Shown here in pieces: positions 1 to 64,000 of a stretch of DNA of 64,000 nucleotides. A program made the translations under genes and the position numbers. The number at the start of each line of letters is the position of its first letter. The first letter of the stretch is position 1. The DNA comes from Sanguibacter keddieii DSM 10542 (lineage in GTDB: Bacteria > Actinomycetota > Actinomycetes > Actinomycetales > Cellulomonadaceae): positions 2,542,001 through 2,606,000 of the forward strand of contig NC_013521.1 in the NCBI RefSeq assembly GCF_000024925.1. Direction: 5' to 3'. The notes under the pieces were generated by a model. It had not been told where the DNA came from. It searched no databases and was given only the letters and a program-made list of their open reading frames with translations.

Positions 1-19
1 CACCTCGGTGCCCGCCCGG

Positions 20-2284
20 TCACCAGGTGGAGGGGTACAGCTCCGGGCTCGTGCCGGAGGGCACGACGCCGAGCTGCTGGAGCGCGAAGGACATGACGTC
101 GGAGAACACCGGCGCGGCGGAGACGCTGCCGAACTTCGCGTACTCGGTCGCCGTCGGGTTCTCGAGGAACACGCCGATCGCGAGGCGCGGGTCGTCGACC
201 GGGGCGACGCCGATGAAAGAGGCCATGTAGGCGTCGAGCTTCCCGCTGGGGCCGGGGATCTGGGCGGTGCCCGTCTTGCCCGCGACCCGGTAGCCGTCGA
301 TCATCGCCGCACCGCCGGTGCCCTCCTCCACGGCTGACTCCATCATCGTCAGCACCGTGTGGGCGGTCTCGGGCGAGACGACCTGGACCGGGTCGGGCTG
401 GACGCTCGGCGTGAAGGTGCCGGCCTCGTCGGTCGTGCCCGCCACGAGGTGCGGGGTGGTGCGCACTCCCCCGTTGGCCATGGTCGCGAAGACGTTGGTC
501 GACTGGAGAGCGGTCGCCGCCATGCCCTGACCGAACAGCACCGTGTACTGCGTGCGGCCGTCCCAGTCGTCGGCGTCGGCGAGCAGGCCGCGCTCCTCGC
601 CGGCCAGCTCGATGCCCGTGCGCTCCCCGAAGCCGAACTTGGTGAGGTAGTCGTGCCGGACCTGCTTGGGGATTTGCTCACCCACCATCACGGTCCCGGT
701 GTTCGAGGACTGCGCGAGGATGCCGGTGAGGGTCCAGTTCTCGAGCCCGTGCTCGTGGGCGTCCTTGAACACCTGCCCGTTGGAGGTGGGGTACTCGTAG
801 GGCACCTGGTACTGGCTGGTCGGGGTGGCGACGCCGGTCTCGATGGCTGCTGCCATGGTGACGATCTTGGCGGTCGAGCCCGGGTCGAAGATCGTGGAGA
901 TCGCCTGGCTACCGCCGAAGCCCGTCGGCGAGTTGGGGTCCATCGAGCCGGCGTCGGCGAGGGCGTAGATCTCCCCGGTCTTCACGTCGGAGACGACGAT
1001 GAAGCCACCGCTCGCGTTCATGGCCTCGACCTGGGCCTCGATCGCGGCCTGGGCCTTCCACTGCAGGTCCATGAGCAGCGTGGTCCGGACGTCCGTGCCG
1101 GGGACCGCAGGGGTGGTCGACTGGATGCCGGTCGGGATCACGTGCCCACCGAGCCCGCGCTCGAAGGTCCGGCTTCCGGCGACGCCGGCGAGCTGCTCGT
1201 CGAGGGCGTGCTCGAGGCCGGCCATGCCGTGCCCCTCGGCGCCGACGAAGCCGAGCAGGTTGCCGCCCGTGGTCCCGGCCGGGTACGAGCGCCGCGAGTC
1301 CTGCTCTGCGAAGAGCCCGGAGATCCCGAGCTCCTTGATCGCGTCCCAGGTCTCGGGGGCGGTGTCACGCTTGAGCATCTTGTACTGGCTGCTGCCCGAG
1401 AGCTTCGCGGCGAGCTCGGCCTCGGGCTCCTCGAGGATGGGGGCGAGCAGGCGCGCGGCCTCGGCGGCGCCGCCGACGCGCTCGCCGTCGACCGTGTGCG
1501 CCCAGTCCTCGATGAGGACCTGGTCGGCGAAGACGTTGTAGCGGGTCACCGAGGTCGCGAGCACGTTGCCGTCCGCGTCGGTGATCTCCCCGCGCACGGC
1601 GGGGATGGTCTGGGTGTTCATCCGGCCCTGGAGCGCCTCGGCGGCGAGGGTCTCGCCCTGGTACGCCTGGACGTAGACGAGCCGGCCGGAGAACAGCGCG
1701 AGCGTCGCGATGACGGCGATCGACAGCACCCGGACCCGGGTCAGGGGGTTGCCGACACGTGCCGCGCGCAGACGCCGGTGCGTCCGCGCGTCGACGGTGC
1801 CGCCGACGCGGGGGCGGGCGGCACGCTGGCGCGCGACCGACGACCTCCGAGGCTCGGCTGCGGCGGTCACGCGTGCGGGCCGACCGGTGCGCGGCGTGGC
1901 CGGGGCCGCAGCACGGGCGCGGCCGGGGCGAGCGGTCCGCGGCTCCTGGTCCTGCCCGCGCGGAGCGCTCGACGGACGGTCCGTGGCGCCCGAGGACGAC
2001 CGCGGGGTCCGCGGCGCGCTGGTCGACGAGCTGCTGCGTGCTGCACGCCCGGTCCGCGGAGAGGCCGACGACCGTGCACCGGTCGAGCCGTGCTCCGTGC
2101 CTCGCGCCGGGCGCCGTCCTGCCGCCTCCGGGCGGTCTGCGGCACTCGGCCGGCGTCCGTCCTCGGCACGAGGTGCACGGCGCGGCGTCGCACCGGAGCG
2201 CTGGCCGCCTCCTGTGCGGGGCCTCGGCCGGTCCTCGCGACCGTCGTCACCTGCAGGCCGGCTCGGCCCGGTCGGCCGGGTCAC
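20..2284 (-). CDS. ftsI: Septal peptidoglycan transpeptidase FtsI (PBP3)
   Basis: Class B penicillin-binding protein that cross-links septal peptidoglycan in the divisome. Of 754 residues, about 165 at the N-terminus form an Arg/Pro/Ser-rich cytoplasmic tail. One membrane segment follows (about 186-206), then a PBP dimerisation domain and the transpeptidase domain. The three active-site motifs are intact: STAK with Ser470, SSN at 526-528, and KTG at 670-672. The GTG start overlaps the ftsL stop as GTGA, which implies translational coupling and supports this long N-terminus. The usual actinobacterial protein is nearer 600 residues, so the tail is an extension. It is the last gene of the mraZ-rsmH-ftsL-ftsI run inside the window. 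Confidence 0.96.
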   Translation of the reverse strand: MTRPTGPSRPAGDDGREDRPRPRTGGGQRSGATPRRAPRAEDGRRPSAADRPEAAGRRPARGTEHGSTGARSSASPRTGRAARSSSSTSAPRTPRSSSGATDRPSSAPRGQDQEPRTARPGRARAAAPATPRTGRPARVTAAAEPRRSSVARQRAARPRVGGTVDARTHRRLRAARVGNPLTRVRVLSIAVIATLALFSGRLVYVQAYQGETLAAEALQGRMNTQTIPAVRGEITDADGNVLATSVTRYNVFADQVLIEDWAHTVDGERVGGAAEAARLLAPILEEPEAELAAKLSGSSQYKMLKRDTAPETWDAIKELGISGLFAEQDSRRSYPAGTTGGNLLGFVGAEGHGMAGLEHALDEQLAGVAGSRTFERGLGGHVIPTGIQSTTPAVPGTDVRTTLLMDLQWKAQAAIEAQVEAMNASGGFIVVSDVKTGEIYALADAGSMDPNSPTGFGGSQAISTIFDPGSTAKIVTMAAAIETGVATPTSQYQVPYEYPTSNGQVFKDAHEHGLENWTLTGILAQSSNTGTVMVGEQIPKQVRHDYLTKFGFGERTGIELAGEERGLLADADDWDGRTQYTVLFGQGMAATALQSTNVFATMANGGVRTTPHLVAGTTDEAGTFTPSVQPDPVQVVSPETAHTVLTMMESAVEEGTGGAAMIDGYRVAGKTGTAQIPGPSGKLDAYMASFIGVAPVDDPRLAIGVFLENPTATEYAKFGSVSAAPVFSDVMSFALQQLGVVPSGTSPELYPSTW

Positions 2285-2694
2285 TGCGCTGCTCCGCTCG
2301 CACCACCGAAGATCATGAGGTCAGAGAGGCGCAGGACACCCGGGTCGGGGCTCTGCACCATGCCGAGCTCGGTCGCTCGTGCGGCGAGGGCCTGCGGCGA
2401 GGACAGCGCGTCGATCTGCTCGCCGAGCACGTCGGCGAGCTCCGCCTCCTTGGCGATCTGCAGCTGCACCTCGCGGGCGGCGTAGGCCTCGTTGTTCATC
2501 ACCGTGTTCATCACGAGCGTGCCGAGGAGGGCCGCGGCGAGCAGGCCGATGCAGAGCAGCACGAAGGGCGCGCGGCTGCGGGGCTGGACCGGTGCCTGGA
2601 CCAGGCGCAGGCGCTCGGCCGGCCTGGGCGCGGACGGGACGAACGCCTCGTGGGTCGGGAGTGCGCGCGCGGCGCTCGACTGTGCAGTGCTCAT
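2281..2694 (-). CDS. ftsL: Cell division protein FtsL-like
   Basis: Small bitopic divisome protein of 137 residues that scaffolds FtsI/FtsW together with FtsB/FtsQ. The N-terminal 42 residues are basic/Pro-rich and cytoplasmic. A single membrane helix lies at about 43-63, followed by an extracellular coiled-coil-prone helix at 68-97. Sequence similarity in this family is weak. The call rests on topology and on the position between rsmH and ftsI, where FtsL always sits. The ATG lies two bases after the rsmH stop and the 3' end overlaps ftsI by four bases, so the three genes are translated as a unit. Confidence 0.88.
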   Translation of the reverse strand: MSTAQSSAARALPTHEAFVPSAPRPAERLRLVQAPVQPRSRAPFVLLCIGLLAAALLGTLVMNTVMNNEAYAAREVQLQIAKEAELADVLGEQIDALSSPQALAARATELGMVQSPDPGVLRLSDLMIFGGASGAAQ

Positions 2695-2696
2695 GG

Positions 2697-3737
2697 TCAG
2701 CGCTCCGTCCGGGTCAGCATGTGGGTGGGTGTGGGCCGGAGCCGTTCTGCGGCGCGCAGGCGGACAGAGGCGGACCGCGGGTTGCGCTCGAGCTCGGCCT
2801 CGTCGGCCTCCTCGGCACCGCGGGTGAGCAGCGACAGGTAGGGCTTGTGGGTCTCGGGCTCGACGGGCAGGTCGTGGGGCGCGCTCGAGACGGCACCGCG
2901 CCCGAGCTCGCGCTTGGTGAGCCTGTCCTCGAGGGAGTGGTACGACTCGACGACGATGCGTCCGCCGACAGCCAGCGCCTCCACGGCTGCGGGGAGCGCG
3001 CGCTCGAGCACCTCGAGCTCACCGTTGACCTCGATGCGGAGCGCCTGGAAGGTGCGCTTGGCGGGGTTGCCGGTGCCCTTGCGGGTCGCGGCCGGGATGC
3101 AGGCGCGGACCAGGTCGACCAGGTCCGCGGAGCGCTCCCAGGGACGGGCTTCCCTCTTGGCGACGATCGAGCGTGCGATCTTCGAGGCGAACCGCTCCTC
3201 GCCGTACTCCCGCAGGATGCGGGCGAGGTCCCGCTCGCTGTAGGTGTTGAGGACGTCTGCGGCCGTGAGCGAGGCCGTGGAGTCCATGCGCATGTCGAGC
3301 GGGGCGTCCTGGGCGTAGGAGAAGCCGCGCTCGCGCTCGTCGATCTGGAGCGACGAGACGCCGAGGTCCATGAGGATCCCCTGCACGCCGGTCAGGCCCT
3401 GCTCGGCGACGACGTCGCCGATCTCGTCGTAGACGGCGTGCACGCCGGTGAAGCGCGAGCCGAAGCGCTCGAGCCTCGCGCCGGCGAGCTCGAGGGCCTG
3501 CGGGTCGCGGTCGATGCCGATGACACGCACCTCGGGCAGCCGCTCGAGGATCGCCTCGGTGTGGCCACCCATCCCGAGGGTGCAGTCGACGTAGACGGCG
3601 CCGGGCACCGACAGGGCCGGCGCGAGCAGCTCGACGCAGCGGTCGAGCAGCACGGGGAGGTGCCGGTCGGAGGTCTCGCGGGGTCCGTCTGCGGGCTCCT
3701 CGTGGACGGCGGGGCCGTCGGTGTCGTGGTCGCTCAC
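2697..3737 (-). CDS. rsmH: 16S rRNA (cytosine(1402)-N(4))-methyltransferase RsmH
   Basis: SAM-dependent enzyme that N4-methylates C1402 in the ribosomal decoding centre. The 346-residue protein carries the MraW signature. The SAM-binding loop DCTLGMGGH is at 51-59, GIDRDP at 74-79, and DLGVSS about 124-129, before the RGFSY stretch. The N-terminal 20 residues are acidic and poorly conserved. The GTG start has a strong GAGGAGG ribosome site seven bases upstream. It is separated from mraZ by 188 bp that hold a large inverted repeat, and is followed within two bases by ftsL. Confidence 0.97.
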
Positions 3738-3838
3738 GCGGTGCCCTCCTCGTCCTCTGCCCGTCGTGGTGCTCGTGTGGTGGTGCCCGGCAGCGGGTGC
3801 CGGTCGTGCGCGGGCCTCGTGGCGCTGGTGCAGGCCGG

Positions 3839-3914
3839 CTGGATCAGGTCTCCCTCCGCGACCGTCTGACGCCGGGGAAGTGCGTCAGACCGGGCGGGAG
3901 GAGACCTCATCCAG
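3839..3914. repeat. Long imperfect inverted repeat between mraZ and rsmH
   Basis: Outer arms at 3839-3857 and 3896-3914 pair with few mismatches. An inner perfect 9-bp stem (GTCTGACGC at 3864-3872, GCGTCAGAC at 3882-3890) closes a 9-nt loop. In the mraZ transcript this would fold into a long hairpin ending about 100 nt before the rsmH start. It may act as an attenuator, processing site or stabiliser; no T-tract follows, so a simple terminator is less likely. Confidence 0.6.
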
Positions 3915-3925
3915 CGGTCGTGCGT

Positions 3926-4390
3926 CTAGAACCTCAGACCGGGGATGATCTCCTCTGCCGTGTCGGAGTACCCGGCGACCTGCTCTGCCAGGTACGTCTC
4001 CCACGCGGCTGCGTCCCAGATCTCGACACGGGTACCCGCGCCGATCACCGCAACCTCCCGGTCGAGCCCTGCGTACTCACGCAGCGTCGACGGGATCGAG
4101 ATCCTCCCCTGCTTGTCCGGCATCTCGTCGCTGGCGCCGGAGAGGAACACACGCAGGTAGTCACGCGCCTGCTTGCTGGTCACCGGTGCCTGTCGGATCT
4201 GCTCGTACATGCGGCGGAACTCGTCCATCGGCAAGAGGAACAGGCAGCGTTCCTGACCACGAGTCATGACCAGCCCGGGGGCGAGCTGGCCGCGGAACTT
4301 CGCGGGGAGGAGCAACCGTCCCTTGTCGTCCAGACGAGGGGTGTACGTCCCGAGAAGCAGGCTGGGGGATGCACCGAACAGCTCTGACAC
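3926..4390 (-). CDS. mraZ: Transcriptional regulator MraZ
   Basis: DNA-binding regulator of the division/cell-wall cluster that represses its own promoter through direct repeats. The two SpoVT-AbrB halves are clear: DDKGRLLLP at about 21-29 and DKQGRISIP at about 92-100, in a 154-residue protein. An upstream ATG at 4474 would add 28 residues with no similarity to the family. I chose the GTG at 4390 because GGGGGAGG lies seven bases before it. The chosen protein keeps about 12 residues before the usual family start near [10 protein letters not shown]. Operator-like GTGGAG repeats lie in its leader and upstream. Confidence 0.95.
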
Positions 4391-4410
4391 TGCGGCACCT
4401 CCCCCTGCTG

Positions 4411-4446
4411 CTCCAAGTGGCTCCACCGTACTCCACTTCCCTCCAC
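4411..4446 (-). promoter_or_regulatory. MraZ-box cluster in the mraZ leader
   Basis: On the coding strand GTGGAG occurs at 4441-4446, 4431-4436 and 4421-4426, with a degenerate fourth copy (TTGGAG) at 4411-4416. All are spaced exactly 10 bp. Known MraZ operators are short G-rich direct repeats with a 10-bp period just upstream of mraZ, so this is the likely autoregulatory operator. The sequence shows the repeats; binding is inferred from the family. Confidence 0.8.
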
Positions 4447-4472
4447 CACGAGAGCGCGAACACAAAAACTTC

Positions 4473-4501
4473 ACCCTTGACGGGACATCGCCACAGGTCA
4501 G
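4473..4501 (-). promoter_or_regulatory. Candidate mraZ promoter
   Basis: CTGACC (4496-4501) and AAGGGT (4473-4478) are separated by 17 bp on the minus strand. They would place the transcription start near 4466, between two groups of GTGGAG boxes. The -10 match is weak, so this is one of several possibilities. Confidence 0.35.
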
Positions 4502-4505
4502 AGCG

Positions 4506-4530
4506 GTGGAGGAGAGTGGAGTGGGTGGAG
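4506..4530 (+). promoter_or_regulatory. GTGGAG box triplet upstream of mraZ
   Basis: Three GTGGAG hexamers at 4506, 4516 and 4525 lie on the plus strand, opposite in orientation to the leader cluster. They sit next to the candidate -35 of mraZ. They share their core with the leader boxes and the larger array at 4650-4783. Confidence 0.65.
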
Positions 4531-4649
4531 TGTCGCTCGGCCTGCCGAGGGGGCACGGCGGCGGACCACCTGGCTCGTGACCCTCGAGAACGACGTCAAA
4601 AGCCGCGGATCACCTCCCCCGGGCGTCGAGGAAGGCCGTCCGGCGCAGG

Positions 4650-4783
4650 GTGGAGAGAGGTGGAGGGTCGCTGTGGAGCGAGGTGGAGGGGCTCGGTGGA
4701 GCGAGGTGGAGGGGCACGTGGAGCGGGGTGGAGTGCCCTCGGGGAGCGGGGTGGAAGATCGCGCGGAGCAGGGTGGAGCACCC
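4650..4783 (+). repeat. Array of twelve GTGGAG-type boxes in about six 23-bp units
   Basis: GTGGAG or a one-base variant starts at 4650, 4660, 4673, 4683, 4696, 4706, 4718, 4728, 4741, 4751, 4763 and 4773. Spacings alternate between 10 bp and 12-13 bp, so pairs of boxes recur every 22-23 bp. The four leader boxes before mraZ share the hexamer and the 10-bp spacing. The array lies 260-390 bp upstream of the mraZ start, between it and the terminator of the DUF3040 gene, and encodes no convincing protein. An extended MraZ-binding platform is the natural inference. Confidence 0.75.
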
Positions 4784-4813
4784 CAGTAGCTCAGCCTCGC
4801 GCCGGCACGACGA

Positions 4814-4850
4814 AGCACGGGCTGGGCGCTGTGTGCGCCCAGCCCGTGCT
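4814..4850 (-). terminator. Terminator hairpin after the DUF3040 gene
   Basis: A perfect 16-bp stem (4814-4829 with 4835-4850) closes a 5-nt loop, 67 bp downstream of the DUF3040 stop codon. It separates that gene from the mraZ regulatory region. Confidence 0.85.
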
Positions 4851-4917
4851 GGAGTCGTGCGTCAGGGTGCCGCCGGTGGCTGGCGGAGGTGGGAGGCCAG
4901 ATGCCCGCCCGGTCGCG

Positions 4918-5325
4918 TCACTGCTCGTCTCGGCGCTTGTCCCACCGGTCTTCCATGCGCTGCATGAAGGGAGCCTTGCCGGACTTCCCGGTGCGCCTGG
5001 GCTTCTGCCCCTTGGCCGCTGGCGTGACCGAACCGTCGGCCGACACGACGCCCACGGGGCCGCTCTGCTTCGAGGGCTGGGCGAAGGCGTAGGCCACCGC
5101 GGAGAACATCACGACGAAGCCGATGACCCCCACGACGGGGAGAGACTGGGCGGCGCCGATCACGAGACCGAGGAGACCGACGACCAGGCCGACTCCCGCG
5201 ATGACGTACCGGACAGAAGACCGCTGGGACGTCGTCTTCATACTTGTCGCAAGGCGTGGATCATCAGACGTGAGCTCTCGCTCCATCTGCTCCAGAACAC
5301 GCTGCTCGTATTCGGACAGAGGCAT
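4918..5325 (-). CDS. DUF3040 family membrane protein
   Basis: Small actinobacterial protein of 135 residues and unknown function. It begins with the family hallmark PLSEYEQRVLEQME, a cytoplasmic amphipathic helix. Two membrane segments follow (about 39-57 and 63-82), then a basic C-terminal tail rich in Lys/Arg. Family members commonly sit just upstream of mraZ, as here. The ATG at 5325 is preceded by GGGGG; a -10-like TATCCT lies at 5368-5373 on the minus strand. It is a single-gene unit ended by the hairpin at 4814-4850. Confidence 0.88.
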   Translation of the reverse strand: MPLSEYEQRVLEQMERELTSDDPRLATSMKTTSQRSSVRYVIAGVGLVVGLLGLVIGAAQSLPVVGVIGFVVMFSAVAYAFAQPSKQSGPVGVVSADGSVTPAAKGQKPRRTGKSGKAPFMQRMEDRWDKRRDEQ

Positions 5326-5365
5326 CGCAACCCCCGCACTGTGATCGATCGGACCTTGTCAGTGA

Positions 5366-6637
5366 TCAGGATAGTTCGACATTCGGCACAGCGGTAGTCG
5401 AGCGCTGTGAGGAAGTCGTGGTGGCGCTCGCCTGCTTGATCGCGGCACGACCGAACCGGAGCCGGACCTGGTCGATCGCCGTGTCGGCGAGGCGCTGCTG
5501 GTCGGTCGACCCGGCGACGGCGTCCTCGAGGGTGAGCTGGAGGGCAGCGCTCTCACGAGCCTCGAGCCCTTCGCCGCGGACCCCGACGAGACGGACCGGC
5601 AGCCCCTTGAGGTCGACCGAGGAGACCAGCTCGCGGGCGACGGCGTAGATCTCGCGCACACTGTCTGTCGGGGAGACGAGCGAGCGCGACCGGGTGAGGG
5701 TCCGGAAGTCGCTCGAGCGCACCTTGACGCTCACCGTGCGCGCCAGGAACCCCTGGCTGCGGAGGCGGTCCGCGCACCTGTCGGACAGCTCGAGCAGCCG
5801 CGCCTCGACGACGCTGAGGTCGACCACGTCGTGGGCGAAGGTCGTCTCGGCACCGATGCTCCGCTCGCGGCGGGTCGGCTCGACCGGGCGTGGGTCACGT
5901 CCCCACGACAGGTCGAACAGGTGGGCCGCCGCCGCGACGCCGACAGCCTGGCGCAGCACCAGCGGGTCGGTCCGGGACAGCTGCTCGACCGTCGTGATGC
6001 CCCAGGAGGCGAGGTTCTTCTCGGTCTTCTCCCCCACCCCCCACAGCGCACCGACCGGGAGCGAGTGGAGGAAGCGGACCGTCGACTCGCGTGGCACGAG
6101 CATCATGCCGTCGGGCTTGGCATGGGTCGAGGCCAGCTTGGCGACGAACTTGGTCGACGCGACGCCGACCGAGCAGGTCAGGCCCAGCTCGCGGTGCACG
6201 CGGGCACGGATCTTCCGCGCGATCTCCGTCGAGGACCCCAGCCGCCGGCGCGCACCCTCGACGTCGAGGAACGCCTCGTCGACGCTCACCGGCTCCACGA
6301 GCGTGGTGACCTCCCCCAAGATCTCCATCACGGCAGCCGACGCGGCCCGGTAGGCCGCGCCGTCCGGGCGGATGTAGACCGCCTGAGGGCAGAGCCTGCG
6401 GGCGGTCGAGGCCGGCATCGCCGAGTGGACACCGAAGGCACGGGCCTCGTAGGTGGCCGCGAGGACGACGGACCGGTCCGAGCCCGCCACGATCACCGGA
6501 CGACCACGGAGCTCGGGGCGCCGCGCGACCTCGACCGAGGCGAAGAACGCGTCCATGTCGACGTGCAGGATCGAGCAGTCCGAGTCCTTGTCGCCGAGGT
6601 CACGGGGCACGCTCTGGGACCTCGGCGCCCTGCTCAC
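5366..6637 (-). CDS. dinB: DNA polymerase IV (Y-family, translesion)
   Basis: Error-prone translesion polymerase of 423 residues. Catalytic carboxylates are visible: Asp27 in HVDMDAFF, and Asp120/Glu121 in SVDEAFLD. Fingers/palm/thumb are followed by a little-finger domain (about 250-370) and a 50-residue Ser/Thr-rich tail. I see no clear beta-clamp motif in that tail. The GTG start overlaps the stop of the HEPN gene as GTGA, so dinB is translationally coupled to it. Transcription should come from the SOS-boxed promoter at 7319-7334, placing dinB under LexA control. Confidence 0.95.
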   Translation of the reverse strand: MSRAPRSQSVPRDLGDKDSDCSILHVDMDAFFASVEVARRPELRGRPVIVAGSDRSVVLAATYEARAFGVHSAMPASTARRLCPQAVYIRPDGAAYRAASAAVMEILGEVTTLVEPVSVDEAFLDVEGARRRLGSSTEIARKIRARVHRELGLTCSVGVASTKFVAKLASTHAKPDGMMLVPRESTVRFLHSLPVGALWGVGEKTEKNLASWGITTVEQLSRTDPLVLRQAVGVAAAAHLFDLSWGRDPRPVEPTRRERSIGAETTFAHDVVDLSVVEARLLELSDRCADRLRSQGFLARTVSVKVRSSDFRTLTRSRSLVSPTDSVREIYAVARELVSSVDLKGLPVRLVGVRGEGLEARESAALQLTLEDAVAGSTDQQRLADTAIDQVRLRFGRAAIKQASATTTSSQRSTTAVPNVELS

Positions 6638-7296
6638 GCGCTCACCGGTCGCGCGGCGAGCGCGACGCTGCGACCGAGCGGGGCGGTGTCGTCCTCGACC
6701 CAGAGGCCGACCTCGTCACGGAAGTCCTCAGCAGCCGCCACCCACCGCGCCGCACCCGGCTCGTCGACGGCGTCGAAACGGCCTGCGTCGACGGCCGATC
6801 GCAGGCGAGCGCCGGAGGCGAAGAAGGACGCCCACGGCGCGAAGCCCTCGGCGTCGGCGGCGAGGCGCTCCCAGGCGCTGCGGGTCCGACCGCGCGGAGG
6901 ACGGGAACCGAGCACGGCGAGCACCGCTCCGGCGACCCGGAGCGCCGCCATGTGCGCGTGCCCGAAGCGCTCGGCCGGGTCGCTCGCGAGCTGCGCGGCG
7001 AGGAGCTCCGCGTCGGCACGCCCGAGCAGCTCCGCCGCGGCCTGCGCGCGCAGGACCGCAGACGCGTCGTGGTCGGTGGCCGGACGAGGCCCGGGGGTAC
7101 GAGCGGCCACGACGGAGGCACCAGCGGCGGGCGCGAGCGGCTGAGGGTGCGCGTGCCGCGCCGGTCGACGACCTGCCGCACCCACGAGACGGGACGCACC
7201 AGCCGTGCGTGCGCTCGCCGCCCCGGCCGACGCCGCGCGCGACGCCGCAGGAGCCGCCCCAGCTGTCGCTGCTGACCTCGCTGCCGTGCTGACCAT
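6634..7296 (-). CDS. SAV_6107-type HEPN domain protein
   Basis: A 220-residue protein. The first 75 residues are Ala/Arg-rich and low-complexity; the remainder is a helical HEPN domain resembling the SAV_6107 family. An RX4H motif (RFGHAH, Arg110 to His115) is present, the signature of HEPN ribonucleases, but activity in this family is unproven to my knowledge. An in-frame start at 7404 would add 36 residues and read through the LexA box. I prefer ATG 7296, which has AGGAGG six bases upstream and lies 22 bp from the box. It is co-transcribed and coupled with dinB, so it is probably part of the damage response. Confidence 0.8.
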   Translation of the reverse strand: MVSTAARSAATAGAAPAASRAASAGAASARTAGASRLVGAAGRRPARHAHPQPLAPAAGASVVAARTPGPRPATDHDASAVLRAQAAAELLGRADAELLAAQLASDPAERFGHAHMAALRVAGAVLAVLGSRPPRGRTRSAWERLAADAEGFAPWASFFASGARLRSAVDAGRFDAVDEPGAARWVAAAEDFRDEVGLWVEDDTAPLGRSVALAARPVSA

Positions 7297-7318
7297 GTCG
7301 AACCTCCTCGCACAAGTG

Positions 7319-7334
7319 TCGAACACCTGTTCGA
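7319..7334 (-). promoter_or_regulatory. LexA box (SOS) of the HEPN-dinB operon
   Basis: TCGAACACCTGTTCGA is a perfect match to the actinobacterial/Bacillus-type SOS palindrome (TCGAAC-N4-GTTCGA). It lies 22 bp upstream of the HEPN start codon, where it would block transcription of HEPN-dinB. Confidence 0.93.
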
Positions 7335-7420
7335 GCGATGTCAAGAGCTGCTGTCTGCCTGCCGTGCGCGACGTGCCTGGCCCGCCTGTCCGGAGGACGG
7401 GCACGAGACCGTCGCTCGCC

Positions 7421-7426
7421 TAGGCT
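7421..7426 (+). promoter_or_regulatory. Leaderless -10 element, spermidine-synthase-like gene
   Basis: TAGGCT ends exactly 6 nt before the ATG, which would place the transcription start on the A of the start codon. No Shine-Dalgarno sequence is present. Confidence 0.65.
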
Positions 7427-7432
7427 GGTGGG

Positions 7433-8347
7433 ATGGCTCGTCGAACCTCACGTCGCTCATCCTCCTCCGGACCACCGACACAGCCCGCGCTCCCGGACGG
7501 CCCGGTCGAGACGACGTCGGGGACCGTCGAGCTCGTCCTCGACCGTGACGACCACCGGTCGATCACCGTGATGCTCAACGGGGTCCCGAGCTCCTTCGTC
7601 GACCTCGACGACCCGACCAACGTCGGCTTCGAGTACATGGAGATCATGTCCGCTGTGCTGGACGAGCGCGCCGACGGACCGCTCGACGTGGTCCACCTCG
7701 GCGCCGCCGGGTGCGCGATGGCGCGGTCCATCGACGCGCGCCGTCCAGGCTCCCGGCAGATCGGCGTCGACATCGACGCACGTCTCCTCGAGCTGGCCCG
7801 CACGTGGTTCGACCTCCCCCGGTCACCACGCCTGCGGCTGCGCGCCGGGGACGCCCGCGAGCAGCTGGCGACCCTGGCGCCCGCGAGCACCGACGTGGTG
7901 ATCCGGGACGTGTTCGCCAGGGACACCACACCGGGGCACCTGCTGACCGTGGAGTTCGTCCTCGAGGTGCTGCGCGTCCTGCGGCCGGGAGGCCTCTACC
8001 TGGTCAACTGCGCCGACCGTCCGCCGCTGGCGACCGCGCGCTCGGAGGTCGCGACGATCCGCGCCGCCCTGGACCTGGTGGCGAGCGCCGAGGCCGCGCG
8101 CGGCGACGACGACCTCGCGGTGGTCACCGAGCCGGCGGTGCTCAAGGCTCGCCGCTACGGCAACGTGGTGCTCGTGGCATCAGCCCCGGGCGGCCCGCCG
8201 GACCAGGACGGGCTGGGCACCGCGAGCCTCGCCCGCGCGCTGCGCAGCCTCGCCGTGCCGTCGCACATCATCACGGGACCGACCGAGGTCGCCGGCTTCG
8301 TGGGGACTGCTGCGCCCCTGCACGACCCGGCGTCGGCCCAGCCCTAG
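7433..8347 (+). CDS. Spermidine synthase-like Rossmann methyltransferase-fold protein
   Basis: A 304-residue protein with the spermidine-synthase/SAM-fold core. The nucleotide loop VVHLGAAGCA is at 86-95, GVDID at 111-115, GDARE at 139-143, and IRDVFA at 157-162 near the usual catalytic loop. Spermidine synthases use decarboxylated SAM and putrescine. Actinobacterial stand-alone homologues like this one are often annotated that way without proof, and some lack polyamine activity. The N-terminal 25 residues are basic and disordered. No speD or other polyamine gene is nearby. Its TAG stop shares the palindrome CTAG with the convergent PAC2 gene. Confidence 0.8.
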   Translation: MARRTSRRSSSSGPPTQPALPDGPVETTSGTVELVLDRDDHRSITVMLNGVPSSFVDLDDPTNVGFEYMEIMSAVLDERADGPLDVVHLGAAGCAMARSIDARRPGSRQIGVDIDARLLELARTWFDLPRSPRLRLRAGDAREQLATLAPASTDVVIRDVFARDTTPGHLLTVEFVLEVLRVLRPGGLYLVNCADRPPLATARSEVATIRAALDLVASAEAARGDDDLAVVTEPAVLKARRYGNVVLVASAPGGPPDQDGLGTASLARALRSLAVPSHIITGPTEVAGFVGTAAPLHDPASAQP

Positions 8348-9282
8348 GAGGACTGGCCGTCCGGGCCCTGCTGCGCCAGGAAGCGCTCGAGCTCCTCGCC
8401 GATCTCGTCTGCCGTGGGGATCTCCGCGGTGTCGGCGAGCAGGCTCTGGCGCTCGGCCGAGAGCGTGAAGGCGTCGTACTGCTCCTCGAGCCCACGGACC
8501 ACCTCGGCGATCTCGGGCGACTCTGCGACCTGACGGACCACCTCAGCGCGGGCCTCGGTCGCCGACTCCTCGAGTCCTTCGAGGTCGAGGTCGAGCCCGG
8601 TCGCGGACTCGAGCTTGTCGAGCGCCACGAGGGCGGCGGGCGGGTACGTGGACTGCGCGAGGTAGTGCGGGACGTGCACGGCGTAGCCCACGGTGTCGTG
8701 CCCGCGCTCCGAGAGGCGGAGCTCGAGCAGGTTCGCCGCGGTCGCCGGGACCGTGACGCGGCCGAACCAGGGGCTGGCGTCGGGGATCAGCTCGTCGCGC
8801 GACGCGTGCGGGGTGGCCGAGAGCAGCCGGGTGTGCGGGATGCCCATCGGGATGCCGTAGGTGCCCACCGTCAGCGAGACGCGGAACCTGTCGACGAGGG
8901 AGAGGACCGCCTCGACGAACCGCTCCCACTGGACGTCCGGCTCGTTGCCGTGGAGCACGAGGAAGGTGGTGCCCTCGCGGTCTCGTGCCACGTCGATCGC
9001 GATGCTCGGCCCGGAGTACTCCGTCCAGCGCTGGGTGTCGAAGACGATCGTCGGCCGCTTCGATCGGTAGTCGACCAGCTGGTCGGCGTCGAAGGTCACC
9101 AGGCGGGTGGTCTCGCCGAGGTCGAGGATGTGCTCGAGGGCGACCTGCCCGACGTGGCCCGCGTCGACGAACCCGCGCAGGGCGTTGACCAGGACCGGTC
9201 CGGTCCCCGCCTCGTCCGGCGAGAGCCGGAGGGCGGACTCGACGGCGTCGTCGATCGTGTAGAGCTCCTGGGGATCGAGCAT
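8344..9282 (-). CDS. PAC2 family protein
   Basis: A 312-residue member of the PAC2 (proteasome-assembly-chaperone 2-like) family, common in actinobacteria. The fold resembles purine nucleoside phosphorylase, but its bacterial role is unknown. Recognisable stretches are LVNALRGFVDAGHVG near residue 31 and VGTYGIPMGIPHTR in the middle. The C-terminal 70 residues are acidic and helical. Start chosen at ATG 9282 because AGGAGG sits six bases upstream; an in-frame start at 9309 would add nine residues. It converges on the spermidine-synthase-like gene, with stops overlapping by four bases. Confidence 0.9.
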   Translation of the reverse strand: MLDPQELYTIDDAVESALRLSPDEAGTGPVLVNALRGFVDAGHVGQVALEHILDLGETTRLVTFDADQLVDYRSKRPTIVFDTQRWTEYSGPSIAIDVARDREGTTFLVLHGNEPDVQWERFVEAVLSLVDRFRVSLTVGTYGIPMGIPHTRLLSATPHASRDELIPDASPWFGRVTVPATAANLLELRLSERGHDTVGYAVHVPHYLAQSTYPPAALVALDKLESATGLDLDLEGLEESATEARAEVVRQVAESPEIAEVVRGLEEQYDAFTLSAERQSLLADTAEIPTADEIGEELERFLAQQGPDGQSS

Positions 9283-9309
9283 GGAAGGCCTCCTGTCACC
9301 TCGACGCAC

Positions 9310-9329
9310 CGGCGGGAGGGTCCCCGCCG
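9310..9329 (-). terminator. Possible hairpin between the receiver gene and the PAC2 gene
   Basis: A 7-bp GC-rich stem (9310-9316 with 9323-9329) lies 58 bp past the end of the single-domain receiver gene and 27 bp before the PAC2 start. It could end the signalling operon or structure the PAC2 leader. There is no clear T-tract. Confidence 0.35.
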
Positions 9330-9387
9330 ATGACGTCGTGAACGTCGTCTGAGGACCAGAACACCCGCGGCCGGGAGTTTCTTCCCG

Positions 9388-9824
9388 TCAGCGCGAGGGC
9401 AGCCGGACGACCGTGACGAAGAAGTCGTCGATCTGGCGCACGACCTCGATGAACCGCTCGAAGTCCACCGGCTTGGTCACGAAGGCGTTGGCGTAGAGGG
9501 AGTAGCTGCGGGCGACGTCCTCCTCCGCCTCGGAGGTGGTGAGCACCACGACGGGGATGCGCCGGAGCTCCGGGTCCTCCTTGAGCTCGGCGAGCACCTC
9601 GCGCCCGTCCATCCGCGGGAGGTTGAGGTCGAGCAGGATGAGGTCGGGGGTCACGGCGTCCGCGTACTCGCCCCGCTTGCGCAGGAAGTCCATCGCCGTC
9701 ACGCCGTCGTTGACGACCGACAGGCGGTTCGCGACCTTGTTGTGCTCGAAGGCCTCGCGCGTCATGAGCACGTCGCCCGGGTCGTCCTCCACCAGCAGGA
9801 CCTCGATCACACCGGGTGCCACGG

Positions 9825-9828
<4 letters not shown>
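9388..9828 (-). CDS. Single-domain response regulator (Rcp1-like receiver)
   Basis: Stand-alone receiver of 146 residues with no output domain. The acidic pocket (EDD, about 14-16), the phospho-acceptor Asp67 in LILLDLNLP, the TTSEAEEDV switch and the Lys in FVTKP are all present. The [17 protein letters not shown] pattern is that of Rcp1-like regulators paired with phytochrome-type kinases. Its ATG overlaps the stop of the upstream kinase gene as ATGA, so the kinase is the likely partner. With no effector domain it probably acts by protein contact or as a phosphate sink. Confidence 0.93.
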
Positions 9829-11482
<1,654 letters not shown>

Positions 11483-11483
<1 letters not shown>

Positions 11484-12754
11484 CAGCCCCAGTCCTCCGA
11501 GTCCGCGAGCGTCGCAGACCGCTGCCCCACGCCGGCGTCGCACCCGGGCCAGCCGAGGATCAGCACCGCGGCGTCGTCGACGAGACGCCCGCCGTGCACG
11601 GCGTGCACCGTCCGCAGGATCCGCTCGACGAGCTCGTCGGTGCCGTCGCGGAACTCCGCGCTCACCGCGGCGAGCAGTCCGTCGATGCCGATCCGCGAGC
11701 GCCCGCCACGGTCGCGCCGCGGGTCGTCCTCGACCCGCGGGCTGTCCTCGACGGGCTCCCGGACCGTGGCCTCGAGGAGACCGTCGGTGTAGAGCATGAG
11801 CCACCAGCTGCCGTCGAGCTCGAGGCGCTGCGCCGACCAGGGGCTGTCGACGGGGATGCCGAGCGCCCGGCCACGGTGGGTCGGGTCGATCGCGCGAGAC
11901 TGGTCGGAGACCAGGATCGGCGCGTGGTGCCCGGCGAGGAAGAGGTCGGCCGAGGTGCGGTCCGCCGAGATGACCAGCTGGCAGAGCGTGGTGAAGGTCT
12001 CCGGGCGGGAGCGCTCGTTGAGCATGACCTTCTCGAGGAGGGGCAGGATGCGCTCGGGCTCGACGTCGGCGAGCACGAGGGTCCGCCAGGCGGTGCGGAG
12101 CGTCGCCCCGAGGGCCGCCTCGTCCGGCCCGTGCCCCGCGACGTCGCCGATGACGCAGGCGAGCGACCCGTCCTCGCGCTCGACGACGTCGTAGAAGTCC
12201 CCACCGAGGAGGCCGTCGCCTCCGGGGAGGTACCCCACGAGGACGGAGAGCCGCTGGTCGACGATCGACGGCGTGGGCAGGAGGGCGCGCTCGAGCCGTG
12301 CGGTCTCCTGCGCGCGGACCGAGCTCTTGTAGATGGTGCGCGCCTGCTCGTCGGAGAGCCGGCGCTGGACGGCGTAGCGCACCGAGCGGGCGAGCAGGTC
12401 GGCGTCGACCTCGTGCTTGACGAGGTAGTCCTGAGCCCCGGCCGCGACAGCCTCCACACCGAGGTCGGTGCTCGTCATCCCGGTGAGCACCACCAGTGCT
12501 GCGCCGGTCCCGGTGGCGTGGATGCGCTCGACGCCGGCGAGGCCGGAGGAGTCCGGGAGCCCCAGGTCGAGGAGGATGCAGTCGACGTCGAGCCTGCCGA
12601 GCGCCTCGTCGATCGAGCGGGCACGGTCGAGGGTGACGTCGAGCGCGCTGTCGGCGAACAGCTCCTCGACGAGGAGGGCGTCGCCGTCGTCGTCGTCGAC
12701 GATGAGGACCCGGACGGGGCGCACCTCTCCGGTCGTCTCGTCGTTCGCGCTCAC
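11483..12754 (-). CDS. Receiver-PP2C serine phosphatase (RsbU/SpoIIE type)
   Basis: A 423-residue protein with an N-terminal receiver (about 13-130, phospho-acceptor Asp in CILLDLGLP). A short helical linker leads to a SpoIIE-type PP2C phosphatase. Metal and catalytic motifs are intact: GGDFYD, IGDVAGHGP, MLYTDGLLE and a late DDAAVLIL. Such enzymes dephosphorylate anti-anti-sigma factors in partner-switching pathways, but no STAS or anti-sigma gene is encoded nearby, so its substrate is elsewhere. An Arg/Asp-rich insert lies near residue 335-350. GTG start with GGGGGAGGAG just upstream; first gene of the three-gene signalling operon. Confidence 0.93.
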
Positions 12755-12967
12755 GGCTCTCCTCCCCCTGACATCTCACCCGATGGTAGTCGCAGGCCGC
12801 GGTCGGGGCCGAGCCGCCGGTGGTGCGGCGTGGCGGTGCGCCTAGGCGCGGGGCCGCCGTTCCATCAGCCATAATGGACGGTCGCGTCGGTCGCCCTGCT
12901 CACCGCGAGCGCGCACGCGCACGACTCGACCTGCCGCACCCAGCACCACCCGACGGGAAGGACCCGC

Positions 12968-15193
12968 GTGACCGAGCAGCCCACAGAGACCAGGGTCGAG
13001 CAGGACACCCTCGACGTCCTCTACGCGCGGCTCGACGAGCTGCGCCGCGTCACGCGCGCCCGTCTCGCAGAGGTCCGCCGCTCGGGGCCCTCCGGATCGC
13101 CGCAGAACCGGAGCGAGCGCGACGCGTTCGCGACCCTGTACGAGGACCGTGCCGCGCTGCTGGACGCCGTCGAGGACCGTCTGTGCTTCGGTCGCCTCGA
13201 CTTCGACGACGAGACGACCCGCTACATCGGTCGCATCGGCCTCACCGACGAGCAGCACTCCTCGATCCTCACCGACTGGCGTGCGCCTGCGGCGCAGGCC
13301 TTCTACCGGGCGACCGCCGCGCAGCGGGACGGTGTCCTGCGCCGACGCCACCTCGTGACGACCGGCCGCAGGGTGACGGGCATGGAGGACGAGATCCTCG
13401 ACCTGTCGGGCGAGAACACGTCCGGCCTGGCGCTCTCCGGCGAGGGCGCGCTCCTCGCGGCCCTGTCCGCCGGCCGTACCGGTCGCATGGGGGACATCGT
13501 CGCCACGATCCAGGCCGAGCAGGACACGATCATCCGCTCCGAGCTCCAGGGCGCCCTCGTGGTCCAGGGCGGGCCGGGCACGGGCAAGACGGCGGTCGCA
13601 CTGCACCGTGCCGCCTACCTCCTCTACGCCCACCGCCGGCTCCTCGAGCGCTCCGGCGTGCTGCTCGTCGGGCCGAGCCAGTCGTTCCTGCGGTACATCG
13701 ACCAGGTGCTGCCCTCGCTCGGGGAGACCGGGGTCGTCAGCACGACGATCGCGGACATCCTGCCGGGGATCGAGGCCCGCGGGACCGAGTCGCCGCGTGT
13801 GGCGGAGATCAAGGGACGCTCGGTGTTCGGCGCGATCGTCCGACGAGCGGTCTCCGCGCGGCAGCGGGTCCCCGCGCAGGACGTCCGGGTGCGCGTGGAC
13901 GGCAACGACCTGGTGGTGCGACGGCGCGACGTCCGTGACGCGATCGCCAAGGCTCGCCGCGGGCACAAGCCCCACAACCTCGCTCGGGTGACCTTCGTCC
14001 GCGAGATGCTCAACCGGCTCGCGGCGCAGTACGTGGAGCACCTGAGCTACTCGGTCGAGTCCGAGGACCGCGCCGAGATCCTCGAGGAGCTGCGCAGCAC
14101 CCGCGAGATCCGCATCGCGCTCAACCTCGCCTGGATGCCGCTCTCGCCCCAGAAGCTCGTCGAGGACCTGCTGGCCAAGCCGCACCGGCTCGCCGAGGCC
14201 GCCCCGGAGCTCTCCGAGGCGGAGCGTGCCGCGCTCCTCCGGGCGCCTGGCGCCCCGTGGACCGAGGCCGACGTCCCGCTGCTCGACGAGGCCGCCGAGC
14301 TCCTGGGAGAGGACGACCAGGTCGCCCGCGCCCAGGCACGACAGGACGCCGAGCAGCGGGAGGAGCGGCTCGAGTACGCGCGCCAGGTCCTCGAGGGAGC
14401 CGGTGGCGGGATGGTGAGCGCCGAGGCCCTCGCAGACCGCTTCGCGACCTCCGGCCCCTATCTCACGACGGCCGAGCGCGCCGAGAAGGACCGCAGCTGG
14501 ACTTTCGCGCACCTCGTGGTCGACGAGGCGCAGGAGCTCTCGGCGATGGCGTGGCGGATGCTGGTGCGACGCTGCCCGACCCGCTCCATGACCATCGTCG
14601 GCGACGTGGCGCAGACCTCCTCCGCGGCCGGTGCACGGTCCTGGGGGGCGATGCTCACCCCGCTGCTGCGCGACTCCTGGCGGCTCTCCGAGCTCACGGT
14701 CAACTACCGGACCCCCGAGGCGATCGCGTCGGCCGCCCAGCGCATGGCGGTCGCGGCGGGCCTGCCGGTCTCGACCCTCACGTCCGCACGCGAGGTCCCT
14801 GCGGCCCTGACGGTCCACGCCGTGAGCCCCGAAGACCTCCGCGACCGCACGGTGGGGCTCGCGCTCGAGCTGCTGCGCGAGGTCCGGTCCGACGGGGCCG
14901 GCCAGGTCGCCGTGGTGGTGCGCGCCGAGGACGTCGCCGACGTCGCCGCGCGCGTGCAGGCCGAACGTGGCGCGACGGACTCCCCCGACGCCGTGCTCGT
15001 GGCCTCGCCCTCCCAGGTCAAGGGCCTCGAGTTCGACGCCGTGGTGCTCGAGGAGCCGGCTGCCGTCCTCGAGGGGCCCGGTGGCGCCTCCGACCTGTAC
15101 GTCGCGATGACGCGCCCGACGCGCTACCTCCACGTGACGCACTCCCGAGACCTGCCCGCAGGCGTGCTGGACGGCGACCGCGACGCCCGCTGA
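12968..15193 (+). CDS. HelD-type UvrD-like helicase
   Basis: SF1 ATPase of 741 residues. The N-terminal coiled-coil arm and the LDFDDETTRYIGRIGL / DWRAPAAQAFY block are hallmarks of the HelD/HelR group, which binds and recycles RNA polymerase, rather than of UvrD repair helicases. The Walker A motif GGPGTGKT is at 201-208, Walker B VVDEAQEL around 518-525, and a QVKGLEFDAVVLEEP motif lies near the C-terminus. Some actinobacterial members (HelR) confer rifampicin tolerance, but I see no rifampicin-associated element upstream. GTG start with GGAAGG seven bases upstream; a CATAAT sequence near 12871 may be the -10. Confidence 0.9.
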   Translation: MTEQPTETRVEQDTLDVLYARLDELRRVTRARLAEVRRSGPSGSPQNRSERDAFATLYEDRAALLDAVEDRLCFGRLDFDDETTRYIGRIGLTDEQHSSILTDWRAPAAQAFYRATAAQRDGVLRRRHLVTTGRRVTGMEDEILDLSGENTSGLALSGEGALLAALSAGRTGRMGDIVATIQAEQDTIIRSELQGALVVQGGPGTGKTAVALHRAAYLLYAHRRLLERSGVLLVGPSQSFLRYIDQVLPSLGETGVVSTTIADILPGIEARGTESPRVAEIKGRSVFGAIVRRAVSARQRVPAQDVRVRVDGNDLVVRRRDVRDAIAKARRGHKPHNLARVTFVREMLNRLAAQYVEHLSYSVESEDRAEILEELRSTREIRIALNLAWMPLSPQKLVEDLLAKPHRLAEAAPELSEAERAALLRAPGAPWTEADVPLLDEAAELLGEDDQVARAQARQDAEQREERLEYARQVLEGAGGGMVSAEALADRFATSGPYLTTAERAEKDRSWTFAHLVVDEAQELSAMAWRMLVRRCPTRSMTIVGDVAQTSSAAGARSWGAMLTPLLRDSWRLSELTVNYRTPEAIASAAQRMAVAAGLPVSTLTSAREVPAALTVHAVSPEDLRDRTVGLALELLREVRSDGAGQVAVVVRAEDVADVAARVQAERGATDSPDAVLVASPSQVKGLEFDAVVLEEPAAVLEGPGGASDLYVAMTRPTRYLHVTHSRDLPAGVLDGDRDAR

Positions 15194-15194
15194 G

Positions 15195-15241
15195 ACGGTC
15201 TGGCCGTCGGCACGGCACCGTCCACGTGCCAAGACCGTTTT
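15195..15241 (+). terminator. Possible terminator after helD
   Basis: ACGGTCT (15195-15201) pairs with AGACCGT (15232-15238), enclosing a second stem (15209-15214 with 15225-15230). Four T residues follow. It ends 33 bp before the serA start, so it could end helD transcription while the serA promoter lies just downstream. Confidence 0.5.
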
Positions 15242-15262
15242 GGTCGCACGGGCCCGTGGGAG

Positions 15263-15268
15263 GACGAT
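15263..15268 (+). promoter_or_regulatory. Candidate leaderless -10 element, serA
   Basis: GACGAT lies 6 nt before the GTG start codon. It matches TAnnnT only at positions 2 and 6, so support is weaker than for the other leaderless promoters here. Confidence 0.4.
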
Positions 15269-15274
15269 GGCTCC

Positions 15275-16486
15275 GTGCTGAAGGCCCTCCTCCTCGAAAA
15301 CGTCCACCCGCTCACCGTCGAGATCCTCGCCGCCCACGGCGTCGAGGTCGAGACCCGGTCCGGCGCGCTGGACGAGAGCGAGCTCATCGACGCCCTCGAC
15401 GGCGTCCACATCCTCGGGATCCGGTCCAAGACCCAGGTGACCGACGCGGTGATCGCCGCGAGCCCCGAGCTCCTCACCATCGGTGCCTTCTGCATCGGCA
15501 CCAACCAGGTCGACCTCAGGTCGGCGGCGAACCACGGCGTGGCCGTGTTCAACGCGCCGTTCTCGAACACCCGCTCGGTGGTCGAGATCGCGCTCGCCGA
15601 GATCATCTCGCTGACGCGCCGCCTGACCGAGCGCGACAAGGCGCTCCACGCCGGCGTGTGGGACAAGTCCGCCGAGGGGTCGCACGAGGTCCGCGGCCGC
15701 ACCCTGGGCATCGTCGGCTACGGCAACATCGGCACCCAGCTCTCGGTCCTCGCGGAGAACCTCGGCATGTCGGTCGTGTTCTACGACACCGCCGAGAAGC
15801 TGGCGCTGGGCAACGCGCGGCGGCTCGGCTCGCTCGACGAGCTGCTCGCGGTCGCGGACATCGTCACGCTCCACGTGGACGGCCGCAGCGGCAACGCCGG
15901 CCTGTTCGGCGCGAAGCAGCTCTCGCAGATGAAGCCGGGGGCGATCTTCCTCAACCTCTCGCGCGGCTTCGTCGTCGACACCGGCGCGCTCCGCGACTCC
16001 ATCCTGTCGCACCACCTCGCCGGTGCGGCGATCGACGTGTTCCCCGAGGAGCCCAAGAAGCGCGGGGACGCCTTCGAGTCGGAGCTCCGCGGCCTGCCCA
16101 ACGTCATCCTCACCCCGCACATCGGCGGCTCGACCCTCGAGGCCCAGGAGGCCATCGGCGTGTTCGTCGCGAACAAGATCCGCGACTACGTGCGCTCGGG
16201 GTCGACGACGCTGAGCGTGAACCTGCCGAACCTCGCCCTCGAGAGCTCGACGGGCGTCGCGCGCGTCGCTCACCTGCACCGCAACACCCCCGGCGTCCTC
16301 GCCGAGGTCAACCGGACGCTCGCGGAGCACGGCACCAACATCGAGGGCCAGCTCCTCGCCACCCGCGGCGAGGTCGGCTACGTGGTCACCGACGCCGGCT
16401 CGACCGTCGAGGCGGCCGTCGTCGAGGCCCTGCAGGCCATGGGCCAGACCATCAAGCTCCGCGTGCTCACCGACACGAGGTCCTGA
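15275..16486 (+). CDS. serA: D-3-phosphoglycerate dehydrogenase with ACT domain
   Basis: First enzyme of serine biosynthesis, oxidising 3-phosphoglycerate to 3-phosphohydroxypyruvate with NAD+. At 403 residues this is the short E. coli-like type: a split substrate domain, a Rossmann core with GIVGYGNIG at about 145-153, the active-site NLSRGFVVD about 225-233, and HIGGST about 281-286. A C-terminal ACT domain (about 330-403) should bind serine as feedback inhibitor. It lacks the extra domain of the long mycobacterial SerA. The GTG start has no leader Shine-Dalgarno sequence; a strong bidirectional terminator follows. Confidence 0.95.
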   Translation: MLKALLLENVHPLTVEILAAHGVEVETRSGALDESELIDALDGVHILGIRSKTQVTDAVIAASPELLTIGAFCIGTNQVDLRSAANHGVAVFNAPFSNTRSVVEIALAEIISLTRRLTERDKALHAGVWDKSAEGSHEVRGRTLGIVGYGNIGTQLSVLAENLGMSVVFYDTAEKLALGNARRLGSLDELLAVADIVTLHVDGRSGNAGLFGAKQLSQMKPGAIFLNLSRGFVVDTGALRDSILSHHLAGAAIDVFPEEPKKRGDAFESELRGLPNVILTPHIGGSTLEAQEAIGVFVANKIRDYVRSGSTTLSVNLPNLALESSTGVARVAHLHRNTPGVLAEVNRTLAEHGTNIEGQLLATRGEVGYVVTDAGSTVEAAVVEALQAMGQTIKLRVLTDTRS

Positions 16487-16520
16487 CCGCAGGGCCGGCC
16501 ACGCCGGCCCGGCACCTGGC

Positions 16521-16567
16521 ACGACGAGAGGGGCGGTACGCGACCTGCGTACCGCCCCTCTCGTCGT
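16521..16567. terminator. Bidirectional terminator between serA and the DUF5302 gene
   Basis: A perfect 21-bp stem (16521-16541 with 16547-16567) closes a 5-nt loop, centred between the convergent serA and DUF5302 genes. It should serve both strands. Confidence 0.92.
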
Positions 16568-16606
16568 ACGTCGTCCGGGGCGTGGACACGCGCCGGTCGG
16601 TGCGAC

Positions 16607-16795
16607 CTAGCCGGACTTGCGGCGGAAGGTCCGCTGCGTCTTGCCGATCGGCTCAGAGCCGTGGACGCTCCCGGTGTTGGTGTCGCCCTCGGCGGTCAGG
16701 TGCCGTGCGGCGTTCTTCCGGTCGAGCGCTTCCTTGAACTTGGCCTTGGTGTCCGCGCTCACCGCGGTCTCAGGCACTTCTCGGTCCTGGGTCAT
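16607..16795 (-). CDS. DUF5302 small protein
   Basis: A 62-residue soluble protein with the look of the actinobacterial DUF5302 family. A central helix reads KAKFKEALDRKNAARH, followed by a G/S/T-rich stretch and a basic C-terminal KTQRTFRRKSG. Function unknown; the charge pattern suggests nucleic-acid or ribosome contact, which is speculation. The ATG at 16795 has GAGGAGG nine bases upstream. A longer frame upstream lacks coding character and is not used. Confidence 0.88.
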   Translation of the reverse strand: MTQDREVPETAVSADTKAKFKEALDRKNAARHLTAEGDTNTGSVHGSEPIGKTQRTFRRKSG

Positions 16796-16933
16796 GTGCT
16801 CCGACCTCCTCGTCTCGATGTCTGCCGGTGCAGACCTACCCTCCCGCAGCCCGGCGCAGGAGGCCAGGCTATTTCCCACCGTGCCCTCACGGGCGCCCGG
16901 TGGACCAGGGGGGAGGACCCAGTATCGCAGCGG

Positions 16934-16939
16934 TACCGT
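16934..16939 (+). promoter_or_regulatory. Leaderless -10 element, aldo/keto reductase
   Basis: TACCGT sits 6 nt before the ATG, predicting that transcription starts at the A of the start codon. There is no Shine-Dalgarno sequence. Confidence 0.6.
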
Positions 16940-16945
16940 GGGGGC

Positions 16946-17989
16946 ATGCGCTCCCCCGCCGACGACCGTCACGCTCCTCTCCCCTGCCGACGCGTCGGAC
17001 GCTCTGGTCTGAGCGTCTCCGCCCTCAGCCTCGGCCTGTGGCAGAACTTCGGGGACGGCACCCCTGCCGCAGACCAGCGGGGTCTGGTGCTGCACGCCCT
17101 GGACGCCGGGGTGGTGCACTTCGACCTCGCGAACAACTACGGGCCTCCGCCCGGGTCCGCTGAGACGGGCTTCGGCCGGATCCTCCGGACCGACCTCGCC
17201 CGGCACCGCCACGAGCTGAGCATCTCGACGAAGGCGGGGTACCGGCAGTGGCCCGGACCGCGCGGTGAGGGCGGGTCGCGCGGCTACCTCCTGGCGTCGC
17301 TCGACCAGTCGTTGCGTCGGCTCGGCGTCGACGAGGTCGACATCTTCTACAGCCACCGCTTCGACCCGACGACCCCGCTCGAGGAGACGATCGGAGCGCT
17401 CGCCACCGCGGTGTCCTCGGGGCGGGCGCTCTACGCCGGGATCTCCTCGTACTCCGCGACCCGGACGCAGGAGGCGCTGACGGTCGCGGCGTCGATGGGC
17501 CTGCCCCTCACGGTCCACCAGCCGTCGTACTCCCTCCTCAACCGGTGGATCGAGGAGCCCGACGCCTCGGGGCGCTCGTTGCTGGACGTCGCCGGCGAGT
17601 CCGGCACCGGGCTCGTGACCTTCTCGCCGCTCGCGCAGGGCCTGCTCACCGACCGGTACCGCGACGGGGTGCCGGAGAGCTCCCGCGCAGCCCGTGGGAC
17701 GTCCTTCCAGCGGGAGTACCTGTCGGAGGCGAACCTCGCTTCGGTCGACCGCCTCCGGACGGTGGCGCAGCAGCGGGGACAGACGCTCGCCCAGATGGCT
17801 CTCGCCTGGTGCCTGCGCGACGACCGCGTCAGCGCAGTCCTCGTCGGGGCACGGACGACACAGCAGCTCGACGAGAACCTCGCGGCACTGGACGCCCCCG
17901 GCTTCACCGCCGACGAGCTCGCCTCGATCGACGAGGCTGCGGTCGACGGCGACCTCAACCTCTGGGCATCACGGTCGAGCGCGCTCTGA
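16946..17989 (+). CDS. Aldo/keto reductase (YghZ/L-glyceraldehyde-3-phosphate reductase type)
   Basis: NADPH-dependent oxidoreductase of 347 residues with an (alpha/beta)8 barrel. The catalytic tetrad is recognisable: Asp in HFDLANNYGP (about 59) with Tyr64, Lys in SISTKAGYR (about 96), and His in FYSHRFDP (about 137). The LNRWIEEP block and AWCLRDDRVSAVLVGA near the C-terminus place it with the YghZ/Kv-beta-like subgroup, which reduces small aldehydes such as methylglyoxal or L-GAP. The substrate here is not determinable. It is divergent from the DUF5302 gene and convergent with nrdR. Confidence 0.9.
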   Translation: MRSPADDRHAPLPCRRVGRSGLSVSALSLGLWQNFGDGTPAADQRGLVLHALDAGVVHFDLANNYGPPPGSAETGFGRILRTDLARHRHELSISTKAGYRQWPGPRGEGGSRGYLLASLDQSLRRLGVDEVDIFYSHRFDPTTPLEETIGALATAVSSGRALYAGISSYSATRTQEALTVAASMGLPLTVHQPSYSLLNRWIEEPDASGRSLLDVAGESGTGLVTFSPLAQGLLTDRYRDGVPESSRAARGTSFQREYLSEANLASVDRLRTVAQQRGQTLAQMALAWCLRDDRVSAVLVGARTTQQLDENLAALDAPGFTADELASIDEAAVDGDLNLWASRSSAL

Positions 17990-18067
17990 CCCTGCGGCTC
18001 GGGCGAGGACACGGCGCACGGGCCTGCGAACGGTCGTCGTCCGGTCGCCGTCGACCCGGAGGGCGGA

Positions 18068-18559
18068 TCAGTCGGTCGACCGGTCGACTGAGCTCTCGTC
18101 GGCGGCTGCCTGCTCGTGCTCGGCGCGCAGCAGGTTGATGGCTGCCTCGAAGTCCTCGAGAGAGTCGAAGGCCTGGTAGACCGAGGCGAACCGCAGGTAC
18201 GCGACCTCGTCGAGCTCGCGGAGCGGGCCGAGGATCGTCAGGCCGATCTCGTAGGCGTCGAGCTCGGCGATGCCGGTCGCCCGCACGCTCTCCTCGACGC
18301 GCTGGGCCAGGAGGGCGAGGTCGTCCTCGGTGACGGGTCGACCCTGGCAGGCCTTGCGCACCCCGTTGACGACCTTCTCGCGGCTGAAGGGCTCGGTGAC
18401 GCCCGAGCGCTTGACGACCGAGAGGCTCGCGGTCTCGAGGGTGGTGAACCGACGGGTGCAGGCGGGGCACTGCCGACGCCGTCGGATCGACGCGCCGTCG
18501 TCCGAGGTGCGCGAGTCGACCACGCGCGAGTCGGCGTGGCGGCAGAACGGGCAGTGCAC
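18068..18559 (-). CDS. nrdR: Transcriptional repressor NrdR
   Basis: Zinc-ribbon/ATP-cone regulator that represses ribonucleotide reductase genes when dATP is high. 163 residues: the ribbon uses Cys3, Cys6, Cys31 and Cys34, then an ATP-cone from about 47 to 137 ([16 protein letters not shown]). A TTG or ATG a few codons upstream would add five residues. I take GTG 18559 because it gives the canonical start (M)HCPFC and has GGAGG five bases upstream. No nrd gene lies in the window. The C-terminal 25 residues are acidic and non-conserved. Confidence 0.95.
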
Positions 18560-18778
18560 AGGTGCCTCCATCAAGACGTGGTCTAGTCTGCTCTCGCAGC
18601 TCCCGCAAGGGTACGCGGCTCGTCATGACCTGCGCACACGCGCGGCACGCTCTCCGAGGAGAGGTCTCCGCGCACGGTGACGTGCGCCAGGCGGCCGACC
18701 CGCAGCCGGGACCGGCTCGCCCCTCGAGACTCTGGGCAGGCAGACGCTCTGGGCTGACAGACGCTTCAGGCAGACAGA

Positions 18779-18810
18779 GACGGAGGCGGTCGTTGTCGAC
18801 CGCCTCCGTC
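18779..18810 (-). terminator. Hairpin between the LysM gene and nrdR
   Basis: A perfect 14-bp stem (18779-18792 with 18797-18810) closes a TTGT loop; on the minus strand a pyrimidine-rich TCTGTCTG follows. It lies about 270 bp beyond the LysM gene and could end that transcript or a small RNA started near 18940. Confidence 0.7.
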
Positions 18811-18949
18811 CGGGACGCCCCCGTCCCCACAACGCCGAGATGACTCGCCTCACCTCGTCGCAGACGTGCTGTCGGAGGACCGGGCGATGACCACCCGATG
18901 ACTCCGCCTCTCAACCCGGCCCCCAGCCGGTTGATGAGGTAGTCCTAAC

Positions 18950-18963
18950 TTAGGTACACCTAA
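18950..18963. promoter_or_regulatory. Iron-box-like palindrome (DtxR/IdeR type)
   Basis: TTAGGTACACCTAA is a near-perfect inverted repeat. The preceding CCTAAC gives a second overlapping half-site, reminiscent of actinobacterial DtxR/IdeR boxes (TTAGGTTAG arms). No iron gene flanks it: the nearest starts are nrdR, 390 bp to the left, and the LysM gene, which reads towards the box. The match is incomplete, so the call is tentative. Confidence 0.4.
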
Positions 18964-19082
18964 TCGTCACGGCAACCGTGTGCGGCGAGAATCCCAGATC
19001 GTGAGACGCAGGGCGTCCTTGCCCCGCTCGGCACTCGATGCCACCTGCCCGTCGTGGCGTCAGCGCGCCGAGGCGCCTGCAC

Positions 19083-19526
19083 TCATCGCACCGGGAGCAA
19101 CAGCTGCTCGCCGACCTGCAGCGAGGCGCTCGACCGGCCGTTGAGCTCGACCAGCATCTCCACCACGTCCCGGGTGTCCTCGCCAGGGAGCGCGACGGTG
19201 CGGGCGATCTTCCAGAGCGTCTCGCCCTGCGCCACGTAGTGCTCGGTCACGCTGACCGCCTCCGCCGGAGCGCTGGCGAACGCACGGTCACCGACGACCA
19301 TGCCCGCCACCACCAGCAGGACCGCGACGAGGGAGAGCACCCACCAGCCGCGGCGCGTCAGACGCAGGTCGCGCAGGGAGCCGCCGGCAGGAGCCGAGGC
19401 GCCGCGCGGCAGACCGGCCGCCGCCGAGGCACTCACGGACGAGGCGCGCCCGGACGCAGGGACCTCTCCGTCGCGGACGAGGCGGAGCTCGCGCCCGGGT
19501 GTCAGCACCAGTGCGGAATCAGCCAT
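19083..19526 (-). CDS. LysM-domain membrane protein, probable SOS division inhibitor
   Basis: A 147-residue protein with a cytoplasmic N-terminus of about 58 residues, one membrane helix (about 60-80) and a C-terminal LysM peptidoglycan-binding domain (about 97-146, with GETLWKIAR). Genes of this architecture divergent from lexA (YneA in Bacillus, ChiZ/Rv2719c in mycobacteria, DivS in corynebacteria) halt division during DNA damage. Position and LexA boxes suggest the same role. No catalytic hydrolase domain is visible. The start ATG 19526 has AGGAGAGGGG upstream; an upstream in-frame start at 19649 reads through the regulatory boxes and is rejected. Confidence 0.88.
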   Translation of the reverse strand: MADSALVLTPGRELRLVRDGEVPASGRASSVSASAAAGLPRGASAPAGGSLRDLRLTRRGWWVLSLVAVLLVVAGMVVGDRAFASAPAEAVSVTEHYVAQGETLWKIARTVALPGEDTRDVVEMLVELNGRSSASLQVGEQLLLPVR

Positions 19527-19582
19527 GTCTACCCCTCTCCTGACCGCCGACCGGGCCAGGAGCCGCCGGTCGTGTCGGTCGT

Positions 19583-19598
19583 TCGAACATGTGTACGT
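19583..19598. promoter_or_regulatory. LexA-like half-degenerate box near the LysM gene
   Basis: TCGAACATGTGTACGT has one perfect half (TCGAAC) and a second half matching 4 of 6 bases. It lies 57 bp upstream of the LysM start, in the shared lexA/LysM intergenic region. Confidence 0.5.
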
Positions 19599-19613
19599 CG
19601 TACAACTGTACGA
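19598..19613. promoter_or_regulatory. LexA-like palindrome variant TCGTAC-N4-GTACGA
   Basis: TCGTACAACTGTACGA is a perfect inverted repeat differing from the SOS consensus by one symmetric base in each half. It abuts the previous box, suggesting co-operative or graded LexA binding at the LysM promoter. Confidence 0.55.
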
Positions 19614-19651
19614 ACATCGGCTGCGGATGACAAGAGATCTGCGCAACACGC

Positions 19652-19667
19652 TCGAACAGGTGTTTGA
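19652..19667 (+). promoter_or_regulatory. LexA box (SOS) upstream of lexA
   Basis: TCGAACAGGTGTTTGA matches the SOS palindrome at 11 of 12 half-site positions. It lies about 210 bp upstream of the lexA start, where it should mediate autorepression and contribute to control of the LysM gene. Confidence 0.85.
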
Positions 19668-19877
19668 AGTCGCACGCCGGGCCCCCTACTGTGGGAGCAC
19701 CAGCAAGGACACCCGACCACGAGCCACCGACACGCACCGACAAGCACCGGAAAGCACCGGCAGCCGCCCGACAGCTGCCGACCGGCTGCCGGTCAGCACC
19801 GGGACGACTCGTCAGCAGCTCGGGTGCACGCGCCGGACCACGTACGACGCCGCACGACCACGCACCGGAGGCCAGCC

Positions 19878-20654
19878 GTGAAGACGCAGGACAGCACACC
19901 GTCAGGAGCTGCCGGGGGCGCGCCCGCGGCCGAGGCCGTCACCGTGATCGGCGCGGCCGACGGCCTGACCCCGCGTCAGCGCGGGGTGCTGGAGACCATC
20001 CGGGAGTCCGTCGACACCCGCGGCTACGCGCCGAGCATGCGGGAGATCGGCGAGGCTGTCGGCCTCACGAGCCCGTCGAGCGTCAAGCACCAGCTGACGA
20101 CCCTCGAGCGCAAGGGCTACCTCCGCCGCGACCCCAACCGACCGCGAGCCATGGAGCTCGTCGTGCCGGGCCCGGCGCAGGGAGCGCCGACCGGCGAGCT
20201 GACGTCACGTCCCGCCGGCCGCGCCCTGCGCTCGGTCTCCACCCAGCAGACGGCGGACGTCGACCTGGACAGCCACCCGACCCCGTCGTTCGTCCCCGTC
20301 GTGGGCCGCATCGCCGCCGGTGGACCGATCCTCGCGGAGCAGGTCGTCGAGGACGTGTTCCCGCTGCCCCGCCAGCTCGTCGGCGACGGCGAGCTGTTCC
20401 TCCTCCGGGTGACCGGTGAGTCGATGGTCGACGCGGCGATCTGCGACGGCGACTGGGTGGTCGTGCGCCGTCAGCCCGTGGCCGAGAACGGTGAGATCGT
20501 CGCAGCGATGATCGACGGCGAGGCGACCGTGAAGACCTTCAAGCGCGTCGACGGGCACGTCTGGCTCATGCCCCACAACGACGCGTTCTCGCCCATCCTC
20601 GGTGACGAGGCGACCATCCTCGGCCGGATCGTCACTGTGCTCCGCAGCCTCTGA
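19878..20654 (+). CDS. lexA: SOS repressor LexA
   Basis: Repressor of the DNA-damage response that self-cleaves on RecA filaments. 258 residues: a winged-helix DNA-binding domain (about 28-95, with [11 protein letters not shown] and PSSVKHQL), a linker, and the S24 protease domain. The cleavage site Ala147-Gly148, catalytic Ser182 (GESMVDAAI) and Lys219 (ATVKTF) are intact. I chose GTG 19878 because GGAGG lies six bases upstream; starts further up lie in the leader. The N-terminal 27 residues are Ala/Gly-rich and variable. It is divergent from the LysM gene across three LexA-like boxes and followed by a strong terminator. Confidence 0.97.
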
Positions 20655-20698
20655 CCCCGGTCCTCGCACGCAGCCCGGCGACGCAGCCCGGCACAGGA

Positions 20699-20732
20699 AG
20701 AGCGCCGCACCCCACGAGGGGTGCGGCGCTCT
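20699..20732. terminator. Bidirectional terminator between lexA and ldh
   Basis: A 15-bp stem (20699-20713 with 20718-20732) with an ACGA loop lies between two convergent genes. Confidence 0.9.
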
Positions 20733-20758
20733 CTGCTCGTCCTGGGACTGCTGCGTCG

Positions 20759-21754
20759 TCACACGCCGAAGCGTCGTGCGACCTCCTTGAGGGACGCCGC
20801 CGAGTGCTGCAGGCCGCGGATCTCGACCGGGGAGAGCGGGACCTGCAGCCGGTCGGTGACGCCGTGACGACCGACGATCGACGGGACGGAGAGGCAGATG
20901 TCGCTGATGCCGTAGTAGTCGTCGAGGAGGGTCGAGACGGGCAGGACGCGGTGCTCGTCGTTGAGGACCGCCTCGATGATCCGCGATCCTGCGAGAGCGA
21001 CCGCGTAGTTGGTCGCGCCCTTGCCCTCGATGATGCGGTAGGCCGAGTTGATGACCTCGTGGGCGATCTGGTCACGGACCTCGGCGGTCAGCGGGGCGCG
21101 GCCCTCGATCGCGTCCCACTCGAGGAGCGGGACGCCACCGATCGTCGCCGAGCTCCAGAGCGGGATCTCGCTGTCGCCGTGCTCGCCCGCCATGTAGGCG
21201 TGCACGTTCTGGACGGCGACGCCGCAGTGCTGGGCGATGAGGAACCGCAGGCGGGAGGAGTCGAGGACCGTCCCCGAGCCGAACAGCTGCGTGGGCGGGA
21301 GGCCGGAGATCTTCAGCGCCGCGTAGGTGACGATGTCGACGGGGTTGGTCACCATGACGTAGGTCGCGTCGGGTGCGACCGCGAGGAGCTCCGGGAGGAT
21401 CTTCGAGACGAGGCTGATGGTCGCCTCGGCGAGGTCCAGGCGGGTCTGCCCAGGCTTCTGCTTGGCACCGGCGGTGACCATGATGATGTCGGCGTCGGCG
21501 CAGACCGCCACGTCGTCCGACCCGACGACCTCGGCCATCGGCATGAACTGGATCCCGTGCGAGAGGTCGAGCGCCTCGGCCTCGACCTTCGCCCGGTTGA
21601 TGTCGTAGAGCGCGACGTGACGCGCCGAGCCGCGCATCAGCGCGGCGTAGGCCATGGTCGAGCCGACCGCCCCGGCACCGACGACGGCGACCTTCGTGGT
21701 CTTGCGGGCCCGTGGCGTCTCGTCGGGTGCTCGCGTGGTCTCGGGCTGGCTCAT
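20759..21754 (-). CDS. ldh: L-lactate dehydrogenase
   Basis: NADH-dependent interconversion of pyruvate and L-lactate, which regenerates NAD+ when oxygen is limiting. 331 residues: Rossmann GAGAVG at 26-31, Asp51 selecting NAD, the MVTNPVDIVTY block, and the catalytic His in GEHGDSEIPLWS (about 190). The GEHG loop and the residues after it are LDH-like rather than MDH-like. The N-terminal 20 residues are an extra hydrophilic extension. ATG with GGAGG four bases upstream. A TAGGCT -10-like element at 21821-21826 (minus strand) overlaps the end of dinG. Confidence 0.95.
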   Translation of the reverse strand: MSQPETTRAPDETPRARKTTKVAVVGAGAVGSTMAYAALMRGSARHVALYDINRAKVEAEALDLSHGIQFMPMAEVVGSDDVAVCADADIIMVTAGAKQKPGQTRLDLAEATISLVSKILPELLAVAPDATYVMVTNPVDIVTYAALKISGLPPTQLFGSGTVLDSSRLRFLIAQHCGVAVQNVHAYMAGEHGDSEIPLWSSATIGGVPLLEWDAIEGRAPLTAEVRDQIAHEVINSAYRIIEGKGATNYAVALAGSRIIEAVLNDEHRVLPVSTLLDDYYGISDICLSVPSIVGRHGVTDRLQVPLSPVEIRGLQHSAASLKEVARRFGV

Positions 21755-21818
21755 CGGTCCTCCATGGAGTCGGGCGCTGGTCTCGGTCGTGCGCGCTGGT
21801 TCCGGTGCTGCGCTGGCC

Positions 21819-23897
21819 TCAGCCTAGGGCCGAGAGGCGCTCTAGCGCAGAAGTGGCGACCTGGCGGTCTGTGGTGCGCCAGAAGTCCGGCAGCGACCTG
21901 ACCAGGAACGACCCGTACCGGGCGGTGACCAGACGCGGGTCGAGGATCGCGACGACGCCCTTGTCCTCGACGGTGCGGACCAGGCGGCCAGCCCCCTGCG
22001 CGAGCAGGAGGGCCGCGTGCGTCGCGGCGACCTGCATGAAGCCGTTCCCGCCGTGGCTCTCCACGTAGCGGGCACGCGCCGCCTTGACCGGGTCGTCGGG
22101 TCGGGGGAAGGGGATCCGGTCGATCATCACCAGGCGGCACGCCGGCCCGGGGACGTCCACGCCCTGCCAGAGGGAGAGCGTCCCGAACAGGCAGGTGGCC
22201 TCGTCGGCGGCGAACTGCTTGACGAGCGTCGGCAGCTGGTCGTCCCCCTGGCACAGGATCGGCACGTCGAGCCGCTCGCGCAGCAGCTCTGCGGCGCGCT
22301 CGGCCGCGCGGCGGGACGAGAAGAGCCCGAGCGTGCGCCCGCCCGCCGCCGTGATGAGCGCCGCCATCTCGTCGACCTGGTCGTCGGTCGTGGACTGCTG
22401 CCCCGGTGTCGGGAGGTTCTTGGCCACGTAGAGGATGCCCTGGCGCGGGTAGTCGAAGGGGCTGCCGACGTCGAGCCCGCGCCACCGCGGCGCCGGTCCT
22501 GCCGCCTCGGTGCCGTCGGCCTCCGTCGCCGCCCGCTCGAGCCCCACGGAGCGCGCGACCGGGTCGAAGGAGTCCCCGAGCGCGAGCGTCGCGGAGGTGA
22601 GGACGCCGACCTTCTCGCTCCACAGGTTGGTCCGCAGCAGACCGGAGACGCCGAGGGGCGCGGCGTGGAGCTTGGACATGCCGGCGCCGAACCCTCCTTC
22701 CGCGCCTCGCGAGCACCAGAGGACGTCGAACCCTGTCGCCTCGCCCGTCATGCGCTCGGCGATCTCGAAGATCTGCAGCATGCTCGACTGCGCCATCTTC
22801 AGGCCGGAGTCCGCGCCTCCCTCGCCCCCGCCGGCCTTCGGCTCGGGCTTGAGCTCGCTGAGGACGCCGCGGGCCGCGTCACGGACCCCCGCGACCGCGA
22901 GGCGGGCGCCCTCCGGCAGCCCCTCGGGGAAGCGCTCCGCGGGCAGACCGGCGACCAGGGAGCCGAAGTCGGCGGTCGCGGCGTCGAGGTCGGTGGTCAG
23001 CACGCCACCGTGGCGTCGGGCCTGGCGCGCCGCGTGCTCGATCGACGCGACCGAGAGCTCGACCGTCGCCGCTGCCGTGACGCGGTCGGCCAGCTCGTGG
23101 GCCTCGTCGGCGACCACGACGGAGTGCTCGGGGAGCACGTTGGGGGACCCCGTCGCCGCGATGCCCAGCATCGCGTGGTTGGTCACCACGACGTCGGCCT
23201 CCCGCGCGAGGGCGCGCGCACGCTCGGGGAAGCACTCCTCGATGAGGGGGCAGCGCTGGCCGAGGCACTCGAGGGACGTCACCGAGACCTGCCGCCAGGC
23301 GCGGTCCGGGACACCGGGGACGAGGTCGTCACGGTCGCCCGTGTCGGTCGCCCTGGCCCACTCGCGCAGCCGCACGACCTGCTGCCCGAGGCTCGCCGCC
23401 TCGGCTGCCGGGACGTCGTCACCGCCGGTCAGCGGCTCGGTCGGCCCCTCGGAGCGGGGCATGTCGAAGAGCGTCCCGGCGTCGTCGGCCGGGTAGCCCC
23501 CGTCGATCTTGTGCAGGCAGGCGTAGTTGTGCCAGCCCTTGAGGAGCGCGAGCGTCGGCCGGCGCGGCAGGCGGTCCGCGAGCGCCGCGGCGACCAGCGG
23601 TAGGTCACGCGACATGATCTGACGCTGCAGGGCGAGGGTCGCGGTCGAGACGATCACGCGCTCCCCCGCGTTGACGGCGTGGTGGACGGCCGGCACGAGG
23701 TAGCCGAGGGACTTCCCCGTGCCCGTCCCGGCCTGCACGAGGAGGTGCTCCCCGGAGGTCATGGCGGTCGACACGGCCTCGGCCATGTCGTGCTGCCCGT
23801 CTCGGCGTCCTCCGCCGAGCGCACCGACCGCGAGGTCCAGCAGCGTGTGCACCTCGTCGACGGATCCTGCGGTCACGGCGCTCGAGGTGTCCTTCAC
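21819..23897 (-). CDS. dinG: ATP-dependent DNA helicase DinG-like (XPD/FeS family)
   Basis: SF2 5'-3' helicase of the XPD/DinG group, which resolves R-loops and replication obstacles. 692 residues: Walker A AGTGTGKS at 56-63 and DEAH at 264-267. A four-cysteine iron-sulphur cluster is formed by Cys127, Cys211, Cys216 and Cys222, and the late QGAGRLVR motif VI is present. The GTG start lacks a Shine-Dalgarno sequence but has TAGACT 6 nt upstream, so it is probably leaderless. No LexA box is visible, unlike E. coli dinG. Confidence 0.93.
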   Translation of the reverse strand: MKDTSSAVTAGSVDEVHTLLDLAVGALGGGRRDGQHDMAEAVSTAMTSGEHLLVQAGTGTGKSLGYLVPAVHHAVNAGERVIVSTATLALQRQIMSRDLPLVAAALADRLPRRPTLALLKGWHNYACLHKIDGGYPADDAGTLFDMPRSEGPTEPLTGGDDVPAAEAASLGQQVVRLREWARATDTGDRDDLVPGVPDRAWRQVSVTSLECLGQRCPLIEECFPERARALAREADVVVTNHAMLGIAATGSPNVLPEHSVVVADEAHELADRVTAAATVELSVASIEHAARQARRHGGVLTTDLDAATADFGSLVAGLPAERFPEGLPEGARLAVAGVRDAARGVLSELKPEPKAGGGEGGADSGLKMAQSSMLQIFEIAERMTGEATGFDVLWCSRGAEGGFGAGMSKLHAAPLGVSGLLRTNLWSEKVGVLTSATLALGDSFDPVARSVGLERAATEADGTEAAGPAPRWRGLDVGSPFDYPRQGILYVAKNLPTPGQQSTTDDQVDEMAALITAAGGRTLGLFSSRRAAERAAELLRERLDVPILCQGDDQLPTLVKQFAADEATCLFGTLSLWQGVDVPGPACRLVMIDRIPFPRPDDPVKAARARYVESHGGNGFMQVAATHAALLLAQGAGRLVRTVEDKGVVAILDPRLVTARYGSFLVRSLPDFWRTTDRQVATSALERLSALG

Positions 23898-23903
23898 CCG
23901 AGG

Positions 23904-23909
23904 AGTCTA
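23904..23909 (-). promoter_or_regulatory. Leaderless -10 element, dinG
   Basis: TAGACT on the minus strand ends 6 nt before the GTG start. Its outer base is also the base of the hflX terminator stem, so terminator and promoter abut. Confidence 0.65.
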
Positions 23910-23949
23910 CGGTCCGGCACCGGCCTCGGAGAGACCGGTGCCGGACCGT
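23909..23949 (-). terminator. Terminator after hflX
   Basis: A 15-bp stem (23909-23923 with 23935-23949) lies just past the hflX stop codon and immediately ahead of the dinG promoter. Confidence 0.85.
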
Positions 23950-23957
23950 CGGGTGCG

Positions 23958-25505
23958 TCAGCCGCGGACGGCGACGGCCGCGAGCTCGGCAGCGAGCTCG
24001 TCGTCCACGCGACCGCGGAGCAGGGTGCCCTCGCCCACGTGCTCGAGGTGGTCGATCTCACCCTCGAGGTGCACCCGGTTGACGAGGTCTCCCCTGCTGT
24101 ACGGGACGATGAGGTCGACCGTGACGCCCGGGTGCGGGAGCGCGCCCGAGATGAGGTCGAGCAGCTCGGTGATCCCCTCGCCGGTGTGCGCGGAGACCAC
24201 GAGGGTCGTGCGCTCACGGCTGCGCAGCCGCGCGATCGTGTCCGGGTCGGCCAGGTCGGCCTTGTTGAGCACGATCACCTCGGGGACGTCGAGCGCCCCG
24301 GGGATGCCCTCGAGGACGTGGCGCACCGCTGCGATCTGCCCCTCGGGGTCGGGGTGCGACGCGTCGACGACGTGCAGCAGGAGGTCGGAGTCGGCGACCT
24401 CCTCGAGGGTCGACCGGAAGGCCTCGACCAGCTGGTGCGGCAGCGACCGGACGAACCCGACGGTGTCGGCGAGCGTGTAGACACGTCCGTCCGGGGTCTT
24501 GGTCCGGCGGACCGTCGGGTCGAGGGTCGCGAAGAGCGCGTTCTCGACCAGCACGCCCGCGCCGGTGAGCGCGTTGAGCAGGCTCGACTTGCCGGCGTTG
24601 GTGTACCCGGCGATCGCGACCGACGGGATCGCGTTGCGCTTGCGGGAGGACCGCTTGGTCTCACGAGACGGGGCCATGGCCGCGATCTCCCGGCGGAGCT
24701 TGGCCATCCGGTTGCGGATGCGTCGACGGTCGAGCTCGATCTTGGTCTCACCGGGTCCGCGCGACCCCATGCCCGCGCCGGCGCCACCGACCTGACCACC
24801 GGCCTGGCGGGACATCGACTCGCCCCAGCCTCGCAGGCGCGGGAGCAGGTACTCGAGCTGGGCGAGCTCGACCTGCGCCTTGCCCTCACGGGACTTGGCG
24901 TGCTGGGCGAAGATGTCGAGGATCAGCGCGGTGCGGTCGACGACCTTCACCTTGATGATGTCCTCGAGCGCACGGCGCTGGGACGGCGCGAGGTCGCCGT
25001 CGACGATGACCGTGTCGGCCCCGGTCGAGGCGACGACCGCGGCGAGCTCGGCGGCCTTGCCCGACCCGAGGTAGGTACCGGGGTCGGGGGTCTGGCGGCG
25101 CTGGAGCAGGCCGTCGAGGACCTGCGACCCGGCGGTCTCGGCGAGCGCGGCCAGCTCGCGGAGCGAGACCTCCGCGTCGGTCGCGTCGCGGGCCCAGAGG
25201 CCGACGAGCACGACCCTCTCGAGGCGCAGCTGGCGGTACTCGACCTCGGTGACGTCCTCGAGCTCGGTCGAGAGGTTCGCGACGCGGCGCAGCGCCGAGC
25301 GCTCCGCGAGGTCGAGCTGGTCGCCGTCGTGGCTGGAGTGCTGGGTGCTGCCCTCCGCACGTGCCGTCCCGGCGCGGGCGAGGACGCGGGCGACGACGTC
25401 GCCTGCGATGTCTCGTGCCGACGGTGCCGCGTCACTCGCTCGCTGGACCGTCGTCGGCGACGGGCCCTGTGCAGGTTCGGGTCGCGGTTCGTGGCTGTTC
25501 GTCAT
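23958..25505 (-). CDS. hflX: Ribosome-associated GTPase HflX
   Basis: GTPase that splits stalled 70S ribosomes and binds the 50S subunit. 515 residues: an N-terminal HflX domain (about 95-230, with GTYLGSGKA), a Gly-rich loop around 234-248, the long helical linker with GPGETKIELDRR (251-262), and a G domain with G1 GYTNAGKS at 300-307, then DTVGFVRSLP and NKADLAD. The first 60 residues are disordered and specific to actinobacteria. ATG preceded by GAAGGA. In many actinobacteria it sits beside miaA/dapF and lexA, as here. Confidence 0.96.
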   Translation of the reverse strand: MTNSHEPRPEPAQGPSPTTVQRASDAAPSARDIAGDVVARVLARAGTARAEGSTQHSSHDGDQLDLAERSALRRVANLSTELEDVTEVEYRQLRLERVVLVGLWARDATDAEVSLRELAALAETAGSQVLDGLLQRRQTPDPGTYLGSGKAAELAAVVASTGADTVIVDGDLAPSQRRALEDIIKVKVVDRTALILDIFAQHAKSREGKAQVELAQLEYLLPRLRGWGESMSRQAGGQVGGAGAGMGSRGPGETKIELDRRRIRNRMAKLRREIAAMAPSRETKRSSRKRNAIPSVAIAGYTNAGKSSLLNALTGAGVLVENALFATLDPTVRRTKTPDGRVYTLADTVGFVRSLPHQLVEAFRSTLEEVADSDLLLHVVDASHPDPEGQIAAVRHVLEGIPGALDVPEVIVLNKADLADPDTIARLRSRERTTLVVSAHTGEGITELLDLISGALPHPGVTVDLIVPYSRGDLVNRVHLEGEIDHLEHVGEGTLLRGRVDDELAAELAAVAVRG

Positions 25506-25658
25506 GCACGTCCTTCAGGGATGGTGGTGTCGCTGGTGGTGACCAGCTCCCCCTAGTTTCCCACGGGGGACCGCCGCGCCGAAGGTTTTTTGCGCACAGC
25601 CGAAGACGGGGCGACGTCGCGCACGGCCGACCGGCTCACGCGCCAGCCGGCACTGGCC

Positions 25659-25664
25659 TACGAT
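25659..25664 (+). promoter_or_regulatory. Near-leaderless -10 element, class I methyltransferase
   Basis: TACGAT ends 8 nt before the GTG start, predicting a 0-2 nt leader. No Shine-Dalgarno sequence. Confidence 0.5.
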
Positions 25665-25672
25665 GGCGCGTT

Positions 25673-26326
25673 GTGAGCGACGAGACCCCAGACCACTACT
25701 TCACCGCCGAGCCCGCCTCGTCCGCCGAGCGGCGCCCGCTCACCGTCGTGCTCGACGGCCGCGAGGTCGAGGTCGAGACCGCAGGCGGCATCTTCTCCCC
25801 CGGACGGGTCGACCTCGGGACCCAGGTGCTGCTGCGCACCGTGCAGGACCCGCCGAGCGGCGACGTGCTGGACCTCGGCGCGGGGTGGGGTCCCGTATCC
25901 CTGACGATGGCGATGCAGAACCCGCAGGCGCGGGTGTGGGCCGTGGACGTCAACGAGCGTGCCCTCGACCTCGTCCGGCGCAACGCCGCTCGTCTCGGGC
26001 TCGAGAACGTCACCGCGTGCACCCCGGACGACGTCCCCGCCGACGTGCGGTTCGCCCAGCTGTGGTCGAACCCGCCCATCCGCGTCGGCAAGGACGTGCT
26101 GCACTCGATGCTCGACCGGTGGCTGCCGCGCCTGGAGCCGGGCGCGAGCGCGTACCTCGTGGTGCAGCGCAACCTCGGCGCGGACTCCCTCACGGGTTGG
26201 ATGAACGACCGCTACGACGGCACGACGGCCGAGGTCCGGACCCCCGAGGGCACGCCCTTCGAGGCCGTCACGACCAAGATGGCGTCGGCCAAGGGCTTCC
26301 GCGTGCTCGAGGTCGTCGCCGGCTGA
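25673..26326 (+). CDS. Class I SAM methyltransferase, RsmC-like
   Basis: A 217-residue single-domain methyltransferase. SAM motif I is DLGAGWGPVS at about 67-76, the acidic ribose-binding residue is in VWAVDVNE about 88-95, and the catalytic NPPI tetrad is at 133-136. NPPY-like tetrads mark N-methylation of guanine or adenine, as in RsmC, which modifies G1207 of 16S rRNA. The protein matches the C-terminal half of RsmC, the usual actinobacterial form. The exact target is inferred. GTG start chosen to fit the conserved length; frames upstream are Arg-rich and not coding. Confidence 0.85.
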   Translation: MSDETPDHYFTAEPASSAERRPLTVVLDGREVEVETAGGIFSPGRVDLGTQVLLRTVQDPPSGDVLDLGAGWGPVSLTMAMQNPQARVWAVDVNERALDLVRRNAARLGLENVTACTPDDVPADVRFAQLWSNPPIRVGKDVLHSMLDRWLPRLEPGASAYLVVQRNLGADSLTGWMNDRYDGTTAEVRTPEGTPFEAVTTKMASAKGFRVLEVVAG

Positions 26327-26348
26327 CCCGTCGCTCCTGGTCGGCCGC

Positions 26349-27290
26349 TCAGTCCCGGCGGACGGCTCCGTCCGCGACGAGGACGGCGGGACCGGCGAGC
26401 TCGACGTGGCCGTCCTCGAGCAGCGTGACCCGGACGGTGCCGCCGGGCACGTCGACGAGCCACACGTCCGGTGCGCCGGCCCCGGCCCAGGCACGGACCG
26501 CGAGCGCTGCCGCGCACGCGCCGGTGCCGCAGGAGCGGGTCTCCCCCACCCCCCGCTCGTGGACGCGCATGCGGACACGACCCACGACCGTGCCGTCGAC
26601 GCTGGTCTCCTCGCCGAGCGGCACCACGAGCTCGACGTTGGTGCCCTCGGCGGGCAGCGGGAGCACGTCGGGAGCGGTGTGGAGGTCGGCGCGGTCGAGG
26701 TCGTCGAGGCTCGCGAGGGCCACGACGGTGTGCGGGTTGCCGAGGTCGACGCTGAGCGCGGGGCGTGGGACCTGCGTGCCGGCCGGCTCGAGCCCGCTCA
26801 CGGTCACCTCGGCGTCGAAGCCGTCGCGGACAGCCGCGTCACCTCCGGGGAAGGACCAGACCCCCATGTCGACCGCGTACCAGCCGCTGTCCTCCTTGCG
26901 GACGCGCCGCGCTCCGGCGCGGGTGCCTAGCACGAGCTCGCGGCCGTCGGCGAAGGTCGCGAGCCCGAGCTCTTCGAGGTAGGCGGCGAAGACGCGGACA
27001 CCGTTGCCGCACATCTGGGCGACGGAGCCGTCGGCGTTGCGGTAGTCCATGAACCAGTGCGCCGCGGGCTCGTGCGCGAGCACGGCGCGCCCCTCGGCGA
27101 GGGCGGACGACGGGACCACGCGGATCACGCCGTCGCCGCCGACGCCGGCGCGACGGTCCGCGAGCGCCCGGACGAGCTCGGGGGTGAGGTCGAGCCGTGC
27201 CTCACGGTCGTCGAGGAGCACGAAGTCGTTCTCGGTGCCGTGCCCCTTGGCGAAGGGCAGCGGTGTCGTGGGGACGGTTCCTGAGGTCAT
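26349..27290 (-). CDS. dapF: Diaminopimelate epimerase
   Basis: Converts LL- to meso-diaminopimelate for lysine and peptidoglycan synthesis. 313 residues in two pseudo-symmetric halves. The catalytic cysteines are Cys94 in QMCGNGVR and Cys254 in RSCGTGACA; GNPHTVV and ERGVGETRSCG are also canonical. The ATG overlaps the miaA stop as ATGA, so it is coupled to miaA. The cell therefore makes meso-DAP from LL-DAP, as expected for the epimerase route with dapA and dapB, also in this window. Confidence 0.97.
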   Translation of the reverse strand: MTSGTVPTTPLPFAKGHGTENDFVLLDDREARLDLTPELVRALADRRAGVGGDGVIRVVPSSALAEGRAVLAHEPAAHWFMDYRNADGSVAQMCGNGVRVFAAYLEELGLATFADGRELVLGTRAGARRVRKEDSGWYAVDMGVWSFPGGDAAVRDGFDAEVTVSGLEPAGTQVPRPALSVDLGNPHTVVALASLDDLDRADLHTAPDVLPLPAEGTNVELVVPLGEETSVDGTVVGRVRMRVHERGVGETRSCGTGACAAALAVRAWAGAGAPDVWLVDVPGGTVRVTLLEDGHVELAGPAVLVADGAVRRD

Positions 27291-28261
27291 GACCCCAGAC
27301 TACGGCTCACGGGTCCGTCGGCAGACGGCGGTGGCGTACCGCGGTCGGCCGCCTCGACGATCGCCAGGGCGTCGGCGAGGAGGGTGGGCGACTCGGTCCG
27401 CAGCCAGTGCACCCGGGGGTCGCGCCCGAACCATCCCATCTGCTTGCGCGCGAGGCGCCGGGTGTTCGCGACGATGTCGGTGCGTGCCTGCTCGAGCGTG
27501 GTCTCGCCCGCGAGGTGCCGGAGGACCTCGGCGTACCCGACGGCGCGGGACGCGGTCGTCCCCAGGCCGCGCTCCGCGAGCGCGACGACCTCGTCGACGA
27601 GCCCTCGCTCCCACATGGCGTCGACGCGGGCCTGCGCGCGCTCGTCGAGCAGGGCCCGGTCGACGTCGAGGCCGATCTGGACGGCCGGTCGCACGTACTC
27701 CTGGCGTGGCAGGTTCGCCGAGAAGGGCGCACCGGTCAGCTCGATGACCTCGAGCGCCCGGACGATGCGTCGGGTGTTCCGCGGCTCGACGGCCGCGGCG
27801 GCAGCCGGGTCCCGGGCGGCGAGCTCCTCGTAGAGGCGTCGGGTCCCCTCGGCCTCGGCGCGCGCCTCGAGGGCGGCGCGGACCTGCGGGTCGGTCCCGG
27901 GGAACGTCATGTCGTCGAGGAGCGCACGGAGGTACAGCCCCGAGCCGCCGACCACGAGGGGCCGCGCGCCGCGGCCGGTGATCGCGGCGAGGTCTGCGCG
28001 GGCCTGCGCCTGGTAGGCGGCGACCGAGGCGTCGTCCTGGACGTCGAGGACGTCGAGCTGGTGGTGCACCACACCGCGACGGTCTGCGACCGGCACCTTA
28101 GCGGTGCCGATGTCCATGCCGCGGTAGAGCTGGTACGCGTCGGCGTTGACGATCTCCGGTGGGGAGACCTCCCCACCGGAGGCGGCGAGGGCCTCGGCCA
28201 GGTCGAGCGCGAGGTCGGACTTCCCGGTGGCCGTGGGGCCCACCACTGCAACGATCAGCAC
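27287..28261 (-). CDS. miaA: tRNA dimethylallyltransferase MiaA
   Basis: Adds the isopentenyl group to A37 of tRNAs reading UNN codons. 324 residues: P-loop GPTATGKS at 8-15, NADAYQLYRGMDIGTAK (about 39-55), the DDMTFPGTDP loop and the RVRALEVIELTG-like region. GTG start without a Shine-Dalgarno sequence and with TACCGT 6 nt upstream. Downstream partner enzyme MiaB (methylthiolation of the same base) is encoded at 34876-36549. Confidence 0.96.
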   Translation of the reverse strand: MLIVAVVGPTATGKSDLALDLAEALAASGGEVSPPEIVNADAYQLYRGMDIGTAKVPVADRRGVVHHQLDVLDVQDDASVAAYQAQARADLAAITGRGARPLVVGGSGLYLRALLDDMTFPGTDPQVRAALEARAEAEGTRRLYEELAARDPAAAAAVEPRNTRRIVRALEVIELTGAPFSANLPRQEYVRPAVQIGLDVDRALLDERAQARVDAMWERGLVDEVVALAERGLGTTASRAVGYAEVLRHLAGETTLEQARTDIVANTRRLARKQMGWFGRDPRVHWLRTESPTLLADALAIVEAADRGTPPPSADGPVSRSLGS

Positions 28262-28267
28262 ACCGCG

Positions 28268-28273
28268 ACGGTA
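28268..28273 (-). promoter_or_regulatory. Leaderless -10 element, miaA-dapF
   Basis: TACCGT on the minus strand ends 6 nt before the miaA GTG, predicting a leaderless miaA-dapF transcript. Confidence 0.6.
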
Positions 28274-28324
28274 CAGGCTCGACGGCGGCGTCGGTCACGC
28301 CCCGGCGCCTGTCGCTGCCGTGCC

Positions 28325-28354
28325 TTGGTGCTTGCCGCTGCTTGGACCTAGGGT
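28325..28354 (+). promoter_or_regulatory. Candidate promoter of the YbjN-HSP90-TPR operon
   Basis: TTGGTG (28325-28330) and TAGGGT (28349-28354) are separated by 18 bp. The transcription start would be near 28361, leaving a leader of about 135 nt before the first YbjN gene. Confidence 0.45.
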
Positions 28355-28495
28355 GAACCAGGATCACCGGGGCCGTTGCCCGTCTGCGCGCGCAGCCGCC
28401 TACGACCACGACCGCCGAGGTCCCGTCCGGCGCGCTGCTGCCGGACGGACGCGGCGAGGACGACAGACCGACACCACTGGCAGGAGCACGACACG

Positions 28496-28966
28496 ATGGG
28501 TTTCTTCAACAAGCCGGAGACCGCTCCGGCTCTCACCGGCTCGGGCGACACCGCACCGCTCACCCGCGCGCGCATCGAGTCCTTCCTCGCCGACCAGGGC
28601 TGGAACTACGGGGTCGACCCTGACGGCGACGTCGGCGGCCAGTGGGACGACAACGTCTTCTACTTCTTCCTCATGGGCGAGTCCCACGAGGTCCTGCAGG
28701 TCCGCGGGCGCTGGAAGCACTCCTTCCCCGCGTCCCGCGAGGCGGAGTTCGCGGTGCTGCTCAACGAGTACAACCGTGACCTCATCTGGCCCAAGCTCTA
28801 CGTTCGGGCCGAGGACGAGGAGATCGGCGTCTACGCGGAGGTCTCGACGGACCTCGAGCACGGCGTGAGCGACGCCCAGCTGGGCCAGCTCATCTCCTGC
28901 GGCCTGTTCACCGGTCTGCGCTCCTTCGAGCGCCTGGCCGAGCGCCTCGGCATCCCCGAGGAGTGA
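28496..28966 (+). CDS. YbjN domain protein (first of three)
   Basis: A 156-residue protein dominated by a YbjN domain, a fold resembling type III secretion chaperones. Shared landmarks with the two paralogues at 33604 and 34242 are a DGDVGGQWDD turn, VLQVRGRW, an N-rDLIWPK block, and VYAEVSTDLEHG followed by a final helical region. Start ATG 28496 has AGGAG nine bases upstream. It lies 10 bp before the HSP90-like gene, so it probably serves that operon, perhaps as a client adaptor or co-chaperone; this is inference. Biochemical function unknown. Confidence 0.87.
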   Translation: MGFFNKPETAPALTGSGDTAPLTRARIESFLADQGWNYGVDPDGDVGGQWDDNVFYFFLMGESHEVLQVRGRWKHSFPASREAEFAVLLNEYNRDLIWPKLYVRAEDEEIGVYAEVSTDLEHGVSDAQLGQLISCGLFTGLRSFERLAERLGIPEE

Positions 28967-28976
28967 GAGAGGGCGC

Positions 28977-30902
28977 ATGAGCGAGACGTTCCAGGTCGAC
29001 CTCGGCGGGATCGTCGACCTCCTCGCCCGTCACCTCTACAGCAGCCCGCGCGTCTACCTCCGCGAGCTGCTCCAGAACGCCACCGACGCGATCACCGCGC
29101 TCGACGAGACCTCTGCGACCTCGGAGGGCCCGTCGGACCCGGCCCGCCGGGTCGACGAGGCCGCTGGTGGCGCCGGTGTCGCTGACACCGAGGTGGTTCG
29201 AGGGTCGGTGACGCTGCGCTGCGGCGCCGGAGGGACCCTGGAGGTCTCGGACTCCGGCGTGGGGCTCACGCTCGCCGAGGCGACCGAGCTCCTCGCGACG
29301 ATCGGACGCAGCTCGAAGCGAGACCTCGAGCTCGGCACCGGCCGTGAGCAGTTCCTCGGGCAGTTCGGCATCGGGCTGCTCTCGGCCTTCATGGTGACCG
29401 ACGAGATCGAGCTGGTGTCCCGCTCGTCGCGCACCCCGGACGCCCGCGCGATCCGGTGGACGGGGTATGCCGACGGACGGTACTCGCTCGTCGAGCTGGC
29501 CGACGACGACCCGCGCGCTCCGGCCCGGGCGGGCAGCACGGTGCGCCTGGCGCCGCGCCGAGACCTCGAGCACTGGCTCGAGCCCGCGACCGTCGAGGCC
29601 CTCGCGGTCGACTACGGGTCGCTGCTCCCCGTGGACCTGCGCCTGGAGGTCGAGCAGCCCGACGGGTCGGTCGTGACCAGGTCGCTCAGCGAGACCGATC
29701 TCCCCTGGGAGCGCCGGTACGAGACGGACCGTGCCCGCGAGCTCGCGCTGCGGGAGTACTGCGAGTCGGCCCTCGGGTTCGCGCCGCTGGCGTGCATCCC
29801 CCTCGACCTGCCCGTCGCCGGTCTCAGCGGCGTCGCGTACGTCCTGCCGAGCGCCGTCTCCCCCACCACGAGCAGCGCCCACCGGGTGTACCTCAAGCGC
29901 ATGCTGCTGGGCACCTCGGTCGACGAGCTCCTGCCGCCGTGGGCGTTCTTCGTGCGGTGCGTGGTCAACACCACCGCGGTACGCCCCACGGCGTCGCGCG
30001 AGGGCCTCTACGAGGACGACATCCTCCTGGCGACCCGGGACGCCCTGGGCTCCACGATCCGACGGTGGACGCTCGACACCCTCGCGATGCGCGACGCCGG
30101 CTCCGCCCGGCTGCTCGCCGTGCACCACCTCGCGGTGCGTGCGCTCGCCCTCGTCGACGACGACATGCTCGACCTGGCCGTGGAGGTGCTGCCCTTCGAG
30201 TGCACCACCGGGCAGGCGACCCTCGCCGAGATCCACGAGCGGCACGGTCAGATCCACTTCACCCCGACGGTGGAGGGCTACCGGCGGATCGCGCCCGTCG
30301 CGCACGCCCAGGACCTGCCGGTGGTGAACGCCGGGTACGTCTACGACGCGGACCTGCTCGAGCGGGTCCGGGTGCGTCGTCCGTCGTGGTCGGTGACGCC
30401 GGTCTCGGCCTCGGACGTCTCGCAGGTCCTGCTCCCGCTCGAGCCGCTGCGTGCGCTGGAGACCACGGACGCTCTCGTGAGCATCCGCGGCTCGCTCGCC
30501 GCCGGTGGGTGCGACGTCGACCTGCGGACCTTCGAGCCGTCGCAGATCCCCTCCATGCTGCTCGACGACCGCGACGCGGACCACGAGCAGGAGGTGTCGG
30601 CCGCGGTCTCCGAGGCCGACGACCTGTGGGGCGGGGTCCTCGGCGAGTTCTCCCAGCCGTCGCACCGCCGCCGGCTGATCCTCAACGACGCGAACCCCGC
30701 GGTCCGGGACGTCCTCGGGGTCTCGGACCGTGCGGTCCGGGAGGCCGGTGCGCGTGCGCTCTACGTGACGGCGCTGCTGCAGTCGGGACGTCCGCTCCCC
30801 CTCCACGAGACCGACCTCATGAACGACGCGCTGTCGACGCTCCTGCGCAGCGCGACCGCGGCCCGCGGGGCCGCCGACGACCGCGAAGGCGAGACCACCT
30901 GA
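28977..30902 (+). CDS. HSP90-family ATPase (HtpG-like)
   Basis: GHKL chaperone homologue of 641 residues. The N-terminal ATPase looks intact: LRELLQNATDA (about 29-39) supplies the Glu/Asn/Asp, then DSGVG (about 92-96), GRSSK and GQFGIGL (about 127-133). The middle domain keeps RPTASREGLYED, equivalent to the catalytic-Arg loop of HtpG. An Ala/Gly/Asp-rich insert lies at about 47-75. The C-terminal part diverges from canonical HtpG. Its stop overlaps the TPR gene start by one base. Actinobacterial HSP90-like proteins of this branch are essentially uncharacterised. Confidence 0.9.
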   Translation: MSETFQVDLGGIVDLLARHLYSSPRVYLRELLQNATDAITALDETSATSEGPSDPARRVDEAAGGAGVADTEVVRGSVTLRCGAGGTLEVSDSGVGLTLAEATELLATIGRSSKRDLELGTGREQFLGQFGIGLLSAFMVTDEIELVSRSSRTPDARAIRWTGYADGRYSLVELADDDPRAPARAGSTVRLAPRRDLEHWLEPATVEALAVDYGSLLPVDLRLEVEQPDGSVVTRSLSETDLPWERRYETDRARELALREYCESALGFAPLACIPLDLPVAGLSGVAYVLPSAVSPTTSSAHRVYLKRMLLGTSVDELLPPWAFFVRCVVNTTAVRPTASREGLYEDDILLATRDALGSTIRRWTLDTLAMRDAGSARLLAVHHLAVRALALVDDDMLDLAVEVLPFECTTGQATLAEIHERHGQIHFTPTVEGYRRIAPVAHAQDLPVVNAGYVYDADLLERVRVRRPSWSVTPVSASDVSQVLLPLEPLRALETTDALVSIRGSLAAGGCDVDLRTFEPSQIPSMLLDDRDADHEQEVSAAVSEADDLWGGVLGEFSQPSHRRRLILNDANPAVRDVLGVSDRAVREAGARALYVTALLQSGRPLPLHETDLMNDALSTLLRSATAARGAADDREGETT

Positions 30903-32896
30903 TGCCACGCTCGATCGACGACGTCAACGGCGCGATCATGCGCGTCCGCGACCTGCCGTTCGGCTCTGCCCGCAACGAGGTGGCGGCGTCGCTGGTGCGC
31001 GAGGTCGCCGCCGAGGGGCCCCAGGAGGCCCACGCCTTCGCGCTGTTCGCGCTCACCGAGTCGTACGCGTTCTCCGACGAGGTCGAGAAGGCGTACCTGC
31101 CGTTCACGCAGTCCGTGCGGCTGTGGGACGCCCGCCCCGAGCTCTTCGACGAGCACGACGTCCACTCCTTGTTCTGGTCGTTCAAGTGGATGGTCGGGAA
31201 CCTCATGAGCTTCCCGACCATCTCCGCCACCCAGATCACCTCGACCCTCGACGACATGCGACGCCGGTACCGGCTGGCCGGGAACGGTCTGAGCGCCGTC
31301 AACCACCTCGCGTTCCAGTGGCACCACATGCTCGGCGACGCCGAGCTCCCCGCCGCCTACGACCGGTGGGTCACGACCGAGCGCGACGACTTCTCCCAGT
31401 GCCCGGCGTGCGAGCCCGGCGACCGCACGGCGTACCTCTTCGAGGAGGGCCGGTACGAGGAGGGCATCCGGCTGCTCGAGTCCGCCGAGGAGGCCAAGGC
31501 CTCGTGCCGCTCCGAGCCGGCCGACCGGCTCTCCCAGCTGCAGCTCGCCTACCTCGAGGTCGGCGACGCGGCCGGAGCGGCCCGTGCGCACCGCAGAGGC
31601 CTGCAGACCCTCGCCTCGAGCGGGGAGATGGCCGGCGCCCACGGCCGCCACGTGCAGCTGCTCGCGCGCAGCGGCAACACGGAGGCCGCGCACAGGTTCC
31701 TCTCGGCGTCGTCCACGCTGCTGACCCGGGCCGAGACCCCCGCAGACCGCCTCGCGTACCTCTGCGCTGCCGGCACCGGTGTGAGCGTGCTGCGCCGCCG
31801 CGAGCCGGGGCGCAGCGTGTCCTTCGAGGGGGTGCCTGCGACGACGGTCGCCGACCTCGACGACTGGATGCACGCCGAGGCGCTGGCTCTCGCCACCGCC
31901 TTCGACGCCCGGGGCGGGACCACGGCGTCGGTGGACCGGGTCCTGCGCGCCTGGTCCGGCGACCACAGCGAGCTCGACGTCGACCTCAGCGTGCTCCCCG
32001 GCCTCGGCGGGGGCAGCCAGCCTGCTCTGGGCGACCACGGCCAGGCAGACACGTCGCTGCCGGGAGGCACGGGCGAGACCGCGACACCTGCCTCCGGTGC
32101 CGGCGTCGGCCCGGACGCCCTGGTGTCGGCCGCCGAGTCGGCAGCCGCACGGGACGAGCCGCTCGAGTCAGCACGGCTGTACGCCCAGGCGGCGGACCTG
32201 TTCGTCGCCTCGGGCGAGGCCGAGGCCGCCGGCTTCGCCCTGGCGGAGGCCGCGGCGCTCAGCAGCGCCCTCGGTGACGTCGAGGGCGCGGTGCGGACGT
32301 TCCGGTCCGCCCTCGACCAGCTCGAGGCGGCCGGGACCGGCGTCGAGTACACCGGACCCGTGGTGCGCGCCTACGCACGGGCGTGCGCCGAGGCCGGCGA
32401 GGTCGAGGGCTCGTGGTCGCGGCTCGGTGACGCCGTCCGCGCCGCACGACGCGAGACGGACGCGGCGCGCGGTTCCGTCGCGGCCGTCGACCCTGGCGCG
32501 GAGGGCGCGATGGCGGAGGAGCTCGCCGCTCGCCAGCACCGGGCGCAAGTCCTGGCGGCGGAGCACGCCCAGCTGCTCGACACCCTCGCACGCGCTCACG
32601 CCGCCGCCGGCCTGTCCGACGAGGCGGTCACCGAGGCCACGCAGGCCGCCGAGGCCTTCGCGGGCCTGTCCATGGTGCAGGACGCGGCGCACTCCTTCTG
32701 GCTCGCCGGGAGGCTCCGCCGCGCGGACGGGCAGCTCGAGGAGGCTGTCTGGCTGCTCGAGTCTGCGACCGAGGGCTTCGCGATCGCACGGGCCCAGGCA
32801 CCCCGTGCCGAGACCGTCGGCGAGCTCGTCGAGGTGCTCACCGCGCTCGGCCGCCTCGACGAGGCTCAGGAGCTCGTGCGGCGCCTCGCGGGCTGA
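30902..32896 (+). CDS. TPR-containing protein, HSP90 partner candidate
   Basis: A 664-residue cytoplasmic protein made almost entirely of helices. Helical repeats resembling TPRs recur from about 120 to 280 and again from about 400 to 660. A Gly/Thr-rich spacer (about 365-400) joins the halves. A conserved-looking QCPACEPGDRTAYLFEEGRYEEG segment (about 163-185) is its most distinctive feature. ATG fused to the HSP90 stop as TGATG. Translation coupling and helical-repeat content suggest it acts with the HSP90-like ATPase, as eukaryotic TPR co-chaperones do, but no family-level function is known to me. Confidence 0.85.
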   Translation: MPRSIDDVNGAIMRVRDLPFGSARNEVAASLVREVAAEGPQEAHAFALFALTESYAFSDEVEKAYLPFTQSVRLWDARPELFDEHDVHSLFWSFKWMVGNLMSFPTISATQITSTLDDMRRRYRLAGNGLSAVNHLAFQWHHMLGDAELPAAYDRWVTTERDDFSQCPACEPGDRTAYLFEEGRYEEGIRLLESAEEAKASCRSEPADRLSQLQLAYLEVGDAAGAARAHRRGLQTLASSGEMAGAHGRHVQLLARSGNTEAAHRFLSASSTLLTRAETPADRLAYLCAAGTGVSVLRRREPGRSVSFEGVPATTVADLDDWMHAEALALATAFDARGGTTASVDRVLRAWSGDHSELDVDLSVLPGLGGGSQPALGDHGQADTSLPGGTGETATPASGAGVGPDALVSAAESAAARDEPLESARLYAQAADLFVASGEAEAAGFALAEAAALSSALGDVEGAVRTFRSALDQLEAAGTGVEYTGPVVRAYARACAEAGEVEGSWSRLGDAVRAARRETDAARGSVAAVDPGAEGAMAEELAARQHRAQVLAAEHAQLLDTLARAHAAAGLSDEAVTEATQAAEAFAGLSMVQDAAHSFWLAGRLRRADGQLEEAVWLLESATEGFAIARAQAPRAETVGELVEVLTALGRLDEAQELVRRLAG

Positions 32897-32897
32897 C

Positions 32898-33473
32898 TCA
32901 GCCGAGCCAGCGCTCGGCCAGTGCCCACACCTGCTGCTGTCCGGCGGCCAGGCCCGGGTGGGCGCCCGCTGGCAGCACCGCGTCGTGCGCTGCGAGCGCC
33001 ACCAGCACCAGTCGCCTGCCCGCCAGCACGTCGTCGAGCACGACGGTCTCCGCCTCCGGTCCGCCACGCTCGACCGTCTCGACCGGTCCGTGCCACCCGG
33101 CGAGCGCGAGCAGCGTGACAGCGACGCCCGCCACGACGTCGAGGGACGGTGTCTCGGGAGACCCGGTCCCGAGGGCCCGGGCGTCGAGGCCGCTCGGCAA
33201 CGCTGCTCGGTCGAGGCCGAGAGCACCGAGGTCGGCCCTCCCGTCCGTCGTCCGGAGCGACCGACGGGCCGGGGCCACGACCAGGACAGAGGGCACAGGG
33301 AGCACAGCGGTGCCGCCGTCCTCCGGGCTCGAGCCGGTCGCACCGCTGCGGGCGAGCGCCTCGGAGAGGGAGCCGACGAGCGCGGCGCGCTCTGCCGACC
33401 GCAGGTCCGCCCGTCCGGTCGCTCCCGGGAGCAGGGCGGGCTCCATGACGTGGCGGACGACGGTCGCAGGCAT
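32898..33473 (-). CDS. Hypothetical protein
   Basis: A 191-residue protein, Ala/Leu/Val-rich, with no membrane helix or signal peptide. Third-position GC is high and TACCGT lies 7 nt before the ATG, which supports a real leaderless gene. The succession VLVVAPARRSLRTTDGRADLG, a hydrophobic SLDVVAGVAVTLLALAGWHG and PVE vaguely recalls actinobacterial class III extradiol dioxygenase-like (LigB-like) proteins encoded near miaA/miaB. The metal-ligand N-terminus and characteristic C-terminus are absent, so it would be a degenerate relative at best. Its stop lies one base beyond the convergent TPR gene. Confidence 0.65.
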   Translation of the reverse strand: MPATVVRHVMEPALLPGATGRADLRSAERAALVGSLSEALARSGATGSSPEDGGTAVLPVPSVLVVAPARRSLRTTDGRADLGALGLDRAALPSGLDARALGTGSPETPSLDVVAGVAVTLLALAGWHGPVETVERGGPEAETVVLDDVLAGRRLVLVALAAHDAVLPAGAHPGLAAGQQQVWALAERWLG

Positions 33474-33480
33474 GGGCTCC

Positions 33481-33486
33481 ACGGTA
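33481..33486 (-). promoter_or_regulatory. Leaderless -10 element, hypothetical gene
   Basis: TACCGT on the minus strand ends 7 nt before the ATG at 33473; no Shine-Dalgarno sequence at a useful distance. Confidence 0.5.
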
Positions 33487-33591
33487 CTCCGGCGGTCCCC
33501 CGCTGCCGTCCCGCACCCCTCGACCGCAGCGAGCACCACCAGGTGCGCCCTGTCGTCCCGTCGGCGCGGTGGCCCGGGCTCCGACCGCCTG

Positions 33592-33597
33592 TAGGCT
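33592..33597 (+). promoter_or_regulatory. Leaderless -10 element, second YbjN gene
   Basis: TAGGCT ends 6 nt before the ATG at 33604, identical in sequence and register to the element before the spermidine-synthase-like gene. Confidence 0.65.
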
Positions 33598-33603
33598 TGC
33601 CAG

Positions 33604-34245
33604 ATGGGGCTCTTCAAGGACCGCCGCCACCGCAGGACCGACGACCACTCCGGCGTCCGCGCCTCCCGCCGTGGTACCGCAGGTGGTGACGACGCAGGGG
33701 GTCGTGCAGCCGACGGCAGCGCGGGACAGGTCTCCGACGAGCAGCTGAGGATCGACGTCGAGCAGGTGCTGGCCCGTGAGCTGGGCGCCCTGGTGGACAG
33801 CGCCCCCGAGCCGGGTGTGACGCCGGTGACGCGAGCACGGGTGATCGAGTGGATCACCGACTACGGCTACTCCTACTTCGTCGACTCCGACGGTGACGTC
33901 GGTGGGCTGTGGCACTCGCGGCTGTTCTACTTCCTCCTCTTCGGTGCCCAGACCGAGATCCTCCAGGTGCGCGGTCAGTGGAACCGGGAGATCACGATCG
34001 AGCGGATCGAGGAGGTCCTCGACTTCTGCAACGACTGGAACACCGACCGGATCTGGCCGAAGGCCTACTTCAGGGTGCGTGACAACGGCATGATCCAGGT
34101 GTACGCCGAGGTCTCCGTCGACCTCGAGCACGGTGCGACCGACGAGCAGCTCGACCGGCTGCTCGCCTGCGGGCTGAGCACGTCCGCGATGCTGTTCGAC
34201 ACCCTCGACGGTCTCTACCCCGACCCCGCGGCGGTGGCCCCGTGA
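33604..34245 (+). CDS. YbjN domain protein (second of three)
   Basis: 213 residues with a basic N-terminus (MGLFKDRRHRRTDD), a Gly/Ala/Asp-rich linker to about residue 45, and a YbjN domain from about 75 to 205. The domain shares DGDVGGLW, ILQVRGQW, CNDWNTDRIWPKAYF and EVSVDLEHGA with the first YbjN protein. The basic tail could anchor it to membrane or nucleic acid. It overlaps the third YbjN gene as GTGA, so the two products are made together, perhaps as a heterodimer. Confidence 0.87.
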   Translation: MGLFKDRRHRRTDDHSGVRASRRGTAGGDDAGGRAADGSAGQVSDEQLRIDVEQVLARELGALVDSAPEPGVTPVTRARVIEWITDYGYSYFVDSDGDVGGLWHSRLFYFLLFGAQTEILQVRGQWNREITIERIEEVLDFCNDWNTDRIWPKAYFRVRDNGMIQVYAEVSVDLEHGATDEQLDRLLACGLSTSAMLFDTLDGLYPDPAAVAP

Positions 34246-34826
34246 CGCCCCGACCGCGCCGCGAGTGGCTCGACCGCCTGCTCTCGGCGCTCCCCGAGAC
34301 CACCGCACGCCCCGACGCCAGGTCGGACGCGCCCGCACCCCGCCGGCCGTCCGTGCTCGACGTGCCGACACCGGTCACCCGTGACCGCATCGCCTCGTAC
34401 CTCGGCTCGCGCGGCTACACGTCCAGGCTCGACGAGGACGGCGACATCACCGGCACCTGGGACGGGAACCGCTTCTGGTTCATGCTGCTCGGGGCAGAGA
34501 AGGACATCATCCAGATCCGCGGGCGCTGGCACCGACCGCTCGCCGAGTCGCACCGTGTCGCGACGCTGCAGATCGTCAACGACTGGAACCGGGACCGCAT
34601 CTGGCCGAAGGCCTACGTGCGCCGGGAGAACGGCGCGCTGTCGCTGTACACGGAGCACTCGGTCGACTTCGGCCTGGGCGCCACCCAGGACCAGGTCGAC
34701 CAGACCCTCGCCGGCGGCCTGAGCACCTCGCTGCAGCTGTTCTCCTCCGTCGCAGCGTCGCTGCGGCCGCAGTCCCAAGAGGACATGGACGACCTCGACG
34801 ACAACGACGGCCCGGACGACGACTGA
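34242..34826 (+). CDS. YbjN domain protein (third of three)
   Basis: 194 residues with a YbjN domain from about 45 to 175 (DEDGDITGTW, IIQIRGRW, NDWNRDRIWPKAYV). A strongly acidic C-terminal tail (MDDLDDNDGPDDD) mirrors the basic tail of its partner. The EHSVDFGLGA block replaces the DLEHGA of the other two. GTG start is inside the upstream stop codon (GTGA). Function unknown; the family is linked to stress phenotypes in E. coli, but no molecular role is established. Confidence 0.87.
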   Translation: MTPRPRREWLDRLLSALPETTARPDARSDAPAPRRPSVLDVPTPVTRDRIASYLGSRGYTSRLDEDGDITGTWDGNRFWFMLLGAEKDIIQIRGRWHRPLAESHRVATLQIVNDWNRDRIWPKAYVRRENGALSLYTEHSVDFGLGATQDQVDQTLAGGLSTSLQLFSSVAASLRPQSQEDMDDLDDNDGPDDD

Positions 34827-34875
34827 CCCGCTGGTCCTGCCGGCCTCGTCGGCCTTCTCGGGCTCGTCGGGCCTG

Positions 34876-36549
34876 TCAGCCGCGTCGGAGCGCGGGCATC
34901 CCGAGCACCACGGGTGCTCCGGGCTGCGCCGGTGCGCTCCCGTGGTCGTGGCTGTCTCCCCCGAGCCCTGCACGGGCGCGCTCGCGCTGCACCCAGGCGT
35001 CGCCGGACCGGGTCCGTCGCACGGCGTAGACCGGTGTGCTCGCGGAGGTCGCGAGGGCCGAGTCCGCGACGAGGTGGTACGGCGCCGAGCCCGTGACCTG
35101 GACGGTCACCATGTCGCCCGGGCGAGGCACGTCGGGGTCGAGCGTCTCGGCGAGGCGCGGGTCGAGAGCCCCGGTCTCGACAGGGCTCCCGCCCGCGAGG
35201 TGCTCGGAGAGGTGCGCCGGGACCGCGAGGTGCACCAGCCGGTTGTCCTCGGCGCGACCGGTGAGACGGTGGGTGGCGCCGTCCTTGCGTCCGGCCCCCT
35301 CGGTGACGAGGACCTCGACGGTCCGCCCGACCTGCCGGGCGCTCTCTCGCGCCGACACGGCGTCCTGCAGGGCCATGAGTCGCTCGTAGCGCTCCTGCAC
35401 GACCTCCTTCGGCAGCTGGTCCTCGAGGGTCGCCGCGGGAGTGCCGGGGCGTGGTGAGTACTGGAACGTGAAGGCCGAGGCGAAGCGGCTGGCCTCGACC
35501 ACCCGGAGCGTCTCCGCGAAGTCGTCCTCCGTCTCGCCGGGGAACCCGACGATGAGGTCGGTGGTGATGGCCGCCTCCGGGATCGCCGCACGGACCCGGT
35601 CGAGGATGCCGAGGAACCGGTCCGAGCGGTAGGAGCGCCGCATGGCGCGCAGGACCCGGTCCGAGCCGGACTGCAGCGGCATGTGCAGCTGCGGCATGAC
35701 GTTGTGCGTCTCGGCCATCGCGTCGATGACGTCGTCGGTGAAGGCCGCCGGGTGCGGGGAGGTGAAGCGCACCCGCTCGAGACCGTCGATCCGGCCGCAG
35801 GCACGCAGGAGGTGCGCGAAGGCCCCGCGGTCCCCGAACTCCACGCCGTAGCTGTTGACGTTCTGCCCGAGGAGCGTGACCTCGACCGCGCCCTGCGCGA
35901 CGAGAGCCTCGACCTCGGCGAGCACCTGGCCCGGACGGCGGTCGCGCTCCTTGCCGCGCAGGTGCGGCACGATGCAGAAGGTGCACGTGTTGTTGCACCC
36001 GACGGAGATCGAAACCCAGCCGGCGTAGATCGACTCGCGGCGGGTGGGCAGGGTCGAGGGGAACACCTGGAGCGACTCGGCGATCTCGACCTGGGCGGCC
36101 TCGTTGTGGCGGGCCCGCTCGAGGAGCACGGGGAGCGCGTCGAGGTTGTGGGTCCCGAACACGACGTCGACCCACGGGGCCCGCTCGACGATGGTCGAGC
36201 GGTCCTTCTGCGCGAGGCACCCGCCGACGGCGATCTGCATGCCGGCACGTCGCTTCTTCGCACCGGCGAGCTGTCCGAGGTTGCCGTAGAGCCTCGTCGC
36301 GGCGTTCTCACGGACCGCGCAGGTGTTGATGACGACCACGTCGGCCTCGTCGCGGGCTGCGGCCTCGGCAGTCGCCCTCTGGTAGCCGGCCTGCTCGAGC
36401 ATGCCGGACATGTGCTCGGAGTCGTGGACGTTCATCTGGCACCCGAGGGTCCGGACGACGTAGGTACGGGTCCCGGCGTCCGCCGTCTCGCGCGGGAGGC
36501 CAGGCTGCGGGTCGTGCCCGGCGTCCAGCGGGAGGGTTCTCGTCGACAT
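34876..36549 (-). CDS. miaB: tRNA-2-methylthio-N6-dimethylallyladenosine synthase MiaB
   Basis: Radical-SAM methylthiotransferase that completes ms2i6A37 on tRNA after MiaA. 557 residues: UPF0004 domain with cluster ligands Cys37, Cys77 and Cys111, radical-SAM motif Cys185/189/192 ([10 protein letters not shown]), and a TRAM domain (about 385-460). The C-terminus is extended by about 60 residues of low complexity compared with E. coli (474 residues). ATG 36549 chosen; TAAACT lies 7 nt upstream and there is no Shine-Dalgarno sequence, so it is probably leaderless. An in-frame start at 36654 would add 35 non-conserved residues. Confidence 0.95.
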
Positions 36550-36556
36550 CCGGCCA

Positions 36557-36562
36557 AGTTTA
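36557..36562 (-). promoter_or_regulatory. Leaderless -10 element, miaB
   Basis: TAAACT on the minus strand ends 7 nt before the miaB ATG, the closest to TATAAT among the leaderless promoters here. Confidence 0.6.
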
Positions 36563-36669
36563 CGGCTCGCGCGCCCTGGGCGGTGACGTCTGCCGGCCCG
36601 GGGACCCTGCGGTCGACCGACTGCCCCGGCGTCGGGCCCGGGTCCCGCCGTCACACCGCAGCCGTGGCG

Positions 36670-38136
36670 TCAGCCGGCGGTCGCCTGTGCGCGCAGCTCA
36701 CGCACGACGGTGATCGAGATCTCGCCGGGGTAGCTCAGCGCGGCCTCGATGTCCTTCGCGATATCTCGGGCGAGGCCCGGGAGGTCGTCGTCGGTCACCG
36801 CCGAGGGCTCGACCACCACCCGGAGCTCGTGACCGCTCGCGAGGGCGAGCGCACGGGTGACCCCGGGGTGGGCCACGGCGACGCCCTCGAGCCGTTCCAT
36901 GCGCTCGACGTACCGGTCGAGCTCGTCGCGTCGCGCGCCCGGCCGGGCGGCGGAGCAGGCGTCGGCGGCCTGGACGAGCACCGCCTCGACCGTCTCGGCG
37001 GGGACCTCGTCGTGGTGCGCGGCGACGGCGTTGACGACCGCGTGCGTCTCGCCCGCCGCGCTCAGCAGGCGTGCACCGGCGGCGGCGTGCGACCCGCCGG
37101 CGGAGGCGCTGACGCCCTTGCCGACGTCGTGCAGGAAGGCGGCCCGCCGCGCCGTCTCGACGTCAGCACCGACCTCGGCCGCCAGGCTCGCTGCGACGAG
37201 CGCCGTCTCCACGCTGTGCTCGAGCACGCTCTGCCCGTAGGAGGTGCGGTGCCGTAGCGCGCCGACGGCGAGGACGAGCTCGTGCGGCAGCCGGGCGACG
37301 CCGGCTCGCTCCGCAGCGTCGTGGCCGGCGGCAGCGGTCCGTGCGGGGGCGTCGGCGAGAGCCTGCGCGTAGGCGGACTCGATGCGCTGCGGGTGGATGC
37401 GCCCGTCGTCGATGAGCGCCTGGAGAGTCGCCTGGGCTACCTCGCGGCGCTCGGCGTCGAAGGACGAGAGCTGGACCGTGCTCGAGTCGTCCTCGACCAG
37501 CAGGTTGACTCCCGTGACAGCCTCGAAGGTCCGGATGTTGCGCCCCTCGCGGCCGATGATCCGACCACGGAGGTCGTCCGTGGGGAGCGGCACGATCGTG
37601 ACCGCGACAGCCGAGCTGGTCGGCACGCTGAGGCGCTGGACCGCGGTCGCGACGATCCGACGGGCAGACTGGTCGGCGGTCCGGCGGGCGGCCGCCTCGA
37701 CACGTCGTACGGCGCCGCTGGCCTCGTGCTCGGCGTCGGCACGCAGCACCTCGGAGAGCCGTGCGACGGCCTGCTCGCGGCTCAGGCCGGAGCTCTCCTC
37801 GAGCTCACGGACCAGGTCGTCGCGGAGCCGTCCGCGCTCCGCCGCGGCGCCTGCTGCGTCGACGACCGCCTGGGCTGCGAGGGCCTGGAGACGCTCCTCG
37901 GCCTCTTCGAGGCGCGCGCGCCGGGACGAGAGGTCCTTCTCGAGGGCCCGGGCCTCGTCGAGCCGGACCCGCGACTCGTCGTCACGGCGTCGGGTGTCGT
38001 TGCGGAGCTCGTCGACGTCTGCTGCGGCACGGGACCGGACGGCGGCCGCCTCGCGGCGGGCCGTCTGGACGAGGAGCAGGGCGACGAGGCAGGTGACGAG
38101 CAGCGCGAGCAGGGTCCCGAGCTCTGCACCGGTCAC
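36670..38136 (-). CDS. rny: Ribonuclease Y
   Basis: Membrane-anchored endoribonuclease that initiates mRNA decay in many Gram-positives. 488 residues: an N-terminal membrane helix (4-24), a long coiled coil (about 27-165), a KH domain with GRIIGREGRNIRTFE (191-205), and an HD domain with His307 and His336/Asp337 (LHDVGKG), then the conserved C-terminal region. All domains are intact. GTG start with AGGAGG seven bases upstream. Between recX and miaB, as in many actinobacteria; those genomes often also have RNase E/J, so its share of decay is unclear. Confidence 0.94.
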   Translation of the reverse strand: MTGAELGTLLALLVTCLVALLLVQTARREAAAVRSRAAADVDELRNDTRRRDDESRVRLDEARALEKDLSSRRARLEEAEERLQALAAQAVVDAAGAAAERGRLRDDLVRELEESSGLSREQAVARLSEVLRADAEHEASGAVRRVEAAARRTADQSARRIVATAVQRLSVPTSSAVAVTIVPLPTDDLRGRIIGREGRNIRTFEAVTGVNLLVEDDSSTVQLSSFDAERREVAQATLQALIDDGRIHPQRIESAYAQALADAPARTAAAGHDAAERAGVARLPHELVLAVGALRHRTSYGQSVLEHSVETALVAASLAAEVGADVETARRAAFLHDVGKGVSASAGGSHAAAGARLLSAAGETHAVVNAVAAHHDEVPAETVEAVLVQAADACSAARPGARRDELDRYVERMERLEGVAVAHPGVTRALALASGHELRVVVEPSAVTDDDLPGLARDIAKDIEAALSYPGEISITVVRELRAQATAG

Positions 38137-38186
38137 CGTCGATCCTCCTGCGTGTCTGGGACCCGTCGTTCAGCTGTCGTCGCTGG

Positions 38187-38840
38187 TCACCCGGGTGCTC
38201 CATCATGACCGACGTCGGGCTGCATCCAGGTGTCATCCGCGGACGTGTCGCCCGCGGGGTCCTCGACGCCGGCGTCCAGGCCGTCGTCGCGGGCAGGCTC
38301 TTCGGCGAGCGCGGCCCGGATCGCCTGCATCGCGACGGCAGACGAGTAGCCCTTGCGCCCCAGGGCGCCGAGGGCGCGGCGCACCCTGACGGCGTGCTCG
38401 AGCGAGCTGGTCCGGCGCAGCCGGGCCCGAGCGACGTCGAGGGCCGCCTCGGTCTCGTCGTCCTCGTCGACCTGGGCGAGGGCCTGCGCAGCGGTCTCGT
38501 CGTCGATGCCCTTGCGCCGGAGCTCTTGGGCGATCGCCCGTCGGCTCTGCCCTCGCTCGGTGAACCTCGTGCGGACGATCATGGCCGCGAGCTCGGCGTC
38601 GTCGAGCAGGCCGACGTTCTCGAGGCGGTCGAGCAGCTCGGTGACGACGTCGGGCTCGTCACCTGCGGCGAGCAGGCGCTCTTCGACCTGCCTCCGGCTC
38701 TTGGGGGCGGCGGTGAGGATCTTGAGCGCCCGGTTGCGCGCCCGCTCGACCTGCTCGACGCGGGACGGCGCAGAGACCGCGGTCCCCTCCTCTTCCCCAG
38801 GAGCGGTCCGCGGTCTCTGCGAGCGTGTCGAGCGACTCAG
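38187..38840 (-). CDS. recX: Regulatory protein RecX (start uncertain)
   Basis: Modulator that caps RecA filaments. The three-helix repeats are evident ([41 protein letters not shown], and [17 protein letters not shown]). The acidic C-terminal 30 residues are non-conserved. No ATG, GTG or TTG in frame lies between the recA stop and the domain. I place the start at CTG 38840, which overlaps the recA stop as CTGA and gives 217 residues. GAGGAGG lies six bases before an in-frame GTC (38775-38777), so initiation there is another option. A 14-bp hairpin between recA and recX holds that ribosome site in its loop. Confidence 0.82.
38769..38821 (-). promoter_or_regulatory. recA-recX attenuator-like hairpin
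   Basis: A perfect 14-bp stem (38769-38782 with 38808-38821) encloses a 25-nt loop that holds the only good Shine-Dalgarno sequence (GAGGAGG) of the region. It lies 16 bp past the recA stop. In E. coli a leaky terminator separates recA from recX; this element may limit recX similarly, or at the level of translation. Confidence 0.65.
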
Positions 38841-39916
38841 GAGTCGCTCTTCTTCCCCTTGGCAGCGGCCTTGGCGGGCGCTGCGTCGATCGGCGCAGGG
38901 GTAGCCGGGGCGTCGACCTGCGCGCCGACGCCGAGCTTCTCCTTGATGCGCTTCTCGAGCTCGTTGGCGAGGTCGGGGTTGTCCTTGAGGAAGGTCCGGG
39001 CGTTCTCCTTGCCCTGGCCGAGCTGGTCGCCGTCGTAGGTGAACCACGAGCCGGACTTGCGCACGAAGCCGTGCTCGACACCCATGTCGATGAGGCCACC
39101 CTCGCGGGAGATCCCGTGCCCGTAGAGGATGTCGAACTCCGCCTGCTTGAAGGGCGGGGCCATCTTGTTCTTGACGACCTTGACGCGGGTGCGGTTACCG
39201 ACCGGCTCGGTGCCCTCCTTGAGGGTCTCGATCCGACGGATGTCGAGGCGCACCGAGGCGTAGAACTTCAGAGCCTTGCCACCGGTGGTGGTCTCGGGCG
39301 AGCCGAACATCACACCGATCTTCTCGCGGAGCTGGTTGATGAAGATCGCGGTGGTGCCGGAGGAGCTCAGCGCACCGGTGATCTTGCGCAGCGCCTGCGA
39401 CATGAGTCGCGCCTGGAGGCCGACGTGGCTGTCACCCATCTCGCCCTCGATCTCGGCCTTGGGCACGAGCGCGGCGACGGAGTCGATGACGATGATGTCG
39501 ATCGCACCCGACCGGATGAGCATGTCCGCGATCTCGAGCGCCTGCTCGCCGGTGTCCGGCTGCGAGACGAGGAGGGCGTCGGTGTCCACGCCGAGCTTCT
39601 TGGCGTAGTCGGGGTCGAGGGCGTGCTCGGCGTCGATGAAGGCGGCGATGCCGCCGTTGCGCTGGGCGCTCGCGACGGCGTGCAGCGCGACGGTGGTCTT
39701 ACCGCTCGACTCGGGGCCGTAGACCTCGACGACGCGGCCGCGGGGCAGCCCGCCGATGCCGAGCGCGATGTCGAGGGCGATCGACCCGGTGGGGATCACC
39801 TCGACGGGCGCCCTGCCGTCCTCGCCGAGACGCATGATCGAGCCCTTGCCGAAGTTCCGGTCGATCTGCGCGAGCGCGGCCTCGAGCGCCTTCTCGCGAT
39901 CTGCTGGTGCGGGCAT
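38837..39916 (-). CDS. recA: Recombinase RecA
   Basis: DNA strand-exchange ATPase and SOS co-protease, 359 residues. Walker [10 protein letters not shown] at 67-75, the MAW-type [16 protein letters not shown], the [14 protein letters not shown] block, and L1/L2 loops with [15 protein letters not shown] and [28 protein letters not shown]. No intein is present. The C-terminus is Ala/Pro/Lys-rich. ATG preceded by GAGAGGCGG. A LexA box lies about 150 bp upstream. RecX follows directly. Confidence 0.98.
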
Positions 39917-40067
39917 GTCTGCCGCCTCTCCGTCTGAGAGCGGTCGCCCGCTCGGTGTGGTGCCTGTCGTATGACGAGGACGCTACGTCCTACCTCTGAC
40001 ACGAGCGCCGGGAACGAGCCCTCGTGTGGACGACGCATCTGAAGAGGCGCCCTGCGGACAACGATAA

Positions 40068-40083
40068 CCGAACATCTGTTCGA
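40068..40083 (-). promoter_or_regulatory. LexA box (SOS) of recA
   Basis: CCGAACATCTGTTCGA matches the SOS palindrome at 11 of 12 half-site positions. It lies about 150 bp upstream of recA, between recA and the small DUF3046 gene. Confidence 0.88.
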
Positions 40084-40202
40084 AGATCCACCCGCGCCCC
40101 GGCGTGTCCCGAGAGCCTCCGTGCGTGTCGGTGCGTCTCCGTGCGTCTCACGCGTCTCGGTGCACCGCGCCCGCAGCCCGGCGGCATCTCTCGACCTCGC
40201 CG

Positions 40203-40442
40203 TCAGCGGGCCGGTGGCGCCTGCCGGAAGAGGTCGCTCCCCCAGCGCCGTGCGTCGGGGACGTCCATCGCGTCGCAGAGCGCGTGCCACACGACGCGGG
40301 GCTCGACCCCGGCCTCGACCGCCTGGGCGGCGGTCCGGTCGCCCAGGGCCGTGAGCACCTGGTCGTCGGCCAGCGTCCTGCCGTAGGCGCGGCCGAAGAC
40401 GTCGTCGACCAGGTCCCAGAACTCTCTGTTGCGCACCCTCAC
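40203..40442 (-). CDS. DUF3046 small protein
   Basis: A 79-residue protein with the family start (RNREFWDLVDDVFGRAYGRTLADD), the AVEAGVEPRVVWHALCDAMDVP block and a C-terminal basic tail. DUF3046 genes are usually found next to recA in actinobacteria; function unknown. Two GTG codons (40442 and 40436) are possible starts. The second would give (M)RNREFW, closest to the family norm. It is divergent from lhr with 48 bp between the starts. Confidence 0.88.
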   Translation of the reverse strand: MRVRNREFWDLVDDVFGRAYGRTLADDQVLTALGDRTAAQAVEAGVEPRVVWHALCDAMDVPDARRWGSDLFRQAPPAR

Positions 40443-40478
40443 AGGGTGCCACGACCGACGCGTGTCGGCGGAACCAGA

Positions 40479-40484
40479 CACAAT
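40479..40484 (+). promoter_or_regulatory. Candidate leaderless -10 element, lhr
   Basis: CACAAT ends 6 nt before the lhr GTG start; no Shine-Dalgarno sequence. It matches TAnnnT only at positions 2 and 6. Confidence 0.4.
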
Positions 40485-40490
40485 GTCACG

Positions 40491-43400
40491 GTGGCCACAG
40501 GACAGCAGGACGACACCGCGGCGCGGGCCGCCCGCGACATCGCGCACGACCCGGACGCCCGGCGCCCTGCGCTCGAGCGCTTCAGCCCGGCGACCCAGGC
40601 GTGGTTCGCCGGGGCCTTCCACGCCCCCACGGCGGCGCAGACCGGCACCTGGGACGCCGTCGCGGACGGCCACCACGCGCTCGTCGTCGCGCCGACCGGG
40701 TCGGGCAAGACCCTCGCGGCCTTCCTCTGGGCCCTCGACGGCCTGCTCGACCCCTCCGGCCCCGAGCCCGAGCCACCGGCCCGCTGCCGGGTCGTGTACG
40801 TCTCGCCCCTCAAGGCGCTCGCCGCTGACGTCGAGCGGAACCTGCGCTCCCCGCTCGCCGGTGTGCGGCAGTCGGCCGCTCGCCGCGGGGAGGCCATCCG
40901 GGAGGTACGCGTCGGCACCCGTACCGGTGACACCCCGGCGAGCGAGCGTCGCGCCTTCGCGACCACCCCGCCGGACATCCTCATCACGACGCCGGAGTCG
41001 CTGTTCCTCATCCTCACCTCGGGCGCCCGGGAAGGGCTCCGCGGTGTCACCACGGTGATCCTCGACGAGATCCACGCGGTCGCGGGGACCAAGCGCGGGG
41101 CCCACCTGGCGGTCTCGCTCGAACGTCTCGACGCCCTCGTCGAGACGCCCGTCCAGCGCATCGGGCTGTCGGCCACCGTGACTCCGGTCTCCTCCGTCGC
41201 GGCCTTCCTGGCCGGCAGCAGGACGCCCGCAGACGGCGGACGCACCGTCGACGTGGTCCAGCCGCCCGCGTCGAAGACCATCGAGGTCGACGTGGTCGTG
41301 CCGGTGCCCGACCTCGCCGACCTGCGCTCGGCGCCGACCGCCGGCGCCACCGACGGCCCGCAGGCTCAGGGAGCACCGGCACCGGGGACGCAGCCTCCGG
41401 GCGCCGGAGGGCCCGCCACCCTCGCACCCGGCGTGCCCGACCTCTCGGGGGCGGCTGCCGGACCCCGCGCCCGGCCGTCCGTCTGGCCGCACATCGAGGA
41501 GCGGGTGGTCGACCTGGTCGCCGCCCACCGTTCGACGCTCGTCTTCACGAACTCGCGCCGGGGCGCGGAGCGGCTCACCTCTCGCATGAACGAGGTGTGG
41601 GCCGAGCGCGAGGGTGCCGACCACACCGACCCGGGCGAGGCGCACCCGGCGCTCGTGCAGGGCCAGTCCGGCGCCTCGACGGGGGCGCCCGGCGTGCTCG
41701 CCCGCGCCCACCACGGGTCGATGAGCCGTGCCGAGCGCACCCACACCGAGACCGAGCTCAAGGAGGGACGGCTGCCCGCCGTGGTCTCGACCTCGTCGCT
41801 CGAGCTCGGCATCGACATGGGCGCGATCGACCTCGTGGTGCAGATCGGCTCGCCGCCGTCGGTCGCGAGCGGCCTCCAGCGGATCGGCCGCGCCGGCCAC
41901 CAGGTCGGGGCTGTCTCCCACGGGGTCGTCTTCCCGATGCACCGCGGAGACCTGGTCCCGTCGACCGTCATCGCCGAGCGGATGCGGACCGGGAGCATCG
42001 AGCCCGTCCACGTCATGCGCAACCCGCTCGACGTGCTGGCCCAGCAGGTCGTCGCCATGGTCGCGACCGAGGACTGGCACATCGAGGAGCTCGCGACCGT
42101 CCTCCGGCGCGCCGACCCGTACACCACCCTCGGGGACCGCACGCTGCGCGCCGTGCTGGACATGCTCGCCGGTCGCTACCCGAGCGAGGACTTCGGTGAG
42201 CTCCGCGCGCGCATCGTGTGGGACCGGGTGACCGACACGCTCTCCGCACGCCCCGGCGCGCTGCGCCTGGCGGTCACCAGCGGAGGCACCATCCCGGACC
42301 GTGGTCTCTACGGGGTCTTCCTCGCGACGGGCGCGAGCGGCGCCACGGGCGACTCCGGGAGCCCGAGAGGCGGGAAGCGCGTCGGCGAGCTCGACGAGGA
42401 GATGGTCTACGAGTCCCGGGTCGGCGACACCTTCACCCTCGGGTCGAGCACGTGGCGGATCGAGGACATCACCCCCGACCAGGTGCTCGTGAGCCCTGCC
42501 CCGGGCGTGCCCGGGCGGCTGCCCTTCTGGAAGGGCGACTCCCCCGGGCGCCCCGCCGAGCTCGGGCGGGCGATCGGCGCCTGGGTCCGCGAGGCGAGCC
42601 AGCAGGCCGGCACAGCAGGCACAGGCTCCAGCACTCCCTGGGCGGGGCTCGACCCCTGGGCCACCGACAACCTCCGGGCTTACCTCGACGAGCAGCGCGA
42701 GGCCACCGGCGTCGTCCCCGACGACAAGACCCTCCTGGTCGAGAGGTTCCGTGACGAGCTCGGCGACTGGCGCGTGGTGATCCACTCCCCCTACGGCGCC
42801 AAGGTCCACGCGCCGTGGGCTCTCGTGCTCGCCGCGCGCATCCGGGAGCGCTTCGGCATCGACGCCGCCGCGATGCACTCCGACGACGGCATCGTGCTGC
42901 GCATGCCCGACGTCTCGGACCCCTTCGCCGAGCTGCCAGACGGGACGAGCACCGACGCCTCGCGCGACCAGGTCGACCTGGCCGAGCTGCTGCTCGACCC
43001 CGAGGCGGTCGAGACCGCGGTGCGGTCCGAGCTCAGCGGGTCCAACCTCTTCGGGGCACGCTTCCGGGAGGCCGCGGCCCGCGCCCTGCTGCTCCCCCGC
43101 CGACGTCCCGACCGTCGCCAGCCGCTGTGGCAGCAGCGTCACCGCTCGGCCCAGCTGCTGAGCGTCGCGTCCGGGTTCCCCGACTTCCCGATCGTCCTCG
43201 AGGCCGTCCGGGAGTGCCTCCAGGACGACTTCGACGTCGCGTCGCTCGTCTCCCTCATGAAGGACGTCGAGGACGGGCGGGTCCAGGTCGTCGAGGTCAC
43301 GACCCGCACCCCGTCGCCCTTCGCCCAGTCCCTGCTGTTCGGGTACACGGCGCAGTTCCTCTACGACGGGGACGCGCCGCTCGCCGAGCGCCGCGCTGCC

Positions 43401-45440
43401 GCGCTGACCCTCGACCCGGACCTGCTGGCCGAGCTCCTCGGCAGCGACGGCAGCTCGCAGATCGCCGACCTCCTCGACCCCGACGCCGTGGTGCGGACCG
43501 AGCAGGAGCTGTCCGGCCTGGCTCCCGAGCGGCACGCCCGGCACGCGGAGGACCTCTGGGACCTGCTGCGCAGGACCGGACCGCTCACCACGGCGGAGGT
43601 TGTCGAGCGGACCCGCGAGGACGTCCGCGGCGAGGCCGAGCAGTGGCTCGACGCGCTCGCCGCCAGCCGCCGGGTCGTCCAGGTGCGCATCGCCGGCGTC
43701 GAGCCCGCAGAGCGGTGGGCCGTCGCCGAGGACGCCGGGCGTCTGCGGGACGCGCTCGGAGTCGCGCTGCCCGTGGGGCTGCCGGAGAGCGTCACGGAGC
43801 TGGTGCCCGACCCGCTCGGCGACCTCGTCCGCCGGTACTCGCGCACCCACGGCCCCTTCGCCGCCCGGGACCTCGCCGGCCGCTACGGGCTCGGCGTCGC
43901 CGTGGTCGCGGACGTGCTGCGTCGCCACGTGCAGGCCGGGCAGCTGGTCACGGGCAGGCTGCGGCCGGACGTCCTCGGCGGGACGGGCGAGGACTACTGC
44001 GACGCCGACGTGCTGCGGACGCTGCGTCGTCGGTCCCTGGCCGCGCTGCGCGCCGAGGTCGAGCCCGTCCAGCACCCGGCGCTCGGGGTGTTCTTGCCCC
44101 GGTGGCAGTCGGTGGGCGGTCTCCGCGGGGTCGACGGGCTCTACCGGGTGGTCGAGCAGCTCTCGGGCGCCCCGGTACCGGTCTCCGCGCTCGAGTCGCA
44201 GATCCTCCCGGCGCGCGTGGTCGACTACCGGCCCTCGATGCTCGACGAGCTGACGACGTCGGGCGAGGTCCTCTGGTGCGGGCACCACGAGCTCCCGGGC
44301 GGGCGCGGCGCGGCGGACGCCATGATCAGCCTGCACCTCGCCGACTCGGCGCACCTGACCCTGCGCCCAGTCGAGGCGGACGACGCCCCGCTCACCGACC
44401 TGCAGGCGGCGGTCCTCGGGCTGCTCGAGGCCTCGGGAGGGTTCTTCTACCCACGGCTCGCGTCCTCGCTCGAGCACCCCGGCCCCGAGGTCCTCGCTGC
44501 GCTGTGGGAGCTCGTCTGGTCCGGCCACGTCACCAACGACACCCTGGGCCCCCTCCGTGGACGGCTCAGCGGCCGTCGCGCGACGAGCCGGTCGAGCCCG
44601 GCCGCGAGACCGCGCCCCCTGAGCCGCCGACCCCGCTTCTCCTCTCTCGGTGCGACCGCGAGCTCGATCCGAGAGGCTGCCGCAGACCCGTCGGGCGGCG
44701 GCCGGTGGTCGGCGCTGCCGGTCCGCGACGTCGACACCACCCGGCGCGCGCACGCGCTCGCCACGGTCCTGCTCGACCGGCACGGCGTGCTCACCCGCGC
44801 GGTCACCGGCGCCGAGCAGGTCACCTCCGAGTACCGCGGGGTCTACAAGGTCCTCGGCGCGCTCGAGACGGCGGGCCAGGTGCGTCGCGGGTACTTCGTG
44901 GAGCACCTCGGTGGCTCGCAGTTCGCCCTGCCTGGCGCGGTGGACCAGCTGCGCACCGCGGAGAACGACAGGGTCCGGGAGGCCGAGCGGACCGACCCGC
45001 CGACGGCGCTGTGCCTCGCCGCGACCGACCCCGCCCAGCCGTACGGGGCGGCGCTGGCGTGGCCGCCCTCCCCCGGCGCGGAGGAGGCGGGGCGCTCGGG
45101 TCACCGTCCCGGCCGGAAGGCCGGTGCGCACGTGGTCGTGGTCCGTGGAGAGCTCGTCCTCTACCTCGAGCGCGGCGGGCGCAGCCTCCTGACGTTCTCC
45201 GACGACCAGACGCTCCTCGAGCCTGCGACCCGTGCACTGGCGCTGTCCGTGGCGGACGGCCGCCTCGGCAAGGTCACGCTGCGCCGGGTCGACGGGGACG
45301 AGTCGCTGACCGTGGCCGGTGCCAGCCGCACCGCCGGGGTCGCCGCGCTGGTCGCAGCAGGCTTCGGTCCGACACCCTCCGGGCTCCGGCTCTCCGGTCT
45401 CCCGGCAGGTCGCCGGTCCGCGGGCGGTGCCCGTGCCTGA
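40491..45440 (+). CDS. lhr: Lhr-type large ATP-dependent helicase
   Basis: SF2 3'-5' helicase (Lhr/HelY-like) of 1649 residues, linked to DNA repair in mycobacteria. The N-terminal RecA pair has APTGSGKT at 67-74, DEIH at about 192-195, GLSATVTP, LVFTNSRRGAERL, SSLELGID and QRIGRAGHQVG. A winged-helix domain and the long C-terminal Lhr domain with further winged-helix modules follow; an Ala/Pro/Gly-rich loop lies near residue 285-325. Length matches full-length bacterial Lhr. GTG 40491 gives this length; frames upstream run through the recA-side intergenic region. The nei gene overlaps its 3' end by eight bases, so the two repair genes form an operon. Confidence 0.94.
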   Translation: MATGQQDDTAARAARDIAHDPDARRPALERFSPATQAWFAGAFHAPTAAQTGTWDAVADGHHALVVAPTGSGKTLAAFLWALDGLLDPSGPEPEPPARCRVVYVSPLKALAADVERNLRSPLAGVRQSAARRGEAIREVRVGTRTGDTPASERRAFATTPPDILITTPESLFLILTSGAREGLRGVTTVILDEIHAVAGTKRGAHLAVSLERLDALVETPVQRIGLSATVTPVSSVAAFLAGSRTPADGGRTVDVVQPPASKTIEVDVVVPVPDLADLRSAPTAGATDGPQAQGAPAPGTQPPGAGGPATLAPGVPDLSGAAAGPRARPSVWPHIEERVVDLVAAHRSTLVFTNSRRGAERLTSRMNEVWAEREGADHTDPGEAHPALVQGQSGASTGAPGVLARAHHGSMSRAERTHTETELKEGRLPAVVSTSSLELGIDMGAIDLVVQIGSPPSVASGLQRIGRAGHQVGAVSHGVVFPMHRGDLVPSTVIAERMRTGSIEPVHVMRNPLDVLAQQVVAMVATEDWHIEELATVLRRADPYTTLGDRTLRAVLDMLAGRYPSEDFGELRARIVWDRVTDTLSARPGALRLAVTSGGTIPDRGLYGVFLATGASGATGDSGSPRGGKRVGELDEEMVYESRVGDTFTLGSSTWRIEDITPDQVLVSPAPGVPGRLPFWKGDSPGRPAELGRAIGAWVREASQQAGTAGTGSSTPWAGLDPWATDNLRAYLDEQREATGVVPDDKTLLVERFRDELGDWRVVIHSPYGAKVHAPWALVLAARIRERFGIDAAAMHSDDGIVLRMPDVSDPFAELPDGTSTDASRDQVDLAELLLDPEAVETAVRSELSGSNLFGARFREAAARALLLPRRRPDRRQPLWQQRHRSAQLLSVASGFPDFPIVLEAVRECLQDDFDVASLVSLMKDVEDGRVQVVEVTTRTPSPFAQSLLFGYTAQFLYDGDAPLAERRAAALTLDPDLLAELLGSDGSSQIADLLDPDAVVRTEQELSGLAPERHARHAEDLWDLLRRTGPLTTAEVVERTREDVRGEAEQWLDALAASRRVVQVRIAGVEPAERWAVAEDAGRLRDALGVALPVGLPESVTELVPDPLGDLVRRYSRTHGPFAARDLAGRYGLGVAVVADVLRRHVQAGQLVTGRLRPDVLGGTGEDYCDADVLRTLRRRSLAALRAEVEPVQHPALGVFLPRWQSVGGLRGVDGLYRVVEQLSGAPVPVSALESQILPARVVDYRPSMLDELTTSGEVLWCGHHELPGGRGAADAMISLHLADSAHLTLRPVEADDAPLTDLQAAVLGLLEASGGFFYPRLASSLEHPGPEVLAALWELVWSGHVTNDTLGPLRGRLSGRRATSRSSPAARPRPLSRRPRFSSLGATASSIREAAADPSGGGRWSALPVRDVDTTRRAHALATVLLDRHGVLTRAVTGAEQVTSEYRGVYKVLGALETAGQVRRGYFVEHLGGSQFALPGAVDQLRTAENDRVREAERTDPPTALCLAATDPAQPYGAALAWPPSPGAEEAGRSGHRPGRKAGAHVVVVRGELVLYLERGGRSLLTFSDDQTLLEPATRALALSVADGRLGKVTLRRVDGDESLTVAGASRTAGVAALVAAGFGPTPSGLRLSGLPAGRRSAGGARA

Positions 45441-46215
45441 GGGCGACACCGTCTTCCTCACCGCGCGCCGGCTCGACGAGGCGCTCAGCGGGACGGTGCT
45501 CACGTGGGCCGAGCTCCGCTGGCCGAACCTCGACCCGACGGCGCTCGCCGGGACGACGGTGCTGCGCTCGCGCGCCTACGGCAAGCACGTCCTCACGACG
45601 GTGGACAGCGGGTGGACGCTGCACACGCACCTGCGCATGGACGGGACGTGGCGGGTGCACCGTACCGACCCCGCAGCCCGGCTCGCCCGGCGCCCGACCG
45701 TCCGTGCCGTGCTGGCCAACGAGACGTGGACCTGCGTCGGCGACAGGCTCGGGATGATGGACCTGGTCCGGACCCGTGACGAGCACACCCTGCTCGACCA
45801 CCTGGGCCCGGACATCCTCGCACCGGACTTCGGCAGCTCCCCGGACGGGCTCGCAGCCGTCCTGCGGACCTACCAGGCGCAGGGTGCTCGGCCGGTCGGC
45901 GACTGCCTGCTCGACCAGACGCTCATGGCCGGTGTGGGGACCCTGTTCGCGGCGGAGGGACTGTTCGACCGCCAGGTGTGGCCCTGGACCCCGGCGGCCG
46001 AGGTCGACCTGGTCCCGCTGCTGGGCAGCATCCGACGGAACCTGCTGCGCGGCGTCGCCCGTCCGGTCGACGGCCGGGTGGTGCACGTCCACTCCCGGTC
46101 GGGCTCTCCGTGCCACCGCTGCGGGACCACCATCGTCCGTGGTCTGGCCGGGGTCGCCCCGATGGAGCGGCCGATGTTCTACTGCCCCGTCTGCCAGCCC
46201 GAACCGCCTCGGTGA
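45433..46215 (+). CDS. nei: Formamidopyrimidine/endonuclease VIII family DNA glycosylase
   Basis: Bifunctional base-excision glycosylase/AP lyase of 260 residues. Catalytic Pro2 and Glu3 (start (M)PEGDT), Lys51 in AYGKH, the H2TH region with QTLMAGVGTLFAAEGLF, and a C-terminal zinc finger with Cys227, Cys230, Cys251 and Cys254. The PEGDTV start and the overall pattern are those of actinobacterial Nei2/Nei rather than MutM (PELPEVE). GTG 45433 was chosen so that Pro2 is N-terminal. An upstream GTG two codons earlier would bury the catalytic proline. Overlaps lhr by eight bases. Confidence 0.94.
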   Translation: MPEGDTVFLTARRLDEALSGTVLTWAELRWPNLDPTALAGTTVLRSRAYGKHVLTTVDSGWTLHTHLRMDGTWRVHRTDPAARLARRPTVRAVLANETWTCVGDRLGMMDLVRTRDEHTLLDHLGPDILAPDFGSSPDGLAAVLRTYQAQGARPVGDCLLDQTLMAGVGTLFAAEGLFDRQVWPWTPAAEVDLVPLLGSIRRNLLRGVARPVDGRVVHVHSRSGSPCHRCGTTIVRGLAGVAPMERPMFYCPVCQPEPPR

Positions 46216-46286
46216 CCTGACCTCGCCGCTGGAGCAGCCCACGCCCAGCAGCACGGCGCGTGCGGAGCCGGGTGGCCCGCAGACGC

Positions 46287-46324
46287 ACGACAGGCTGCGC
46301 ACCGTCCGGTGCGCAGCCTGTCGT
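46287..46324. terminator. Bidirectional terminator between nei and clgR
   Basis: A 17-bp stem (46287-46303 with 46308-46324) closes a GTCC loop, between two convergent genes. Confidence 0.92.
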
Positions 46325-46356
46325 CGGTCGAGGCCGTGGCCTCGTGCACTCGTCGC

Positions 46357-46686
46357 TCAGCCGATCGGCTGGAGGTCCTTCGCGGTGCGGCCCAGGGCGT
46401 CGCGGCCCATCGCGGCGAGGTCCGCCGGGACGGTGTCCGGGATGAGCAGACCCTCGGCGACCGCGATGCGGTCGCTCACCTCTCGCAGGATCGACGAGAG
46501 CGGGATGTCGAGGGCCTCGCAGATCGAGCCGAGGAGCTCAGACGACGCTTCCTTCTGGCCACGCTCGACCTCGCTGAGGTACCCGAGCGACACCCGTGCT
46601 GCTGAGGACACCTCGCGGAGCGTGCGTCCCTGTAGCTGGCGAGCATCTCGCAGTACGTCCCCGATCTCTCGGCGCAGTACGACCAT
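46357..46686 (-). CDS. clgR: XRE-family regulator ClgR
   Basis: Helix-turn-helix activator of clp protease, lon and repair genes in actinobacteria. 109 residues: HTH about 9-62 with [28 protein letters not shown] in two segments, then [20 protein letters not shown] and CEALDIPLS, all family hallmarks. A short C-terminal tail follows. ATG 46686 has AGGGGG seven bases upstream. A longer frame starting at 46941 is leader sequence. It sits beside cinA-pgsA-ftsK, the usual clgR neighbourhood. Confidence 0.93.
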
Positions 46687-47057
46687 CTGACGGCCCCCTC
46701 TCGTGTCCGGTGCTGGCTGTGGTCTCGTGGTGACGTCTCGTCGACGGTCCGGCTGCCTGGTGCCTGCCCGGCCTGACCTGTCTGTCCTGCTCGACATGCC
46801 AGCGGGTGCCACCGACGTCGACGTCACGTCGCCCCTACCGTACCCTGATCGGCCGACAGGCTGCCCGGTGAAGGGCAGACCGACGCCAGATCTCGACGGT
46901 CTCGTCACATCGGTCCGGCGCTCGCCACGATTTGTCATCACGTCCTGTCCAACGCGACGCCCCCCCGGGTTGTTCCCGTCGCGAGCCCGACGGAGCCGGT
47001 CTCACCCGGTGGCGCCGGTCACCCGCGGCTGCGGCGACACCCGTCGCCGGCGAGGCG
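46687..47057. other. Intergenic region upstream of clgR
   Basis: 371 bp with no gene. A TACGGT hexamer on the minus strand (46837-46842) may be the clgR -10, giving a leader of about 145 nt. I see no clear ClgR operator or hairpin. The stretch next to cinA is GC-rich and featureless. Confidence 0.5.
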
Positions 47058-47573
47058 TCAGGCGTGGTCGACCACCTCGAGGACGAGGTGGAGCGCAGCA
47101 GCCACCGTCTGCGACCGCACCGCGTCGCGCGCGCCCTCGAGCTCGAGACGCCGGACCAGCGGCCGGCCACGCCCGTCGTCGACGGCGATGTACACGGTCC
47201 CTGGCGCGACCCCGTCCTGCGGTTCGGGACCGGCCACACCGGTGGTCGACACACCGACGTCGGCCCCGAGCAGGAGTCGGACGCCGGACGCCATCGCGAG
47301 GGCGACGTCGGGGTCGACCGCTCCACGCCGCGACAGCAGCTCCTCGTCCACGCCGAGGAGCCGCGCCTTGAGGTCGGTCGCGTACGCGACGACGCCGCCG
47401 CGCAGGACGGCGGACGCCCCGGGGACGTCGACCACACGGGCGGCGAGCCCTCCCCCGGTGAGCGACTCGGCGGTCGCGAGGGTGAGACCGGCGCGCGTCA
47501 TCGTCGCCACCAGCCTCTCGACGGTCCGGTCGGGGCCGGGTCCACCAGCACCGTCAGCCGTCACCCCGGTCAT
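47058..47573 (-). CDS. CinA C-terminal domain amidohydrolase (PncC-like)
   Basis: Nicotinamide-nucleotide amidase domain that deaminates NMN in NAD recycling. 171 residues: LATAESLTGGGLAARVVDVPGAS (catalytic Ser and Gly-rich loop), GGVVAYATDLKARLLGV, and STTGVAGPEPQDG. The N-terminal MoCF-like domain of full-length CinA is absent, as usual for the PncC form. ATG overlaps the pgsA stop as ATGA. Confidence 0.93.
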   Translation of the reverse strand: MTGVTADGAGGPGPDRTVERLVATMTRAGLTLATAESLTGGGLAARVVDVPGASAVLRGGVVAYATDLKARLLGVDEELLSRRGAVDPDVALAMASGVRLLLGADVGVSTTGVAGPEPQDGVAPGTVYIAVDDGRGRPLVRRLELEGARDAVRSQTVAAALHLVLEVVDHA

Positions 47574-48229
47574 GGGCGACGGGTGTCGTGGGCGATGCCC
47601 TCGGGCTCGCCGGTCGGGGAGGCGGTCGGGGAGGCGGTCTGCGACCGCGCCACCTCGGCGCGGTGCTCGCGGACGACGCGCCACCCCTGCAGGGCGTAGT
47701 CGACGCCGGTCGCGAGGGTGACCACGAGAGCGGCGCCCATCGCCACCGTCCCGACCCACCCGACGAAGGTCGGCAGGTGGTCGAGGGGCAGCAGGAGGAT
47801 CGGGATCGCGACGGACTGGAGCACCGTCTTGAGCTTGCCGCCCCGCGAGGCCGGCATGACGACGTAGCGCAGGATCACCATGCGCATGAGGGTGATGCCC
47901 AGCTCCCGGGCGAGGATCGCGATGGTCACCCACCACCACAGCTCTCCGAGCGCCGAGAGCAGCACGAGCGCGGTCCCGATGAGGACCTTGTCGGCGATCG
48001 GGTCGAGGATCTTGCCGAGGTCGGTGACGAGGTCGTTCTTGCGGGCGAGGTAGCCGTCGAGCCGGTCGGTGATCGCCGCGACCCCGAAGATGGCGACCGC
48101 GACGAGCCGCCAGGTGACGTCGTCACCACCGTCCTGGAGCAACGCCCACCCGAAGACGGGGACGAGGGCGATGCGCACCATCGTGATGATGTTCGCGATG
48201 TTCCACGGCGACGCTGTCTGGGTGCTCAC
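47570..48229 (-). CDS. pgsA: CDP-diacylglycerol-glycerol-3-phosphate 3-phosphatidyltransferase
   Basis: Integral membrane enzyme making phosphatidylglycerol-phosphate. 219 residues with several membrane helices. The CDP-alcohol phosphotransferase signature is complete: DRLDGYLAR, then G and two spaced Asp in DLGKILDPIADK. A C-terminal cytoplasmic tail of about 30 residues is rich in Ser/Thr. GTG start without a leader and with TACGCT 6 nt upstream. It is coupled to the cinA gene downstream. A paralogue (phosphatidylinositol-phosphate synthase) is usually elsewhere in these genomes, so glycerol-P specificity is inferred from the neighbourhood. Confidence 0.93.
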   Translation of the reverse strand: MSTQTASPWNIANIITMVRIALVPVFGWALLQDGGDDVTWRLVAVAIFGVAAITDRLDGYLARKNDLVTDLGKILDPIADKVLIGTALVLLSALGELWWWVTIAILARELGITLMRMVILRYVVMPASRGGKLKTVLQSVAIPILLLPLDHLPTFVGWVGTVAMGAALVVTLATGVDYALQGWRVVREHRAEVARSQTASPTASPTGEPEGIAHDTRRP

Positions 48230-48235
48230 CCGACC

Positions 48236-48241
48236 AGCGTA
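48236..48241 (-). promoter_or_regulatory. Leaderless -10 element, pgsA
   Basis: TACGCT on the minus strand ends 6 nt before the GTG of pgsA, in the 72-bp gap after ftsK. Confidence 0.55.
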
Positions 48242-48301
48242 GGCGCTCGACCGACGGTCCGCGCCCAGGCCGTCCCCCGGGGGCGTCGTGAGCCAGGGGC
48301 G

Positions 48302-51100
48302 TCAGCGGACCGGGTTGCCCCAGCCGTCGTCGTCGGTGTCGGCGCTGTCGTGGTAGTCGACGGCCTCGGGTGGCATGTTCGCGCCGAGGTCCTCGTAGTG
48401 CGAGACCGGGGGGTCCTCCGCCTGCCCGTCGAAGGGGTCTCCCGGGGCCTGTGCCGGGCCGCCCGTCCCGTCGCCGCGGAGCATGGCGAGCGTGCCGGGC
48501 AGGTCGTCGGGCTGGACGAGCACGTCACGCGCCTTCGAGCCCTCCGACGGGCCGACGATCTCGCGGGACTCCAGCAGGTCCATGAGCCGGCCGGCCTTGG
48601 CGAAGCCCACACGCAGCTTGCGCTGGAGCATGGACGTCGAGCCGAACTGGGTGGTCACCACGAGCTCGGCTGCCTGGAGCAGCAGGTCGAGGTCGTCGCC
48701 GATGTCCTCGTCGACCTGCTTCTTGGTGGCCGTCACGGCGACGTCTGCCCGGTAGACGGGCTTCAGCTGGGACTTCACGTGCTCGACGACGGCGTGGACC
48801 TCGCTCTCCCCGACCCAGGCACCCTGGACGCGGATGGGCTTCGAGGCGCCCATCGGGAGGAACAGCGCGTCTCCCTGGCCGACGAGCTTCTCCGCGCCGG
48901 GCTGGTCGAGGACGACGCGCGAGTCGGCGAGGGACGACGTCGCGAAGGCGAGCCGGGAGGGCACGTTGGCCTTGATGAGGCCGGTGACCACGTCGACGCT
49001 CGGACGCTGCGTGGCGAGCACGAGGTGGATGCCGGCGGCGCGGGCGAGCTGGGTGATGCGCTGGATCGAGGCCTCGACGTCACGCGGCGCGACCATCATG
49101 AGGTCGGCGAGCTCGTCGACCACGACGAGCAGGTACGGGTAGGGCGCGATCTTGCGCTCGGAGCCGGGCAGCGGCTTGACCTTGCCCGACCGCACCGCGG
49201 CGTTGAAGTCGTCGATGTGCTTGAAGCCGAACATCGCGAGGTCGTCGTAGCGGGAGTCCATCTCGCGGACCACCCACTCGAGGGCCTCCGCGGCCTTCTT
49301 CGGGTTGGTGATGATCGGGGTGATGAGGTGCGGGATGCCCTCGTAGATCGTCAGCTCGACGCGCTTGGGGTCGACGAGCACCATGCGCACCTCGTCGGGG
49401 GTGGCGCGCATGAGGATCGAGGTGATCATCGAGTTGACGAAGCTGGACTTCCCGGCGCCGGTGGCTCCGGCGACGAGGATGTGCGGCATCTTGGCGAGGT
49501 TGGCCACCACGTAGCCTCCCTCGACGTCCTTGCCGACGCCCATGATCATGGGGTGCTCGGACCGGCGCGCGACGGCCGAGCGCAGGACGTCGCCGAGCAC
49601 CACGGTCTCGCGGTCGGTGTTGGGGATCTCGATCCCGATCGCGGACTTGCCGGGGATCGGCGAGAGGATGCGGACGTCTGCCGAGGCCACGGCGTAGGCG
49701 ATGTTCTTGCTGAGCGCGGTGACCCGCTCGACCTTGAGACCGGGGCCGACCTCGACCTCGTACCGGGTGACGGTCGGGCCACGCGTGAAGCCGGTGACCT
49801 TGGCGGCGATGTCGAACTGGTCGAAGACCCCGGTGAGGGCCTCGACCACGCGGTCGTTGGCCGCCGAGCGCACCTTGTGGGGGGCGCCCTTGACGAGCGC
49901 GTCCTCGTCGGGGAGCACGTAGACCGTGTCGCCGTCGAGCATGGGCTGCTCGCCCGGGGGCAGAGAGGTCGTGGGCGGGGCGTCGAAGACCCGCGCCGCG
50001 GGCGCGGCAGGCACCGTCTCGATCGCGGCGGTCGGCGCCTCGGCCGACGACGCCGTGGGCGCGTCAGGGGTGTCCTCGCCGTAGACCACGGCCGGAGCCA
50101 TGAGCTCCGTCTCCGGGTCCGCGTAGACGTCCCCGCCGTCGGAGGCGCTCTCGAGCAGCTCGCGCTCGAGGGCGGCGGCACGCTCGAAGGCCTCGTCGCC
50201 CACGTACCCGCCGTGCAGCACGGCCGTGGCGTCGTCGTCGGCGTCCTTGCGTGCCTTGCGCGTCCGCCGGGTCTTCTTGACCGGTGCCGGCTCGGGGTCG
50301 GTGCCGTCGTGCCGGGACACGCCCTCGGCGAGGCGGAGGTCGTCGAGGTCGTCGTGCTCGTCGTCGTGCCGGGGCGCCTCGTTGCCCGTGAGGCGGTCGT
50401 AGACGGAGCGCAGACGGGTGGGGATGGCGTGGACCGGGGTCGCGGTGACCACGAGCACGCCGAAGAAGGCGAGCAGCAGCAGGATGGGCACGGCGACCCA
50501 GGTGCTCAGGCCGGCGGAGAGCGGGTGCCCGACGGCGTAGCCGACGATGCCCCCGGCCTCGCGGAGCTGCTCGAAGCCGTCGGCCGGGACGGGACGCCCC
50601 GAGCCGATGTGCACGATGCCGCAGACGGCGACGGTCACGGCGCACAGGCCGATGGTCATCCGGGAGTTCGCCTGCTCGCGGTCCGGGTGCCGCATGATCC
50701 GCACGGCCATGCCGAGCAGCACCACCGGGATGGCGATGGCGACGACGCCGACGGTCCCCGCCACGAGCACGTGCAGACCCTCGGCGACGGAGCCCTCGAC
50801 CCCCCACCACTCGCGCGCGGCGACCACGAGGGAGAGCGCGAGCAGCACGAAGGCCAGCCCGTCCCGGCGGTGCGCGGGGTCGAGGTCGCGTGCCCCTCGA
50901 CCGACGCGGCGGGCCGTCCCGCCGAAGAGATGGGCGATGCCCATGAAGAAGCCGCGCACCGCCCTGACGGGCCACGCGGGCCGGGTCGGCTCGGGCGCCT
51001 TCGCCGGAGGCTTCCTGGCAGCGGTCCGTGGGGCGGCCTTGGTGCCGCCTCTCGTGCCACCCGAGGTCGAGCGAGGGGTGGGTGTCGTCCGCGTAGCCAT
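48302..51100 (-). CDS. ftsK: DNA translocase FtsK
   Basis: Septal DNA pump that clears chromosomes and activates XerCD. 932 residues: a basic N-terminal tail, four membrane helices (about 85-230), an acidic/Ala-rich linker (about 250-420), then the motor with Walker A GATGAGKS (about 545) and Walker B VVVDELADL (about 658). The winged-helix gamma domain (AELVVTTQFGSTSMLQRKLRVGFAKA) reads KOPS. The final 60 residues are acidic. ATG 51100 has TAGATT 7 nt upstream and no Shine-Dalgarno sequence. A start at 51163 would precede this promoter and is rejected. Confidence 0.96.
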   Translation of the reverse strand: MATRTTPTPRSTSGGTRGGTKAAPRTAARKPPAKAPEPTRPAWPVRAVRGFFMGIAHLFGGTARRVGRGARDLDPAHRRDGLAFVLLALSLVVAAREWWGVEGSVAEGLHVLVAGTVGVVAIAIPVVLLGMAVRIMRHPDREQANSRMTIGLCAVTVAVCGIVHIGSGRPVPADGFEQLREAGGIVGYAVGHPLSAGLSTWVAVPILLLLAFFGVLVVTATPVHAIPTRLRSVYDRLTGNEAPRHDDEHDDLDDLRLAEGVSRHDGTDPEPAPVKKTRRTRKARKDADDDATAVLHGGYVGDEAFERAAALERELLESASDGGDVYADPETELMAPAVVYGEDTPDAPTASSAEAPTAAIETVPAAPAARVFDAPPTTSLPPGEQPMLDGDTVYVLPDEDALVKGAPHKVRSAANDRVVEALTGVFDQFDIAAKVTGFTRGPTVTRYEVEVGPGLKVERVTALSKNIAYAVASADVRILSPIPGKSAIGIEIPNTDRETVVLGDVLRSAVARRSEHPMIMGVGKDVEGGYVVANLAKMPHILVAGATGAGKSSFVNSMITSILMRATPDEVRMVLVDPKRVELTIYEGIPHLITPIITNPKKAAEALEWVVREMDSRYDDLAMFGFKHIDDFNAAVRSGKVKPLPGSERKIAPYPYLLVVVDELADLMMVAPRDVEASIQRITQLARAAGIHLVLATQRPSVDVVTGLIKANVPSRLAFATSSLADSRVVLDQPGAEKLVGQGDALFLPMGASKPIRVQGAWVGESEVHAVVEHVKSQLKPVYRADVAVTATKKQVDEDIGDDLDLLLQAAELVVTTQFGSTSMLQRKLRVGFAKAGRLMDLLESREIVGPSEGSKARDVLVQPDDLPGTLAMLRGDGTGGPAQAPGDPFDGQAEDPPVSHYEDLGANMPPEAVDYHDSADTDDDGWGNPVR

Positions 51101-51107
51101 GACCGTC

Positions 51108-51113
51108 AATCTA
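51108..51113 (-). promoter_or_regulatory. Leaderless -10 element, ftsK
   Basis: TAGATT on the minus strand ends 7 nt before the ATG at 51100, so translation should start at or next to the first mRNA base. Confidence 0.6.
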
Positions 51114-51157
51114 TCGGTGCCGGGCCCGGGATCGCCGGATCCGGGCGGTGCGTGTCC

Positions 51158-51198
51158 ACGCACCCGGCCTGCGACCGGTGGGTGCAGGCCGGGTGCGT
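51158..51198 (-). terminator. Terminator after the DUF4352-like gene
   Basis: A 15-bp stem (51158-51172 with 51184-51198) lies 16 bp past the stop codon and upstream of the ftsK promoter. Confidence 0.85.
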
Positions 51199-51214
51199 CG
51201 ACAGGTCGTCCAGG

Positions 51215-52363
51215 TCAGCTGAGGGCGAAGAACGCCTCGGTGTCCTTGTTGACCCGGTCCCAGCCGCTGATGCGCCACACGCCGCCGTCGATCTTGTCGG
51301 TCGGGACGGTGACGCAGACGTTCCCGGTCACGGTCGCGTCGGTGTAGAGCTCCTGGCCGGTCTCGAGCTGGTTGGGCAGCGGCACGTAGCCGCACTTGTC
51401 TTTGTACGTGACGCCGTCCGACGACACGAAGACGTAGTCGAGCATGTACAGCGGCTCGCTGCCCTCACCGAGGTAGGTGATGGTCAGCGGCGACATGAGG
51501 TAGCTGTCGCCGTCGGCGGGCTCGTAGAAGCTCGACACGCTGCTGCTCGACTCGGAGATCTCGGCCCAGGCATCGGAGTTCGTCGCTGCGAAGGAGACCG
51601 TCCAGTCGCCCAGCGGCGCGGTCTCGCCCGGTGCGAGCGGCGAGGTGCGCGAGCCGCCGTCGCCGGAGACGGAGCCGGTGGCCTCGTCGGTCGGCTCGTC
51701 CGACGCGTCGTCGCTCGGGGCGACCGTCGGCTCGTCCGTGGCGTCGTCCGTGGTCGGGTCGTCCGTCGGCTCCTCGGTCGCCTCGTCCGTCGGCTCAGGG
51801 CTGGCCGACGTCGGTGCGGAGCTGGTGGGCGACGCGTCAGGCTCGTCCGAGCCTCCGAGCACCCCGGTCGCGAAGAGCACGGCGATGATCGCGCCGATCG
51901 CGACGAGGGCGATGATCACGGGGATGAGCCACTGCCGGCCTGCAGCCCGGCCGGGCTGCTGGCCACCGGGGCCACCCGGACCGCCGAAGCCGTTCGGGCC
52001 ACCGGGCCCGCCGGGTCCCTGCGACCCCTGCTGCTGCCAGGACGGCGCCTCGGGCGAGCCCGACCACGCCGCACCGGGTCCGGTCGGGACGGGACCGCTC
52101 GGCGGCACCGCGCCGTGGTTCGGCGCACCCGGCGCGCCGGGTGCCTGGTAGGTCGGCATCGCCGTGGTCGGCGCCGACGAGGGGTCAGGCTTGGAGAACC
52201 TGGAGACGTCGTCGCCCTGCGGCGCGCCGGGAGCGTCCTCGACCCAGAGCTGCCAGCCCGCGGGCGGGGCCGGCCACGAGGGGTCCGGGCTCCACCCGGG
52301 AGGTGGTGTCCACCCGGCCGGAGCGGGAGGCCAGCCGGGAGGGGGGTTGAAGCGTGCGGTCAT
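51215..52363 (-). CDS. Membrane-anchored protein with PPxGW repeats and DUF4352-like exodomain
   Basis: A 382-residue bitopic protein. The N-terminal 40 residues hold five repeats of PPPGW/PPAGW type, and a Gly/Pro-rich cytoplasmic region extends to about 140. A single membrane helix is at about 144-166. Next comes a Thr/Asp/Glu/Pro-rich spacer with repeated DEPTDEAT-type units (about 175-232), then a C-terminal beta-rich domain resembling DUF4352/Telomeric-repeat-like Ig folds with two cysteines. Function unknown; the layout suits a cell-surface lipo- or stress protein. ATG with GGGAGGA upstream. Confidence 0.8.
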   Translation of the reverse strand: MTARFNPPPGWPPAPAGWTPPPGWSPDPSWPAPPAGWQLWVEDAPGAPQGDDVSRFSKPDPSSAPTTAMPTYQAPGAPGAPNHGAVPPSGPVPTGPGAAWSGSPEAPSWQQQGSQGPGGPGGPNGFGGPGGPGGQQPGRAAGRQWLIPVIIALVAIGAIIAVLFATGVLGGSDEPDASPTSSAPTSASPEPTDEATEEPTDDPTTDDATDEPTVAPSDDASDEPTDEATGSVSGDGGSRTSPLAPGETAPLGDWTVSFAATNSDAWAEISESSSSVSSFYEPADGDSYLMSPLTITYLGEGSEPLYMLDYVFVSSDGVTYKDKCGYVPLPNQLETGQELYTDATVTGNVCVTVPTDKIDGGVWRISGWDRVNKDTEAFFALS

Positions 52364-52493
52364 GGGGGGTCCTCCCGGAAGGTCGTGCTCGGCAAGCGTG
52401 GCGGAATCGCTGCCAGGGTATACGCACAGATCCGGGCCCGTCGCGGGGACGGGGAGAGGTCCCCACCTGGCCGACCGCGGTGGTCGGTACCGG

Positions 52494-53414
52494 TCAGCGC
52501 GACGTGGGGCCGTCGAGCAGGCCGACGGTGCGCAGCGCCTCGCGCACCGCGGCCGCCTCGGCGGGCGTGGCGTCGACCTGCGGGAGCCGCAGGCGCCCGT
52601 CCGGGACGAGGCCGAGGGCGACGAGGGCCGACTTGATCATGACGACGCCGAAGCCCCCGCCCATGACCGCGTCGATCACGGGGACGATGCCGACGAACAG
52701 CCCGGTCGCCCGCGCGTGGTCGCCGGCCTGGAAGGCGGCGCCGATCTCGACGAGCTCACGGCCGACCACGTGGCCGACGACGCTCACGAGCCCCACGGCA
52801 CCGTGCGCCAGGAAGGCGAGGTACAGGGCGTCGTCACCGCTGTACCAGGCCAGACCGGTGCGCGAGATGTGCTGCGCGGCGGCGTAGACGTCCCCGGTGG
52901 CGTCCTTCACGGCCACGATCTTCTCGTGCTCGGCGAGGCGCGCGTAGGTGTCGCCGGTCAGCCGGACACCAGACCGGCCAGGGATGTCGTAGACCATCAC
53001 CGGCAGGTCGGTCGAGTCGGCGATCGCGACGGTGTGCTGGACGATGCCCTCCTGCGAGGGGCGCGAGTAGTACGGCGACACCACGAGCAGCCCGTGCGCC
53101 CCGGCCGCGGCAGACTGCTCGGCCATGCGGATCGAGTGGTCGGTGTCGTTGGAGCCCGCGCCGGCCACCACCACCGCGCGGTCCCCGACCGCGTCGACGA
53201 CGGCGCGGACGAGGTCGGCCTTCTCGGGCGCGTGCGTGGTGGGCGACTCCCCCGTGGTCCCGTTGAGGACCAGGCCGTCGTGACCGACGTCCACGAGGTG
53301 CGTCGCGAGGGAGACCGCAGCCTCCAGGTCGACCGCGCCGTCGGCGGTGAACGGGGTCACCATCGCGGTGAGCATCGTGCCGAAGGGGCGGGAGGGGGAG
53401 GTCGGGTGCGCCAT
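52494..53414 (-). CDS. dapA: 4-hydroxy-tetrahydrodipicolinate synthase
   Basis: Condenses pyruvate with aspartate semialdehyde, the first committed step to DAP and lysine. 306 residues in a TIM barrel: GTTGE at 52-56, Tyr142 in VYDIPGRSG, and Schiff-base Lys170 in VAVKDATGD. Two ATG codons lie six bases apart. I use the inner one (53414) because TAGGTT at 53421-53426 places the transcription start on its A, whereas the outer ATG would lie upstream of it. No leader Shine-Dalgarno sequence. Confidence 0.95.
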   Translation of the reverse strand: MAHPTSPSRPFGTMLTAMVTPFTADGAVDLEAAVSLATHLVDVGHDGLVLNGTTGESPTTHAPEKADLVRAVVDAVGDRAVVVAGAGSNDTDHSIRMAEQSAAAGAHGLLVVSPYYSRPSQEGIVQHTVAIADSTDLPVMVYDIPGRSGVRLTGDTYARLAEHEKIVAVKDATGDVYAAAQHISRTGLAWYSGDDALYLAFLAHGAVGLVSVVGHVVGRELVEIGAAFQAGDHARATGLFVGIVPVIDAVMGGGFGVVMIKSALVALGLVPDGRLRLPQVDATPAEAAAVREALRTVGLLDGPTSR

Positions 53415-53420
53415 GGTCAT

Positions 53421-53426
53421 AACCTA
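53421..53426 (-). promoter_or_regulatory. Leaderless -10 element, dapA
   Basis: TAGGTT on the minus strand ends 6 nt before ATG 53414 and abuts the upstream ATG, which decides between the two start codons. Confidence 0.6.
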
Positions 53427-53465
53427 CCCGGCCGCTCCCCCGACCACGGCACCGCGCGACCGCGC

Positions 53466-54050
53466 TCAGGCGGTCGTGCCGGTCCTGCGGTGCTCGACGA
53501 ACCTGAACCGCAGCCCGGTCCGCGAGGTCGACCACCCGTCCGCGTCGGTCGAGTCACCCACGACGGGTTCCGCGTCCCACCCGTCGCCGATCTCCGGGGC
53601 CCGGGTGTCCCCCTCGACCTCCGTGTCGATCTCGGTGACGACCAGCAGGTCGGCCTGAGCCAGCGCCTGGCGGTAGACCTCGCCGCCACCCATGACCCAG
53701 GTCCGGCCCGGGGCCGCGTCGGCGGCGACCGCGAGCGCCTCGTCGAGCGACCCGACCACCACCGCTCCGGTCAGCTCGAGGCCCGGCGACCGGGTGAGCA
53801 CCACGTTGGTGCGCCCGGGGAGCGGACGGAACCTCTCGGGGAGCGAGTCCCACGTGGCGCGCCCCATGACGACGGCCGCCCCCGCGGTCGTCCTGCGGAA
53901 GTGCGCCCCGTCCTCGGGGAGGTGCCAGGGCATGGTCCCCCCGGCGCCGATGACACCGTCCCGGGCCTGCGCCCAGACGAGACCCACCCGCTGCGCGGGG
54001 ACCGGCTGCGGCACCTCGGACGTCGTCGCGCCCGTGCACGGCTCCGTCAT
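53466..54050 (-). CDS. folA: Dihydrofolate reductase
   Basis: NADPH-dependent reduction of dihydrofolate to tetrahydrofolate. 194 residues: [22 protein letters not shown] (Trp42, Asp47), [19 protein letters not shown] and [10 protein letters not shown] are standard. The N-terminal 18 residues are an extra tail, so the protein exceeds the usual 160. ATG overlaps the thyA stop as ATGA; both enzymes serve one-carbon metabolism for dTMP synthesis. An ORF extending upstream to 54239 lies inside thyA and is not used. Confidence 0.95.
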
Positions 54051-54877
54051 ACCGCGACCGGCGCGGGGATCGTGGGGTGGTGCTGGTACCCCTCGACCGT
54101 CACGTCGTCGAAGGTGTAGTCGAACAGCGAGGCTGCCTGGCGCAGCTCGAGGCGCGGGAACGGGTAGGGCTCGCGGCCGAGCAGCTCCGCCACCTGGTCG
54201 ACGTGGTTGTCGTAGACGTGGCAGTCGCCCCCCGTCCACACGAAGTCGCCGACCTCAAGACCGACCTGCTGGGCCACCATGTGCGTCAGCAGGGCATAGC
54301 TCGCGATGTTGAACGGCACCCCGAGGAAGAGGTCGGCCGAGCGCTGGTACAGCTGGCACGAGAGCCGGCCGTCCGCGACGTAGAACTGGAAGAAGGCGTG
54401 GCACGGCATGAGGGCCATGGCGTCGAGGTCGGCGACGTTCCACGCCGAGACGATCATGCGGCGCGAGTCCGGGTTCGTCCGCAGCGTCTCGAGGACCTGG
54501 GCGACCTGGTCGACGTGCTGGCCGTCGGGGGTGGGCCACGACCGCCACTGCACGCCGTACACCGGACCGAGCTCGCCGTCGTCGTCGGCCCACTCGTTCC
54601 AGATGCGCACGCCGTTTTCCTGCAACCAGCCGACGTTCGAGTCGCCCCGCAGGAACCACAGGAGCTCGCCGACCACAGAGCGCAGGTGCACCCGCTTGGT
54701 GGTGACGAGCGGGAACCCCTCCGACAGGTCGAAACGCATCTGGTGGCCGAAGACGCTCCGTGTGCCGGTCCCGGTACGGTCGCTCTTGCGGGTGCCGTGC
54801 GCCATCACGTGACGGAGCAGGTCCTCGTACTGCGTCGGGACGTCGGACGCTGGTGTCCCCACGGGCGTAGAAGTCAT
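54047..54877 (-). CDS. thyA: Thymidylate synthase
   Basis: Methylates dUMP to dTMP using methylenetetrahydrofolate. 276 residues: [28 protein letters not shown], catalytic Cys159 in [30 protein letters not shown] and [11 protein letters not shown] 54877 has TAGACT 7 nt upstream and no Shine-Dalgarno sequence. Longer frames upstream lie in the divergent aldehyde dehydrogenase gene. It is operonic with folA. Confidence 0.97.
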
Positions 54878-54884
54878 GGCCACC

Positions 54885-54890
54885 AGTCTA
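54885..54890 (-). promoter_or_regulatory. Leaderless -10 element, thyA-folA
   Basis: TAGACT on the minus strand ends 7 nt before the thyA ATG. Confidence 0.6.
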
Positions 54891-54978
54891 GGCCTGGCGA
54901 CACCAGGGCTGGCGACGCGGCCCGAGCCTGCCGTGCAGCCCCTCCGTGCTCCCCGGGCGCTCGTCGACGCACCGTGCC

Positions 54979-54984
54979 CATACT
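54979..54984 (+). promoter_or_regulatory. Candidate leaderless -10 element, aldehyde dehydrogenase
   Basis: CATACT ends 5 nt before the ATG at 54990. It matches TAnnnT only at positions 2 and 6, and no Shine-Dalgarno sequence is present. Confidence 0.35.
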
Positions 54985-54989
54985 GGGGC

Positions 54990-56462
54990 ATGAGCAGCTC
55001 ACCCCTCTCCCCCGCCGTCGCAGCCCACCTCCCCACGACGCTCCTCGTCGACGGTCGGTGGCAGCCGTCGAGCACCGGGGCGACCTTCGAGGTCTCCGAC
55101 CCGTCGACGGAGGAGACGCTCTTCGACGTGGCGGACGGCTCGCCCGAGGACGGCGTCCGCGCTCTCGACGCCGCCCACACCCACGCCGAGGTCTGGCGCC
55201 GAGCCTCGCCCCGCACCCGGTCGGACGTCCTCCGGGACGTCTTCGACGCCCTCACCCACCGCGCCGAGGACGTCGCCGCGATCATCACCGCCGAGTGCGG
55301 CAAGCCGCTCGCCGAGTCGAGGGCCGAGGTCACCTACGGTGCCGAGTTCGTCCGGTGGTACGCCGAGCAGGCCGTCCGCGTCCCCGGTCTCGTCCGCACC
55401 TCCCCCGCCGGCGGTGGCACCCAGATGGTCCACCGCAGGCCCGTCGGCCCCGCGCTGCTCATCACCCCCTGGAACTTCCCCCTCGCGATGCTCACCCGCA
55501 AGATCGCCCCGGCGCTGGCGGCCGGCTGCACCGTGGTGGTCAAGCCTGCGCGGCTCACCCCGCTCACGACGCTCTTCGTGGCCGAGATCGTGCGCGAGGC
55601 CCTCGTGGCGCACGGCCTCCCCGGCGGGATCCTCAACGTGGTGCCGACGTCGTCGTCCCGTGAGGTCACGGGACCGCTGCTCGCGGACCCACGGCTCCGC
55701 AAGCTCTCCTTCACCGGGTCGACGCCGGTCGGCCGCTCTCTGCTTGAGAGCGCTGCGGGCGGGGTGCTCAAGACCTCGATGGAGCTGGGCGGCAACGCGC
55801 CCTTCCTCGTGTTCGGCGACGCCGACCTCGACGCCGCCGTCGAGGGGGCGATGGTCGCCAAGATGCGCAACTCCGGCCAGACCTGCGTCGCGGCCAACCG
55901 CTTCCTGGTCCACGAGTCCGTCGCCGAGGACTTCACCGACCGGCTCACCGCAGCCTTCGACGCGCTGGTGGTCGGTCCGGGCACGCAGGACGGCGTGACG
56001 GTCGGGCCGCTCATCGAGGCGGCTGCGGTCGAGTCGGTCGACGCGGTCGTCCAGTCCGCGGTCGACGCCGGTGCCCGCGTCCGCACCGGCGGGAGCGCCC
56101 CCTCGGGCCGCGGTCACTTCTACCTCCCGACCGTCCTCGACCGGGTGCCGCGCGACAGCACCGTGGTCACGGACGAGACCTTCGGCCCGGTCGCCCCCGT
56201 CGTCACCTTCGGCTCGGACGACGACGGCATCGAGCTCGCCAACAGCACGGAGTACGGGCTGGTCGCGTACGCCTACACGCGTGACCTCGCCCGTGCGCTG
56301 CGCCTGTCCGACTCCCTCGAGGCGGGGATGATCGGGATCAACCGCGGTCTGGTCTCCGACGCGAGCGCGCCCTTCGGCGGGCTCAAGCAGTCCGGTCTGG
56401 GCCGCGAGGGCGGCGAGGCCGGGCTCGACGAGTACCTCGAGACCGTCTACGTCGCGATGTGA
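54990..56462 (+). CDS. NAD(P)-dependent aldehyde dehydrogenase (succinate-semialdehyde type)
   Basis: A 490-residue aldehyde dehydrogenase. The ITPWNFP loop (158-164), Glu265 in MELGGNAPF and catalytic Cys299 in [11 protein letters not shown], plus [10 protein letters not shown] near the C-terminus, are complete. The [23 protein letters not shown] ending is typical of the GabD/SSADH group. GabT is not nearby, so its physiological substrate is uncertain. It is divergent from thyA, with 112 bp between starts. Confidence 0.9.
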
Positions 56463-56473
56463 CGGCCAGCCGG

Positions 56474-56479
56474 TAGGGT
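56474..56479 (+). promoter_or_regulatory. Leaderless -10 element, GNAT gene
   Basis: TAGGGT ends 6 nt before the ATG at 56486. Confidence 0.65.
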
Positions 56480-56485
56480 CGCGCC

Positions 56486-57001
56486 ATGGCACTGTTCACC
56501 GAGTCCGCAGACGTCTCCGTCCGCCCGTCGCTCCCGGAGGACGCCGACCACGTGGTCCGCGTCCAGGTCGAGGCGTGGCGAGCGGCGCACGGCGAGGCGC
56601 TGGGCGACGACGCGCTCGCCGCCCTCGACGTCGAGCAGATGCGCGAGCGCTGGGAGACGGCGATCGCGTCGCCGCCCGGCCGGGACTTCGCGGTGCTGGT
56701 CGCCTGCGAGCGGGCAGACGTCGTCGGTTTCGTGGCCGTCGCGCCAGGACAGGTCGTGGCGCTCGAGGTGCTGCCTGTCGCCCAGAGGGCGGGGCACGGC
56801 TCACGGCTGCTCGCGGCAGCCGTCGACCGCCTGCGCGCCGACGGGGCCGACGACGTCACCACCTGGGTGCTCGAGGGCGACACCGCCCGCGAGGCGTTCT
56901 TCGCCGGTGCGGGTCTGGCCGAGGACGGCCGGTCGCGCGTCCTGGACGTGGCCGGGCGACCCGTGGCCGAGCGCCGCTGGTCGGCGTCGCTCGCCCGCTG
57001 A
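56486..57001 (+). CDS. GNAT family N-acetyltransferase
   Basis: A 171-residue acyl-CoA-dependent acetyltransferase. It shows the N-terminal VRPSLPEDADHVVRVQVEAW strand-helix unit, motif A with LEVLPVAQRAGHGSRLLAAAV (Q/R-x-x-G-x-G/A pyrophosphate loop), and a late REAFFAGAGLAEDG motif B. Substrate unknown. Leaderless promoter just upstream; convergent with the dapB-linked membrane gene. Confidence 0.88.
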   Translation: MALFTESADVSVRPSLPEDADHVVRVQVEAWRAAHGEALGDDALAALDVEQMRERWETAIASPPGRDFAVLVACERADVVGFVAVAPGQVVALEVLPVAQRAGHGSRLLAAAVDRLRADGADDVTTWVLEGDTAREAFFAGAGLAEDGRSRVLDVAGRPVAERRWSASLAR

Positions 57002-57045
57002 CCGCGGGCGAGGTCGGCACGTCGGCCGAGGGCGAGGTCTGCGCG

Positions 57046-57504
57046 TCAGCGCGCGCGTCGCTCGGTCCGGAAGAACCCGGCAGCGGTCCGCAACGACGAC
57101 CGGGCGCGCTTGCGGTCCCCCGACGCGTCGTAGGCGAAGGCCAGCAGGTACCAGGCGCGCCAGCTCTCGGGCTCGGCCTCGACACGGTCGCGGTACTCGC
57201 CGAACTGCGCGTCGGCGGCCGAGCGGTCGATCCGACCTCCGGGCGAGCGCGGCAGCGTGTCGACCGGCAGCTCGCCGTCCGCGGCGAGCACACCGGCCAT
57301 GCGCTGCACCGTGACGCCGGTCCACCACTCACGGACCAGGAGCGCGACGACGAGGACGGGCAGGACGGCGACGCCCAGGCCGAAGACCACGGCGACCGGC
57401 TCACCGGTCTGGACCAGCGCGACGACCCGGCCGAGCACGGCCACGACGTAGAGGGCGAGGAGCGCGGTGACGGCGATCGCCCCGAGGAGCGGGCGGATCT
57501 TCAC
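57046..57504 (-). CDS. Two-TM protein with helical (TPR-like) tail, dapB partner
   Basis: A 152-residue protein with membrane helices at about 8-30 and 38-60. A linker and a C-terminal helical pair (ESWRAWYLLAFAYDASGDRKRARSSLRTAAG) resemble one TPR unit. Such proteins are often encoded after dapB in actinobacteria, without known function. GTG start overlaps the dapB stop as GTGA, so the two are coupled. Confidence 0.85.
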   Translation of the reverse strand: MKIRPLLGAIAVTALLALYVVAVLGRVVALVQTGEPVAVVFGLGVAVLPVLVVALLVREWWTGVTVQRMAGVLAADGELPVDTLPRSPGGRIDRSAADAQFGEYRDRVEAEPESWRAWYLLAFAYDASGDRKRARSSLRTAAGFFRTERRAR

Positions 57505-58274
57505 GAGAGGTCGAGCACGTTCTCCAGGCCGACCGTGAGGCCGGGCCGGGTGACGACCTCGCGGATCGCGAGCAGCACCCCGGGCATGAAGGAGACCCGG
57601 TCGAAGGAGTCCTGCCGGATGACCAGCTGCTCCCCCTCGTTGCCGAGCAAGATCTCCTCGTGGGCGACGAGCCCTCGTAGGCGTACCGCGTGCACGCGCA
57701 CGCCGTCGACGTCCACGCCGCGGGCCTCCAGGCCCGTCTCGGTCGCGTCAGGGCTCGGCGCGACACCGGCCTCGCGCCGTGCAGCGGCGATCGCGGCGGC
57801 GGTGTGCCTCGCGGTGCCGCTGGGGGCGTCGATCTTGTCGGGGTGGTGCAGCTCGACGACCTCGACCGACTCGAAGAACCGTGCCGCCTTGGCCGCGAAG
57901 GTCATGGCGAGGACGGCGCTGAGGCCGAAGTTCGGGGCGATGAGCACGCCGACCGAGACTCCGTCGGCGGCCCGTGCGGCGAGCTGGTCACGGATCCGCC
58001 CGCGGCTCTCGTCCGTCCAGCCAGTGGTGCCGACCACCGCGTGGACGCCGACGTCGACGAGCGTGCGCACATTGCCCTCGGTCACGGAGGGCACCGTGAA
58101 GTCGACCGCGACGTCGACACCGTCGAGGCTCGACGCGAGGTCGTCGCCGGCGCGCACCGTCGCGACGAGCTCCAGGTCCGGGGCGGCGTCGACGGCGGCG
58201 CAGACCGCGCGTCCCATGCGGCCGTCGGCGCCGAGCACCGCGACCCTGATCGTCTGAGAGGGCTGTCCAGTCAC
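57501..58274 (-). CDS. dapB: 4-hydroxy-tetrahydrodipicolinate reductase
   Basis: NAD(P)H-dependent reduction in DAP/lysine synthesis. 257 residues: the VAVLGADGRMGRAV nucleotide loop (about 12-25), GTTGWTDE, and ELHHPDKIDAPSGTA with the catalytic HHxxK. Its length matches the family. GTG start with TAGGCT 7 nt upstream and no Shine-Dalgarno sequence. Confidence 0.96.
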   Translation of the reverse strand: MTGQPSQTIRVAVLGADGRMGRAVCAAVDAAPDLELVATVRAGDDLASSLDGVDVAVDFTVPSVTEGNVRTLVDVGVHAVVGTTGWTDESRGRIRDQLAARAADGVSVGVLIAPNFGLSAVLAMTFAAKAARFFESVEVVELHHPDKIDAPSGTARHTAAAIAAARREAGVAPSPDATETGLEARGVDVDGVRVHAVRLRGLVAHEEILLGNEGEQLVIRQDSFDRVSFMPGVLLAIREVVTRPGLTVGLENVLDLS

Positions 58275-58281
58275 GGGCGCC

Positions 58282-58287
58282 AGCCTA
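58282..58287 (-). promoter_or_regulatory. Leaderless -10 element, dapB
   Basis: TAGGCT on the minus strand ends 7 nt before the GTG of dapB. Confidence 0.6.
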
Positions 58288-58332
58288 TAGGCCAGCGCTC
58301 AAGTAGCGTGCGCCGGGAGCCGATGGAGGGGT

Positions 58333-58779
<447 letters not shown>

Positions 58780-58840
58780 CCGAGAGCGGTGCTGGCGACG
58801 GCGGCTGCAGAGGCCGGAACGGTCCTGCCGACGGGCGCCG

Positions 58841-60166
58841 TCAGTCTCCGAAGGGACCGACGCGGACCGTGGACCGCGGGCGGTCTGCGAGGTCCTTGGC
58901 GAGAGCCTGGACCTCCTCGGCGGTGACCGAGCGGATCCGCTCGAGCGACTCGGCGACGCTGAGGAGCTCGCCGGTGACGAGGTCTGCCTTGCCGAGGCGG
59001 CTCATGCGCGAGCCGGAGTCCTCGAGGCCGAGCACGAGGCCGCCGGAGAGCTGCCCGATGCTGCGTGCGAGCTCGGAGGTGGTGATCCCCGAGTCGGCGA
59101 GCTTCTCGAGCTCGACGACCATGAGCTCGCTCACTTCGTCGATCTTGGCCGGTGCGCAGCCGGCGTAGAGACCGAAGGTCCCGATGCCGCCGTGCCCGGA
59201 CGCGAAGGAGTACGTCGAGTACGCCAGGCCCCGCTTCTCGCGGATCTCCTGGAAGAGCCGCGACGACATGCCGCCGCCGAGGACGGCGGAGAGCACCGAC
59301 ATGACGAAGCGGCGGTCGTCCGTGGCCGAGAGCCCGGTCGAGCCGATGATGACGTTGCCCTGCTCGACGGACCTGCGGACGGTGAGCTCCGTCCCGACCT
59401 CGCCGACACCGGTGATGTCGGCGGAGTCGCGGCGTGCCCGGGGCGAGGCCCCGGCTGCGAGGTCCCAGCCACCGTCGGTGAGCGCCTGCGCCACCTGGGC
59501 GCAGAGCGCGTCGTGGTCGACGCCGCCGGCGGCCGAGATGACGAGCGTCTCGGGCCGGTAGTGCCACTGGTAGTGCTCCCACACCGCGGCGCGCGGGACG
59601 GCACGGATGGTGTCGGGGGTCCCGCCGATCGGGCGCCCGAGGGCGTGGCCGGCGAGGACCGCAGCCGCGAACTCCTCGTGGACGACGTCCGCGGGGTCGT
59701 CGTCGTTCATCGCGAGCTCTTCGAGGATGACGCCACGCTCGGTCTCGAGCTCGGCCTCGTCGAGGCGCGCTGAGGTCACCATGTCGGTGATGACGTCGAC
59801 CGCCATGGGCAGGTCGGAGTCGAGCACCCGCGCGTAGTAGCAGGTGTGCTCCTTGCCGGTGGCGGCGTTGGCCTCACCACCGACGGCGTCGAAGGCCTCC
59901 GCGATGTCCATCGCGGTGCGGCGCTGCGTGCCCTTGAAGAGCAGGTGCTCGAGGAAGTGTGTCGATCCGAAGTGGCCGCTGGTCTCGTCTCGAGAGCCGA
60001 CGCCCACCCAGGCACCGAGGGTTGCTGACCGCAGGCCCGGCATGTGCTCGGTGAGCACCCGGACCCCGCCGGGCAGGACGGAGCGACGGATCGTCGCACC
60101 GTCCTGCCCGGCGGTCAGCTCGTTCGCCGGTGAGCCGGCGGGGTCGAGCGGCAGGTTCCAGGGCAC
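58841..60166 (-). CDS. M16 family zinc metallopeptidase
   Basis: A 441-residue insulinase/mitochondrial-processing-like peptidase. The inverted zinc motif HFLEH is at 70-74, a distal acidic ligand lies about 76 residues later (ETERGVILEELAM), and a second, inactive M16 half has the GLAYSTYSF region. Actinobacterial members after pnp are usual and of unknown substrate. GTG lies one base after the pnp stop, so it is operonic with pnp. Active-site residues appear intact. Confidence 0.93.
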   Translation of the reverse strand: MPWNLPLDPAGSPANELTAGQDGATIRRSVLPGGVRVLTEHMPGLRSATLGAWVGVGSRDETSGHFGSTHFLEHLLFKGTQRRTAMDIAEAFDAVGGEANAATGKEHTCYYARVLDSDLPMAVDVITDMVTSARLDEAELETERGVILEELAMNDDDPADVVHEEFAAAVLAGHALGRPIGGTPDTIRAVPRAAVWEHYQWHYRPETLVISAAGGVDHDALCAQVAQALTDGGWDLAAGASPRARRDSADITGVGEVGTELTVRRSVEQGNVIIGSTGLSATDDRRFVMSVLSAVLGGGMSSRLFQEIREKRGLAYSTYSFASGHGGIGTFGLYAGCAPAKIDEVSELMVVELEKLADSGITTSELARSIGQLSGGLVLGLEDSGSRMSRLGKADLVTGELLSVAESLERIRSVTAEEVQALAKDLADRPRSTVRVGPFGD

Positions 60167-60167
60167 G

Positions 60168-62375
60168 TCAGGTGTCAGCCTGCCCAGCCTCGGCCTCGTC
60201 GACCACGGCGTGCAGCGACAGCTTGCCGCGCGGGTCGACCTCGCCGATCTCGACCTGGACCTTCTGGCCGATGGACAGGACGTCCTCGACGTTCTCCACG
60301 CGCTTGCCACCGACGAGCTTGCGGATCTGGCTGATGTGCAGCAGCCCGTCCTTGCCCGGCGAGAGGGAGATGAAGGCACCGAAGGGAGCGATCTTGACGA
60401 CCGTCCCGACGAAGCGCTCGCCCACCTCGGGCACGTGGGGGTTGGCGATCGCGTTGATCGCTGCGCGGGCGGCCTCTGCGGAGGGGCCGTCGGTGGCACC
60501 GATGTACACGGTGCCGTCGTCCTCGATGGAGATGTCCGCGCCCGTCTCCTCCTGGATCTGGTTGATCATCTTGCCCTTCGGGCCGATGACCTCGCCGATC
60601 TTGTCCACGGGGACCTTGACCGCGATGACGCGAGGAGCGTGCGGGCTCATCTCGTCGGGCACGTCGATGGCCTCGCCGAGCACGTCGAGGATGGCGAAGC
60701 GGGCGTCGCGGGCCTGGGTCAGCGCGCCGCCGAGGACCGACGCGGGGATGCCGTCGAGCTTCGTGTCGAGCTGGATGGCCGTGACGAACTCACGGGTACC
60801 GGCGACCTTGAAGTCCATGTCGCCGAAGGCGTCCTCGGCTCCGAGGATGTCGGTGAGCGCCGCGTAGCGGGGCTTCCCGTCGACCGTGTCGGAGATGAGG
60901 CCCATCGCGATGCCGGCGACCGGGGCGCGCAGCGGCACACCGGCGTTGAGCAGCGAGAGGGTCGAGGCGCAGACGGAGCCCATCGAGGTGGACCCGTTGG
61001 AGCTGAGCGCCTCGGAGACCTGACGGATCGCGTAGGGGAACTCCTCGCGGGTCGGCAGGACGGGGACGAGGGCGCGCTCGGCGAGGGCACCGTGCCCGAT
61101 CTCACGACGCTTGGGGCTTCCCACACGGCCGGTCTCACCGGTCGAGTACGGCGGGAAGTTGTAGTTGTGCATGTAGCGCTTGCGCGTCTCCGGGCCGAGC
61201 GAGTCGATCTGCTGCTCCATGCGGAGCATGTTGAGGGTGGTGATGCCCATGATCTGGGTCTCGCCACGCTCGAAGATCGCGGAGCCGTGCACGCGGGGGA
61301 CGACCTCGACCTCGGCCGAGAGGGTGCGGATGTCCGCGAGCCCACGACCGTCGATCCGGACGCCGTCGGTGAGGACGCGCTGGCGGATGAGCTTCTTGGT
61401 GACGGAGCGGACGGCTGCGGACAGTTCCTTCTCGCGCCCCTCGAACTGACCGGCGAGGGCCTCGAGGGCCTCTGCCTTGATCTCGTCGAGGCGGTTCTCG
61501 CGGTCCTGCTTGTCCGCGATGGTGAGCGCCTGGCCGAGCGGCGTGGCGACCTGCGCCTCGATCGCGGCGTAGGCGTCGTCCTGGTAGTCGAGGAACAGCG
61601 GGAACTCGCGGACCGGCTTGGCAGCGCGGGCGGCGAGCGCGGCCTGCGCCTCGCAGAGCTGACGGATGAAGACCTTCGAGGCCTCGAGGCCCTCGGCCAC
61701 GACCTCCTCGGTCGGGGCGGCGACGCCCTCGTCCTTGATGAGGGTCCAGGAGTTGTCGGTGGCCTCGGCCTCGACCATCATGATCGCGACGTCGTCCCCG
61801 GCGACACGACCGGCGACGACCATGTCGAAGACGGCCTTCTCCTTGTCGGAGTACTTGGGGAACGCGACCCACTGGCCGTCGACGAGGGCGATGCGCACCG
61901 CGCCGACCGGGCCGGAGAACGGCAGGCCGGAGAGCTGGGTGGACAGCGACGCGACGTTGATCGCGAGGGTGTCGTACGCGTCGTCAGGGTGTGCGGCGAG
62001 GACGGTCACGACAACCTGGACCTCGTTGCGCAGGCCCTTGACGAAGGTCGGGCGGAGCGGGCGGTCGATGAGGCGGCACGTGAGGATGGCCTCCGTGCTG
62101 GGGCGACCCTCGCGGCGGAAGAACGAGCCGGGGATGCGTCCCGCGGCGTACATGCGCTCTTCGACGTCGACCGTCAGCGGGAAGAAGTCGAACTGGTCCT
62201 TGGGGTGCTTGCCGACCGTGGTGGCCGACAGCAGCATCGTCTCGCCGTCGAGGTACGCGGCGGCCGAGCCGGCTGCCTGGCGGGCCAGGCGGCCCGTCTC
62301 GAAACGGACGGTGCGGGTGCCGAAGCGCCCGTTGTCGATGACTGCTTCTTCGAACTCGATCTCGGGACCCTCCAC
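60168..62375 (-). CDS. pnp: Polyribonucleotide nucleotidyltransferase (PNPase)
   Basis: Phosphorolytic 3'-5' exoribonuclease of the degradosome type; in actinobacteria it also makes RNA tails. 735 residues: two RNase PH domains joined by a helical linker, then KH ([21 protein letters not shown], about 565-585) and S1 ([18 protein letters not shown]). GTG 62375 chosen because AGGAGG lies six bases upstream. The leader of about 220 nt after rpsO folds into hairpins. Confidence 0.97.
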
Positions 62376-62420
62376 GGGTGCCCTCCTGTTCTGCGAGTGT
62401 CCGCGGCGCACACCGCGCGG

Positions 62421-62491
62421 CGGTCTTCGATCGAGGTCCACGGACGTTCCTCGCGCGCGTGCGCGGGTCCGTGAGCCACTACCGAGGACCG
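62421..62491 (-). promoter_or_regulatory. Stem-loop in the pnp leader
   Basis: Outer arms 62421-62429 and 62483-62491 and an inner stem 62439-62445 with 62467-62473 would fold in the pnp 5' region. E. coli pnp is autoregulated through RNase III cleavage of a leader stem; similar use here is inferred. Confidence 0.45.
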
Positions 62492-62553
62492 GACGACGCG
62501 GTCGGAAGCGGACGGTGGGTGATGAGTGTGCAGCGATTCCTCAGTGATACCGA

Positions 62554-62588
62554 ACTAGCCCGGCCCCAGAAGATGGGACCGGGCTAGT
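62554..62588 (-). terminator. Terminator after rpsO
   Basis: ACTAGCCCGG (62554-62563) pairs with CCGGGCTAGT (62579-62588), extended by an inner CCC/GGG pair. It lies 11 bp past the rpsO stop, and a TTCGGTAT tract follows on the minus strand. Confidence 0.75.
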
Positions 62589-62598
62589 GATCAGGCTA

Positions 62599-62868
62599 TC
62601 AGCGACGCAGGCCGAGACGGCCGATCAGCGTACGGTAGCGCTCGATGTCGACCTTCTGGAGGTATCCGAGGAGGCGACGACGCTTTCCGACGAGGAGGAG
62701 CAGACCACGACGGGAGTGGTGGTCGTGCTTGTGCTCCTTGAGGTGCTCGGTGAGGTCGAGGATGCGCTGCGTGAGCATCGCGACCTGGACCTCGGGCGAA
62801 CCGGTGTCACCCTCGGTCGTGGCGAACTCGGTCATGATGCGCTGCTTCGTGGCAGTGTCGAGGGGCAC
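62599..62868 (-). CDS. rpsO: 30S ribosomal protein S15
   Basis: Primary 16S rRNA-binding protein of the 30S platform. 89 residues, the exact family length: [54 protein letters not shown] 62868 chosen (GGAG four bases upstream); a longer frame adds 16 residues of leader. The order rpsO-pnp is conserved with E. coli. Confidence 0.98.
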
Positions 62869-63036
62869 GGCTCTCCTTGTGTGTTCTCGTTGCGCGGTGC
62901 TCCGGGGCATGTCCACCCGAGCTCTCTGGTTCCGCGGCCGATCTAACGGCTGTGCAAGTCTAGCAGGGCTGCGGTGCCAGCAGGACAGCGCTCAGGAGCA
63001 GCGGCGCAGGGCCCGGGACACGCTCTCCTCCGGACG

Positions 63037-63999
63037 CTACCGCTGGTCCGTCGCCGGCACGGACGACGCCACGAGCACCGCGACGACGGCCACGAGCGTC
63101 TGCGCGACCAGCAGCACCGGTGTGACGGTCCCCGCGACGAGCGCGACACCGACCGGGACCACCACGAGGAGCGCGAGGTCCGGGCCGCGCGCGGCCGAGA
63201 CGACCGCCCCTGTGGGGAGCGCGCCCGCCGGGGTCGCCAGCAGGGGCGCCGACCAGTCCGGCGGCTTCCGGTAGGCGCCGCGCACCGCGGCGGCCCCGAA
63301 CCCTGCCCCTGCGAGGGCGAGCAGCAGGACCCAGGACCAGAGCGCGCCGTCGAGCCCGCGCACCGCAGCGGCCAGCGAGGTGACCACGACGACCGCCGAG
63401 GTCAGGGCGGGCACGACGGTCCGCACCAGCCGGGTGCTGCGCGACCCGAGCGGCAGCATCGCGTCGAGGGCCGGGACGACGTCGGCCTCGGCCGCCCCGC
63501 GCGCGCCGGCCTGCGCGGCGCGCAGGCCCACGACGGCCGCCACCACCACGAGGCCACCTCCGGAACCGAGCGCCGGGACCTGCTGCGCCACCACGGCGGC
63601 GCCGGCGAGCGCGGCGGTCCCGAGCAGCACCCCCGGAGCCCGGACGAGCGCGAGCACCTCGGAGTGCAGCAGCGCTGACGCCGGTCCGCGCGCGAGCCGC
63701 AGCCGACGGGACGCACGTCGAGGCCGGCCGGGACGACCGCGACCGAGCGCCCGGGCGAGCTCGCGCGTGTCGAGCGACAGCGCCGACGCCCCCACGTGCT
63801 GCGCGGTGCCGGCGCGCTCCGCCAGCACAGAGGCCTCGACGCGGCCGAGCGTGCGCCGCCAGACCACCGCCGCCACGAGAGCCGACGCAGCGACCAGGAG
63901 GGTCACGACGAGGGCGACGGGTGGGCTCAGCGCGTCGAGACCTGCCGCTCCCCCGGCCCGGTCGGCAGCAGCCGGCACGTCCAGGTCCGGGCGGACGCC
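63037..63999 (-). CDS. Polytopic membrane protein, 5' end outside the window
   Basis: At least 320 residues of an Ala/Val/Leu-rich protein, open to the end of the window, so the N-terminus is missing. Several hydrophobic segments are visible, about seven in number (for example VALVVTLLVAASALVAAVV and LLGTAALAGAAVV). A basic loop (GRGRPGRPRRASRRLRLARG) is flanked by helices. The pattern resembles DUF6297-type or ABC-2-like permease subunits, but no diagnostic motif is seen. A GTG at 63978 is possible, yet the frame continues upstream of it. Confidence 0.6.
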   Translation of the reverse strand, partial: GVRPDLDVPAAADRAGGAAGLDALSPPVALVVTLLVAASALVAAVVWRRTLGRVEASVLAERAGTAQHVGASALSLDTRELARALGRGRPGRPRRASRRLRLARGPASALLHSEVLALVRAPGVLLGTAALAGAAVVAQQVPALGSGGGLVVVAAVVGLRAAQAGARGAAEADVVPALDAMLPLGSRSTRLVRTVVPALTSAVVVVTSLAAAVRGLDGALWSWVLLLALAGAGFGAAAVRGAYRKPPDWSAPLLATPAGALPTGAVVSAARGPDLALLVVVPVGVALVAGTVTPVLLVAQTLVAVVAVLVASSVPATDQR

Positions 64000-64000
64000 A

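Follow-up and report, generated by a model that had tools for sequence, protein, structure and literature searches.

The window analysed here, a 64,000-nucleotide stretch of the Sanguibacter keddieii DSM 10542 genome, contains mraZ, whose product is the repressor of the division and cell-wall cluster. The gene lies on the minus strand alongside rsmH, and MraZ matches TIGR00242 (126.2 bits, cut-off 98.35; the translation used, from 4393, is one codon too long). Upstream, the mraZ intergenic region is bounded by a co-oriented DUF3040-like gene of the SCO2097 family (NF058603, 141.9 bits, cut-off 110). Nineteen GTGGAG boxes, 15 exact and four with one mismatch, lie between the two genes at 4411-4778. 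The features of the region are listed below.

3926-4390, minus strand: mraZ, with a GTG start at 4390-4388 as read from the sequence
4411-4446, minus (mraZ) strand: putative promoter operator, four direct boxes in 10-bp steps (exact GTGGAG at 4441-4446, 4431-4436 and 4421-4426, TTGGAG at 4411-4416)
4425-4430, minus strand: presumed -10 element TACGGT (TANNNT / TANNGT), overlapping the spacer between boxes 2 and 3 and the GT of box 3
4470-4500, minus strand: TGACCTG...GGGTGAA element, between the proximal operator and the promoter
4506-4530, plus strand: putative proximal inverted operator, with a conserved pair of boxes at 4506 and 4516 and an extra box at 4525
4650-4778, plus strand: putative distal inverted operator array, six pair units at 4650, 4673, 4696, 4718, 4741 and 4763
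4814-4850, no strand assigned: inverted repeat, perfect over 16 bp, with its arms 5 nt apart and lacking a T run, located between the array and the upstream gene
4918-5325, minus strand: upstream gene of the SCO2097 family

Packing of GTGGAG boxes upstream of mraZ

A scan for exact and one-mismatch boxes recovered the 19 boxes in three groups that the first-pass annotation had described. The 10-bp spacing that it gave for four boxes on the mraZ strand is exact, one of the four (TTGGAG at 4411) being degenerate, and its three opposite-strand boxes at 4506-4530 are found at 4506, 4516 and 4525, in steps of 10 and 9. The twelve distal boxes do form six pairs of 22-23-bp units, with unit steps of 23, 23, 22, 23 and 22, although three of the twelve are degenerate and the last box stops at 4778, not at 4783. 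Exact distal boxes begin at 4650, 4660, 4673, 4683, 4696, 4706, 4718, 4728 and 4773, and one-mismatch boxes at 4741, 4751 and 4763. Tandem Repeats Finder calls the distal array separately (4650-4778, period 23, 5.7 copies).

The hexamer GTGGAG is not enriched in the window as a whole (53 observed, 57.8 expected); what is unusual is its packing. The region 4394-4917 holds 15 exact boxes. First-order Markov resampling of this region (3000 resamples) gave 0.87 boxes on average and never more than 7, and the next densest 524-bp slice of the window holds three. When the genome, a single contig of 4,253,413 bases, was searched for the paired form GTGGAGN4GTGGAG, all seven matches fell in the array region upstream of mraZ. 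Resampling and the location of the pairs together rule out a chance cluster, in keeping with the annotation's view that the spacing is too regular for chance. It had also seen no coding use; the open frames over the array are mechanical, overlap one another and carry no sign of use, which rules out a protein-coding repeat. An RNA family was rejected as well, the sole Rfam match having an E value of 0.68 and 18.2 bits against a cut-off of 100.

The evidence from exact pairs is one of place and not of number, since the reversed pattern gives five matches in the S. keddieii genome. A search of 24 genomes gave 58 matches to the exact pair and 46 to the reversed control; of the 58, 47 are found no more than about 500 bp upstream of mraZ, five lie elsewhere and the other six belong to four genomes in which the mraZ position was not listed. 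The five pairs away from mraZ (G004, C9:9535 and C13:14347; G167, C1:2920858; G221, C1:1021775; G227, C7:33515) are possibly chance matches or possibly further MraZ targets. Allowing one mismatch in the pair gave 42 matches in the S. keddieii genome but 96 for the reversed pattern, and such a search therefore does not single out additional targets.

The four boxes at 4411-4446 had been placed in the mraZ leader; by sequence they appear to belong to the promoter itself. We infer that this group is the presumed core promoter, boxes 1 and 2 filling a 16-bp spacer between -35 and -10, because TA follows box 2 and TTGAC stands above box 1 across relatives. TA is found directly after box 2 in 95/95 deduplicated family loci, all of which also have the direct pair with no more than one mismatch; the search pattern used for the order set required TA at this place. 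TTGAC immediately 5' of box 1 was seen in 7/95 family loci and in 18 of the 65 order loci, which belong to other families. In S. keddieii the -35 position is poor (CTCGTG). A consensus promoter scan found no promoter, so the placement comes from alignment alone. The group lies at the presumed promoter of mraZ in the division cluster (mraZ, rsmH) and has the form of known MraZ operators, in which three or four direct repeats containing GTG follow one another every 10 bp (4411 TTGGAG, 4421, 4431, 4441).

Two further elements flank the boxes. TGACCTG...GGGTGAA is conserved at a constant distance from box 1 in an alignment of 74 family sequences, and could be an activator or second-regulator site where the -35 is poor. 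The inverted repeat at 4814-4850 is possibly a T-less terminator of the upstream gene; a consensus promoter and terminator scan found no T-run terminator. Elsewhere in the window, ten perfect CAGGCA copies at 58612-58671 lie within a plus-strand open frame of 148 codons (58333-58779), where they read as a stretch of Gln-Ala repeats.

Conservation of the inverted pairs among relatives

Named mraZ loci were taken from the best 80 of 552 relatives and from five other genomes of the genus, three being common to both. Among those best 80 the nearest named relatives in MraZ identity are three Sanguibacter species (89-95%) and S. hominis (79%). A family search found mraZ in 217/221 genomes, and among the matches listed 60 loci were taken besides 30 given as loci. 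The family set excludes window copies (L001-L007) and loci from genomes already present (L008, L090, L092); from 170 anchored loci, three repeats and 72 near-duplicates (72/167, by 8-mer overlap) were removed to leave 95. The order set of 70 loci lost two without an anchor and 3/68 without the promoter motif, leaving 65; it was not deduplicated, except for the unique-per-family count (44 values). In the class set one of 29 loci had no promoter motif, and 28 were scanned. Distal pairs were sought 160-420 bp above box 1 at a threshold of 14, with a weight matrix made from 158 family inverted pairs; since the family supplied these pairs, the order set offers the cleaner test.

The proximal inverted pair, which in S. 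keddieii stands 75 bp above box 1 with one extra box, is present with at most one mismatch in 83/95 family loci. It lies at 75-78 bp in 67 of them, at 97-99 bp in 15 and at 109 bp in one, the longer distances being about two or three turns beyond 75-78. The distal inverted pair scores in 64/95 family loci, against 0.2% (0.002) in shuffles and 1/95 in the opposite orientation. In other families of the order it scores in 47/65 loci (shuffles 0.9%, 0.009; opposite orientation 0/64), and at least one sampled locus has it in 13 of 18 such families. Only 4 of the 28 class-wide genomes have the pair, which thus belongs chiefly to the order. No pair reached the threshold in 31/95 family and 18/65 order loci, among them most Isoptericola and Cellulosimicrobium loci, and the distal site is therefore dispensable in some lineages. 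A locus titled Sphaerisporangium cinnabarinum (L040) is Cellulosimicrobium-like, with 87% MraZ identity to the query and the same layout; its title may be mislabelled.

In one genus (7.1-9.9 Mb genomes) the seven genomes sampled lack mraZ, and the pair is absent upstream of rsmH in all seven (best score 6.0, threshold 14). The pair is thus lost together with mraZ in 7/7 genomes, although, with only one genus sampled, this probably represents a single evolutionary event. In the same seven stretches upstream of rsmH (L277-L283) a promoter-like GTGGACTAAAGT is readable; judged by sequence, it resembles the mraZ promoter and may be a relic whose boxes have worn away.

A distal array not conserved in close relatives would have refuted the annotation's proposal, but all five other genus genomes examined carry one or more distal pairs. 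S. inulinus (G003), the closest relative, has two units 23 bp apart with one mismatch each, and the remaining four have one scored pair each; S. keddieii stands out within the genus by copy number, with six units. Among these units the box columns show 14/180 pairwise mismatches and the spacers 66/150 (column permutation p 0.002), so the boxes have been held and the spacers have drifted. Elsewhere the number of scored pairs per locus, where present, runs from 1 to 9, the nine being found in a genome of family f7 (G314) with some pairs 12 bp apart. Steps of 22-23 bp make up 23/47 of the inter-unit distances up to 60 bp, and steps of 32-35 bp 11/47. The 22-23-bp step was seen in families f1, f7, f11, f13, f15 and f17, recurring in five other families, and the 10/13 alternation is accordingly a recurring design rather than a one-off duplication accident. 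One distal region (L041) departs from the usual steps of 22-23 or 32-35 bp, its three perfect inverted pairs following one another every 17 bp.

Helical phasing of the distances

Across the family, the spacing between the proximal pair and the nearest distal pair is periodic (n=57, loci with more than two mismatches in the proximal pair left out), with a best period of 10.35 bp and R=0.678 (0/4000 nulls); with unique values (n=32) R is 0.523 (0/4000 nulls). The species are related, and the n values of the phasing tests overstate independence. The independent order set, evaluated at the phase predicted from the family and with 44 values unique per family, gave 3/20000 at 10.35 and 0/20000 at 10.5. 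The distal-to-box-1 distances taken all together (n=111) gave R=0.49 (0/1000 nulls). In sister-pair contrasts, a simple correction for relatedness (38/51 informative), the null reached the observed value in 16/20000. A 10-bp register produced by picking pairs out of longer chains was rejected as the cause: without the 8/111 sites that carry a third box the result is unchanged (R=0.47, 0/2000).

The signal has limits. Phasing is weaker for the pooled unique values of both sets (47/1000) and for the subset with the DUF3040 context, which is that of S. keddieii (11/1000). The best period differs by subset, from 10.25 to about 11.1, and is near 11 for the order set alone. Nor do the units of S. 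keddieii all fall in one phase, their distances to the proximal pair being 144, 167, 190, 212 and 257. Two properties of looping operators are nevertheless present: the same recognition sequence occurs away from the promoter, and its spacing is helically phased across relatives, weakly so in the pooled-unique and DUF3040 subsets.

A possible looping operator and its alternatives

The first-pass annotation had proposed a super-operator for the division cluster. Its boxes are concentrated at mraZ, conserved, two-directional and, as the looping that it suggested would predict, helix-phased, but the arrangement is not singular, the distal pair occurring in 13/18 other families; that earlier reading was largely right, and most of the architecture is common to the order. 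With its observed box anatomy, concentration at mraZ, conservation, orientation and phasing, the 4411-4778 feature is real, conserved and functional-looking, and its anatomy resembles that of a looping operator. That MraZ recognises the distal boxes in the first place we regard, judging from sequence, as very likely. Our preferred reading, to which we give a probability of about 0.6, is that a loop in phase with the DNA helix connects MraZ rings on the distal sites with those at the promoter and makes autorepression tighter.

In this proposal the whole of 4411-4778 would be a single MraZ operator system. A ring on the direct promoter boxes would block RNA polymerase, boxes 1 and 2 lying between -35 and -10 and box 3 over the -10. 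More MraZ would sit on the inverted pairs, both the proximal one at 75 bp and those of the distal array, about 220-330 bp upstream. We infer that bridging is possible because MraZ is a multi-subunit ring (relatives with solved structures exist, by sequence match): one ring, or two touching rings, would clasp distal and proximal DNA, free subunits being expected on the ring bound at the promoter. A short loop should form best when whole helical turns separate the sites, which would account for a spacing that varies in steps of about 10.5 bp. Compared with one or two distal units, six would increase the local occupancy by MraZ and provide several partners, and more units may strengthen repression of the division cluster or make it respond more steeply to the amount of MraZ. 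Extended to the whole order, the idea is that the ring staples a short helix-phased loop from distal pairs to promoter and that lineages set how strong the switch is by gaining or shedding 22-23-bp units, six of them in S. keddieii and nine scored pairs in the relative of family f7; this extension is tentative, and we put it at slightly under even odds.

The distal boxes might instead belong to the upstream gene, a divergent moxR or another transcript, with their proximity to mraZ being incidental. Of 160 loci, 116 have a divergent moxR as upstream neighbour, 36 a co-oriented DUF3040-like gene and eight another or unknown neighbour, and in some loci the distal pair lies within 60-80 bp of the approximate moxR start. 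However, the pair is found with every kind of neighbour: 79/116 loci with moxR, 29/36 with the DUF3040-like gene and no moxR (the S. keddieii layout) and 3/8 with others. Its distance from the approximate moxR start is spread from 24 to 540 bp and unphased (545/1000), and no phasing was detected between the moxR start and box 1 (169/1000; one of the 79 moxR loci left out of both tests) or between the distal pair and the DUF3040 stop (445/1000). By comparison, the nearest distal pair is within 290 bp of box 1 in 61/64 family and 45/47 order loci that have one (scan 160-420 bp). The confined distance to box 1, the spread of the moxR distance and the presence under any neighbour indicate that the pair goes with mraZ; an operator of moxR is rejected, and we consider an upstream-gene operator of any kind highly improbable.

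That confinement, together with the phased distance and the fixed orientation, also bears on whether MraZ binds the array and forms no loop, the array buffering or titrating MraZ or feeding the promoter through local concentration. A sponge of this sort needs none of the three, although it would allow the variation from 1 to 9 scored pairs and is compatible with the recurrence of arrays of 22-23-bp units; we think it unlikely. It is improbable that a DNA-binding protein other than MraZ reads the inverted boxes, which share hexamer and 10-bp step with the promoter boxes and are absent from the sampled mraZ-less genomes, even if the second conserved element, TGACCTG...GGGTGAA, beside the proximal pair suggests that other regulators may act here and MtrA binds an mraZ promoter fragment in Dietzia (PMC9602371). 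The array is a period-23 tandem repeat with a G-rich strand, as would be expected of a neutral repeat or of a DNA or RNA structure (G-quadruplex, leader RNA, small ORF), yet boxes far better kept than spacers, the same pair in the same orientation in other families, the single poor Rfam match and the mechanical open frames make this the remotest of the explanations considered.

Few bacterial regulators are as widely conserved as MraZ, yet no clear purpose is known for its ring shape. If the looping reading is true, a conserved, phased long-range operator would give the ring a concrete job, the bridging of DNA. Insertions of 5 bp should then break the loop and insertions of 10 bp should not, and distal sites would set division-cluster control in many Actinobacteria, where promoter-only studies would miss them. 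Among the matches listed for the open-licence literature, none describes distal or inverted MraZ operators by title or abstract, an absence that is not proof.

Control at an actinobacterial mraZ promoter has a parallel in Dietzia; there MtrA, a response regulator, acts on a 100-bp fragment, and the excerpt of that report describes no repeat array (PMC9602371). According to excerpts of the published accounts, the MraZ operators of Burkholderia cenocepacia, E. coli and Mollicutes resemble the present one in their GTG repeats, 10-bp step, toroidal MraZ and control of MraZ's own operon (PMC7761207, PMC8475190). The site described in one of these has four 7-nt repeats with 3-nt spacers, MraZ being a toroidal octamer, and in B. 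cenocepacia only one of two overlapping 250-bp probes was shifted by MraZ (PMC7761207); the Mollicutes operator consists of direct repeats of AAAGTG[T/G] (PMC8475190). Those operators, as excerpted, consist of a single cluster of direct repeats, three or four in number, to which S. keddieii adds two inverted groups, proximal and distal, extending to about 330 bp upstream with helix-phased spacing.

Auxiliary operators that loop, such as those of lac, gal, ara and lambda CI, are about 90-400 bp away and spaced in helical turns, with a multi-subunit repressor bridging the sites. The S. keddieii region is like them in having distant auxiliary sites, spacing in helical turns and a multi-subunit repressor, the bridging here being proposed. 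It differs from them in its multi-box groups, both direct and inverted, in the ring protein that would read them and in a number of distal units that depends on the species.
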